Assembly (NCBI GenBank): GCA_937921595.1
Contig: CAKZTD010000326.1
Span: 1 to 41,624, forward strand
Reading direction: 5' to 3'
Length of the DNA stretch: 41,624 bases
Source of the DNA: an uncultured Saprospiraceae bacterium
GTDB taxonomy: Bacteria; Bacteroidota; Bacteroidia; Chitinophagales; Saprospiraceae
Part shown: positions 1 through 41,624 of the stretch, piece by piece
Position numbering within the stretch: the first letter of the stretch is position 1
How the letters are laid out: each line of letters begins with the position of its first letter
The notes under the pieces: generated by a model
What the model was told of the DNA's origin: nothing
Seen by the model: the letters and a program-made list of their open reading frames with translations, nothing else
The model's database searches: none
Translations under genes and position numbers: made by a program

Positions 1-23
1 GCATCTAAAAAACAAACGCATAT

Positions 24-758
24 TTGAACCTAATTATCGACATCGGCAACACAAGGACCAAGGTAGGCGTTTTTAGCGGGGAAAAACTTTTGAAAAAAGG
101 AATCCTCGACAAAGGGTGGTCTATGAAAGCATTGGATCAGTGGTTAGGGAAAAAGAAAATTAAACATGCGGCGGTTTCAACTACTGCAGGAATAAATAAA
201 AATATTGAACAAGCGCTTAATAAACGTTTTTACTATCTTCGGCTTTCTCATAAAACTGCCCTCCCGATTACCAACGCATACAAAACACCGGAAACATTGG
301 GTAGAGATCGATTATCAGTTGCGGTAGCTGCTGCTGATCTTTTTCCTAAAAAGAATTGTCTAATCATCGATGCAGGAACCTGTATAACGTATGATTTTAT
401 TGATAAAAAAGGAGTTTATCACGGAGGGAGCATTGCTCCTGGCATAGAAATGCGTCTTAAAGCTATGAATGCTTTTACTGCAAATTTACCATTGATTCAG
501 CGAAAAAAGTTGTCGCAGACCATTGGAAAAGATACAGAAACTTCAATCCGAACAGGAGCACAACATGGTGCAACGATGGAAATTGAGGGGAATATTGAGC
601 ATTATACAGCGCTTTTTGGACGTTTGCAAGTACTTTTAACAGGAGGAGATGCGAAATATTTTGCTAAAAACTTGAAAACTCAGATATTTGTAAACCAAAA
701 TTTAGTCCTCTTAGGTCTGAATAAAATATTAAACTATAATGTCCAACTATTGGAATAA
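24..758 (+). CDS. coaX: Type III pantothenate kinase (CoaX)
   Basis: Phosphorylates pantothenate with ATP, the first step of coenzyme A synthesis, in the cytoplasm. The 244-residue length is normal for the type III (ASKHA-fold) family. Visible motifs are the N-terminal phosphate loop DIGNTRTK (residues 6-13), GRDR (93-96), DAGT (116-119) and GGSIAPG (134-140). The start is TTG at 24: an in-frame TAA lies at 6-8 and no ATG lies between. The last 20 bases overlap the next gene, so the two are probably co-transcribed and translationally coupled. In many Bacteroidota coaX is followed by a barrel protein and a TPR protein, as here. The identification is firm; only the start codon is uncertain because upstream sequence is missing. 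Confidence 0.95.
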   Translation: MNLIIDIGNTRTKVGVFSGEKLLKKGILDKGWSMKALDQWLGKKKIKHAAVSTTAGINKNIEQALNKRFYYLRLSHKTALPITNAYKTPETLGRDRLSVAVAAADLFPKKNCLIIDAGTCITYDFIDKKGVYHGGSIAPGIEMRLKAMNAFTANLPLIQRKKLSQTIGKDTETSIRTGAQHGATMEIEGNIEHYTALFGRLQVLLTGGDAKYFAKNLKTQIFVNQNLVLLGLNKILNYNVQLLE

Positions 759-2079
759 ATATTTTTTCATTGCGGTATTGATGTTCGGAGGGGTAATGCT
801 TTCTGCACAACCGAAGTTTAACTCTCCCTATTCACGAATTGGTTTGGGTGATCTTTGGAACAGTAATTTTGCAGCATCAAACGGTATGGCAGATTTATCA
901 GCAGCTTACCATGATCCTTATCATACTAATATTAATAATCCAGCCTCCTTTGGTTATTTGAATTCGACCTCCTTTGAAGTAGGAATCAGAGCTAAATACG
1001 GTAGTTTGGAATCTCCTTCTCAGAGTGTAAATATTGCAAGTGGTAATCTTGCATATATGTCTTTAAGTTTTCCTATGAAAAATCCGATTAGCCGAGTGCT
1101 AGATCGCGATGATTCAAAAGTCAATTGGGGAATGAATGTTTCACTCACACCATACACTACGGTAGGATATGATGTAGCCACAGAAGAAGAAAGGCCAAAT
1201 ATTGGTTCGATCAAGTATAATTATAGAGGAAGCGGAGGAACGTATAAATTAATGTGGGGAAATGGGGTAAAAATTAATAACTTATCAGTAGGTGCTAATC
1301 TTGGATTTTTATTCGGTAAAATCGAACAAAACCAAGAAGTCCGATTTGATAGCTTGTTTGCTTCGTACAGAGATATACTTTTGGCAGACATTAGCCACAA
1401 TGGTTTCGTATATAACTTAGGTGCTCAATATGATATCATTTTTAAAAATAAAAAGTCTGATGGAACAGAAGAAGCAAACGGTAAACAGCTCACAATAGGA
1501 GCTTCCGGAAAAACTGCAACAAATTTTTCAACAAAATCTACTATATTTAATAGTAGGTTTAACCCTATATATAATAACTTGGATACCATAAGTTTCAATC
1601 CATTAAAAGAGGGCTCAGGTAGGTTACCTGGAGAGTTTTCTTTAGGTTTAATTTATCAAGTGAAAAATAAAATGAAGTTAGGATTAAACTATTCGACTGC
1701 ATTGTGGTCTAAATATGAGAATGAAGCAAAGGACGAAGATGCACTAAACGATACATACCGAATCGCATTTGGTGGAGAATTTATTCCTGATATTGCTTCA
1801 TACAATAGTTACGCAAAAAGGATGCGATATAGATTCGGAGCTTTTTACGCAACAGACCCAAGAAACGATGGATTTAACGAACAATTAACTAACTACGGTA
1901 TAACAATTGGGCTAGGTTTTCCTGTTATATTACCGAGGCAACAACGGTCTTTTATTAATGTTGCTTTGGAACTCGGGCAATTTGGTTCAGAACAATTTTT
2001 AAAAGAAACCTACGCACAGATGACGGTAGGATTCACATTAAATGACAACTCTTGGTTCTTCAAGCGAAAATTCAATTAA
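739..2079 (+). CDS. Predicted outer-membrane beta-barrel protein next to coaX
   Basis: A 446-residue exported protein with an N-terminal signal peptide ending near residue 23 (SAQ). The mature N-terminus contains FNSPYSRIGLGDL, a signature I associate with a Bacteroidota outer-membrane family resembling FadL/OmpP1-type barrels. The rest alternates short amphipathic strands and loops (for example GLNYSTALW, ITIGLGF, MTVGFTLND), as expected for a beta-barrel. It overlaps coaX by 20 bases and is followed after 2 bases by a TPR protein, so the three appear to be one operon. A transport or envelope-assembly role is plausible, but no substrate can be read from the sequence. Confidence 0.75.
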   Translation: MSNYWNKYFFIAVLMFGGVMLSAQPKFNSPYSRIGLGDLWNSNFAASNGMADLSAAYHDPYHTNINNPASFGYLNSTSFEVGIRAKYGSLESPSQSVNIASGNLAYMSLSFPMKNPISRVLDRDDSKVNWGMNVSLTPYTTVGYDVATEEERPNIGSIKYNYRGSGGTYKLMWGNGVKINNLSVGANLGFLFGKIEQNQEVRFDSLFASYRDILLADISHNGFVYNLGAQYDIIFKNKKSDGTEEANGKQLTIGASGKTATNFSTKSTIFNSRFNPIYNNLDTISFNPLKEGSGRLPGEFSLGLIYQVKNKMKLGLNYSTALWSKYENEAKDEDALNDTYRIAFGGEFIPDIASYNSYAKRMRYRFGAFYATDPRNDGFNEQLTNYGITIGLGFPVILPRQQRSFINVALELGQFGSEQFLKETYAQMTVGFTLNDNSWFFKRKFN

Positions 2080-2081
2080 TC

Positions 2082-3536
2082 ATGGTAAAATTAGTAAAAG
2101 TATTTAAAGTTGTATTAACACTCATGATTGCGATGACATTGACAAACATGTCATACGCACAATGCGCAACATTCAATGATAGCCCAAATGGAGATGCTGC
2201 ATTAAAGGCTCACTCGGTCTATCGAACTTATATGAGTAGTATTAAATCAGTAGACGATATGTCTAGATTAAAAGCGGAAGATTTTCAAATCGCTTTTGAT
2301 AATTGGAAAGCGGCCTATGAAGCTGCTCCAGCTGCTGATGGAAAACGTCCTTCTCACTGGAGAGATGGTCGTAAAATATATTCTTACATGATCTCTTCTG
2401 AAGCTGACGAGGCAAAACAAAAAGAATATTATGACATCGTCATGAAAATGTACGATGAAGAACAAGCATGTTATAAAACCAAAGGTCAACCTTCATATGC
2501 TTTAGGTCGCAAAGCTTTCGATATGTTTTATGGTATCGGAGCGGAAGGCAAAAAGTTGAGAAGTTCTTATGATGAAACTGCTGAGGTACTTGCCAAAGCT
2601 ATTGAGATCGGAGGTAATGCTACAGAGTATATTGTTTTAGATCCATACGCAAGAGTGGTGGTTTACCAATTCACGAATGAGAAAATGGATAAAGAAACAG
2701 CAAGAAGCGTTCATACTAAATTGAATGAAATTGCTGATCACAATATCGCTAATAATGCAAAGCTTAAAGCTCAATATGAATATGCTAAAACGACGATGAA
2801 CCAAGTGTTCGCTCAGATTGAAAGAAACATATTCGATTGTGAATACTTTGTAAACAAAATCAAACCTACTTATCCTGGAAATGAGGATGATTCTGAGTTT
2901 CTAAAAGCAAGTATTACTACGCTTAAGCAACAAGGTTGTGAATCAGAAAGTAGCCCTTTCTTAGCAGAGTTGGAAGCAAATTATGCAAAGTATGCAAATG
3001 CTGAAAACGAAAGAAGGAAAGCAGAATTTGAAGCAAATAACCCTGCTTCTGTAGCGAATAAATTATATAAAGAAGGTGATTTTAACGGAGCAATCAATAA
3101 GTACAAAGAAGCGATTGCTAATGAAACGGATGACAGTAAGAAAGCAGGTTACCATAACTCTATTGCTTCTATCCAATTCCGTAAATTGAAAAACAAAAGC
3201 GCTGCTCGTGCATCTGCATTGAAAGCTGCTGGACTTCGACCAGGATGGGGGAAACCTTACTTGATGATCGGAGACATGTACGCTTCTTCAACTAGAAGCT
3301 GTGGTAAAGAACCTTGGCAACAAAGAATGGTAGTATTGGCTGCTGTTGATAAATATGCTTATGCAAAACGTATTGATAGTGATCCTGACGTTCAAGCAGA
3401 GGCAAATAAAAAAATTGGAAAGTATTCTGGTGAAAAACCTGAAAAAGGAGATGTATTCATGGCTGGTTACAAAGTAGGAGGTTCTTACAAAATCGGATGT
3501 TGGATCGGAGAAAATGTGAAGATCAGAGTAAACTAA
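2082..3536 (+). CDS. Exported TPR-repeat protein (paralogue 1)
   Basis: A 484-residue protein. I chose ATG at 2082 rather than the TTG at 2052 because it begins a clean signal peptide (MVKLVKVFKV to SYAQ) and sits 2 bases after the upstream stop. The helical mature protein carries TPR-like segments (for example NKLYKEGDFNGAINKYKEAI followed by a second helix pair). Conserved cysteines occur in FDCEYF and GCESES, and the C-terminal block ends GCWIGENVKIRVN. Such proteins, with a CWI-type tail, are widespread next to coaX in Bacteroidota; their role is not established to my knowledge. Likely periplasmic. The neighbouring lipoprotein at 3843 is a paralogue. A strong terminator follows directly. 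Confidence 0.8.
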   Translation: MVKLVKVFKVVLTLMIAMTLTNMSYAQCATFNDSPNGDAALKAHSVYRTYMSSIKSVDDMSRLKAEDFQIAFDNWKAAYEAAPAADGKRPSHWRDGRKIYSYMISSEADEAKQKEYYDIVMKMYDEEQACYKTKGQPSYALGRKAFDMFYGIGAEGKKLRSSYDETAEVLAKAIEIGGNATEYIVLDPYARVVVYQFTNEKMDKETARSVHTKLNEIADHNIANNAKLKAQYEYAKTTMNQVFAQIERNIFDCEYFVNKIKPTYPGNEDDSEFLKASITTLKQQGCESESSPFLAELEANYAKYANAENERRKAEFEANNPASVANKLYKEGDFNGAINKYKEAIANETDDSKKAGYHNSIASIQFRKLKNKSAARASALKAAGLRPGWGKPYLMIGDMYASSTRSCGKEPWQQRMVVLAAVDKYAYAKRIDSDPDVQAEANKKIGKYSGEKPEKGDVFMAGYKVGGSYKIGCWIGENVKIRVN

Positions 3537-3562
3537 AGAATATTTTTTTAAATATAATTTTG

Positions 3563-3602
3563 AAAAAGCACCGTTTATATTATTAAACGGTGCTTTTTTT
3601 TT
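3563..3602 (+). terminator. Rho-independent terminator after the coaX operon
   Basis: A perfect 15-bp stem (3563-3577 with 3584-3598) with a 6-base loop, continuing into nine T residues (3594-3602). It lies 27 bases past the stop of the first TPR gene and should end the coaX-barrel-TPR transcript. Confidence 0.9.
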
Positions 3603-3842
3603 AATTTCGTTTTTACAAAAGGGCCTCATTAGAGGTTTTCTTATTTCAGCTAAGTATATTTAAAGACAGAATTTGACCAAAGGATAGTTGCAATGTTTTC
3701 GAAAGACAATGTAGATTTAGAATATAAGAATGATTCAATTCTCGGAGAGCTTATCTTATTTTTAAATACACCAAAAACAAATCTCACCCCATCTAATAAA
3801 AAGAACCTGTCTGTATATTTTCTAAACATCAAAGACTCTATT

Positions 3843-5321
3843 ATGAAAATTAAACATGGATTTCAATTACTCGCTCTTTTATTTTTAATGGCGTGTACTC
3901 CCAAACCAATACAAACGACTCCTGATCCTGAGCCAAAAGAAGAAGTTGTCGTAACGGAAATAGATGAAGATCTAAGTCCTTGTAAAAATTGGATGAGCTT
4001 ACCGAAAACAGATGGAGATAAAGTAAAAATCATGCATACCTTATATCGGGATGTAATGAAAAATATTAAGCAGGCAAGCGACCTAGCTCAGATCAGTAAA
4101 GAAGAGTTTGATCGAACGTTTGAAAACTGGAAAACAGTCTATGAACTAGCTCCCGCAGCAGATGGAAAACGAAACACACATTATGGTGATGGGATCAAAT
4201 TATATGAGTTTCTTGCTTCACAGGAAAAAGATTCATTGATTCGTGCTGGCCATGTCACCAAAGCCTTAGAGCTTTATGATGAAGTGATTCGTTGTTATGG
4301 TCGTGAAGGATTCACGATAGGTAGAAAAGCATTTGATTTGTACTACAAATATCCAGCTCATGGAACGGACTTGGAGAAATACAATATGTTTAAACGATCT
4401 TTTGATTTAGAAAAAGAAGACGCTTCCGCATTTTTGTTTAATCCATTTACATCCTTAATGGCCAACATGGTTTTGAATGAAGAATTATCTTCAGAAGAAG
4501 CCAGTTCTTATGCGAATAAGATGCTTTCCATGTTAGAGACCAATAAAGGAAAATTGTCTGCGGCTAAATGGCAAAGCGAAGGCTGGGATGTTGTAGAGTC
4601 TTATGCTCCAGCGAGGTTAAAAAGCTTGGAAGGTGTCAAAGGTTTTTATGATTGTGATTATTATAAAGAACAATATTATCAAAGTTTTGTAAATGCTAAA
4701 ACAGATTGTGATTCTATCATTTTAGTATTGAGTAGATTGAAATGGGCAGAATGTTCTGGCGATGATCCTCAGGTAGATGAAGTTTATAAAGCTTATACCA
4801 GTCTTTGTGCACCAACACCAGGTAAACCTGAAAACACTTGTAGATCTCTATTAGCAGAAGGGCGATACAAAGAAGCAATAGAATGTCTAGAAGGTAAAGC
4901 CAATGAATCAACTGACCCCATTCAAAAAGCGAAATATCATCTAACGATTGCTAAAATTTATTATGGTCAACTTAAAAAATTCTCTCAAGCCAGAGCTGCC
5001 GCAAGAGAATCTTTGAAGCATAATCCAAATTCTGGAGCGCCATATCTTTTGATTGGAAAATTATACGCATCTAGTGGACCACTTTGTGGATCGGGTAGGG
5101 GATGGAATAGTCAGGTCGTTACTTGGCCTGCAATAGACAAATGGCGACAAGCGAAAAGAGTCGATTCATCTGTAGCTAAAGAAGCCAATCAATTAATTGG
5201 TCGATACCAACAATACATGCCGACAGTTGAAGATATTTTTCAAAGAGGGTTAAAAGTCGGCGAGACTTATAAAGTGAAATGTTGGATTCAAGAATCAACT
5301 AAAATTCGGGCAGCGAAATAG
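3843..5321 (+). CDS. TPR-repeat lipoprotein (paralogue 2)
   Basis: A 492-residue lipoprotein. The frame is open from 3693, but ATG at 3843 is preferred because it starts a lipoprotein signal peptide with lipobox LMAC and Cys18, followed by a Pro/Glu-rich linker. It is clearly homologous to the gene before it. Shared blocks are APAADGKR, GRKAFD, the FDC/YDC cysteine motif, the helix pairs near residue 400, and the tail KCWIQESTKIR, compared with GCWIGENVKIR upstream. This paralogue is membrane-anchored whereas the upstream one is predicted soluble. It follows a strong terminator and so needs its own promoter within 3603-3842; a TATATTTA box near 3655 is a weak candidate. Confidence 0.8.
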   Translation: MKIKHGFQLLALLFLMACTPKPIQTTPDPEPKEEVVVTEIDEDLSPCKNWMSLPKTDGDKVKIMHTLYRDVMKNIKQASDLAQISKEEFDRTFENWKTVYELAPAADGKRNTHYGDGIKLYEFLASQEKDSLIRAGHVTKALELYDEVIRCYGREGFTIGRKAFDLYYKYPAHGTDLEKYNMFKRSFDLEKEDASAFLFNPFTSLMANMVLNEELSSEEASSYANKMLSMLETNKGKLSAAKWQSEGWDVVESYAPARLKSLEGVKGFYDCDYYKEQYYQSFVNAKTDCDSIILVLSRLKWAECSGDDPQVDEVYKAYTSLCAPTPGKPENTCRSLLAEGRYKEAIECLEGKANESTDPIQKAKYHLTIAKIYYGQLKKFSQARAAARESLKHNPNSGAPYLLIGKLYASSGPLCGSGRGWNSQVVTWPAIDKWRQAKRVDSSVAKEANQLIGRYQQYMPTVEDIFQRGLKVGETYKVKCWIQESTKIRAAK

Positions 5322-5334
5322 ATTTTTTATATTT

Positions 5335-5393
5335 ATCAACTTACATAAGGAGTTGATGGATAAAAGTAATTCACTTTTAGAAGCTTGGAGCTT
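5335..5393. repeat. Three consecutive small inverted repeats before the FKBP gene
   Basis: Three perfect stems lie almost end to end: ATCAACT/AGTTGAT (5335-5341 with 5351-5357), TAAAAGT/ACTTTTA (5361-5367 with 5373-5379) and AAGCT/AGCTT (5381-5385 with 5389-5393). They fill the 116-base gap between the TPR lipoprotein and the FKBP gene. They could be a structured leader of the FKBP mRNA or weak terminators; none has a T tract. Confidence 0.5.
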
Positions 5394-5437
5394 ATTCAAA
5401 TTTATAATTCTTTATTCTTTTATTCACATATTAAGAA

Positions 5438-5986
5438 ATGAAAAACACCTTTAGTCTTTTAATCTGTTTCGCAATCCTGTTTTCTGCATGTAGTTCAGAT
5501 ACATCGGATGGATCTACCGAAATCAAAAAGAAAGTAGATGAAACACCGTTGGTTCAGCGATATATGACAGAAATGGTTGCCAATCCTAAAAATCAGGACG
5601 ACCTGGATCGTAATATAATCGTCAATAAATTGATTGATAATTTATGGGAATTTAAAAAAACAGATTCAGGAATTTACTACAAGATTGATCCTCCGGGAAC
5701 TGGTGGGCATCCAAATTTAAACAGTAATATAAAATGCCATTATAAAGGGACGCTGCTAGACGGGCGAGAATTCGATTCTTCATTTAAAAGAAATAAGCCA
5801 TTAGAATTTACATTAGGACAAGTGATCGCTGGCTGGCAAGAAGCTATTCCTTTACTTGAAAAAGGTGGGAAAGGTACTTTTATTGTTCCATCGAGATTGG
5901 CTTATGGTCAGAGTTTTCCTCCAGGAACAATCATCACTGCTAATTCAATTTTGATGTTCGAAATAGAGTTGCTGGATTTTCATTAA
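5438..5986 (+). CDS. FKBP-type peptidyl-prolyl isomerase lipoprotein
   Basis: A 182-residue lipoprotein with signal MKNTFSLLICFAILFSAC (lipobox FSAC, Cys18). It has a short helical N-terminal segment (about 30-80) and a C-terminal FKBP domain (about 85-182). Typical FKBP positions are present: HYKGTLLDGREFDSSF, FTLGQVIAGWQEAIPLL with the Trp at the base of the pocket, LAYGQ, and MFEIELLDF at the end. Members of the family speed cis-trans isomerisation at proline and act as folding helpers, here on the periplasmic side of a membrane. A long hairpin follows the stop. Confidence 0.92.
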   Translation: MKNTFSLLICFAILFSACSSDTSDGSTEIKKKVDETPLVQRYMTEMVANPKNQDDLDRNIIVNKLIDNLWEFKKTDSGIYYKIDPPGTGGHPNLNSNIKCHYKGTLLDGREFDSSFKRNKPLEFTLGQVIAGWQEAIPLLEKGGKGTFIVPSRLAYGQSFPPGTIITANSILMFEIELLDFH

Positions 5987-6006
5987 TCAAACTGAGGTAG
6001 AAATTT

Positions 6007-6044
6007 AAAGAGGGTTAAGTATCGTAAGACACTTAACCCTCTTT
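6007..6044. terminator. Bidirectional terminator-like hairpin
   Basis: A perfect 14-bp stem (6007-6020 with 6031-6044) around a 10-base loop, placed between convergent genes (the FKBP lipoprotein and the dehydrogenase). T tracts are short on both sides, but position and stem length support a shared terminator. Confidence 0.75.
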
Positions 6045-6064
6045 AATTCTCACAGGTTTCTTTA

Positions 6065-7021
6065 TTACTTATTAAAAGCAGCGATAATCTTATCCGCTAA
6101 TTCCAATCCAATGTTTCGTTGTGCTTCAACCGTTGAGGCTCCAATATGTGGAGTAACAGAAATCTTTGGATGATCCAATAATGATTTTAAAGGTGTTGGT
6201 TCATTTTCAAAAACATCTAATCCTGCAGCAGCAATTTTTCCTGAATCCAATCCTTCCAAAAGCGCTTCTTCATCAATAGTACCTCCACGAGAGCAATTAA
6301 TAATAACCACGCCATCTTTCATTTTTTCAAACTCCGCACTTCCTAAGATCGCTCTTCCTACAGAAGGAACATGCAAGCTTATAAAATCAGATTTTGCTAA
6401 CATCTCATCAAAACTTACCGTCGGGACATGGACCGTTAATTTTACATCTTTACTATTAAAAAGATTGATATCAATGTCTGTATGATTAATCATCAAATCC
6501 ACAGGCAATACATTCATTCCTAAAGCCAGACCAATTCTTGCTGTCTCTTGTCCGATTCTACCAAAGCCGATAATCCCAAGTGTCTTACCTCTTAATTGCA
6601 TTCCTTTAGAGTAAGATTTCTTAAGATTTTTAAAATCAGTGGTTCCTCGTTCTGGCATTTCCCGGTTGGACTGGTGTAAGAAACGAGCGAGTGTAAACAT
6701 GTGCGCAAAAGCCAATTCTGCAACAGACTCAGAAGAAGCTGCAGGTGTATTGATTACTGTGATTCCTTTCCCTTTCGCATGGTCAACATCAATGTTGTCC
6801 AGCCCGACACCACCTCTGGCGATGACTTTTAAATTTGGACAAAGATCAATCAAATCTGTTCTTACTTTCGTCGCACTTCTAACGACGATTGCGTTATAAT
6901 CTGGAAGTTTGGAAGGAAGATCTTCTTGAGCGATTTTATCGGTGTCTACTCTAAATCCAGCATCCTCCAATAGCATCTTTCCATCTGGATGAATACCGTC
7001 ATTGATTAATATTTTGATCAT
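6065..7021 (-). CDS. serA: D-3-phosphoglycerate dehydrogenase-like 2-hydroxyacid dehydrogenase
   Basis: A 318-residue NAD-dependent D-2-hydroxyacid dehydrogenase of the short type without an ACT domain. The Rossmann motif GFGRIG is at 152-157. The catalytic trio is visible as Arg245 (CSRGG), Glu274 (ENEP) and His292 (PHIGAST). The closest function is oxidation of 3-phosphoglycerate, the first step of serine synthesis; the substrate-facing RSATKV and GGVGLDNID blocks agree with SerA. No serC or serB is adjacent, so a related hydroxyacid substrate cannot be excluded. A 13-base palindrome lies 44 bases upstream of the start. Confidence 0.85.
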   Translation of the reverse strand: MIKILINDGIHPDGKMLLEDAGFRVDTDKIAQEDLPSKLPDYNAIVVRSATKVRTDLIDLCPNLKVIARGGVGLDNIDVDHAKGKGITVINTPAASSESVAELAFAHMFTLARFLHQSNREMPERGTTDFKNLKKSYSKGMQLRGKTLGIIGFGRIGQETARIGLALGMNVLPVDLMINHTDIDINLFNSKDVKLTVHVPTVSFDEMLAKSDFISLHVPSVGRAILGSAEFEKMKDGVVIINCSRGGTIDEEALLEGLDSGKIAAAGLDVFENEPTPLKSLLDHPKISVTPHIGASTVEAQRNIGLELADKIIAAFNK

Positions 7022-7393
7022 TGCTTTTATGAATTTAATAAGTGGAAAATAAAACGCAAAGTACGCTAAAATTTAGCATGAAATCAAATCAAAAAATGAT
7101 AATGGAAACTTAGAAAAGTTAAATTAAAAGAATGGAATCAACAGATTGTAAACCTTCAGAATAATATGCGGTTCTTCCGTTGTTATAAAGAAAAATCAAA
7201 TTCTAAAAAAGAATAAACAAAATTATATTTCATCCTGTGAATCAAGATAAAATAAAGACCAATAATAGCAAATCTAAGCTTCTCACCTTTCACTCATGAA
7301 AGGCCAAAGGCTCCTTACTGTCAAATCGAGCATTGGTCTAGCTTGATACGGTGCATCAAATGTGCGGAAGTCGAGATTCACTTCTCACGTCTA
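7022..7393. other. Non-coding stretch with hairpins upstream of serA
   Basis: I see no gene in these 372 bases. They hold the odd-centred palindrome GCTAAAATTTAGC at 7065-7077, close to the serA start. A hairpin with stem CCTTTCA/TGAAAGG (7286-7292 with 7297-7303) is followed directly by GCC-AAA-GGC (7303-7311). The part from about 7280 to 7390 looks less AT-rich than its surroundings and may be an RNA-structured 3' region of the minus-strand gene before it or an intergenic repeat. Confidence 0.5.
7065..7077. promoter_or_regulatory. Palindrome upstream of serA, possible operator
   Basis: GCTAAA-A-TTTAGC is a perfect odd-centred palindrome 44 bases upstream of the dehydrogenase start. On the minus strand TACTTTG follows at once, one base short of the TAnnTTTG -7 box. 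A regulator site overlapping a promoter is possible but unproven. Confidence 0.35.
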
Positions 7394-7771
7394 TTAAATC
7401 CCTCCAATAAAACGAAACAGAAATCCATTTAAAAAAGCAAGCACCATAGCAAGCAAAAACGCCCAAATAATACCTTTAATTTTAAAATCATCAAGGAACC
7501 AAGACGCGACAAGTAAGACAATCCCATCTATAATAAAACTAAGAATACCTACTTCAAGTCCCGTTCTATCCGCAAGATAACTACCCAAGGTAGCGTTAAG
7601 CAAGGCAACAAGAAGAGAAACCATTAAAGCTGTTTTCAGGTTTTTTATTTGAATACCACTCAATACCTTTGCTGCAATAAAAATAGCCAGCGTATTGACG
7701 ATCATTTTTAAAATAAAATCACCTCCAGTAAAGCCCAATAGTGATTCTAATAAGATTGGTTCAGGATACAT
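7394..7771 (-). CDS. Phage-holin-family (superfamily IV) small membrane protein
   Basis: A 125-residue protein with four predicted membrane helices (about 20-40, 45-65, 73-93 and 98-120). The pattern matches the family called 'phage holin family 4, superfamily IV', seen in many non-phage chromosomes, including the helix-breaking LLNATLGSYLADRTGL and the ending FLNGFLFRFIGGI. Despite the name, no phage genes lie nearby, so it is probably a housekeeping inner-membrane protein of unknown role. A coiled-coil membrane protein lies 58 bases upstream on the same strand. Confidence 0.75.
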   Translation of the reverse strand: MYPEPILLESLLGFTGGDFILKMIVNTLAIFIAAKVLSGIQIKNLKTALMVSLLVALLNATLGSYLADRTGLEVGILSFIIDGIVLLVASWFLDDFKIKGIIWAFLLAMVLAFLNGFLFRFIGGI

Positions 7772-7829
7772 GTTAAAAGTTTGTTTTTCAAAAAAAAGTA
7801 AAAATACAAAATCAAAACATTTTTTTTTC

Positions 7830-8234
7830 CTAACTCCCCGATCCCTGATTCAGAGCCTTCTTGATCGTTTCCAATTGTTCTTTAACATCCTCTAATTCTT
7901 CCGTCTTACTATCCAATTTATCTTGGAGCTTTATATTACGGTCAATTAGTTCTTGAATTTTTTCATCTTTTGAATCTAATTCAGCCTGATCCACGTTTGA
8001 AGAAGAGGTAGAAGGAGTTGGAATATCAACAGTTTTAGTCTGTTCATTAGATGTGTTAGTACTTTCTTCCTGACTAGATTCAGAACTGAATTTTCCTTTG
8101 AAAAGATTTTTAATGTTTTCAATTCCATCTTCTCCATTTGCATAGGAAGCACCAATGTAAGCCAAAGGAGCAAGGAATAGCATCACAATAAAAAATCTTG
8201 CGAATCCGGTAAGTTTAAATTTTTTACTAGCCAT
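7830..8234 (-). CDS. Membrane-anchored coiled-coil protein, function unknown
   Basis: A 134-residue protein I do not recognise. It has a basic N-terminus (MASKKFK), one membrane helix or uncleaved signal anchor (about 12-32), a Ser/Thr/Glu-rich low-complexity linker (about 50-85) and a C-terminal coiled coil (about 88-128, with heptad-spaced Leu/Ile in IQELIDRNIKLQDKL). This layout suggests a bitopic scaffold with the coil outside the cytoplasm. It is probably co-transcribed with the holin-like gene. A frame-shifted open stretch at 7976-8173 is a shadow of this gene. Confidence 0.6.
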   Translation of the reverse strand: MASKKFKLTGFARFFIVMLFLAPLAYIGASYANGEDGIENIKNLFKGKFSSESSQEESTNTSNEQTKTVDIPTPSTSSSNVDQAELDSKDEKIQELIDRNIKLQDKLDSKTEELEDVKEQLETIKKALNQGSGS

Positions 8235-8475
8235 TTTATTATTTTTTTCGTTTAGGTTCTAAAGTTTAAAAGTCTGTTGGTGAATTGGTCTTTAAGATGA
8301 AAAGTACACATTGTAAGACAATTACTAAATCTCCCAACATATTCTAAGATAAATATAAACGAAAAGAATACAAAGCTTTCTAATTACTCTACTGATTCTA
8401 GGAAAAAAAAGACAGAATAGCTCTCTGGTCTGAAAAAAGATCAAAAATGAACCATAAAATCCCTTGATGAACCAC

Positions 8476-8506
8476 TTTCTAGTTCTCGATTAAATTAATA
8501 TTTTTG
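8476..8506 (+). promoter_or_regulatory. Bacteroidota-type promoter for the beta-oxidation pair
   Basis: The -7 box TATTTTTG (8499-8506) fits TAnnTTTG. A TTTC (8476-8479) lies 19 bases upstream, one mismatch from the -33 TTTG. The box ends 4 bases before the thiolase ATG, so the transcript would be leaderless or nearly so. Confidence 0.6.
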
Positions 8507-8510
8507 CAGC

Positions 8511-9716
8511 ATGAATGAAGCTTATATCTTTGACACACTAAGAACACCCAGAGGGAAAGGAAAACCAGGAGGTGCTTTATATGAGGTAAAACCTATCGAG
8601 CTTTTGGCAAGTACCTTAAAAGCTTTAGAACAACGGAATAACCTAGATACCAAGAAAGTCGATGATGTGATTATTGGCTGTGTAACACCTGTTGGAGATC
8701 AAGGGGCAGATATTGCAAAAGCAGCCTTATTATATGCAGATTGGGCTCAAGAAGTTGCAGGAGTACAGTTAAATAGATTTTGTGCTTCTGGTCTAGAATC
8801 AGTAAACTTAGCTGCTGTGAAAATCAGATCAGGTTGGGAAAAGTTAATCGTAGCAGGAGGAGTGGAAAGCATGAGCAGAGTTCCCATGGGAAGCGATGGA
8901 GGAGCCTTATTGTTTGATCCGGAAGTATCTTCCAAAGTTGGATATGTACCGCAAGGAATTTCTGCAGACTTGATTGCGACGATAGAAGGATTCAAGCGTG
9001 AAGATTTGGACACTTATGCAATGCGATCTCAACAATTAGCAGCGAATGCTTGGGAGCAAAAATATTTTGATCGTTCTATTATTCCAATATATGACAAAAA
9101 TGGATTGCTCGTTTTAGATAAAGATGAAATCTTTCGCCCCGGGACTAATTTAGAAACACTCGGAACATTAAGACCAGCTTTCGAAAGAATCGGAATCGGT
9201 GGTTTTGATGCCATGGCATTGAAAAAGTATCCATTTGTTGAACGAGTCCATCATGGGCATACAGCAGGAAACTCATCAGGACTTGTAGATGGTGCGGCCT
9301 TGGCTTTAATTGGCTCCAAAGAAATTGGAGAAGATGTAGGTTTAAAACCTCGAGCAAAAATCATCTCTGCCGCAATCGTCGGAACAGAACCAACCATTAT
9401 GTTGACCGGGCCGACTCCAGCCAGTAAAAAAGCATTAGCACAGATAGGAATGAAACCTGAAGATATTGACCTTTGGGAAGTCAATGAAGCTTTTGCTTCT
9501 GTCGTTCTAAAAGCGCAAAAGGAATTAAATATCGATGACGACAAACTCAATGTAAATGGTGGTGCCATTGCATTAGGACATCCGCTTGGTGCAACAGGTA
9601 CCATGTTATTAGGAACGCTGTTGGATGAGATGGAGAGAAGGGATTTGTCAACTGGTTTAGTGACCATGTGTGTTGGAGGAGGAATGGGAATAGCGACCAT
9701 CATCGAACGAGTTTAG
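8511..9716 (+). CDS. fadA: Thiolase (acetyl-CoA C-acyltransferase)
   Basis: A 401-residue thiolase catalysing thiolytic cleavage of 3-ketoacyl-CoA, the last step of fatty-acid beta-oxidation; the reverse reaction condenses acetyl-CoA. The nucleophile is Cys91 in [10 protein letters not shown]. The other conserved elements are [13 protein letters not shown] with His357, and the second catalytic Cys387 in MCVGGGMG. All are present and the length is normal. The multifunctional hydratase/dehydrogenase starts 43 bases downstream, so the pair carries three of the four beta-oxidation steps. Family membership is firm; whether it prefers long-chain substrates (FadA/FadI) or acetoacetyl-CoA is inferred from the neighbour. 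Confidence 0.93.
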
Positions 9717-9759
9717 AATTCTAAATTCTTATAAAAAAACGATTTTAAATCATCATATA

Positions 9760-11886
9760 ATGATCCATTATAGCAAAGATATTGACCAGATTGTAACCTT
9801 GACCTTGGACATGAAAGGTAGGCTTGTGAATGTAATCAATCATGAGATTGGAAAAGTTTTCATTCCAGTATTGGAACAATTAAAAGCGGAGAAAGCAAAA
9901 GGTAAACTCAAAGGGGTAATTCTTACTTCTGCAAAGAAAACGTTTATGGCTGGTGGTGATTTAGATTATTTATACCATGCTGATAATGCGGAAAGTGTCT
10001 ATAAAATTTCTCAAACACTCAAAGAGTTTTTTAGAGAAATAGAAAGCCCTGGTGTTCCAGTTGTCGCAGCGATTAATGGAACGGCATTAGGGACTGGTTT
10101 TGAAATGGCAATGGCATGTCATCATCGGATAGTGATCAATGATCGAAAAATAAGGTTAGGACATCCGGAAGTTTCTTTGGGTTTAATGCCAGGAAGTGGA
10201 AGTTCTATCCGAATGATGTGGCTGTTAGGAATCAAAAAGACTTTTAATATTTTAACGAGAGGAAAAAGTTATACTCCTAAAAAAGCTTTAGAAGCTGGAA
10301 TTGTAGATGATTTAGCCTCAGGGAGAAAGGAGATGATGGAAAAAGCAAGAGCGTATATTCTTGCGAATGGTGAGGTCAGAAGACTTTGGGATACCAAAGC
10401 AGGAAGAATTCCAGGAGGAACGGCAGATCATCCTAAAGTTGCTTTGGAAATCAGCATGATTTCAGCCAGTTTAGCGAATGGCTATAAAAATAATTTTCCG
10501 GCACCCAAAGCGATCTTGAGTACTTTGGTGGAAGGGTCTAAGGTTGATTTCGACACTGCTTGTAGAATTGAGAGTCGATATTTCACAAAACTTTTATTGA
10601 GTAAAGAAGCTAAGAATATGGTCAAGGCTTTTTGGTATGATTTAAATGCAATCAAGGAAGGAGCAAATCGACCTAAAGGTTTTGGGAAGTTCAGACCTAA
10701 GAAAGTTGGAATAGTAGGAGCAGGGCGAATGGGAAGTGGAATCACTTTTAATTGCATCATGAAAGGAATGGAAGTTGTTTTGAAAGATGTTTCAAAAGGA
10801 ATTGCTGATAGAGGAAAAGAGTTTAGTGCTAAAAAATTATTGGACTTAGTAGAAGATGGAAAAATATCAAAAGCAGAACGAGAGCAGTATTTAAAAATGG
10901 TGACGACTACAGAATCATTCGAAGATTTTAAAACTTGCGATATCGTAATCGAGTGTGTTTTTGAAAATGAAATGGTAAAATCGAAGGTGACCAAAGAATC
11001 AGAAATGCATATGGATGAATATGCTTTTTTAGGAACAAACACGATTTCTATTCCAATCACAAAATTAGCAGAATCCTCTATTCGGCCAGAGAATTATATC
11101 GGCTTACATTTTTTCGCTCCAGTAGAAGAAATTCCTTTAGTTGAAATAGTCAAAGGAGAAAAAACTTCTGACGAGACGATTGCTCGAGCTTTTGATTTTG
11201 TAAAAAAGATTAGAAAAACACCAATCATCGTCAAAGACAGTTGGGGTTTTTTCGCTTCCAGAGTTCAAAACACTTATATCCTTGAAGGCTTAAATATGCT
11301 TGAAGAAGGGTATCCACCAGCCTTGATCGAAAACCTTGGTTTACAAGCAGGTATGCCTAAAGGAGCACTTGCTCTTGCAGATGAATTATCGCTCAAATTA
11401 GTTTTGAAATATGAGGATCAGGCTTCAGTCAATTACGGACCCAAATATATCCAACATCCAGCAGTCAGTGTTTTACATAAAATGGTGAATGAATTATCCC
11501 GAACGGGGCAATCCGCAAAAGCTGGATTCTACGATTATTCAAATCCAGAACAAATAAGTCTTTGGAAAGATCTTGGCGAACATTTCCCAAATAAGGTCAA
11601 AAAATATTCTGAAAAAGATATCATTGATCGCTTTCTTTTCGCTCAGGTAATTGAAGCAGTTTGGTGTCTACAAGAAAAAATTATAGAGTCTGTTCCAGAA
11701 GCAAATCTAGGAAGTATTTACGGTTTTGGATTCCCAGCCTTCAAAGGAGGTGTCATCCAATACATTAATGATTATGGTGTGAAAAATTTCGTCGCGAAAT
11801 GCGAAGAACTAGAAAATATTCATGGGCCAAGATTCAAAGCGCCATCCTTGTTAAAGAAGAAAGTAGAAAAACAAGAAATGTTATAG
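9760..11886 (+). CDS. fadJ: Multifunctional enoyl-CoA hydratase / 3-hydroxyacyl-CoA dehydrogenase
   Basis: A 708-residue fusion. The N-terminal crotonase domain (about 1-200) carries the catalytic glutamates Glu115 (GFEMA) and Glu137 (GHPEV) and the oxyanion loop around KTFMAGGDLD. The NAD-binding dehydrogenase domain starts at GIVGAGRMG (about 317-325). Its catalytic His450 lies in GLHFFAPV and Glu in PLVEIVKG; a C-terminal dimerisation domain ends near 700. It hydrates trans-2-enoyl-CoA and oxidises the 3-hydroxyacyl-CoA, feeding the thiolase upstream. The 22-residue spacing of the two glutamates resembles what I recall for mitochondrial HADHA (22) rather than E. coli FadB (20). A hairpin with a T tract follows. 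Confidence 0.93.
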   Translation: MIHYSKDIDQIVTLTLDMKGRLVNVINHEIGKVFIPVLEQLKAEKAKGKLKGVILTSAKKTFMAGGDLDYLYHADNAESVYKISQTLKEFFREIESPGVPVVAAINGTALGTGFEMAMACHHRIVINDRKIRLGHPEVSLGLMPGSGSSIRMMWLLGIKKTFNILTRGKSYTPKKALEAGIVDDLASGRKEMMEKARAYILANGEVRRLWDTKAGRIPGGTADHPKVALEISMISASLANGYKNNFPAPKAILSTLVEGSKVDFDTACRIESRYFTKLLLSKEAKNMVKAFWYDLNAIKEGANRPKGFGKFRPKKVGIVGAGRMGSGITFNCIMKGMEVVLKDVSKGIADRGKEFSAKKLLDLVEDGKISKAEREQYLKMVTTTESFEDFKTCDIVIECVFENEMVKSKVTKESEMHMDEYAFLGTNTISIPITKLAESSIRPENYIGLHFFAPVEEIPLVEIVKGEKTSDETIARAFDFVKKIRKTPIIVKDSWGFFASRVQNTYILEGLNMLEEGYPPALIENLGLQAGMPKGALALADELSLKLVLKYEDQASVNYGPKYIQHPAVSVLHKMVNELSRTGQSAKAGFYDYSNPEQISLWKDLGEHFPNKVKKYSEKDIIDRFLFAQVIEAVWCLQEKIIESVPEANLGSIYGFGFPAFKGGVIQYINDYGVKNFVAKCEELENIHGPRFKAPSLLKKKVEKQEML

Positions 11887-11947
11887 AAGTAGAAAAATTA
11901 GAAACGAAAGAGCTACAGAGAAAAGGTAAAACTAAGCAAACTTCTAA

Positions 11948-12046
11948 TTCGAACGAAGTGAGAAATCTATACCTATTCACCGCAGGTGAATAGGTGTTTT
12001 TATTGCCGTAGGCAATCTATCCCTATTCCGATTTATCGGAATCTAT
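11948..12046. repeat. Cluster of short intergenic palindromes
   Basis: Four small palindromes follow one another: TTCG-AA-CGAA (11948-11957), ACCTATTCACC-GCA-GGTGAATAGGT (11-bp stem, 11971-11995), ATTGCC-GTA-GGCAAT (12002-12016) and ATTCCGAT-TT-ATCGGAAT (12025-12042). Several are separated by ATCTAT-like spacers. The last one with its flanks (12023-12046) recurs with one mismatch at 34999-35022, so this looks like a dispersed palindromic intergenic element. Confidence 0.65.
11971..12001 (+). terminator. Terminator-like hairpin after fadJ
   Basis: A perfect 11-bp stem (11971-11981 with 11985-11995), loop GCA, followed by GTTTTT. It lies 85 bases past the fadJ stop and is part of the palindrome cluster. 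It would end the beta-oxidation transcript. Confidence 0.65.
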
Positions 12047-12049
12047 CTC

Positions 12050-13726
12050 TTATCTCTCCTTACAACTTTGCAAAAACACAGCAACTTTTTTATTATCATT
12101 TTTCAATGCATACTCAGCTGCGGTCCGTCCTTTGCCATCTTTAAGTTTTATATTTGCGCCGTTCTTAACCAACATCTGAGCCATCTCAACATTGCCATGT
12201 TTAGCACAATAAAACAAGGTTGTTTTTTTCTGTTTATTCAAAGCATTAATATTCGCGCCTTCCTTGATCAACAGATCTATGATATATTGATTGTTCTTTT
12301 CTGCTGCATGCATCAGTGGCGTTTTATTTTCAGACAGCATATCTAAGTTAGCACCTTCGTCTATTAAAAACTGAACTACTTCTTGTTGATCGTGATGGAT
12401 TGCAGCTTGAAGTAAAGTAATTCTTTTACTAAAGTAATGCTTATTGATACGATCTCCTTGATCACTGGTTTTGACAAAAGATTTCACATTGGTAAGATCA
12501 CCATGTTTAATTGCTTTGAAAACATTAACGACAACATCCTCTGTCATAAAAATTTCAACAGGTGTTTGCTCACCGTCAACATTTGAAGCCATTATTTTAT
12601 TTCCATGATAGTAAAGAGAATTAGTAATTTTAGCACTAAGTGCGATATCTTGTTTTACATCAATCGCGATAACTCTTCCTTCAAAAAGACTAGAAACTCT
12701 TGGTACAATGGTATGACCAACGACCACATATTTAGCTCCGTAAAGGTCAAGTGTTTTATTGACTGATTCTTGAGAAAGTTTTTCTCTGAAATATCCTCGA
12801 TACCACATTGGTCCAATTTTGCTAAAGACAGCAGTTCCACCACCACCTTTTTGTTCCAATCGGAATTTATCCATTCCATAATATTGGCGAGCATATTTAT
12901 TCATGTCTTCCAAACGTATTCTTGAGTTCGCCATTTCAGGACTAATCCCACCATGAACGAAAATAGTCTTACCAATTTTTTCGACAACATTCTTACTTCT
13001 TAACCATCGACCAAGTTCTGAATCTACGGAGAATAAACCTTTATAGGGCATCTTCATAGATTTAGCAGCCTTGATGTATTTTTCTTTTACATATCGAACA
13101 TCTCCTCTCATATTCATCTCTTCATGGTTGCCAATAATGAAGTGTACCATCCCACCTTTCTGCTCTGCTTCTTGCTCCAGTTTGTAAACCAACCAAAGCA
13201 CTGCCGTAACATTATAACCTCTGTCAAAAAAGTCACCGACTAAAACTAAATGACCTTTTCCAAAAGACCAAGACATGTTTTTATCAATAACACCATTATT
13301 AAAAAGTGATTGTTTAAAAGTTTCGAAATTACCTTCAATATCCGAAATCGCATATAACTTTTCAGGTTGAGGATAAACCGTTGGAGGTGCCTCATGTTTG
13401 TGTTTTATAGAAAATTTAAAAGAAGTACCTTTTTTATCATCAACCTTACATCTTAAAGAAGGAACTTCCTTTGGAGAGTTAAACGTTTCTTGTTTGACAA
13501 CTGCTTTACCTGAGCTGAAGTGGATATTCTTAATGCACACTTTTCCTTTTTTGTAAAAGACATGAGGTCCTTCTACAAATGTGCCTGAAATATCATCTCC
13601 ACTTTCAACACATAAAATGTCCTCTTGCGGGTTTGTATTTGCGAAAATACTACCTGCAATGAATATTAAAGCCATGGCAATGCCAATGGATGTGAGCTGT
13701 TTTCTTGCGATTTTCATAAATGTCAT
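12050..13726 (-). CDS. Secreted metallophosphoesterase with C-terminal ankyrin repeats
   Basis: A 558-residue exported protein (signal peptide to about residue 30; Met4 is an alternative start). After a Cys-containing N-terminal region (about 30-115) comes a calcineurin-like phosphoesterase core. Its motifs are SDIEGN (128-133), GDFFDRG (164-170), GNHEE (199-203), HGG (258-260) and a later GHT. The first motif has Glu where the PPP family usually has His (DxH). The C-terminus (about 420-555) holds three to four ankyrin repeats (for example TPLMHAAEKNNQYIIDLLIKEG). A likely role is hydrolysis of phosphoesters in the periplasm or outside the cell, with ankyrins binding a partner. The gene stands alone, with a TAnnTTTG box and an inverted repeat upstream. 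Confidence 0.85.
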   Translation of the reverse strand: MTFMKIARKQLTSIGIAMALIFIAGSIFANTNPQEDILCVESGDDISGTFVEGPHVFYKKGKVCIKNIHFSSGKAVVKQETFNSPKEVPSLRCKVDDKKGTSFKFSIKHKHEAPPTVYPQPEKLYAISDIEGNFETFKQSLFNNGVIDKNMSWSFGKGHLVLVGDFFDRGYNVTAVLWLVYKLEQEAEQKGGMVHFIIGNHEEMNMRGDVRYVKEKYIKAAKSMKMPYKGLFSVDSELGRWLRSKNVVEKIGKTIFVHGGISPEMANSRIRLEDMNKYARQYYGMDKFRLEQKGGGGTAVFSKIGPMWYRGYFREKLSQESVNKTLDLYGAKYVVVGHTIVPRVSSLFEGRVIAIDVKQDIALSAKITNSLYYHGNKIMASNVDGEQTPVEIFMTEDVVVNVFKAIKHGDLTNVKSFVKTSDQGDRINKHYFSKRITLLQAAIHHDQQEVVQFLIDEGANLDMLSENKTPLMHAAEKNNQYIIDLLIKEGANINALNKQKKTTLFYCAKHGNVEMAQMLVKNGANIKLKDGKGRTAAEYALKNDNKKVAVFLQSCKER

Positions 13727-13748
13727 AAACGTGTGTAAGGTTCCATTT

Positions 13749-13766
13749 AGTGCCTAACTTAGCACT
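13749..13766. promoter_or_regulatory. Inverted repeat in the phosphatase leader
   Basis: AGTG and CACT flank the palindrome CTAA-C-TTAG (13754-13762). It lies 23-40 bases upstream of the phosphatase ATG and downstream of its candidate -7 box, so it would be transcribed in the 5' leader. It could be a hairpin or a regulator site. Confidence 0.4.
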
Positions 13767-13779
13767 TATATCAATTTAC

Positions 13780-13787
13780 CAAAAATA
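13780..13787 (-). promoter_or_regulatory. -7 box for the phosphatase gene
   Basis: Minus-strand TATTTTTG fits the Bacteroidota TAnnTTTG consensus, 54-61 bases upstream of the start. No convincing -33 box is seen at 19-20 bases. Confidence 0.4.
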
Positions 13788-13938
13788 CCACAATCTTTCC
13801 AGAATGTTAACTTGAAATTAACAAACAGTCTGTATTTTAACTATTTAAAACGAAAGTAGTATAGGCATAATACTTAGTTAGACTAAAAAAGAGGGGGAAA
13901 GTTTAATGGGAGCTAAGTTTTAATCAATAAATCACGTT

Positions 13939-16056
13939 CTAACTAATCAAACTCCAGGCTTTAAAATTTTTACCCTGAGCATCAATGAAATGCTTGAGAC
14001 GTTGATGAGCAGCTTTTTCAAAAGTAGGATCATTATCAAGAATTCTTGAAGCAACCTCACGAGCAGTCTGAAGAATTCGGCCGTCTCGGGCTAGATCAGC
14101 TATTTTGAAATTCAAAATACCACTTTGTTGAGTACCTTCTATATTACCAGGGCCACGGAGTTTTAAATCCGCTTCAGCAATATCGAATCCATTATTGGTG
14201 CGAACCATCGTTTGGATTCGTTCTCTGGCTTCTTTTGAAATTTTAAAACTTGACATTAAAATACAAAAAGATTGTTCAGCTCCCCGGCCAACACGACCTC
14301 TTAGTTGATGTAATTGAGAAAGACCGAATCGTTCCGTATTTTCGATAATCATTACAGAAGCATTTGGGACATTGACTCCGACTTCGATGACTGTAGTTGC
14401 CACCATGATTTGTGTTTCGTTTTTTATAAAACGCTGCATTTCGAAATCTTTATCCTTGTGTTTCATTCTTCCATGGACGACACTTATTTGGTACTCAGGC
14501 ATAGGGAAACTACGAAGTAAAGTTTCGTAGCCCTGCTCTAAATTTTGTAAATCAAGTTTGGCAGATTCTTCGATAAGTGGAAAGACGATATAAATTTGTC
14601 GGCCTTTCGCAATTTCTTCTTTCATAAAACCAATGACCCGTAAGCGGTGATTCTCTGTTTTATGAAGCGTCTCGATTTCTTTTCGGCCAGGAGGAAGTTC
14701 GTCTATCACTGAAACATCCAAATCACCATAAAGGGTCATCGCTAAAGTTCGCGGAATTGGAGTAGCGGTCATGACCAGGATATGCGGTGGTTTACCTTTT
14801 CCTTTCTTCCAAAGTTTTGCTCTTTGAGCCACACCAAAACGATGCTGTTCATCGGTGATTGCTAAGCCTAGATTTTTAAAAATAACCGGATCTTCAATCA
14901 AAGCATGGGTGCCAATCAAGATATGGATTTCACCAGCTTCAAGTTGTTCTAATAATACTTTTCTTTTTTTGCCTTTTACACTTCCTGATAGAAAACCTAC
15001 ATTGATGTCAAGTCCTTCAACATATTCAGAGATTGAGGCATAATGTTGTTGAGCAAGAATCTCAGTTGGAGCCATCATCGCAGCTTGAAAATCATTGTCA
15101 ATAGCAATCAACATAGACATCAAACCAACCATCGTTTTTCCACTTCCAACATCACCTTGAAGGAGGCGATTCATCTGGATACCTGAGCCTAGGTCTTTTC
15201 TGATTTCTTTTAAAACTCGTTTCTGTGCCCCGGTTAATTCGAAAGGTAATTTTTCATTAAAAAAGCGATTAAAATAATTGCCGATGGTTGGAAAAGGAAA
15301 ACCTTTAATAGCATCTTTTCTTCTACGACGAATTTGTAATAATCTTAATTGTAGAAAAAAGAGTTCTTCAAACTTTAATCGATTTCGAGCAGCATCCAAT
15401 TCTTTTTGATTCGTTGGAAAATGGATTTTTGTTATCGCCTCAAACCGAGAAGGAAATTTAAATTTCTCTAATAAATAATCTGGAAGATTTTCCTGAATAT
15501 GGTGAGCTTCGATTTTTTTAAATAAAAGCTCTAGTAACTTTCGTTGGCCTTTTGCATCCAGACCTTTGGTATTCAACTTTTCTGTAGAATGATAAACTGG
15601 AGAAAAGGTATTGACCTTATTGGTGTTCATCGCTGTAACCTCCTCGATCTCCGGATGAGGGATATTTGTTTTTCCTCGAAAAGAATTTACTCGTCCATAG
15701 ACAATGTATTCCTTGCCGATGACCAGATTTTTTTCAAGCCAAAAAGCTCCTTTAAACCACACCAATTCAATAGCCCCAGTATCATCTCGAAATTTTCCAA
15801 CCAATCGTTTTTTTCGACCTTCTCCATGACTGTCCAATCTTCTCAATATTCCCCGAAGTTGAACGGCATCACTTTGTGAACTGATATCACTGATTTTATG
15901 GAATTGCGTTTTATCAACGTAGCGATAAGGGAAATGCATAAGCAAATCACCAAAAGTGAAGATGCCTAATTCTTTCTTAAGCATGTCGCCTTTCATCGGC
16001 CCAACACCTTTTAGGTATTCAATGGAACTATCTAGTATGTTTGGTGGTTTGTTCAA
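13939..16056 (-). CDS. recG: ATP-dependent DNA helicase RecG
   Basis: A 705-residue RecG, which remodels stalled replication forks and branch-migrates Holliday junctions. It has an N-terminal wedge/OB domain (about 1-270). The superfamily 2 helicase motifs are Walker A GDVGSGKT (about 301-308), DEQH (about 402-405), TATPIPRTLAMTLYG and the C-terminal ATTVIEVGVNVPNA ... QLRGRVGRG. Length and motif order are normal. The start appears to be TTG (rc of 16054-16056), because an in-frame TAA lies upstream with no ATG between. A -7 box TAAATTTG sits 20-27 bases upstream. Confidence 0.96.
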   Translation of the reverse strand: MNKPPNILDSSIEYLKGVGPMKGDMLKKELGIFTFGDLLMHFPYRYVDKTQFHKISDISSQSDAVQLRGILRRLDSHGEGRKKRLVGKFRDDTGAIELVWFKGAFWLEKNLVIGKEYIVYGRVNSFRGKTNIPHPEIEEVTAMNTNKVNTFSPVYHSTEKLNTKGLDAKGQRKLLELLFKKIEAHHIQENLPDYLLEKFKFPSRFEAITKIHFPTNQKELDAARNRLKFEELFFLQLRLLQIRRRRKDAIKGFPFPTIGNYFNRFFNEKLPFELTGAQKRVLKEIRKDLGSGIQMNRLLQGDVGSGKTMVGLMSMLIAIDNDFQAAMMAPTEILAQQHYASISEYVEGLDINVGFLSGSVKGKKRKVLLEQLEAGEIHILIGTHALIEDPVIFKNLGLAITDEQHRFGVAQRAKLWKKGKGKPPHILVMTATPIPRTLAMTLYGDLDVSVIDELPPGRKEIETLHKTENHRLRVIGFMKEEIAKGRQIYIVFPLIEESAKLDLQNLEQGYETLLRSFPMPEYQISVVHGRMKHKDKDFEMQRFIKNETQIMVATTVIEVGVNVPNASVMIIENTERFGLSQLHQLRGRVGRGAEQSFCILMSSFKISKEARERIQTMVRTNNGFDIAEADLKLRGPGNIEGTQQSGILNFKIADLARDGRILQTAREVASRILDNDPTFEKAAHQRLKHFIDAQGKNFKAWSLIS

Positions 16057-16075
16057 TGTTAAAACAAGATTTGTG

Positions 16076-16083
16076 CAAATTTA
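16076..16083 (-). promoter_or_regulatory. -7 box for recG
   Basis: Minus-strand TAAATTTG matches TAnnTTTG, 20-27 bases before the TTG start. No clear -33 box. Confidence 0.45.
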
Positions 16084-16102
16084 ATATTTTGTCCTATAAC
16101 TT

Positions 16103-16284
16103 AAGTGATGGAACAAAAATATCTTAATGATAATTCTTTCAAACTACTGAAGTGACGGACCAAAATTATTGATAGCTTATTTTGATTTTTAAAAATCATC
16201 GAAATAACTGACTGTAAGGAAGTTATGAGGTGATATTTCAAATATCCTAAAAAAATAACTTATTGATAATTCAGTCAAACTATT
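16103..16284. repeat. Degenerate repeats in the recG-rbfA intergenic region
   Basis: The 294-base divergent gap between recG and rbfA has no gene. It holds two imperfect repeated blocks. An 18-base block (16103-16120 and 16150-16167, 15/18 identical) and a 26-base block (16123-16148 and 16259-16284, 22/26 identical) alternate. They may be relics of a tandem duplication or binding sites. Confidence 0.45.
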
Positions 16285-16324
16285 TATAATACAAACTCCT
16301 GTATACAAGGATTGGACAATTTCC

Positions 16325-16332
16325 TATCTTTG
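16325..16332 (+). promoter_or_regulatory. -7 box for rbfA
   Basis: TATCTTTG fits TAnnTTTG exactly, 18 bases before the rbfA ATG at 16351. It argues against the upstream TTG at 16312 as the start. The -33 region is weak. Confidence 0.55.
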
Positions 16333-16350
16333 TGCCTTAAAATAGAAATA

Positions 16351-16734
16351 ATGGAAAGCAAGCGTCAAAAGCAGTTAGCAGAAATAGTAAAAAGAAATTT
16401 TGGAATCCTGCTACAGCAAGAAGGTGGATTGATTTATGGGAATGAAGTCCTAGTGACGGTGACCTCTGCTGTGATGAGTCCGGATATGAGTATTGCAAAA
16501 ATCTACCTTAGTGTTTATAATACTGAAAACAAGCAGGCGGTTATTTTGAAAATGGAAGATAATTATCATCAACTTAAACAAGCTTTCGTTCATCGGGTTC
16601 GTCGACACATGCGCCGAATTCCTGATCTTCAGTTTTATATCGATGACACGCTTGATGAGATGTATCGTCTAAATGCACTCTTTGATAAATTGGGAGACAA
16701 TAAGCAGTTAGGATCTTCTAGCGAAGAGGAGTAA
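16351..16734 (+). CDS. rbfA: Ribosome-binding factor A (RbfA)
   Basis: A 127-residue RbfA, a KH-fold factor that binds the 30S subunit and helps 16S rRNA 5'-end maturation. Recognisable blocks are RQKQLAEIVKRNFG at the N-terminus, the conserved strand VTVTSAVMSPDMSIAKIYLSV, and RIPDLQFYIDDTLDEM near the C-terminus, followed by an acidic tail (SSSEEE). ATG at 16351 is preferred over the TTG at 16312 because the -7 promoter box overlaps the latter's first codons. The gene is monocistronic here, convergent with the permease fusion. Confidence 0.92.
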   Translation: MESKRQKQLAEIVKRNFGILLQQEGGLIYGNEVLVTVTSAVMSPDMSIAKIYLSVYNTENKQAVILKMEDNYHQLKQAFVHRVRRHMRRIPDLQFYIDDTLDEMYRLNALFDKLGDNKQLGSSSEEE

Positions 16735-16807
16735 TTTTAAAATATACGAAGAAACTCTTTTAAGTTTAGTCCGAAGAAGGAGGCTAATTTGGATAAAAGC
16801 ATAATGC

Positions 16808-18307
16808 TCAATTCTCCACATTAATTCGTTTTGCAAGGCCCTTCGGAATTCGAATCGTCTTTTCATTATAAATAATCTCCACGATATCCTCTTCCTTTTT
16901 TACAATACTAAAAACAGCTCCAGGGAGTAATCCCAATTGCCACAGCTCAGAACTAATTTGAGAATCATTTTGCTTTTGAGCAATCGTAGCTTTTTGATTC
17001 ATAGCCAGTTTGTTCAAAGGATTCGCAGGGATACCTTTCTTTGAAGGAATTGGTGAACCATGTGGATCCATAGAAGGGAAGCCTAATTTTTCATCGACCT
17101 CATCCAAAAGTTCATCCGTTAAAAGGTGTTCATACTTTTCCGCATCTTCATGGATTTGTTCTTCCGTCAATCCTATTTGTTGGACCAAATAAGTTTCCCA
17201 AAGTCGATGCGCACGAACCAATTTCTTTGCTTCATCAATCCCATCCTCCGTTAGTTGAAGACTATTTTTATTGGTAATGATTAATCCATTTGTTCCTAAC
17301 GTTTTTAAGTGTCCTTTTAGACGACCACTTTTAAAACCCAGTTTTTCAAATAAGTTTTGAAAAACTAAATTTCCTTTTTCATGTAACTTTAAAGCTTGTT
17401 TTAAAGTGTCTTCTAATTCTATTTTTAATTGTAATTTTCGTTTTCTGAAAAAGCTAAAAAGCAATCCTTTTTTCGGTGCAAAGAATACAGCTATTAAATA
17501 AATCATAGCAGCAGTTATGGCCATCGCTGGTCCTGGTGTGGTTTCAAAATAATCTGCGAGAATCATCCCAATGACTGCGGAAAGAAAGCCTACCAAACCT
17601 GCGATGACTAATACTCGATTTAGACGATCAGATAATAATAATGCGGTAGAAGCTGGAGTGATCAACATCGCTACAACCAGAATAACACCTACGGTTTGTA
17701 AAGAGGATACCACCGCAAAAGAAAGTAACAACATCAAGAAATAATGAATCACTTTTACAGAAATCCCCATGGTCTCTGCAATCACAGATTGGAAAGTAGA
17801 AACAAAAAGATAACGGTAAAAAACGATAATACTAATGATAACGTAAACCGTTACAAATGCGGTGAGATAAATATCTTCGTTAGAAATTCCGAGGATTTGG
17901 CCAAAAAGAAAATCCTTTACATCGAGGTGAACTCCATCTTCTCTGCTTATTTGAGATATACCCATGACACCAATGGAAAACATAGCAGTGAATACAATTC
18001 CGATAGCCGCATCATTCTTGGTTTTTACATTATTCTGAATCCAGGTAATACCAATTGCTGTAATTAATCCGGCAATGGAAGCACCAACGAAAAAGCCTAA
18101 TGTACTGTATCCTACAATCATAAAAGCGACTACAACACCTGGCAAAATAGCATGAGAAAGAGCATCTCCAATCAAGGCCATATTTCTTAAAACGATAAAA
18201 CAGCCAAGAACGCCACAGGTAATTCCAACCATGGAAGAAGCAATTAGAGCTCTGATTGCCCATTCTTCTGTAGTAAATGTGTGTAATGTATCAAGTAATC
18301 CTGCCAT
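16808..18307 (-). CDS. Metal ABC transporter permease fused to a DtxR/MntR-type metal sensor
   Basis: A 499-residue fusion. Residues 1-285 form an ABC-3 (ZnuB/MntB) permease with about eight membrane helices and the conserved DALSHAILPG (49-58). Residues about 295-430 are a complete DtxR-like module: a winged helix, then the metal-binding/dimerisation region. Ligand positions align with DtxR at exact spacing: His367, Glu371, His386, Glu390, Glu393 and His394 correspond to DtxR 79, 83, 98, 102, 105 and 106, with Glu for Cys102 as in MntR. Asp300 may match MntR Asp8, but Lys303 occupies the Glu11 position. A FeoA/SH3-like domain follows (about 431-499). No ATPase or binding-protein gene is adjacent. 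Import of Mn, Fe or Zn with self-sensing is inferred. Confidence 0.88.
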   Translation of the reverse strand: MAGLLDTLHTFTTEEWAIRALIASSMVGITCGVLGCFIVLRNMALIGDALSHAILPGVVVAFMIVGYSTLGFFVGASIAGLITAIGITWIQNNVKTKNDAAIGIVFTAMFSIGVMGISQISREDGVHLDVKDFLFGQILGISNEDIYLTAFVTVYVIISIIVFYRYLFVSTFQSVIAETMGISVKVIHYFLMLLLSFAVVSSLQTVGVILVVAMLITPASTALLLSDRLNRVLVIAGLVGFLSAVIGMILADYFETTPGPAMAITAAMIYLIAVFFAPKKGLLFSFFRKRKLQLKIELEDTLKQALKLHEKGNLVFQNLFEKLGFKSGRLKGHLKTLGTNGLIITNKNSLQLTEDGIDEAKKLVRAHRLWETYLVQQIGLTEEQIHEDAEKYEHLLTDELLDEVDEKLGFPSMDPHGSPIPSKKGIPANPLNKLAMNQKATIAQKQNDSQISSELWQLGLLPGAVFSIVKKEEDIVEIIYNEKTIRIPKGLAKRINVEN

Positions 18308-18426
18308 TTTGTTTAGCCGTTTTGGTTGGACTATTTTTGAATCTCTTTTTAGAAAATAAGATTTAATCCCTGTTTTCAGCGAATAATGAAGTAAAGTTAA
18401 GAAAAATTTTGTAGATGTGAAATATA

Positions 18427-18446
18427 TTTTTAGACTAGTCTAAAAA
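18427..18446. promoter_or_regulatory. Perfect 20-bp palindrome, candidate DtxR-family operator
   Basis: TTTTTAGACTAGTCTAAAAA reads the same on both strands. Its core TTAGACTAGTCTAA resembles DtxR/IdeR/MntR-type boxes (TTAGG..CCTAA style). It lies 120 bases upstream of the permease-DtxR fusion start and 4 bases beyond the stop of the preceding phosphatase gene. With no loop it is a poor terminator hairpin and a better operator. Confidence 0.6.
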
Positions 18447-18449
18447 TTG

Positions 18450-19358
18450 TTATTCTGAAATAAGCTCTTTTAGCATTCCTTCTTTTAAGGCATATTCAGA
18501 AACAGAGATGGTTTTGATATCGGTTTTTCCAAGAATAAACTCAATTAATACTAGAGCAACGATGATCATTTCTGCTCGATTATTAGGAATGTCTTTCATA
18601 GCTAGACGTTCTTGAATAGTCGTTTTGATTTGTTGTTGAAAGAAAGGATAAAAATCACTCACGTTTACGACACCATGGATTGGGGTCAGTTTTTCTTTAC
18701 AAAGGAGATTTTCTAAAACATCAAATGTACCGGAAGCTCCAATTAATATAGAAGGTTTATGGACTAGGATCTCTTGAAATAGGGGAGCTAAAATATCTTC
18801 CAGAAATTTTTCTAGGATGTCAATTTCGGAAGGAGAGATTGGATCTTTTTTATGGAATTTATTATAAAGAACAGCCACGCCAATTGGAAAACTTTGAGCC
18901 CATTTTACACCATCTTGATCAGCCAGAATAAATTCAACACTACCACCACCAATGTCCATGATTAATCCAGTTTCTTTACTCAAAGGAACAGCTTGGATCA
19001 CACCTTTGTAAATTAAATCTGCTTCTCGATCACCAGGAATTAACTGAATTTGAATTCCAGTTTCTTTAAAAACTTTTTGAATAAAATCAGGTCCATTACT
19101 AGCTGTTCTTAAAGCAGCAGTTCCGATTGCTTTTACTGTTTTAACGTCGTATTGATCAAGAATATTTTTAAAGGATAATAAGGCATTCAATGCTCGATCA
19201 AAGGGAGCGAGCCCAATGGTATTAATACCGTCTTCGGCTAATTTTATATAAATCCGTTTTCGATAAAGTTCTTTAAAAATTCCGGAGTTCGAAGCTTCTG
19301 CTATTAATAAATGAAAGGTGTTCGTTCCCAGGTCAATGACTGCAAATGTATCTGTCAT
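18450..19358 (-). CDS. Ppx/GppA family exopolyphosphatase/pppGpp phosphatase
   Basis: A 302-residue ASKHA-fold phosphatase. The nucleotide/phosphate-binding signatures are near the N-terminus (VIDLGTNTFHLLIAE, residues 7-21) and in the middle (LIMDIGGGSVEFILAD). It lacks the C-terminal HD-like domain of long E. coli Ppx/GppA, as do many short bacterial members. It hydrolyses polyphosphate or the 5'-phosphate of pppGpp; which one cannot be told here. The gene lies 6 bases after the lipoprotein gene upstream of it, so both are probably in one transcript. Confidence 0.88.
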   Translation of the reverse strand: MTDTFAVIDLGTNTFHLLIAEASNSGIFKELYRKRIYIKLAEDGINTIGLAPFDRALNALLSFKNILDQYDVKTVKAIGTAALRTASNGPDFIQKVFKETGIQIQLIPGDREADLIYKGVIQAVPLSKETGLIMDIGGGSVEFILADQDGVKWAQSFPIGVAVLYNKFHKKDPISPSEIDILEKFLEDILAPLFQEILVHKPSILIGASGTFDVLENLLCKEKLTPIHGVVNVSDFYPFFQQQIKTTIQERLAMKDIPNNRAEMIIVALVLIEFILGKTDIKTISVSEYALKEGMLKELISE

Positions 19359-19364
19359 ATTAGA

Positions 19365-19913
19365 TTATTGACCAGGAGTAGCCTTACCGGTAGCTGTAGC
19401 AATGATTTGGTTGAAATGATTTACTCCTTCTGGAGTCATTAGATTAGAATAAGTAGCTTTACCTTTTTTTAGAAAAACAAAGAAGGCGCAACCACCACCA
19501 AAATAAGCATCTGCTTCAATCAAGTCTTCTCCATCCGATTTAAAAAATAATCTACCGATCGGTTTTGTACATCGATTTTTTTCTCTCATACTCACTGGAG
19601 TATCTGAAATATGTCTAAGGTGTGCTTGAGCCGATTGGCTATCATTAACACTGGAGCTAATTGGAAGATCATAAAAAATATAATCCATTTGATTGCAGGT
19701 ATTCCATAAGCCTGTTAATTCGACCATAGTAATACTTGGAAGATATGCATCAGCTAAAACAACAGGACCACCAGTTTTTTCAGGTGTCTTTGGTTGAGTA
19801 GGTGTATTTTGAACAGATGGAGGATTGGTTTTCTTTGCTTCCGTTGATTGTGTATTATTACAAGCGAATAAGAAAAATGTCAGAAATATTAAAGTTGATA
19901 AAAGTCGATTCAT
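19365..19913 (-). CDS. Lipoprotein of unknown function
   Basis: A 182-residue lipoprotein: signal MNRLLSTLIFLTFFLFAC with lipobox LFAC (Cys18), then a Thr/Pro/Lys-rich linker (about 20-50). The mature domain contains WNTCNQMDYIFYDLPIS, RCTKPIGRLFF and FGGGCAFFVF. The three cysteines beyond the lipid anchor and the GRLFF..DG..DLIEADAYFGGGC pattern suggest a small compact domain that I cannot assign. It sits 19 bases after the barrel gene and 6 bases before ppx, in an apparent three-gene operon. Confidence 0.7.
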   Translation of the reverse strand: MNRLLSTLIFLTFFLFACNNTQSTEAKKTNPPSVQNTPTQPKTPEKTGGPVVLADAYLPSITMVELTGLWNTCNQMDYIFYDLPISSSVNDSQSAQAHLRHISDTPVSMREKNRCTKPIGRLFFKSDGEDLIEADAYFGGGCAFFVFLKKGKATYSNLMTPEGVNHFNQIIATATGKATPGQ

Positions 19914-19932
19914 TTTAGCGAGTTGAATTATT

Positions 19933-20565
19933 TTAAAACATGTAAAGAAATTGCAGCGTCAAATGTTTTCCAACAAGAGATCGATTCAATGTACCATCCC
20001 CTGATTTATATAGACGTGTTACACTTCGATTAAAGCGGCCTGTAATCCCAATGTTTTTATTTATATAATAAGTAGCACCGAAAATTAATGAAAGATCATT
20101 TTTTTTAAAAAACGGAACATTAGGAATGAAAATGGAGCCAACTATATCTTCATCATTCACTTTAGCTTCTATAAGCCTCCCATAAGCTAAACCTGCGTGA
20201 AAATGTAATTTATAATATTCTTCTGATGAATCCAGCCAATCCTGGAAATTAAATAAAACAGGAACAGATACGTGGTTAGTCGTAATTTTGAACGGAAAAA
20301 ACTCTTCATCAAAAGCAGGTTGTGATCTACTTCCCCTTTGTTCGAATAAAAGTTCAAAGCTTATTTCAATCTTTTCGGTGATAATCGTTACTGCTCTCAA
20401 TCCACCTGTTAAGCCAACTCTTAAGTATCCACTAGAGTTGTCACCATGTAATTGTGAAAAAGTTGAGCCTAAAATTAAACCTGCCTTAAAACGCTGTTCC
20501 TGAGCATCTGCATAAACTAAAACAGTAGTTATAAAAGTCAAAATCAAAATTAATTTTCTAGTCAT
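19933..20565 (-). CDS. PorT-like outer-membrane beta-barrel protein
   Basis: A 210-residue exported protein with a signal peptide ending at ADA (about residue 21). Alternating amphipathic strands follow (RFKAGLILGSTFSQL, LTGGLRAVTII, FHAGLAYGRL, LIFGATYYI, LTLQFLYMF) and the chain ends in an aromatic residue, as barrel proteins usually do. The layout matches the 'outer membrane beta-barrel, PorT-like' family of Bacteroidota (usually about 200 residues). AGGAG before the ATG is a Shine-Dalgarno-like sequence, not required in this phylum. It heads the apparent operon with the lipoprotein and ppx. A specific role is unknown. Confidence 0.78.
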   Translation of the reverse strand: MTRKLILILTFITTVLVYADAQEQRFKAGLILGSTFSQLHGDNSSGYLRVGLTGGLRAVTIITEKIEISFELLFEQRGSRSQPAFDEEFFPFKITTNHVSVPVLFNFQDWLDSSEEYYKLHFHAGLAYGRLIEAKVNDEDIVGSIFIPNVPFFKKNDLSLIFGATYYINKNIGITGRFNRSVTRLYKSGDGTLNRSLVGKHLTLQFLYMF

Positions 20566-20651
20566 ATCTCCTTTGTTTTTAACAAAACGAATTAAGTATT
20601 ATAATAACTGCCTAAACTCAATTATATTTTTACGATATTTGTTGAATCTGT

Positions 20652-20682
20652 ATTGCGAAGATACAGTAGCTTTTTATTTTTG
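20652..20682 (+). promoter_or_regulatory. Bacteroidota-type promoter for the small protein/MBL operon
   Basis: ATTG (20652-20655, -33) lies exactly 19 bases before TATTTTTG (20675-20682, -7). Both spacing and sequence fit the phylum consensus. The box ends 18 bases before the ATG at 20701. Confidence 0.65.
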
Positions 20683-20700
20683 ATCATTATTTAAAGGAAT

Positions 20701-21006
20701 ATGTTTAAATATACCAAACATCAGTTAAAAAAAATCGAAGGCCTTATGGAAGAGGTCGGTTATACGATTAGGTACGAAAGAGGAAGTTTTCAATCTGGGT
20801 ATGCTATTGTAGAAGATCGGAAGATTGCTGTAATTAATAAATTCTTTGATACTGAAGCTAGAATTAACAGTCTTTTAGAAATACTCAATAATATTGAAAT
20901 AGATGAAACTCAGTTGGAAGAAAAATCTGCAGAGTTTTATAATATGCTAACCACTAAAATCCTTTCGGAGCTTAATAGCCCAGAAGAAGTGGAAAACCCT
21001 ACATAA
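20701..21006 (+). CDS. Small conserved protein preceding an MBL hydrolase
   Basis: A 101-residue cytoplasmic protein with no signal or membrane segment. It contains YERGSFQSGYAIVEDRKIAV, a pattern I associate with a Bacteroidota-specific hypothetical family encoded directly before an MBL-fold hydrolase. Predicted secondary structure is a helix, two strands and then helices. The next gene starts one base after its stop codon, so the two are co-translated and probably act together. No function is known to me. Confidence 0.7.
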   Translation: MFKYTKHQLKKIEGLMEEVGYTIRYERGSFQSGYAIVEDRKIAVINKFFDTEARINSLLEILNNIEIDETQLEEKSAEFYNMLTTKILSELNSPEEVENPT

Positions 21007-21007
21007 T

Positions 21008-21775
21008 TTGAAAATTACATTTCTCGGTACTGGCACTTCTCAGGGCATTCCTGTAATTGGTTGTGACTGTGAAGTTTGTGTTTCGGAGAATCCTCAGGAT
21101 AAAAGGTTTAGAACAGCTGTGATGATTTCGATCAATGGCAAAAACATAGTCATTGATGTCGGACCAGACTTTCGACAGCAAATGCTCCAAAATAATATTA
21201 TAGATGTAGACAGCGTACTAATTACGCATGAGCATAATGATCACATCATTGGCCTTGATGATGTTCGTCCTTTTAATTTTCGATATCAAAAAGACATGCC
21301 GATTTATTGTACGACTATGGTGATGAATAGTCTTAGAAGTAGATTTGCCTATGCTTTTCTTGAAAACCCATATCCAGGTTCTCCAAGATTTAATTTACGA
21401 GAAATAGATGCTGAGACTCCTTTTGAGGTTGCTGGTCAAAAAATAATCCCCATAGAAGTGATTCATGGTAAAATGCCAGTCCTAGGATTTCGATTTGATG
21501 ATTTTACTTATATCACGGATGCTAAGACCATTGCTCCTGAATCTCTTGAAAAAATTAAGGGGTCTAAAGTATTAGTACTTAATGCACTCCGAAAAGAGGA
21601 ACATCACTCTCATTTTTCTTTAGACGAAGCGCTGAATTTTATTGAAATAGTACAACCAGAGCGAGCGTACCTTACTCACATTAGCCACAGAATGGGCTTA
21701 TCTGCTGATATCAACAAAACGCTGCCTTCTAATGTTAGTATAGCCTATGATGGTTTGAAGTTAGAGACAGATTAA
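21008..21775 (+). CDS. PhnP-like MBL-fold metallo-hydrolase
   Basis: A 255-residue metallo-beta-lactamase-fold phosphodiesterase-like enzyme. The metal motif THEHNDH (His74, His76, Asp78, His79) is intact; further ligands appear in VIHGK, ITDAK and LTHISH. A Cys trio near the N-terminus (Cys19, Cys21, Cys24 in GCDCEVC) matches the extra structural zinc site of PhnP. PhnP cleaves cyclic ribose phosphates; the actual substrate here is unknown, as no phn genes are near. The start is TTG at 21008, since the only frame opening follows the stop of the preceding gene. Confidence 0.85.
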   Translation: MKITFLGTGTSQGIPVIGCDCEVCVSENPQDKRFRTAVMISINGKNIVIDVGPDFRQQMLQNNIIDVDSVLITHEHNDHIIGLDDVRPFNFRYQKDMPIYCTTMVMNSLRSRFAYAFLENPYPGSPRFNLREIDAETPFEVAGQKIIPIEVIHGKMPVLGFRFDDFTYITDAKTIAPESLEKIKGSKVLVLNALRKEEHHSHFSLDEALNFIEIVQPERAYLTHISHRMGLSADINKTLPSNVSIAYDGLKLETD

Positions 21776-21922
21776 TCATTTAATTTATTATTCTCGGAAC
21801 TATACCTATCTGAATCCCGTAAAAAGTGTCAAAGAACTACTAGAACTGTTATTAAAATGTCGCAAAACAATTAAACATCTTTTTTGGAGTTAAATCTTGG
21901 TAGTTTGTTATTATATTACAAT

Positions 21923-22903
21923 ATGAAAAGATTCTATTTTCTAATATTATTCCTTTTCTCTTCGTCAATTGTATTGCTTGCACAGCAAGCACCTCAGTAT
22001 AGTTTGTATATGCTAAATAAATACAGCTATAATCCAGCGTATGCTGGTTTTGACAATTCGTTGAGTGTGACAGGAGTGTTTAGAAAACAGTGGGTAAGTT
22101 TGGATTTGAGCCCTTCAACTCAAAACATAAATGCGCATATGCCGGTCTATTATTTAGGAGGAGGACTTGGCATAAATCTTGAAAACGATGAGATAGGCGC
22201 TGAAAGAAACGCCAGTGCAAGTATTTCTTATAATTATAGATTACCTGTGAGCAAGGCCAGTACATTATCAATTGGTGTAGCAGCAGGACTTGTACAAAAG
22301 TCTTTGGACGGAACAAAACTTAGAGCCCCTCAAGGTGTTTATTCGGAACCAACGATTGATCATCGAGATGATTTTATTCCTCTTGGGAATGAAAGCGCCA
22401 TTGCTCCACTTATTAATGCTGGAGTATATTTTCACAATGAAAAATTTGAAGTGGGTTTAGCAAGTTCAAACATTGCAGAGCCGACAGTAAATATAGAAGG
22501 AACTACTAATGTTGCTGAAATTACCTATGTTCGGAATTATTTTGCTAATTTAGCAATCAATTTTGAAATAGGGAGGAATTTCACGTTGCATCCATCACTT
22601 TTATTAAAGTCAGATTTGATAGAAACTCAAATAGAAATATCAGCAATAGGCCGGTATTCTGACAATATTTTCGGAGGTGCATCGTTTAGAGGTTATAATT
22701 CCAATTCTTTCGACGCAGTCGTTCTCCTTGCAGGTTACAAATTAAGTGAGAATCTGACCTTAGCTTATGCTTATGATATTACTTTATCGGGGCTTAGCGA
22801 TGTAAGCAGAGGATCTCATGAAATTATGCTTAACTATAACTTGAATAAAGATATAGGAAAAGGCAAACTTCCGAAGGTTATCTATAACCCTCGTTTTTTA
22901 TAA
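21923..22903 (+). CDS. porP: PorP/SprF-family type IX secretion outer-membrane protein
   Basis: A 326-residue outer-membrane protein. ATG at 21923 is chosen over 21884 because it opens a signal peptide (MKRFYFLILF ... LLAQ). The mature N-terminus QAPQYSLYMLNKYSYNPAYAGF is the diagnostic start of the PorP/SprF family (PF11751 type), followed by a beta-barrel with repeated GGG/GLG strands and ending LNYNLNKDIGKG. In Porphyromonas gingivalis porP precedes porKLMN, the order seen here. Family members serve type IX secretion and, with SprB-type adhesins, surface attachment and gliding. Confidence 0.9.
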   Translation: MKRFYFLILFLFSSSIVLLAQQAPQYSLYMLNKYSYNPAYAGFDNSLSVTGVFRKQWVSLDLSPSTQNINAHMPVYYLGGGLGINLENDEIGAERNASASISYNYRLPVSKASTLSIGVAAGLVQKSLDGTKLRAPQGVYSEPTIDHRDDFIPLGNESAIAPLINAGVYFHNEKFEVGLASSNIAEPTVNIEGTTNVAEITYVRNYFANLAINFEIGRNFTLHPSLLLKSDLIETQIEISAIGRYSDNIFGGASFRGYNSNSFDAVVLLAGYKLSENLTLAYAYDITLSGLSDVSRGSHEIMLNYNLNKDIGKGKLPKVIYNPRFL

Positions 22904-22979
22904 GAGAGAATGAAAATACACAGAAAATACCCTTATTTTATTAAAAAATTAGTGTTTAAATACTATATAATTTAAAATC

Positions 22980-23001
22980 AGCGTTCTTAGTACGCTTTTT
23001 G
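22980..23001 (+). terminator. Short terminator between porP and gldK
   Basis: Stem AGCGT/ACGCT (22980-22984 with 22992-22996), a 7-base loop, then a T run to 23000. The stem is short but the T tract is good. It separates porP from gldK. Confidence 0.6.
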
Positions 23002-23044
23002 TATACACTTTGAATACTATATGGCAAAAATCAAAAAAATAATT

Positions 23045-23076
23045 TTTGATTTGATATTCAAAGAAACTATATTTAC
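23045..23076 (+). promoter_or_regulatory. Candidate promoter for gldK
   Basis: TTTG (23045-23048) lies 20 bases before TATATTTA (23069-23076), which differs from TAnnTTTG only at the last base. It lies after the porP terminator and 54 bases before the gldK ATG. Confidence 0.5.
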
Positions 23077-23129
23077 GTTCGCTTTTTAGCAAATTCAATC
23101 TTAATCTGAAGGAAAACTCGGGTGTTAAA

Positions 23130-24374
23130 ATGAAAAAACTATTCAAATTTCTTCTTGTCTTGACCATCTTGGTTGTAGTCGCTTCGTGTGGAACTCGTCA
23201 AAATGGACAATTGATCGGTGTGATGGAAAGACCATCATGGAAAGGTATTAATCCTTATGGAATGGTATACGTACCATCTGGAACGTTACACATTGGTCCC
23301 AGTGATCAGGATGTAGCCAACACCTTTGTTCAAAGGCCAAAGACTATCTCTATTCAGGGATTCTACATGGATGATACTGAAATTACTAACAATGAATATC
23401 GCCAATTTGTTTATTGGGTTCGGGATTCTCTTGCTCACTCTCTATTAGATCACTACGGTGAAGGTGGAGACGAGGATGCAGAAACGGAAGCAATCGATTG
23501 GGATTATGAAATTGATTGGGCAGATGAGTCTCTTGACGAATTATTTTATCAAGGTGATGATAAATTCGCAGGAAAAAAAGAACTCGACGTTTCCAAACTC
23601 GAATACGAATACCAATGGTTTGATTGGCAAAAAGCGGCACATGACCGAGTGTCTAACCGTACAGCCCATATCAAAAAAGATAAAATCATGGTTTATCCTG
23701 ATACATTAGTATGGGTACGGGATTTCGCTTATTCTTATAATGAGCCTATGACTCGTAACTATTTCTACCACCCTGCATTTGATGACTACCCTGTTGTCGG
23801 TGTTGATTGGAGAATGTCTAATGCGTTCTGTTTTTGGAGAACGAAACTTTGGAACTCTTACCAAGCTGAAAACGGAGTTAATTCTGAAGATTTCAGATTA
23901 CCTACCGAACATGAGTGGGAATATGCTTCGAGAGGTGGACATGATTTAGCACCATTCCCTTGGGGTGGTTACTATATCAGAAATGCTAAAGGATGTCTTT
24001 TAGCTAACTTCAAACCAGGTAGAGGTAACTACCCAGAAGATGGTGGTCTTTATACAGTGAAAGCTGATGCTTATTTCCCGAATGATTATGGTCTATATAA
24101 TATGGCAGGAAATGTTGCAGAATGGACTTCTTCTTCATTTCATGAAAATGCATACTCTTTCATTCATGATTTAAACCCCGACATGCGTTACGATGCTAAA
24201 GAAGATGATGCTGAAGCTCAAAAACGTAAAGTAATTAGAGGTGGATCTTGGAAAGATATCATGGTTTTCCTTCAGACAGGTACTCGTCATTGGGAATACC
24301 AAGATACAACAAAATCATATGTTGGATTTAGATGCGCACTTACTTTCTTAGGACGTTCAATCAACGATTTCTAA
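23130..24374 (+). CDS. gldK: Gliding motility/type IX secretion lipoprotein GldK (PorK)
   Basis: A 414-residue lipoprotein (lipobox VASC, Cys20) with a formylglycine-generating-enzyme-like domain. Conserved blocks are MVYVPSGTLHIGPSD, MDDTEITNNEYRQFVYW, PVVGVDWRMSNAFCFWR, RLPTEHEWEYASRGG, NMAGNVAEWTSS and VIRGGSWKD. GldK with GldN forms the periplasmic ring under the outer membrane in type IX secretion. A strongly acidic insert lies at about 105-155, rich in Asp/Glu/Trp. A strong hairpin follows the stop, before gldL. Confidence 0.95.
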   Translation: MKKLFKFLLVLTILVVVASCGTRQNGQLIGVMERPSWKGINPYGMVYVPSGTLHIGPSDQDVANTFVQRPKTISIQGFYMDDTEITNNEYRQFVYWVRDSLAHSLLDHYGEGGDEDAETEAIDWDYEIDWADESLDELFYQGDDKFAGKKELDVSKLEYEYQWFDWQKAAHDRVSNRTAHIKKDKIMVYPDTLVWVRDFAYSYNEPMTRNYFYHPAFDDYPVVGVDWRMSNAFCFWRTKLWNSYQAENGVNSEDFRLPTEHEWEYASRGGHDLAPFPWGGYYIRNAKGCLLANFKPGRGNYPEDGGLYTVKADAYFPNDYGLYNMAGNVAEWTSSSFHENAYSFIHDLNPDMRYDAKEDDAEAQKRKVIRGGSWKDIMVFLQTGTRHWEYQDTTKSYVGFRCALTFLGRSINDF

Positions 24375-24384
24375 TATAAAAGAT

Positions 24385-24422
24385 ACTAAAAGGTATGGAA
24401 TCTTTCCATACCTTTTAGTTTT
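24385..24422 (+). terminator. Strong terminator-like hairpin between gldK and gldL
   Basis: A perfect 16-bp stem (24385-24400 with 24404-24419), loop TCT, followed by Ts. It should stop or attenuate transcription after gldK and make GldK levels differ from GldLMN. Confidence 0.85.
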
Positions 24423-24577
24423 CTGATATTGACCATGTCTATTACAAACCTACCTTGGGAATAATTTTAACTATAATATTGTAACTTTTCTCTCTGATGG
24501 CGTTATGCCAGTGGGGACATAAATATTAAAACCCTATTTCAAAATATTTTAACTAACCTATTAAAAAATAGTTTACA

Positions 24578-25165
24578 ATGAGTTTCTTAAAAACAAAATG
24601 GTTCAAATACCTTAAAAACTTATTTATCGGAGTTGGAGCGGCAACTGTATTGATGGGAGCCCTATTTAAGTTGGAGAGTTTACCAGGAGCAAGTATGATG
24701 CTTACTATCGGTTTGGTGATTGAAGCATGTATTTTCTTGTTCTTAGGTCTTATTGGACCAGAAAAGGATTACTATTGGGAAAAATTATATCCAGGATTAG
24801 ATGATTATCACTCAAGAATTGCTCCTTTAGCAGTAGGCGAAATCGCTGATCAAGCTCCAGGCTTGAATGGAGAAGTTGTTGAACAACAATTAGGAGGAAT
24901 GCTTAATGAGCTTCAATCAATGTCTAGTTCACTAGGTTCACTTAAATCTTTACAAGAAGTTGATTTCTCTGGAACAGGAGAACAAGTCAAATCCATGTCT
25001 AATTTTTACACTCGTATGAATGAAGCAATGGCTAATCTAAGTGATACACTTGAAGATACTACTGTTTATAAAGAGCAGTTAACTTCTTTGAATCAAAACT
25101 TAGGTTCTTTGAACAATGTATATGGCAACGTATTATCTGCGATGTCTAACATTGGTACTAAATAA
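24578..25165 (+). CDS. gldL: Type IX secretion motor protein GldL (PorL)
   Basis: A 195-residue inner-membrane protein with two N-terminal helices (about 13-33 and 39-59) and a cytoplasmic tail with coiled-coil stretches. Glu49, in the second helix (LTIGLVIEACIFL), falls at the position of the motor glutamate described in Flavobacterium johnsoniae GldL. With GldM it forms the proton-driven rotary motor that powers type IX secretion and gliding. WEKLYPGLDDY follows the second helix as in other GldL proteins. It is separated from gldK by 203 bases with a terminator, and from gldM by 71 bases. Confidence 0.94.
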   Translation: MSFLKTKWFKYLKNLFIGVGAATVLMGALFKLESLPGASMMLTIGLVIEACIFLFLGLIGPEKDYYWEKLYPGLDDYHSRIAPLAVGEIADQAPGLNGEVVEQQLGGMLNELQSMSSSLGSLKSLQEVDFSGTGEQVKSMSNFYTRMNEAMANLSDTLEDTTVYKEQLTSLNQNLGSLNNVYGNVLSAMSNIGTK

Positions 25166-25197
25166 GATTTAAGAACAAAACCTATTTAAGAACCCTA

Positions 25198-25216
25198 ATC
25201 TAACTTCGAGTTAGAT
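25198..25216. repeat. Small hairpin between gldL and gldM
   Basis: A perfect 8-bp stem ATCTAACT/AGTTAGAT with loop TCG, 20 bases before the gldM start. There is no T tract, so it may be an mRNA-processing or stability element rather than a terminator. Confidence 0.5.
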
Positions 25217-25236
25217 GCAAAATAAAAAAGAGCAAT

Positions 25237-26886
25237 ATGTCAATTCCAAAGGAACCGCGGCAGCTAATGATCAACCTGATGTACCTTGTACTGACGGCAT
25301 TATTAGCCTTAAATGTTTCCGCTGAAGTAATGAACGCTTTTTTTGACTTAGATAAGAGTTTGGTTACATCTAACACTTTAACCAAACAAGGTGTCGAGTC
25401 TACTAAAAAAGGTATTCAACCACTTTTAGATAAAAAACCACTTTTGAAAGCGCCACTTAATGCTGGTATTGAAGCTGTAAATTCTCAAGTAGGAGAATTT
25501 GTAACTTATATCGAATCAATTAAGGACAATTTAATCGATGCTTCTGGAGATCAGAGTGGTGCACGTGATGAAGGTGATTATTACAAGGGAAGTTTTGATA
25601 ACAACCCAACTGGTAAGAAAAACAAAGATGTTACTACTCGAATCCTTGTACTCGGAGATACTAAGACTGGTGGAGAGCCACAAGGTCCAATCATCGCGAG
25701 TAAAGTAGAAGAGCTTAAAAAGAAACTTATCACTTCTTTTACGACTACAATCCAGAATGAAGATGTAATGAAGGAAGGTAAATTATCTGCTGAAGAAGTT
25801 GCAGAGAGAATTGCCGGTGTTGTTGCGAGTCTTCCTCTTCAAATTGAAAGTGAAGAAGATATTATGAAGAAATCAAAGGATGGGAAACAAAAATCTTGGA
25901 CAGAGTATAAGTTCAAGCAAATGCCATTGGCAGCTGTTTTACCAGTTTTGACTAAATTACAAACGGATGCTCGAAACTCTGAAGCAACTATCGTAAATAA
26001 ACTTGCGGAGTTAGTTGGAGGTAGAGAGATCAAATTGAATAAATTCTTCCCAGTAATCAATGCCAAAAAAGGTTATGTGATCAAAGGTGAAAAATTTGAA
26101 GCAACGGTACAGATTGGTGCTTATTCTTCTGAATTCGGTAAAAACTCCAGTATCTCAGTTAATGGAAAATCAGTTCCTTTAAATGATGGTGTTGGTACTT
26201 ATACTGAAACAGCGGGTAATACTGGTAAAAGAACGTTGAAATTAGCTTCTAATGTAACGAATCCAATTACAGGAGAGAAATATGCTTCTACTTCTGAATT
26301 TGAATACGAAGTAGGTGTACGTTCAGCTAATGTATCTGCGGATAAAATGAATGTATTCTACATTGGTGTTGATAATCCAGTATCTGTTACTGTTGCAGGA
26401 GCATCAAGTAATGAGATTAAAGCTACAGGATCAGGTTGTACATTAAAAGGAAGCGGTGGTAAATATATCGTTACAGCTGGTAAGCCTGGAGATGCTACAA
26501 TTAATGTTTCTGGTGGAGGATTACCAAGCACACCATTTAAATTCCGTGTAAAAAGAATTCCAGATCCAGTTGCACGTCTTGGTAAGAGCCAAGGAGGTGG
26601 AATGGGAACAGGAGAATTCAAGGCTCAAGGTGGTGTTGGATCATTCTTAGATAATTTTGATTTTGATGCGAAGTGTAAAACACAAGGATATACCTTAACT
26701 TACGTCGCAAAACGTCAGGATCCAGTTGAGTCTGTGAATCCAGGACCTAGATACAATGATAAATCAGCTCGATTAGTGAAAAATGCTAAGCCAGGAGATA
26801 TCTACTACTTTGATAATGTAAAAGCTAGATGTCCAGGTGATAAAGCAGGTCGACCGATTAATTCAATGGTATTTAAAATTAAATAA
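25237..26886 (+). CDS. gldM: Type IX secretion motor protein GldM (PorM)
   Basis: A 549-residue protein with one N-terminal membrane helix (about 10-33) and a large periplasmic part that should fold into the four GldM domains. The start MSIPKEPRQLMINLMYLVLTALLAL is typical; Arg8 matches the conserved N-terminal arginine (Arg9 in F. johnsoniae) thought to pair with the GldL glutamate. KKGYVIKGEKFEATVQIG and the C-terminal cysteines (FDAKCKTQGY, KARCPGD) belong to domains D3-D4. It is slightly longer than the F. johnsoniae protein. It links the inner-membrane motor to the GldK/GldN ring. Confidence 0.95.
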   Translation: MSIPKEPRQLMINLMYLVLTALLALNVSAEVMNAFFDLDKSLVTSNTLTKQGVESTKKGIQPLLDKKPLLKAPLNAGIEAVNSQVGEFVTYIESIKDNLIDASGDQSGARDEGDYYKGSFDNNPTGKKNKDVTTRILVLGDTKTGGEPQGPIIASKVEELKKKLITSFTTTIQNEDVMKEGKLSAEEVAERIAGVVASLPLQIESEEDIMKKSKDGKQKSWTEYKFKQMPLAAVLPVLTKLQTDARNSEATIVNKLAELVGGREIKLNKFFPVINAKKGYVIKGEKFEATVQIGAYSSEFGKNSSISVNGKSVPLNDGVGTYTETAGNTGKRTLKLASNVTNPITGEKYASTSEFEYEVGVRSANVSADKMNVFYIGVDNPVSVTVAGASSNEIKATGSGCTLKGSGGKYIVTAGKPGDATINVSGGGLPSTPFKFRVKRIPDPVARLGKSQGGGMGTGEFKAQGGVGSFLDNFDFDAKCKTQGYTLTYVAKRQDPVESVNPGPRYNDKSARLVKNAKPGDIYYFDNVKARCPGDKAGRPINSMVFKIK

Positions 26887-26953
26887 TAATTGCTTGATAA
26901 TCACGTTTGATTTATTCAAGCTTTGCTAAACATACTTTTAAACTGTTTATGTC

Positions 26954-27817
26954 ATGAAGATCGTTCTGAAATTTCTTACACTTTGTTTATTTGGATTATT
27001 CGCTATTAATCCTGCTTTTGGTCAAGTACCAGAGACAGTAAAAACGGAATCCAGTGAACCGGATGAAGATGCACCATTAGATGATATCGTTGAAAAAAGA
27101 ATTATTGATGACCGTCGGGTTTTACCTTATCAACCACTTCGAGAGGCTGATATCTTTTGGGAAAAACGTATTTGGCGAGTAATTGATATTCGGGAAAAAA
27201 TGAACCTTCCGTTTGCTTATCCTGAAAGAAGATTCTTTTCAATAATCATGGATGCTGCTTCTAATGGAGATATTACAGCTTATAGTACTGAGGATGATAA
27301 ATTCTCTAATAAACTATTACCAGCTGAGATTGCTTCTATTGGTTCTTCTACAGATACTATTACTACTTTTGATCCTGAAACGTATGAGGAGGAGATTAAA
27401 ATTGTAAGTAATGATATCAATCCAGATGATGTTAAGCGTTTCAGAATAAAAGAGGTTTGGTTCTTTGATGAAAAGACCTCTACCTTACAAGTTAGAATAC
27501 TTGGAATTGCTCCATTATTAGATGTATTTGATGATAATGATAATTTCAAATTCGAGAAGCCTCTTTTCTGGGTATACTATCCAGAGTGTAGAGAGATCTT
27601 AGCTCGTGAGCAAGTATTCAACGTAGGTAATGATGCTTCACCTAATACCTGGGAAGATTTAATGGAGATGCGCTACTTTGCGAGTTACATCTACAAAGAA
27701 TCCAACGTAAGGGATGATAGGTTACAAGATTACCTTTCTGGTGTCGATCTTTTGATGGAGGCAGATAAGATTAAAAAATCAATCTTTAACTTCGAACACG
27801 ATTTGTGGTCGTACTAA
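26954..27817 (+). CDS. gldN: Gliding motility/type IX secretion protein GldN (PorN)
   Basis: A 287-residue periplasmic protein with signal peptide MKIVLKFLTLCLFGLFAINPAFG. It contains the family blocks DRRVLPYQPLREADIFWEKRIWRVIDIREKMNLPF (about 50-85), IKEVWFFDEKTSTLQVRILGIAP and LFWVYYPECREILAR, with a conserved Asn/Asp-rich end LFNFEHDLW-like (IFNFEHDLWSY). It pairs with GldK in the outer-membrane-associated ring. It is the last gene of the locus and is followed by a clear terminator. Confidence 0.94.
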   Translation: MKIVLKFLTLCLFGLFAINPAFGQVPETVKTESSEPDEDAPLDDIVEKRIIDDRRVLPYQPLREADIFWEKRIWRVIDIREKMNLPFAYPERRFFSIIMDAASNGDITAYSTEDDKFSNKLLPAEIASIGSSTDTITTFDPETYEEEIKIVSNDINPDDVKRFRIKEVWFFDEKTSTLQVRILGIAPLLDVFDDNDNFKFEKPLFWVYYPECREILAREQVFNVGNDASPNTWEDLMEMRYFASYIYKESNVRDDRLQDYLSGVDLLMEADKIKKSIFNFEHDLWSY

Positions 27818-27834
27818 GATTTGATTCTTAATAT

Positions 27835-27872
27835 AAAAAGCCGTAAGAGCATCTCGCTGTTACGGCTTTTTT
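27835..27872 (+). terminator. Rho-independent terminator after gldN
   Basis: A 12-bp stem AAAAAGCCGTAA/TTACGGCTTTTT (27835-27846 with 27860-27871) ending in Ts. It ends the gldLMN transcript and may serve the converging helicase gene too. Confidence 0.88.
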
Positions 27873-27895
27873 CGTTTTTTAGATTCCTCATCTCT

Positions 27896-29800
27896 CTATG
27901 TTCTCATATATTCCCAAGCACTTTGATAGATTCCTTTTTTATCACAATAATCCAAAAAAGCTGCATAGAAATCATCACCTCCAATGGTTGCACTATCGCC
28001 TATAATCACTAGTTTCTTTTTAGCTCTAGTCATTGCGACATTCATTCTTCGGTAATCTTTTAAAAATCCAATCTCTCCATTACTATTTGATCGAACCAAA
28101 GAAATATAAACGATATCACTTTCTTGTCCCTGAAATCCATCAATGGTGCCTACTTTAATATTGAATTTGTTTAAAATTTCATCTTCAGGAATTTGTTGTT
28201 TTATATGAATAACCTGTTCACGATAAGGAGAGATGATTGCAATATTTGGAATATCCTCTTCCTCTTTAAACTGCTCGACTAGTTGGTAAAGATGTTCACT
28301 AAGAATAAGAAACTCATCAGGATTGTACTTGCTTTTATAATTTGGATTCACAATCTCATCAAAACCACAGCCTGCAGTATCAATAAATAATAAGGGGGCT
28401 GTATCACCAATTTGTAGATTTGCATTCGAAGCATCAGCAAGAAGGACGTTATTATAAAACTGTTGATTCGAAAACCCCATGATTGTCTCATTCATCCTAT
28501 ACTGTGTTTTTAACAGGCTGATCTTAGGGAGTCGGTCTATACTTTTTTCAATCAATGTATTTCCTAAGCCAGCCGATTTTGCTTTATAGGATTTTATTGT
28601 AGGAGGCAACTGAAGAGGATCACCTGCTAAAATTACTTTTGATGCTTTCGTAATTGGAATCCAGCTTGCTGGCTCTAAAGCCTGGGCAGCTTCATCAATA
28701 ATAGCTGTTTTAAAATCTACTTTTTTCAAAATGGAATTTGAAGAACCTACCAGAGTGGCAGTGATCACATTAGCAGAGGAAAGTATTTGATCAATCAAAC
28801 GATCTTCTAAATGATTGGCCCAAGAACTTAAATCCTTTGCTTCTTTTAAAAGGCGGCGACGTTCATTACGCTCTTCATGCCCAAATTTCTTTTTAAATTT
28901 CCTAGCCGATTTACGAATACCTGCAGCTTGTATTTTTACTTTTTTGATGTTTTTTGCTTCTGGGTGAGCAGCTAATTGAGCATCTAAAGTATGTTGAATT
29001 AGATTTTCATCAACTCTAGAAATATTTCCAATTCTTACAACCTGGAGTCCCTCTCCTGCAATTCTTTCAGTCAATAAATCAACCGCAGTATTACTTGGCG
29101 CTGTAACTAGAATGTTCATTTCCGTTTTGGAAAGTAATTTAATAGCTTGAACTAAGGTGGTCGTTTTTCCGGTTCCTGGCGGTCCATGAATAATAGTAAC
29201 ATCCAAGCTCGTTAATACCTGATTGACCGCTTCATTTTGAGATTTATTAAGGTTAGGAACGGAAACAACATGATAATCCTGAAGATGGAATCGATTTTCT
29301 GTTTTACCTAAAAATACATTTCTTAAATCAGCAAGTCGATTGTCTTTTGCTTCGATGACCAGTTTGAGTGCTTTTTCCATTTCCAGGTAAGTCCGTTCAT
29401 CAAATAACAAATCAACCCCAAGCATTCCGAGGCCTAGCCAATCTGGAAGATCTTTAGCATTGAGAATAATTTTCATTTTATTTCTATCAACAAAATTGAT
29501 CACTCCAATGCGTTCCGGATTACTTACTCCGGCTTGACCAGTGTAAAAACTTATCGTTTTTCCTGATCGAAAAGTATGGGGCTCGTTCAGATTTTTAGTT
29601 CTTTGAACTACGATAAATGCCCGTTCGCCAAAAGTATATCCAGAGCTTAGCACTTCTAAAGGATTCCAGGTATAACCTTGTTTTCTTTTTTCGTCCAAAG
29701 ACAGAGATTGTACATGAGCTTTGAACTGGTCGAAGTCTTCTTTCTTTTCAATCAAAAGCGCTTCTAAGACTTGATGTAGTTCATTTTTATTATCGGACAT
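27896..29800 (-). CDS. UPF1/IGHMBP2-like superfamily 1 helicase
   Basis: A 634-residue SF1B helicase. N-terminal residues 1-180 form a beta-rich region typical of IGHMBP2-like proteins. The motor has Walker A GPPGTGKT (206-213), DEAAQALEP (motif II), GDPLQLPPT (motif III), the QYRM-type motif (KTQYRMNE), TIDGFQGQESD (motif V) and RRMNVAMTRAKKKL (motif VI). Length and motifs match the common bacterial 'AAA domain, DNA2/NAM7-like' helicase. It probably unwinds DNA or RNA with 5'-3' polarity; its cellular task is unknown. The gene stands alone, convergent with gldN. Confidence 0.9.
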   Translation of the reverse strand: MSDNKNELHQVLEALLIEKKEDFDQFKAHVQSLSLDEKRKQGYTWNPLEVLSSGYTFGERAFIVVQRTKNLNEPHTFRSGKTISFYTGQAGVSNPERIGVINFVDRNKMKIILNAKDLPDWLGLGMLGVDLLFDERTYLEMEKALKLVIEAKDNRLADLRNVFLGKTENRFHLQDYHVVSVPNLNKSQNEAVNQVLTSLDVTIIHGPPGTGKTTTLVQAIKLLSKTEMNILVTAPSNTAVDLLTERIAGEGLQVVRIGNISRVDENLIQHTLDAQLAAHPEAKNIKKVKIQAAGIRKSARKFKKKFGHEERNERRRLLKEAKDLSSWANHLEDRLIDQILSSANVITATLVGSSNSILKKVDFKTAIIDEAAQALEPASWIPITKASKVILAGDPLQLPPTIKSYKAKSAGLGNTLIEKSIDRLPKISLLKTQYRMNETIMGFSNQQFYNNVLLADASNANLQIGDTAPLLFIDTAGCGFDEIVNPNYKSKYNPDEFLILSEHLYQLVEQFKEEEDIPNIAIISPYREQVIHIKQQIPEDEILNKFNIKVGTIDGFQGQESDIVYISLVRSNSNGEIGFLKDYRRMNVAMTRAKKKLVIIGDSATIGGDDFYAAFLDYCDKKGIYQSAWEYMRT

Positions 29801-29980
29801 ACTTTATAACAATTTGAGTCCAAATATCGGAAAGAATTTGTGGCTCAGAGGTAATTCTCTCTGATTATTAATTTATATTTACATTTATAGTCTGTTGTAA
29901 AACATGCATAAGACTAATTTACATTAGATAGAGCTAGCAAATAACAAACGGAAACTAAATTATATCTAGAAGTAACTTGA

Positions 29981-32176
29981 ATGAGTAAACGTTTTCCCTT
30001 TTTTCGACAATTAGATGCGATGGACTGTGGGCCAACCTGCTTACGTATGGTTGCACAGCACTATGGAAAAAGTTATAGTCTGCAATCTCTTCGAGAAAAA
30101 TGCCATATAGATCGTGAAGGTGTTTCGCTTTTAGGGATTACAGAAGCGGCAGAGAGTATAGGGATGCGTACTTTGGTGATCAAATTACCGTTTGAAGAAG
30201 ATTCTGAAGATAATCCAGCGATGATGAATATTCCGCTTCCATGTATTGCACACTGGGAGCAAAAGCATTTCGTAGTCGTTTATAAGGTTAATAAAAAATA
30301 TGCTTGGGTAGCAGATCCTGGAAAAGGGAAAATAAAAATGCCCCGAAGTGAATTTGAAAAAGGTTGGTTGAGTGATGGGAATAAAGGAATCGCTTTATTA
30401 TTAGAACCTTCTCCAGATTTTTATCAAGAAGAAGGAGAGAAGGTTAACAAAACAGGAATTAGTTTTCTTTTCAAATATTTTAGGCCCTATAAAAGACTGA
30501 TTCTCCAATTAGTTTTGGGACTCCTGCTGGGCAGTTTGTTTCAGTTGATTTTTCCGTTTTTGACTCAAGCCATTGTTGATATTGGTATAGAAAATCAGGA
30601 TATAGATTTTATCTATTTGATTTTGATGGCTCAATTGATGCTCTTTTTTAGCCAGACTGCCGTCAATTTTATACAGAGTTGGATCTTATTACATATAGGA
30701 ACGAGGATAAATATTAGCATCCTTTCTGATTTTTTGATAAAGTTGATGAAATTACCAATCGCTTTTTTTGATTCAAAAATGATTGGTGATTTATTGCAAA
30801 GGGTTTACGATCATGAGCGGATAAAAACTTTTTTGACAACTTCCACTTTGCTCACGCTATTCTCTTTTTTCAATCTGATTATTTTTGGAATAGTCTTGTT
30901 GATATATAACACTTCCATTTTCCTTATCTTTTTTGTTGCCAGTATTTTATACTTGGTTTGGATTAGTATTTTCCTGAAAAAGCGGAAAGTTATTGATTAT
31001 CAAAATTTTGAACAGCAATCTGAAAATAGATCAGCCTTGATCGAATTGGTTCAAGGAATGCAAGAAATCAAATTGCAAAATAGTGAACGACGTCGTCGCT
31101 GGCAGTGGATGTTTATTCAAGCAAGAATCTTTCGAGTAAATATTAAAGCTTTGGCCATTCAGCAATATCAAGATGCCGGAGCAGGATTTATCACACAGTT
31201 TAAAGATATTCTGATTTCTTTTATAGCAGCTAAAGCAGTGATTGATGGGGAGATGACGCTGGGGATGATGCTTGCCGTTCAATATATTATTGGTCAGTTG
31301 AATGCACCATTGCAACAAATGATTGCTTTTGTTCGAAACTTGCAGGATGCAGAAATAAGTTTAGAAAGACTTGGCGAAATTCATGACAAAGATGATGAAG
31401 AAGATTTGAATGAACCACGCCTTGAAATGATTCCTGAGAATGCGGATATCAAATTTGAGAATGTAAGTTTTCAATACAATAAACTTTCGGATATGGTATT
31501 GAAAGACATCAATCTGGAAATACCTAGAGGAAAAGTTACTGCGATAGTAGGAACCAGTGGATCAGGAAAAACTACTTTAGTAAAATTGATGCTTGGGTTT
31601 TATGCACCAACTAATGGTGTGATACGAGCTGGAAGTATCGCAATCGAAAATATAAGCAAACGTTTGTGGCGTTCTAAATGTGGAGCCGTAATGCAAGATG
31701 GTTATATCTTTTCTGATACTATTGCTAATAATATTTCTGAGAGTGAACCAGATGTTGATAAGCAAAAATTGCTAAAAGCAGTGAAGACTGCAAATATCCA
31801 GGAGTTTGTAGAATCATTACCATTGCATTATAATACGATGATTGGTTCTAAAGGGAATGGATTGAGTCAAGGACAAAAGCAAAGATTATTAATAGCAAGA
31901 GCGGTGTATAAAAATCCTGAATTTTTGTTTTTCGATGAAGCGACAAATGCTTTGGATGCTCGAAATGAAAGAGTAATCATGGAGAACATGAATGCGTTTT
32001 TTAAGGGAAGAACAGTTGTAGTAGTGGCGCATAGATTAAGTACTGTAAAAAATGCAGATCAAATTATAGTTATCGAAAAAGGAGATATAGCAGAGCGTGG
32101 CTCACACGAAGAATTGGTTGCATTGAAAGGTTCCTATTTTCATCTTGTAAAAGATCAATTAGAATTGGGAAGCTAA
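29981..32176 (+). CDS. C39-peptidase ABC exporter (bacteriocin/peptide type)
   Basis: A 731-residue ABC exporter. The N-terminal C39 cysteine protease (about 1-130) has Gln10, Cys16 (DCGPTC), His96 and Asp112, all needed for activity. A six-helix membrane domain (about 165-440) follows. The ATPase has Walker A GTSGSGKT (524-531), signature LSQGQ (from 628) and Walker B FLFFDEA (Asp652). Such proteins cleave a double-glycine leader while exporting a peptide. A HlyD partner follows after 16 bases. No obvious double-glycine precursor is encoded next to it, so the substrate is probably elsewhere. Confidence 0.94.
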   Translation: MSKRFPFFRQLDAMDCGPTCLRMVAQHYGKSYSLQSLREKCHIDREGVSLLGITEAAESIGMRTLVIKLPFEEDSEDNPAMMNIPLPCIAHWEQKHFVVVYKVNKKYAWVADPGKGKIKMPRSEFEKGWLSDGNKGIALLLEPSPDFYQEEGEKVNKTGISFLFKYFRPYKRLILQLVLGLLLGSLFQLIFPFLTQAIVDIGIENQDIDFIYLILMAQLMLFFSQTAVNFIQSWILLHIGTRINISILSDFLIKLMKLPIAFFDSKMIGDLLQRVYDHERIKTFLTTSTLLTLFSFFNLIIFGIVLLIYNTSIFLIFFVASILYLVWISIFLKKRKVIDYQNFEQQSENRSALIELVQGMQEIKLQNSERRRRWQWMFIQARIFRVNIKALAIQQYQDAGAGFITQFKDILISFIAAKAVIDGEMTLGMMLAVQYIIGQLNAPLQQMIAFVRNLQDAEISLERLGEIHDKDDEEDLNEPRLEMIPENADIKFENVSFQYNKLSDMVLKDINLEIPRGKVTAIVGTSGSGKTTLVKLMLGFYAPTNGVIRAGSIAIENISKRLWRSKCGAVMQDGYIFSDTIANNISESEPDVDKQKLLKAVKTANIQEFVESLPLHYNTMIGSKGNGLSQGQKQRLLIARAVYKNPEFLFFDEATNALDARNERVIMENMNAFFKGRTVVVVAHRLSTVKNADQIIVIEKGDIAERGSHEELVALKGSYFHLVKDQLELGS

Positions 32177-32192
32177 ATAACAACATTGAATA

Positions 32193-33506
32193 ATGTCTGA
32201 TAAAGAATACATAGAAGATCCTAACGACATTCGATTGAATGAGCGTGAGGAATTGCAACAGATTCTGGGGAATCCGCCAGGTCGTTTATTGCATTGGGGG
32301 AATACCTTTATTGCGATAGGCGTTGCAGTCTTTTTAGTATTAGGATGGATGATAAAATATCCAGATGTCATTCCTACTCAAGTGATCTTAACGACGCCAC
32401 AACCTCCAATCAGAGTCTTTTCAGAAATCTCAGGGAAGTTGAATGAGTTCAACGTAAAAGAAAATCAACAAATAGAGAAAGGGAGGCTTATAGCAGTGTT
32501 AGATAATCCTGCAGAATTGGAAGCTGTAAATGCATTAGATGGATTTTTAAAACAAATAGAAGCTGCCTCATCTAGTTCAACTATTGCAAAAATTGAAATT
32601 CCTAGAAATTTAAAATTAGGAGGACTACAAAAAGCATATACTGATTTTACAAAAAGCTTTGATGAGCATGTTTTCTTTTTAAAAAATAATAATACTTCTT
32701 CGAGAATTCAGAACCTTGATGCACAAATTCTAAAATTAAAGAAATTAGGAGAAGCTTTGGTTGTCCAAAAAAAGACTTCAGAAGAGGTGCTCGGTCTTTC
32801 AAAAAAAGAGCTAGATAGAAATAGAGAAGTGAAATCATTTGGAGGTGTAAGTGCAACTGATTTGGAAACATCAGAAGGGAATTATCTTCGAGCAAAAAGA
32901 CAATTGGAGTCTTTGGAAAATGAGGTAATCAATAATAATCTGATGATTGAAAGAACTAAGATGCAGATTTTGGAAAACAAACAATCCTATGCAGAAGGCA
33001 AGTCTTCAGGGGTGCTTTCGATTCAGGAAGACATTCAGAGAATTCGTAGTGAAGTGGAAAGTTGGAAAAAAATGTTTTTAATAAAAGCTCCAATTTCTGG
33101 AAAAATTTCCTTGACGAAATTTAGAAGTACGCAACAGTTCATCAATCAAAATGAAGAGTTGCTGACTATTGTTCCAAACGAAGCGACTCAGATTATTGCG
33201 AAAGGTATTCTTCCTTCGAGAGGTTCTGGAAAGGTGCAAAAAGATATGCGAGCCAATATCCGTTTAGCGGGCTATCCTTATCAAGAATTTGGAAGTTTGG
33301 TTTGTAAAGTGAGTAGCATTTCTTTAGTACCACAAGGAGATGGCTTTTCTGTTGAATTGGATATACCTCAGCCTTTGACCACCACTTATGATCGAACGAT
33401 TCCTTTTCAGCAAGAGATGTTGGGAACGGCGAATATCATCACAGAAGATCGTCGAATATTGGAACGGGTCTTTGATCGGATTTTGAGTATTTTGAAGAAT
33501 GATTAG
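32193..33506 (+). CDS. HlyD-family membrane-fusion protein
   Basis: A 437-residue periplasmic adaptor: a short cytoplasmic N-terminus, one membrane helix (about 36-57), a lipoyl-like half motif (FNVKENQQIEKGRLIAVLDNP), a long coiled-coil hairpin (about 110-290), the returning motif (FLIKAPISGKISLTKF) and a C-terminal beta-barrel. It belongs with the ABC exporter upstream (16-base gap) to make a type I-like export complex, which would also need an outer-membrane TolC-like channel encoded elsewhere. Confidence 0.92.
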   Translation: MSDKEYIEDPNDIRLNEREELQQILGNPPGRLLHWGNTFIAIGVAVFLVLGWMIKYPDVIPTQVILTTPQPPIRVFSEISGKLNEFNVKENQQIEKGRLIAVLDNPAELEAVNALDGFLKQIEAASSSSTIAKIEIPRNLKLGGLQKAYTDFTKSFDEHVFFLKNNNTSSRIQNLDAQILKLKKLGEALVVQKKTSEEVLGLSKKELDRNREVKSFGGVSATDLETSEGNYLRAKRQLESLENEVINNNLMIERTKMQILENKQSYAEGKSSGVLSIQEDIQRIRSEVESWKKMFLIKAPISGKISLTKFRSTQQFINQNEELLTIVPNEATQIIAKGILPSRGSGKVQKDMRANIRLAGYPYQEFGSLVCKVSSISLVPQGDGFSVELDIPQPLTTTYDRTIPFQQEMLGTANIITEDRRILERVFDRILSILKND

Positions 33507-33588
33507 GTGAGTTGATTTTTGGACATAAAGCTCATGAGGGATTGATACCGAAAGCCTATGTTGGTGTTTCTAACAATGCAATAATACT

Positions 33589-34932
33589 TCATTCATTTAA
33601 TAATTTGCTCTCCTGTTTACTTGTGCGGATTTCATAAAAGAGCATCCCGAATACCGCAGAATATTCAAGGCCTACCATCCATAGATTTTCAAAATAATCT
33701 CCATAACTATAATTGATGTAAGTGAGCATGATCAAACCTGACCATAGTACTGGAAATCTAAATCGTGTAAATAGAGAGAAAATCAAAGGCAAAGAAACAT
33801 ACCAAGGATGAATGGTCGTTGCCAAAAATAAATAGGTACAAATACTAAAAAGGAACATTTCAAAAAGGGTATTGAAATTCACTTTTTCATCTTTATGAGC
33901 TTTCCAACTAATTGATACTAAAACGATTAAAGCTAAGGCAGGGCCGAAAAAGTGAATCATATTGTAACCCCAAATTTGAGTGCCTAACCAACGCAATGAA
34001 TAATAGATGCTGGCATTGAATTCGAATTTTTGAAAATATAAATCAAGGCTATTTGAAAAGTTATTTATGAAAGTTTGATTGAGTAGGGGAGAGAAGCAAA
34101 TTAAAAGCGTCGCTCCAAGAATTGCAAAATATTGGAAACTCTTTTTCCAGCCTAATCTTTTTATTAAAAAAGGCAATAACATCAGCGGTAATAGTTTAGA
34201 GACAATAGACATTGCAAATGCAATCGCAGAGAGTATGTTTCGTTTTTTTACCAATAACCAAACGGCCAATAATAAAAAGAAAACCATCGCTCCTTCAAAA
34301 TGTAAGTTGCCCGTTATTTCTAAAATGATCAAAGGATTTAGCGCATAGATCAACACATTTTTTAATGGCAATTTAAAATGTTGGAGCAGTTTTACAATCA
34401 AAACAATCGACCCACATTCAAATAAAAACATAATAGTTTTCATCACCAAAGCACTTCCATAATAACTATCTGGAGCAATCCAACAAGCCAATGAAAACAT
34501 AGCTTGACTAAGAGGAGGGTAGATGGTGAAATACTCTGGAGAGTTTAGTTTGTCAAAAAGATCTTGCGTAATTCCTGGTACCGCATTTTCTGTTTCTAAA
34601 AAATAAGTAGGTAAATGGTTAAAAGGATTAATGCCATTGTTGATCAATCGGCCGTCCCAGATGAATCGGTAAATATCATCAGATAGATTTGGAAAAGCAA
34701 AGACGAGAATGAATCGCAGTAAAATTCCTAAGCCTACAAAATACCAGATCGTCCGATCCGTTTTTGAAAAATAAAAAGCCGCTACATAAATTAGAAAGAA
34801 TACACTGTAGTAAGAAATTAACGAAGAGAAATCAGATTGCCCAATGGTATAACCCAAGAGATAGGTCAAAGCAATAAGTGTAAATCCAATAAGGGAAAAA
34901 CTCAGAATATTTGTGGTAGAATTGTTTGCCAT
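33589..34932 (-). CDS. GT-C fold (mannosyl)transferase, polyprenyl-phosphate-sugar dependent
   Basis: A 447-residue integral membrane protein with about 10-12 helices. The loop after the early helices carries SDDIYRFIWDG (84-94), the acidic catalytic motif of GT-C enzymes such as the MptA/MptB and GT87-like families. YPPLSQAMF and IHPWYVSLPL are further family blocks. Such enzymes use polyprenyl-phosphate-linked sugars on the outer side of the inner membrane. Two GT2 genes lie upstream on the same strand, one of DPM type that could make the donor. The specific sugar is inferred. Confidence 0.78.
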   Translation of the reverse strand: MANNSTTNILSFSLIGFTLIALTYLLGYTIGQSDFSSLISYYSVFFLIYVAAFYFSKTDRTIWYFVGLGILLRFILVFAFPNLSDDIYRFIWDGRLINNGINPFNHLPTYFLETENAVPGITQDLFDKLNSPEYFTIYPPLSQAMFSLACWIAPDSYYGSALVMKTIMFLFECGSIVLIVKLLQHFKLPLKNVLIYALNPLIILEITGNLHFEGAMVFFLLLAVWLLVKKRNILSAIAFAMSIVSKLLPLMLLPFLIKRLGWKKSFQYFAILGATLLICFSPLLNQTFINNFSNSLDLYFQKFEFNASIYYSLRWLGTQIWGYNMIHFFGPALALIVLVSISWKAHKDEKVNFNTLFEMFLFSICTYLFLATTIHPWYVSLPLIFSLFTRFRFPVLWSGLIMLTYINYSYGDYFENLWMVGLEYSAVFGMLFYEIRTSKQESKLLNE

Positions 34933-34942
34933 GATTAGGAGA

Positions 34943-34950
34943 CAAAGTTA
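34943..34950 (-). promoter_or_regulatory. -7 box for the GT-C gene
   Basis: Minus-strand TAACTTTG fits TAnnTTTG and ends 10 bases before the ATG. The same octamer precedes the DPM-like gene at 37459-37466. Confidence 0.5.
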
Positions 34951-34998
34951 CACAAAGGAGACATAAAGAACCTAAAACTCAACTTGAAACTATCACCA

Positions 34999-35022
34999 CT
35001 ATTCCAATTTATCGGAATCTAT
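34999..35022. repeat. Second copy of the palindromic intergenic repeat
   Basis: CTATTCCAATTTATCGGAAT plus ATCTAT-type flank, 23 of 24 bases identical to 12023-12046. A related degenerate copy (TTCC ... GGAA, near 35021-35036) follows. It lies between two glycosyltransferase genes. Confidence 0.6.
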
Positions 35023-35088
35023 TCCTATCACCGGAAATGATCTATTCCTCCCAAGACAAAATCGTAGGGAATAAACACTCATCACTTA

Positions 35089-36579
35089 TTATTTCATCGC
35101 CCAATGTCGAACCGAATAAAAACAAATCGATCCAAAACCAATCATCAACATTCCATGGAAAAGAAGGAAAGACCAATCCTGTAAATAGATACCTCCAAGG
35201 ATTCCAAATAAAAAGTATACAGCTAAAAGCCCTTCGAAGATCGTCGTTAAAGGTAATTTTTTCGCTAGGTAATTTTGGTTTTTAAAACTATCCTTAATTC
35301 CTTTGATATTAAATTTAGGTGTACGAATAAACGGAGATTTCTTACCAATATAACCTTGGATTACCGCAACCGTATTGTGCAAAGATAATCCCATCGACAA
35401 TGCTAGAAATAAAGGAAAGAGGAAGATAAATTTAAACAGCATCTTAGTATAAGATTGTTTCTCCAACTCTGCCTGAACATTTGCAACATAATATACCGAA
35501 ATAACAGAAAGTAAACTCACCAAGAAGTATTTAAAGATTCCAGAAGTCAAACCAACGACTGGTAAAGCAAAAAGTGTAGGAACACTAAATACGCCCATAA
35601 TAAAAACAAAAAGGAAAACACTGCTCGACATTAAGTGGCTTGTCGAATGTAGCTTTTGCCAAAAGCTCATATCCGATTTCCAAACAGTAGGTAATAATTT
35701 TCTAGCATTTTCAGCACCACCTTTCATCCAACGAAATTGCTGAGATTTCAAACCGTTCATTTCCGCAGGTAGTTCCGCAGGAGAACCAAATTTTTCTAGG
35801 TAAGTAATCTTCCAACCCTTAAGTTGCGCTCGATAACTTAAGTCTAAATCCTCTGTCAAAGTATCTGCTTCCCATCCACCAGCACTGTCTATCGTCTCTC
35901 TTCTCCATACGCCAGCAGTACCATTGAATTGTAAAAAACAATTGCTCGCTTTTCGACCTAATTGTTCGATCGTAAAGTGGACATTCAATTGCATGGCTTG
36001 CAAACGAGTCAACATGCTGTAATCCCGATTGATGTGTTCCCAACGAGTTTGAACTACACCAACTTCTTTATCTTCAAAATAAGGAATCGTCGTCAACAAG
36101 AAATCTTCTCGAGGTAAAAAGTCGGCATCGAATATTGCTATGAATTCACCTTTCGCATGTTTCATCCCTTCTTTCAATGCCCCAGCTTTATAACCTTTTC
36201 GATCTACTCGGTGAAAGAAATCAATATTAAAACCTTTCGCTTTGTACTCTTCTGTTTTTCGTTTTGAAATATCTACTGTTTCATCTGTAGAGTCATCTAA
36301 TAAATGAATCTCGAATCGGTCTTTTGGATAATCCATTTTTACAATCTTATCCACGAGTCGTTCAACTACATACATCTCATTGAAAACAGGCAACTGAATG
36401 GTGACAAAAGGAAGATCATTATCATTGATGCTTGCTTTCTTATATTTCTTATTGCCGTTCTTCCAGTAATGTTTTTTATAATGATATAAAAGATGTAACT
36501 GCAATAAACAGTAGATCATAATGTAGGTCAGTGCTACAGTATAAATTCCTAAAACAATATATGCGATAATTGATCCCAT
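35089..36579 (-). CDS. Family 2 processive glycosyltransferase (cellulose-synthase-like)
   Basis: A 496-residue membrane GT2. One N-terminal helix (about 5-28), a cytoplasmic GT-A domain and several C-terminal helices (about 310-350, 380-420, 455-495). Catalytic elements are DDSTD (95-99), DAD (151-153), TED (242-244) and QQFRW (280-284). These are the D, DxD, TED and QxxRW motifs of processive enzymes such as cellulose, mannan or hyaluronan synthases. Polymerisation of a beta-linked glycan across the inner membrane is likely; the sugar cannot be read. The DPM-like gene starts upstream on the same strand, 153 bases away. Confidence 0.9.
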   Translation of the reverse strand: MGSIIAYIVLGIYTVALTYIMIYCLLQLHLLYHYKKHYWKNGNKKYKKASINDNDLPFVTIQLPVFNEMYVVERLVDKIVKMDYPKDRFEIHLLDDSTDETVDISKRKTEEYKAKGFNIDFFHRVDRKGYKAGALKEGMKHAKGEFIAIFDADFLPREDFLLTTIPYFEDKEVGVVQTRWEHINRDYSMLTRLQAMQLNVHFTIEQLGRKASNCFLQFNGTAGVWRRETIDSAGGWEADTLTEDLDLSYRAQLKGWKITYLEKFGSPAELPAEMNGLKSQQFRWMKGGAENARKLLPTVWKSDMSFWQKLHSTSHLMSSSVFLFVFIMGVFSVPTLFALPVVGLTSGIFKYFLVSLLSVISVYYVANVQAELEKQSYTKMLFKFIFLFPLFLALSMGLSLHNTVAVIQGYIGKKSPFIRTPKFNIKGIKDSFKNQNYLAKKLPLTTIFEGLLAVYFLFGILGGIYLQDWSFLLFHGMLMIGFGSICFYSVRHWAMK

Positions 36580-36732
36580 GTTTTACTCGTAGTTTCTCTA
36601 ATTAATTGTTATTCTTTTTGTGAACAATAGCTGTGATTCAGAAGGATATTTTTTATTTGAACCACATAAGTCACATAAGAACACATAGATTGAAATTTTC
36701 TTTGAAAATTTATTTTTTATCTACAGCTAGTA

Positions 36733-37431
36733 TTATAATAATTTAAAAATAGTCCAGAGTATTTTATGTCCTGCGAGGATAGTACCTCTGATGGTTCCGG
36801 ATACTTTGGAAACTCCGATCCTTTTTCTATAAGTAACAGCGACTTCGGTACATTTAAGTTTAAATTTTGCAGCTTTCACTTGCATCTCGACCGTCCATCC
36901 AAAATCAGGATCTTTCATATCGATCTCGATTAATTTGTCATAACGTATCGCTCTAAAAGGGCCTAAATCCGTAAAGTCATATTTATAAAATAAACGAATT
37001 AAATTCGTCGCTAACCAATTACCAAATATCTGCTGCGGCATCATTGCCCCATTCTCCATATCGCCTGTTGATCTGGAACCGATCACCATATCCATATTTT
37101 GCTCGATAATTGGTTGTACGACTTTGATCATCTCTTCTGGATGGTCAGAATAATCTCCATCCAAAAAGACGACAATATCAGGTTGGTCTTCTGCTTTTCT
37201 TGCTTTTAGGTATTCAATTCCTTTCAAACATGCGCTTCCGTACCCTTTTTGAGGTTGGTCTAAAACTATAGCACCATTTTCGCTAGCCACCATAGCTGTA
37301 CTGTCTGTACTGGCATTATTGCAAACCAATATATCCCTCACTAAATCTTTAGGAATATCTCTCAACACATTTCCGATGGATTGCTCCTCGTTGTATGCTG
37401 GGATAATTACATCAATCACAGGTTTTGACAT
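36733..37431 (-). CDS. DPM1/DPG-synthase-like family 2 glycosyltransferase
   Basis: A 232-residue soluble or peripheral GT2 with DVIIPAYNEEQSIGNVL at the start, the metal-binding DGD (91-93), GSRSTGDM and a QIFGNWLATNLIRLFY helix. This layout matches dolichol/polyprenyl-phosphate mannose or glucose synthases without C-terminal membrane helices. It would transfer a sugar from a nucleotide donor to polyprenyl phosphate on the cytoplasmic face. The GT-C enzyme at 33589-34932, on the same strand, is a natural user of that product. A -7 box lies upstream. Confidence 0.87.
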   Translation of the reverse strand: MSKPVIDVIIPAYNEEQSIGNVLRDIPKDLVRDILVCNNASTDSTAMVASENGAIVLDQPQKGYGSACLKGIEYLKARKAEDQPDIVVFLDGDYSDHPEEMIKVVQPIIEQNMDMVIGSRSTGDMENGAMMPQQIFGNWLATNLIRLFYKYDFTDLGPFRAIRYDKLIEIDMKDPDFGWTVEMQVKAAKFKLKCTEVAVTYRKRIGVSKVSGTIRGTILAGHKILWTIFKLL

Positions 37432-37458
37432 GCAAATAGTTTAATGTGCTATAGAGTG

Positions 37459-37466
37459 CAAAGTTA
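37459..37466 (-). promoter_or_regulatory. -7 box for the DPM-like glycosyltransferase
   Basis: Minus-strand TAACTTTG, followed by GCAC, fits TAnnTTTG and lies 28-35 bases before the ATG. It is identical to the box before the GT-C gene. Confidence 0.5.
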
Positions 37467-37641
37467 GTATATTTCAGGATATATCTACTGTCTTACTAAC
37501 TACATTAGATATAGTCCATATTTTACGGAAAAGTAACAAAACGGCCGAATTTTAGTTTATAAAGAGTGAAGATATTTAGGCCTTAGATGGTTTCTAAGAC
37601 TTAGCGCAGACGAAATATAGTTAATTAAGAAATTATTATCC

Positions 37642-37649
37642 TAAATTTG
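37642..37649 (+). promoter_or_regulatory. -7 box for the beta-helix lipoprotein
   Basis: TAAATTTG followed by CG fits TAnnTTTG, 45-52 bases before the ATG at 37694. No clear -33 box. Confidence 0.45.
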
Positions 37650-37693
37650 CGTTTTTTCATTGTGATTGTATTTATGATTAATAAAAAGTTTTC

Positions 37694-39175
37694 ATGTTAA
37701 AAAATTATCTATTCTTTCTCACTTTAGTCAGTATCATGGTCATCTTCTCTTGTACACCAGAAGACGATTTTACGACCTCTTCGGATGTAATGTTAGAGTT
37801 TTCTCTAGATACCTTACGTTTTGATACGGTATTTACGGCAAGAGGTTCTTCGACTAGAATTCTAAAAGTCTATAATACCAATGACCAATCTATTCGAATT
37901 TCCAATATCAAAGTAGCCAATCCAAATTCTTCTTTTAGAATTAATGTGGATGGTTTACCTCAGATTTCTGTTGATGATGTAGAAATTGCAGGGAATGATA
38001 GTCTTTATATTTTTGGAGAAGTGACGGTTGATCCTGATCAGCCCGTTTCAATTAGTCCGTATGTGATTTATGATGAGATTATTTTTGAAACGAATGGCAA
38101 TACTCAGGTCGTGAAACTAGAAGCTTGGGGGCAAAATGCAAATTATATTCCGAGTCGATTTAGTGCAGGTACGTTGAATTTGATAACCTGTGAAACATTA
38201 GGTGAAGTGAACTGGGATGATGAAAAACCCTACGTGATTTTTGGGGTCTTGTTTGTTGATAATTGTTTATTAAAAATTGCGGCGGGAGCTAGGATTCATT
38301 TTTTTGGAGGCCTGGCACGAACTGATGATGGAGCTGGAGGAACGATTACTTACAATGACGGATTATTATTTATGTTGGAAGGTGGAACGTTGCAAGTCAA
38401 TGGAACGATAGAAGATCCAGTGATTTTTGAAGGGGATCGATTGGAGGAAGAGTTTGATGAAATCTCTGGTCAGTGGGCAGGGATCAGATTGTCTGCAGGA
38501 AGTAGTGGGCATAGAATGACGAATACAATTGTTAAAAATTCTATCGTAGGTGTCCGAGCGGATTCTTCGGATTTGGTTTTAGAAAATGTACAGTTTTATA
38601 ATACCGCAGGAAGTGGATTGATCAGCGTACATTCTGATATTACGGCGACCAATTCATTGTTTCATAGCAATAGTGGAAACTGTGTGCAGATAGAATACGG
38701 AGGTAAGCATGAGTTTAATTATTGCACCCTGGCAAGTTATGGTGTGGATGCATCTGCTTTGCGATTGTCTAATGCACTTTGTCTGGATATGTTTTGTTCG
38801 GAATATCGGTTCAATGATCTAGAGGTGGATTTTAAAAATTCTATTATTTTTGGTTCTCGAAAAGATGAGATTTCTTTATTCAGAGTTCCAGAAGCAGATT
38901 TTGATTATAAGTTTGAAGACTGTCTGGTAAAAGTGGATGAACTAGATGATGAGGATGGAAATTATTCAGACTTTTTCGATCATTGTGATCCTTGTATAAA
39001 TGGAGTAACTGGTGATGCTGTTTTCTTTGATGTCGATGAAGATGATTATCATTTGGATACTTTGTCAATTGTGGAAGGTTTGGCAGATCCAATTGCTATT
39101 GTAAAAGATTTAGATGGGAATGATCGTGACGCAATGACTCCAGACTTAGGTTGTTTTGAATATCAATATGAGTAA
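37694..39175 (+). CDS. Right-handed beta-helix lipoprotein
   Basis: A 493-residue lipoprotein (lipobox IFSC, Cys20), probably anchored in the outer membrane. After an Ig-like N-terminal domain (about 30-150, SLDTLRFDTVFTARGSSTRILKVYN) comes a run of beta-helix coils (about 190-400) with the pattern of short strands and Asn/Ser turns (VKNSIVGVRADSSDLVLENVQFYN). The end GNDRDAMTPDLGCFEYQ resembles the usual closing motif of choice-of-anchor/right-handed beta-helix proteins in this phylum, where D..G..R ... DIGAFEY is common. Function may be adhesion or polysaccharide binding; no catalytic residues are evident. Confidence 0.8.
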   Translation: MLKNYLFFLTLVSIMVIFSCTPEDDFTTSSDVMLEFSLDTLRFDTVFTARGSSTRILKVYNTNDQSIRISNIKVANPNSSFRINVDGLPQISVDDVEIAGNDSLYIFGEVTVDPDQPVSISPYVIYDEIIFETNGNTQVVKLEAWGQNANYIPSRFSAGTLNLITCETLGEVNWDDEKPYVIFGVLFVDNCLLKIAAGARIHFFGGLARTDDGAGGTITYNDGLLFMLEGGTLQVNGTIEDPVIFEGDRLEEEFDEISGQWAGIRLSAGSSGHRMTNTIVKNSIVGVRADSSDLVLENVQFYNTAGSGLISVHSDITATNSLFHSNSGNCVQIEYGGKHEFNYCTLASYGVDASALRLSNALCLDMFCSEYRFNDLEVDFKNSIIFGSRKDEISLFRVPEADFDYKFEDCLVKVDELDDEDGNYSDFFDHCDPCINGVTGDAVFFDVDEDDYHLDTLSIVEGLADPIAIVKDLDGNDRDAMTPDLGCFEYQYE

Positions 39176-39184
39176 ACTCTGTGT

Positions 39185-39232
39185 TTCTCCTTTTCTCTTC
39201 GGATTGCATTCTTACCGCTGAGAAAAGGAGAA
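39185..39232. other. Long perfect hairpin after the beta-helix gene
   Basis: A 13-bp perfect stem TTCTCCTTTTCTC/GAGAAAAGGAGAA (39185-39197 with 39220-39232) encloses a 22-base loop. No T tract follows, so it is not a classic terminator, though it may protect the transcript end. Confidence 0.55.
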
Positions 39233-39329
39233 TCGCTGAAGATAATTTTTCCCTTTATACATTTACCTCTTCTAATTTATTTTTCTATTCATTTCTTTTT
39301 GTATTCACAAGTATATATCAATTAACAAG

Positions 39330-40151
39330 GTGTTCAATAATCAAAAAATATCAATTATCGGTTGTGGTTGGCTAGGATTTCCTTTAGCAAAATTTTTATT
39401 AGAAAAAGGTTTTGAAGTAAAAGGCTCAACGACTTCTGAAGATAAATTACCACTTTTAAAAGAAGCTGGAATTATTCCTTTTTTTATAAAAGCTGGAGAA
39501 GAATTAGAAGGGGAGAAGCTAGAAGATTTTTTCGATTCAGAAATTCTAATAATCAATATTCCACCTCGCCGTCGCCGCCCGGATGTGGAACGACTCCATT
39601 TTTTAGAAATTAAAAATATCCTTGATGCTGCTCAAAAGGGGAGTGTTCAAAAGATTATTTTTTGCAGTTCCACTGGCGTGTATTCCGATGTCAATAAAGA
39701 AGTAAGCGAAGCAGATATGCCAAGCCCTTCTACAGATTCGACCAAAGCATTGTTTAAAATTGAAAACCACCTTCAATCTTCTTCTGATTTTAAAAATACT
39801 ATTCTTAGATTTTCTGGCTTGGTTGGAGGAGAGCGAAAAGCAGGACGTTTTCTAGCTGGAAGACAAAATGTAGCGAATGGGAATGCTCCCGTCAATTTGG
39901 TTCATCGGGAAGATTGTATTCAGGTGATTTACGAAATCATTCGCCAAGACATTTGGAATGAGATTTTTAATGTCTGCTCAGATAAACATCCTTTGCGAAA
40001 AGATTTTTATACCAAACAAACCATCAAACAAGGATTAGTACCACCTTCTTTTTTAGAAAATGAAGAGCCTCGTTTTAAGATTGTTTCTAATGAGAAATTG
40101 AAAAAGGAATTGGGCTATACTTTTATTCATCCTGATCCTTCAGAGTTTTAA
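39330..40151 (+). CDS. NAD(P)-dependent epimerase/SDR-family protein (YeeZ-like)
   Basis: A 273-residue extended/atypical SDR protein. The dinucleotide-binding loop near the start reads ISIIGCGWLGFPLAKFLLEKGFEVKGSTTS, with the GxGWLG variant seen in YeeZ-type proteins. Later elements are NIPPRRRR, FCSSTGVYSD (catalytic Ser/Tyr region) and RFSGLVGGER. The start is GTG at 39330, directly before MFNNQKISIIG. Its stop overlaps the stop of the convergent hydrolase by 4 bases. The substrate is unknown. Confidence 0.82.
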   Translation: MFNNQKISIIGCGWLGFPLAKFLLEKGFEVKGSTTSEDKLPLLKEAGIIPFFIKAGEELEGEKLEDFFDSEILIINIPPRRRRPDVERLHFLEIKNILDAAQKGSVQKIIFCSSTGVYSDVNKEVSEADMPSPSTDSTKALFKIENHLQSSSDFKNTILRFSGLVGGERKAGRFLAGRQNVANGNAPVNLVHREDCIQVIYEIIRQDIWNEIFNVCSDKHPLRKDFYTKQTIKQGLVPPSFLENEEPRFKIVSNEKLKKELGYTFIHPDPSEF

Positions 40152-41353
40152 ACCAGCCATGATTTTATTTTAGTATAAATTTTAGGATTGCTCAACAATT
40201 CTGAATGGGAACTCTCATAAGCGATCCAGGTATTTTTCTTTTTAAAATTCAAATCCCTACTTGGGTTTTTATGCTGACCTAAAGCACTTTTTACACTCAC
40301 TAAATTATCTCCTAAAACTTTAGAAGATATGGATTTTGTCTTTTTACCAACGACACCTGCAATACTATAACAGTCTACTTGTTCAGGTAATGAAATACTT
40401 TTTCGTTGATCACCTTGCATTTTAAATCGATCGCTGTCTTCCCAATCTTCATCCAATAAATTGCCATACCTCAAATCCGTTACGCCAGCACTTCTAATTT
40501 TTCCCAGTCGTGCAAAAGGTTTAGCATAGGGAATTGCTTCTAAAATGACATCCAAAAAATTACCTGCTTGTTCCAATGGTGCGCCGTGATGTGGTGTACC
40601 TAGGAAGACAATCTTTTTTAATTTTTTTATCCATGATTGCTCCTGTTGTTGTGCATAATGAAAAGCACTTCTTGAAACTAAGCCACCCATGCTATGCGCA
40701 AGAATGATGAGCTCTTCAACAGGGACAGGCCAATGCTGAATCAATTCTTCTAAAAGTTCATTAAACTCTTGGCCATTAGTCGAAACATGGCGACCGCTAT
40801 TGTAATGCAAATAAATTGCTGTCTTGTTTAATTCTTCCGCTAATATTGTCCCGTGATTGTGTTCTTTTCGAGTCCATTGAATATCATTGTGACAAGAGCC
40901 ATGAACCATTAACAGAATTTTTCCATTGATGGTCGGATAGGCTTTTTTAATGCTTTTAGAATTCAAGGGAATCGCCTTTGCATCATGCCTGAATTGCATG
41001 TTGATCTTCAAAGGATTGTTATTCTTTTCTAAATAATTACCGATGACTCCATTTAAAACAGAACGTAAAGCTTCCTTTTTATCGGTCGCTTCAACTTCTC
41101 CAAGTGCGGAGGTTAATTGCCCCAATGCTTTGTCTGTTCCACTGCCGATAAAGCGAGTGCTCCATCGGATACTTTTATAAGTAATCCCTGCAATTTTGGT
41201 AATCAAATGTTGAACGGGAGTAGAAGGCAACAACGGAGGATGAACAACTCGTTCGTGCATATCTTCGACCAAGTCTGTTACACCTATTATGGCGTCGGTC
41301 ATTAATTGAGTGATGCCTTGTAAATCAGAACTTGTCTTTTTCTTATTTGACAT
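40148..41353 (-). CDS. Alpha/beta hydrolase (lipase/PGAP1-like)
   Basis: A 401-residue cytoplasmic-looking hydrolase. Residues 1-140 form a helical N-terminal extension. The catalytic domain follows: ILLMVHGSCHND (oxyanion strand, HG at 151-152), nucleophile Ser221 in LAHSMGGLVS, FLGTPHHGAPLEQ, an acid residue candidate in GDNLVSV and His in ESSHSELL. The FLGTPHHG block is typical of PGAP1/lipase-like esterases. Its ATG follows directly on the stop of the upstream partial hydrolase (0-base gap), implying one operon. The substrate is an unknown ester. Confidence 0.85.
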   Translation of the reverse strand: MSNKKKTSSDLQGITQLMTDAIIGVTDLVEDMHERVVHPPLLPSTPVQHLITKIAGITYKSIRWSTRFIGSGTDKALGQLTSALGEVEATDKKEALRSVLNGVIGNYLEKNNNPLKINMQFRHDAKAIPLNSKSIKKAYPTINGKILLMVHGSCHNDIQWTRKEHNHGTILAEELNKTAIYLHYNSGRHVSTNGQEFNELLEELIQHWPVPVEELIILAHSMGGLVSRSAFHYAQQQEQSWIKKLKKIVFLGTPHHGAPLEQAGNFLDVILEAIPYAKPFARLGKIRSAGVTDLRYGNLLDEDWEDSDRFKMQGDQRKSISLPEQVDCYSIAGVVGKKTKSISSKVLGDNLVSVKSALGQHKNPSRDLNFKKKNTWIAYESSHSELLSNPKIYTKIKSWLV

Positions 41354-41624
41354 TTATTTTTTTTGTAGAAAGGCTTTTGCTTTTATAATAAATTCATCTT
41401 TGGTTTCACCTTCATGAGCTCCATGTGCAACGTTTGGTAATATCCAAAGATCAGAATTAGGTAGGTTTTTTTTGACTCGGACGACCTCTTCTAAATCCAT
41501 GCCTTCATCATCATCACCTATCATGATTAATACTTCAGGGCGTATACTTTGCAATTCTTCATCACTTAGCTCAATGGTATAATTTTTAAACTGATCCATC
41601 ATGGCTTTAATATGTTCGTCTCCA
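41354..41624 (-). CDS. Alpha/beta hydrolase, C-terminal part (cut by the window edge)
   Basis: The 3' end of a gene that continues past 41624. The visible 90 or so residues contain GDEHIKAMMDQF, then IRPEVLIMIGDDDEGMDLEEV, whose Asp is likely the catalytic acid, and NVAHGAHEGE, whose His is the likely catalytic base. These are in the order and spacing of a classical alpha/beta hydrolase ending. The nucleophile lies outside the window. The frame stays open to the edge, so the internal Met at 41602 is not the true start. It is directly coupled to the next hydrolase. Confidence 0.8.
   Translation of the reverse strand, partial: GDEHIKAMMDQFKNYTIELSDEELQSIRPEVLIMIGDDDEGMDLEEVVRVKKNLPNSDLWILPNVAHGAHEGETKDEFIIKAKAFLQKK

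Follow-up and report, generated by a model that had tools for sequence, protein, structure and literature searches.

A metal ABC permease fused to a DtxR-type tail in Saprospiraceae, a candidate metal sensor attached to its importer

Accounts of how metal ABC importers are controlled deal mostly with transcription. In Chlamydia trachomatis, a permease and a DtxR-type domain are fused in one protein, YtgCR (CT069/CTL0325); its tail has been reported to be released by cleavage and to repress ytgABCD and trpBA (PMC6504234, PMC7755916), and no iron-dependent regulator other than YtgR has been identified in Chlamydia (PMC6504234). Orthologous permease-DtxR fusions have been cited from 11 phyla in a 2017 review (PMC5599777). 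The fusion architecture is already known, and what is new here is how the lineage of the window differs, the window being the whole stretch of 41,624 nucleotides from an uncultured Saprospiraceae bacterium that was analyzed. An earlier note on this DNA, made from the letters alone, knew of no functional study of such a protein; one exists for the kind, namely that of the Chlamydia YtgCR, which describes cleavage of the tail and repression by it. In the literature searched, which covered few subscription journals, permease-repressor combinations were represented by Chlamydia reports only, the combination of DtxR, ABC transporter and trans-inhibition gave nothing, and no report was found in which a domesticated repressor exerts product feedback on a metal ABC importer.

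The fusion gene and its importer

The fusion gene is encoded on the minus strand, which the earlier note had not given, in a frame with no internal stops (Table 1). That a permease runs in frame into a winged helix, a metal-binding domain and a FeoA-like domain, as had been read from the letters, was borne out by the intact frame, by Pfam and, for the winged helix, by a structure model. The ABC-3 match (PF00950) lies above the curated cut-off, in a domain with a PsaB-like fold in which the channel Asp and His are present (D48 and H52, at the aligned positions of Asp46 and His50, which coordinate Mn in PsaB), and the Fe_dep_repr_C match (PF02742, residues 353-421) reached 3e-26, with 91.5 bits against 27. 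The FeoA domain was detected by Pfam in 19/30 fusions, and some orthologues are without it. With the DtxR DNA-binding model PF01325, no match was obtained by Pfam in the fusion protein up to an E-value of 1. The earlier note had left it to a structure prediction whether the helix-turn-helix is intact: in a monomer model the tail has the whole winged-helix fold, but the sequence of this part is poorly conserved among the fusions. In the same model a single helix continues from the linker into DtxR helix 1.

Table 1. Positions of the fusion gene, its domains and neighbors in the window, and of related genes in other genomes
Feature	Position	Strand	Remarks
Fusion gene, ABC-3 metal permease and DtxR-type sensor tail	16808..18307	minus	one frame, ATG start, 499 aa, with stop
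ABC-3 permease domain, residues 16-276	17480..18262	minus	Pfam ABC-3, 3e-71
Linker, residues 277-298	17414..17479	minus	length constant in 27/27 fusions; inside modelled helix 282-310
Winged helix, residues 299-356	17240..17413	minus	fold kept, sequence drifting
Metal-binding and dimerisation domain, residues 357-421	17045..17239	minus	H367, E371, H386, E390, E393 and H394, plus D300 from helix 1
FeoA/SH3-like domain, residues 430-498	16814..17020	minus	Pfam FeoA, 1e-7
Perfect 20-bp palindrome TTTTTAGACTAGTCTAAAAA, predicted DtxR-type operator	18427..18446	.	upstream of the fusion gene
Ppx/GppA phosphatase gene	18450-19358	minus	just upstream of the fusion gene
Metallophosphoesterase and ankyrin repeats	12050-13726	minus	one 558-aa frame
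DtxR-FeoA-FeoA genes, examples	L069:3581-4618 (G005); L054:1689-2780 (G023); L073:11-1033 (G029); L225-L236		

The search for the same architecture across genomes, which the earlier note had suggested, found the fusion in other genomes with the His/Glu ligands conserved. These are full-length fusions with 50-85% identity to the window protein, and their recurrence in many genomes led us to reject a frameshift, or a join made in assembly or sequencing, as the origin of the frame. Among the best 80 matches of the contig scan, 79 titles name what we take to be Bacteroidota, and one is a MAG titled Thalassobius. An internal translation start that would give a free tail was likewise rejected: a conserved Met that might serve for it is absent from the linker, Met being found there in 3/27 fusions. 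As to the neighbors, frames that start similarly to the Ppx/GppA phosphatase gene (judged on the first residues only) precede the fusion in at least 9/29 other loci.

In the whole genome, one ABC-3 permease (PF00950) and one TroA/ZnuA-type SBP (PF01297) were found. The SBP and an adjacent ABC ATPase are located on another contig (C239), behind a separate dtxR, and would pair with the fusion permease. In four other genomes (G007, G009, G025 and G041) dtxR, SBP, ATPase and fusion are consecutive on one strand, and in G041 the SBP and the ATPase share one frame. Among known structures the SBP is nearest to manganese/iron-type proteins, and its ligand positions are His, His, Glu and Asp in 33/33 distinct relatives (35 rows, two of which repeat the SBP of the window genome); the Glu in this set presumably marks the Mn/Fe class. 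Together, fusion permease, SBP and ATPase are expected to make up an importer of the Mn(II)/Fe(II) class. Since a single permease was found in the genome, and since the manganese importers PsaBC and MntBC are homodimeric (PMC11779740), two copies of the fusion permease probably pair in the transporter, as a homodimer that carries two DtxR-like tails side by side.

The metal site and the DNA-reading part in the tail and in related proteins

The six ligands that the earlier note had listed proved correct: H367, E371, H386, E393 and H394 were invariant in 30/30 aligned fusions, and E390 was kept in 29/30, with Asp in L030. D300, which had been overlooked, was also invariant (30/30), and we take its position to be that of MntR Asp8 and DtxR Met10. 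In addition, E299 and K303 were nearly invariant among the 30 aligned fusions. The claim that Lys303 is the one departure from the family was wrong and is rejected here, because Lys occupies this position in 25/25 separate DtxRs from the same genomes; DtxR presumably has Arg13 there. In the more distant clade B (80 fusions), the five His/Glu positions were kept in 80/80, and at the sixth, Glu was found in 65 and Asp in 15. Position 300 was Asn in 80/80. The earlier note had named the loss of both the ligands and the DNA-contact helix in close homologues as what would speak against its reading; what was found is that conservation of the helix is lost and the ligands are kept.

The tail and the separate DtxR were compared in a matched set of 25 genomes that have both. 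The fusion occurs in 28 genomes of clade A, of which G002 and G013 (no cognate DtxR) and G011 (fusion cut by a contig end) are left out. Of the row sets, A1 omits L034 (cut), L035 (no tail), L109 and L110, and A2 omits L085 (masked bases). In the tails of these 25 genomes the mean pairwise identity was 0.31 for the winged helix and 0.67 for the metal domain, with 0.675 for the permease, whereas in the separate DtxRs the winged helix reached 0.61 and the metal domain 0.70. Over the 21-aa recognition segment the values were 0.29 (tail) versus 0.66 (separate DtxR). When genome pairs were taken one by one, winged helix identity was lower in the tail than in the separate DtxR in 300/300 of them, and metal domain identity in 199/300; the picture was the same when G017 was removed as well. 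Relative substitution rates were 1.95 for the winged helix and 0.55 for the metal domain of the tail, and 0.83 for the winged helix of the separate DtxR. The FeoA part was also fast, with a relative rate of 2.04 in the tail and 1.31 in the separate DtxR, so that parts of the tail besides the DNA reader are relaxed.

The Pfam models gave the same division. At an E-value of up to 0.01, PF01325 was detected in 1/30 clade A tails, 0/27 clade B tails and 25/25 separate DtxRs, and PF02742 was detected in every member of these sets. Since PF01325 is unmatched in the fusion protein and the fold alone is present, the tail is filed, as far as sequence goes, as a DtxR-derived sensor and not as a repressor. 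In clade B, where 61 of the 80 loci, those with a separate dtxR inside the flanks, could be compared, the contrast had the same direction and was milder: winged helix versus metal domain identity was 0.40 versus 0.69 in the fusion and 0.58 versus 0.74 in the separate DtxR. The recognition segment had a positive net charge in 25/25 tails, on average +3.8, compared with +1.0 for the separate DtxR; a charge of this kind would be in keeping with contact to either DNA or lipid headgroups.

A second kind of protein in the phylum, of about 345 aa, combines a DtxR-type winged helix and metal domain with two FeoA stretches (three were scanned), and carries one hydrophobic N-terminal stretch (by eye) and a linker of the fusion kind. 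A strong match to this DtxR-FeoA-FeoA protein was found in 40/395 sampled phylum genomes (E 7.5e-67 or better), and at E 1e-30 in 46/395, one of these being a permease fusion. The gene lies directly before the GTPase gene of a split feoB in 15/15 loci (12 of the 40 strong matches and three relatives), and a further separate dtxR is found just upstream of it in 10/15. The DtxR ligands were kept in 15/15 of these proteins, the sixth being Glu in 13 and Asp in 2, and PF01325 was detected in 1/15. With 0.48 identity in the winged helix versus 0.67 in the metal domain, the DNA-reading part is less drifted than that of the fusion tail.

A wider permease scan scored up to three candidates per genome, and its counts are lower bounds. 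Five ABC-3 permeases from three Bacteroidota genomes (L134-L136), which include two adjacent pairs, have a tail of about 90-100 aa that consists of a winged helix only, the metal domain being absent, and at least some further permeases end at the same point.

A predicted operator and the genomes that depart from the pattern

With no more than one mismatch allowed, the 16-bp core of the palindrome, TTTAGACTAGTCTAAA, is present at just two sites in the 8.04-Mb genome (a reversed control pattern, at one). The second site lies ahead of the separate dtxR that heads the SBP and ATPase genes (G000:C239), with 23 bp between it and the first ATG of that gene. A chance palindrome was rejected, since both genome sites of the core precede genes of the importer system. 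In the relatives, a degenerate motif that had been relaxed after these relatives had been seen matched at 13/16 or better upstream of 21/23 separately placed fusion genes (shuffles, 37/1150), and 20/23 still reached 13/16 or better when the window's own 16-mer was used as the motif. The operator was found in 24/25 upstream regions of separate dtxR genes (shuffles, 37/1250), and at 0/4 of the fusions that stand directly behind dtxR-SBP-ATPase. The loose pattern TTTAGRNNNNYCTAAA showed no enrichment across the genome, with 17 sites versus 23 for the reversed control, and therefore it defines no wider regulon. It is most likely the separate DtxR that binds the shared TTTAGAYTARTCTAAA operator. 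The tail is a less likely operator reader, since a constant operator would be hard to read by a helix that drifts so much, and the helix of the separate DtxR is constant.

Four genomes depart from this pattern. In G017 the separate DtxR (L049:3022-3732) has an intact recognition helix and has lost four of the six metal ligands, the operator is absent upstream of both the fusion and its own dtxR, and the SBP was not found in this genome. In G013 a separate DtxR was not found, and the operator is absent at the fusion and near SBP-ATPase. The tails of both genomes kept their metal ligands, and both cases fit the separate DtxR as the operator reader. The third genome, G002, is of the same genus and listed as 99% complete: a cognate dtxR was found neither beside SBP-ATPase nor elsewhere in the assembly, but full operator-motif matches are present at both loci (L218:1390 and L008). 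It has only a second DtxR type, of 42% identity, whose own upstream region is without an operator site. This genome could be explained by a recent loss, by the second DtxR or by the tail itself. Finally, in G036 (L091:3645-4628) the permease has no tail, and dtxR-SBP-ATPase and operator-like sites remain, so that the tail is dispensable there.

Readings of the tail and comparison with known systems

We favor, at a probability of roughly one half, the reading in which the tail senses metal and acts directly on its transporter, and transcription is controlled by the separate DtxR. Sufficient cytosolic metal would bind to the conserved His/Glu/Asp sites of the tails, the two metal-bound tails would close on each other in the manner of a DtxR dimer, and the helix leading from the linker into the sensor would relay this closure to the permease or the ATPase, so that import would be slowed; the separate DtxR would repress transcription of both loci. 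By analogy with trans-inhibition, the outcome would be product feedback exerted by a domesticated repressor. A metal site that is kept next to a DNA-reading part that has drifted suggests, at the level of sequence, a direct throttling of import. Of the two options that the earlier note had offered, gating or feedback appears favored in this lineage because of the invariant ligands, the unconserved DNA-contact helix, and a separate DtxR that shares the operator and has a conserved recognition helix; a tethered repressor is less favored, given the drifted helix and the separate DtxR. Several observations weigh against the sensor reading: the one fusion that has been studied, YtgCR, is cleaved and acts as a repressor; G002 keeps its operators; the recognition segment of the tail is positively charged, and the winged-helix fold is intact in the model; the FeoA part of the tail drifts fast as well; in clade B the winged helix is less relaxed (0.40); and G036 does without the tail.

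The main rival reading, which we hold less likely, is that the tail, either cleaved or tethered, is a metal-dependent repressor of the fusion gene and of the other genes of the importer, like the YtgR part of YtgCR. The domain order is that of YtgCR, in which the tail is cut off and acts as a repressor, a strong palindrome is placed upstream of the fusion gene, the recognition segment is positively charged on a winged-helix fold that is intact in the model, and the tail possibly binds to the operators that G002 keeps in spite of its missing cognate DtxR. However, the operator is conserved and the recognition helix of the tail is not, as is also seen in the single PF01325 detection among 30 tails, and the operator is common to the separate DtxR, whose helix is conserved. 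Furthermore, G017 and G013 lost the operator along with the function or the presence of the separate DtxR, yet kept the ligands of the tail, and the linker is without a conserved Met for an internal start (3/27).

A sequestration mechanism, for which we take MalK-MalT and PtsG-Mlc as parallels, would have the tail and the separate DtxR form mixed dimers at the membrane, so that the occupancy or the number of transporters sets repression. The metal and dimerisation domains of both proteins are of one family and conserved (0.67 and 0.70 within the sets), and a recognition helix that is free to drift in the tail, with an operator shared by fusion and separate dtxR, would agree with it; but genomes whose separate DtxR is missing (G013) or degenerate (G017) retain the tail, and we consider this mechanism improbable. 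At least as improbable is a relic or packing role, in which the tail only stabilizes the permease or the ATPase interface and senses no metal: the five winged-helix-only tails, the tailless permease of G036 and the orthologues that miss the FeoA part would be in line with it, but the five His/Glu positions and D300 are kept in 30/30 fusions, and in the distant clade the five positions are kept in 80/80 with Glu or Asp at the sixth.

FeoA has been reported to act on the FeoB GTPase (PMC8980893). Since the DtxR-FeoA-FeoA genes adjoin feoB and FeoA acts on the FeoB GTPase, the sensor module seems to be tied to a second, unrelated importer. We therefore put forward, tentatively and with the odds somewhat against it, a wider reading of the feedback proposal, in which the DtxR fold was recruited in Bacteroidota as a metal sensor attached to transporters, in two importers that are unrelated to each other (the ABC-3 permease fusions and, before the split feoB, the membrane-anchored DtxR-FeoA-FeoA proteins, taken jointly), which would throttle Mn/Fe import post-translationally, and in which the separate DtxR keeps transcription. 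The fusion is a widespread natural construct in which a sensor is wired to a pore via a linker of constant length, and it offers a testable case for direct metal feedback. It also casts doubt on whether the Chlamydia YtgR model, that of a cleaved repressor, can be extended to all permease-DtxR fusions, and the separate DtxR of the Bacteroidota lineage of the window is supplied with a predicted operator.

In comparison with the repressors DtxR, MntR, ScaR, SloR and DR2539, the window tail differs in that it is fused to the membrane and has an unconstrained recognition helix. We take its ligand set to be a mixed one, with the DtxR-type H79/E83/H98 positions and the MntR-type Glu and Asp. PsaBC and MntBC share the permease fold and the metal-coordinating Asp/His with the window permease, but PsaB, of 282-290 aa, has no DtxR tail, and presumably the same holds for MntB. 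The clade B fusions of Bacteroidota (SBP-ATPase-permease::DtxR-permease) are the same fusion with the same ligand positions, and a separate dtxR is inside the flanks in 61/80 loci; they differ in their 28-36% identity to the window fusion (among the matches listed), in having Asn instead of Asp at position 300, in the absence of FeoA, and in that they usually adjoin a plain second permease. The likeness to YtgCR, taken from its description, is that of an N-terminal permease of an iron-linked metal ABC importer followed by a DtxR-like repressor domain. YtgCR is part of ytgABCD, with YtgD as a second permease, whereas one permease was found in the window genome; compared by description, the window fusion adds FeoA, a coexisting separate DtxR and an unconserved DNA-contact helix. 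In the trans-inhibited importers MetNI and ModBC, the regulatory domain sits on the ATPase (PMC7367683), and there this domain is not of the DtxR type. The logic proposed for the window fusion would nevertheless resemble theirs, in that the importer is shut when a cytosolic ligand occupies a domain joined to it.
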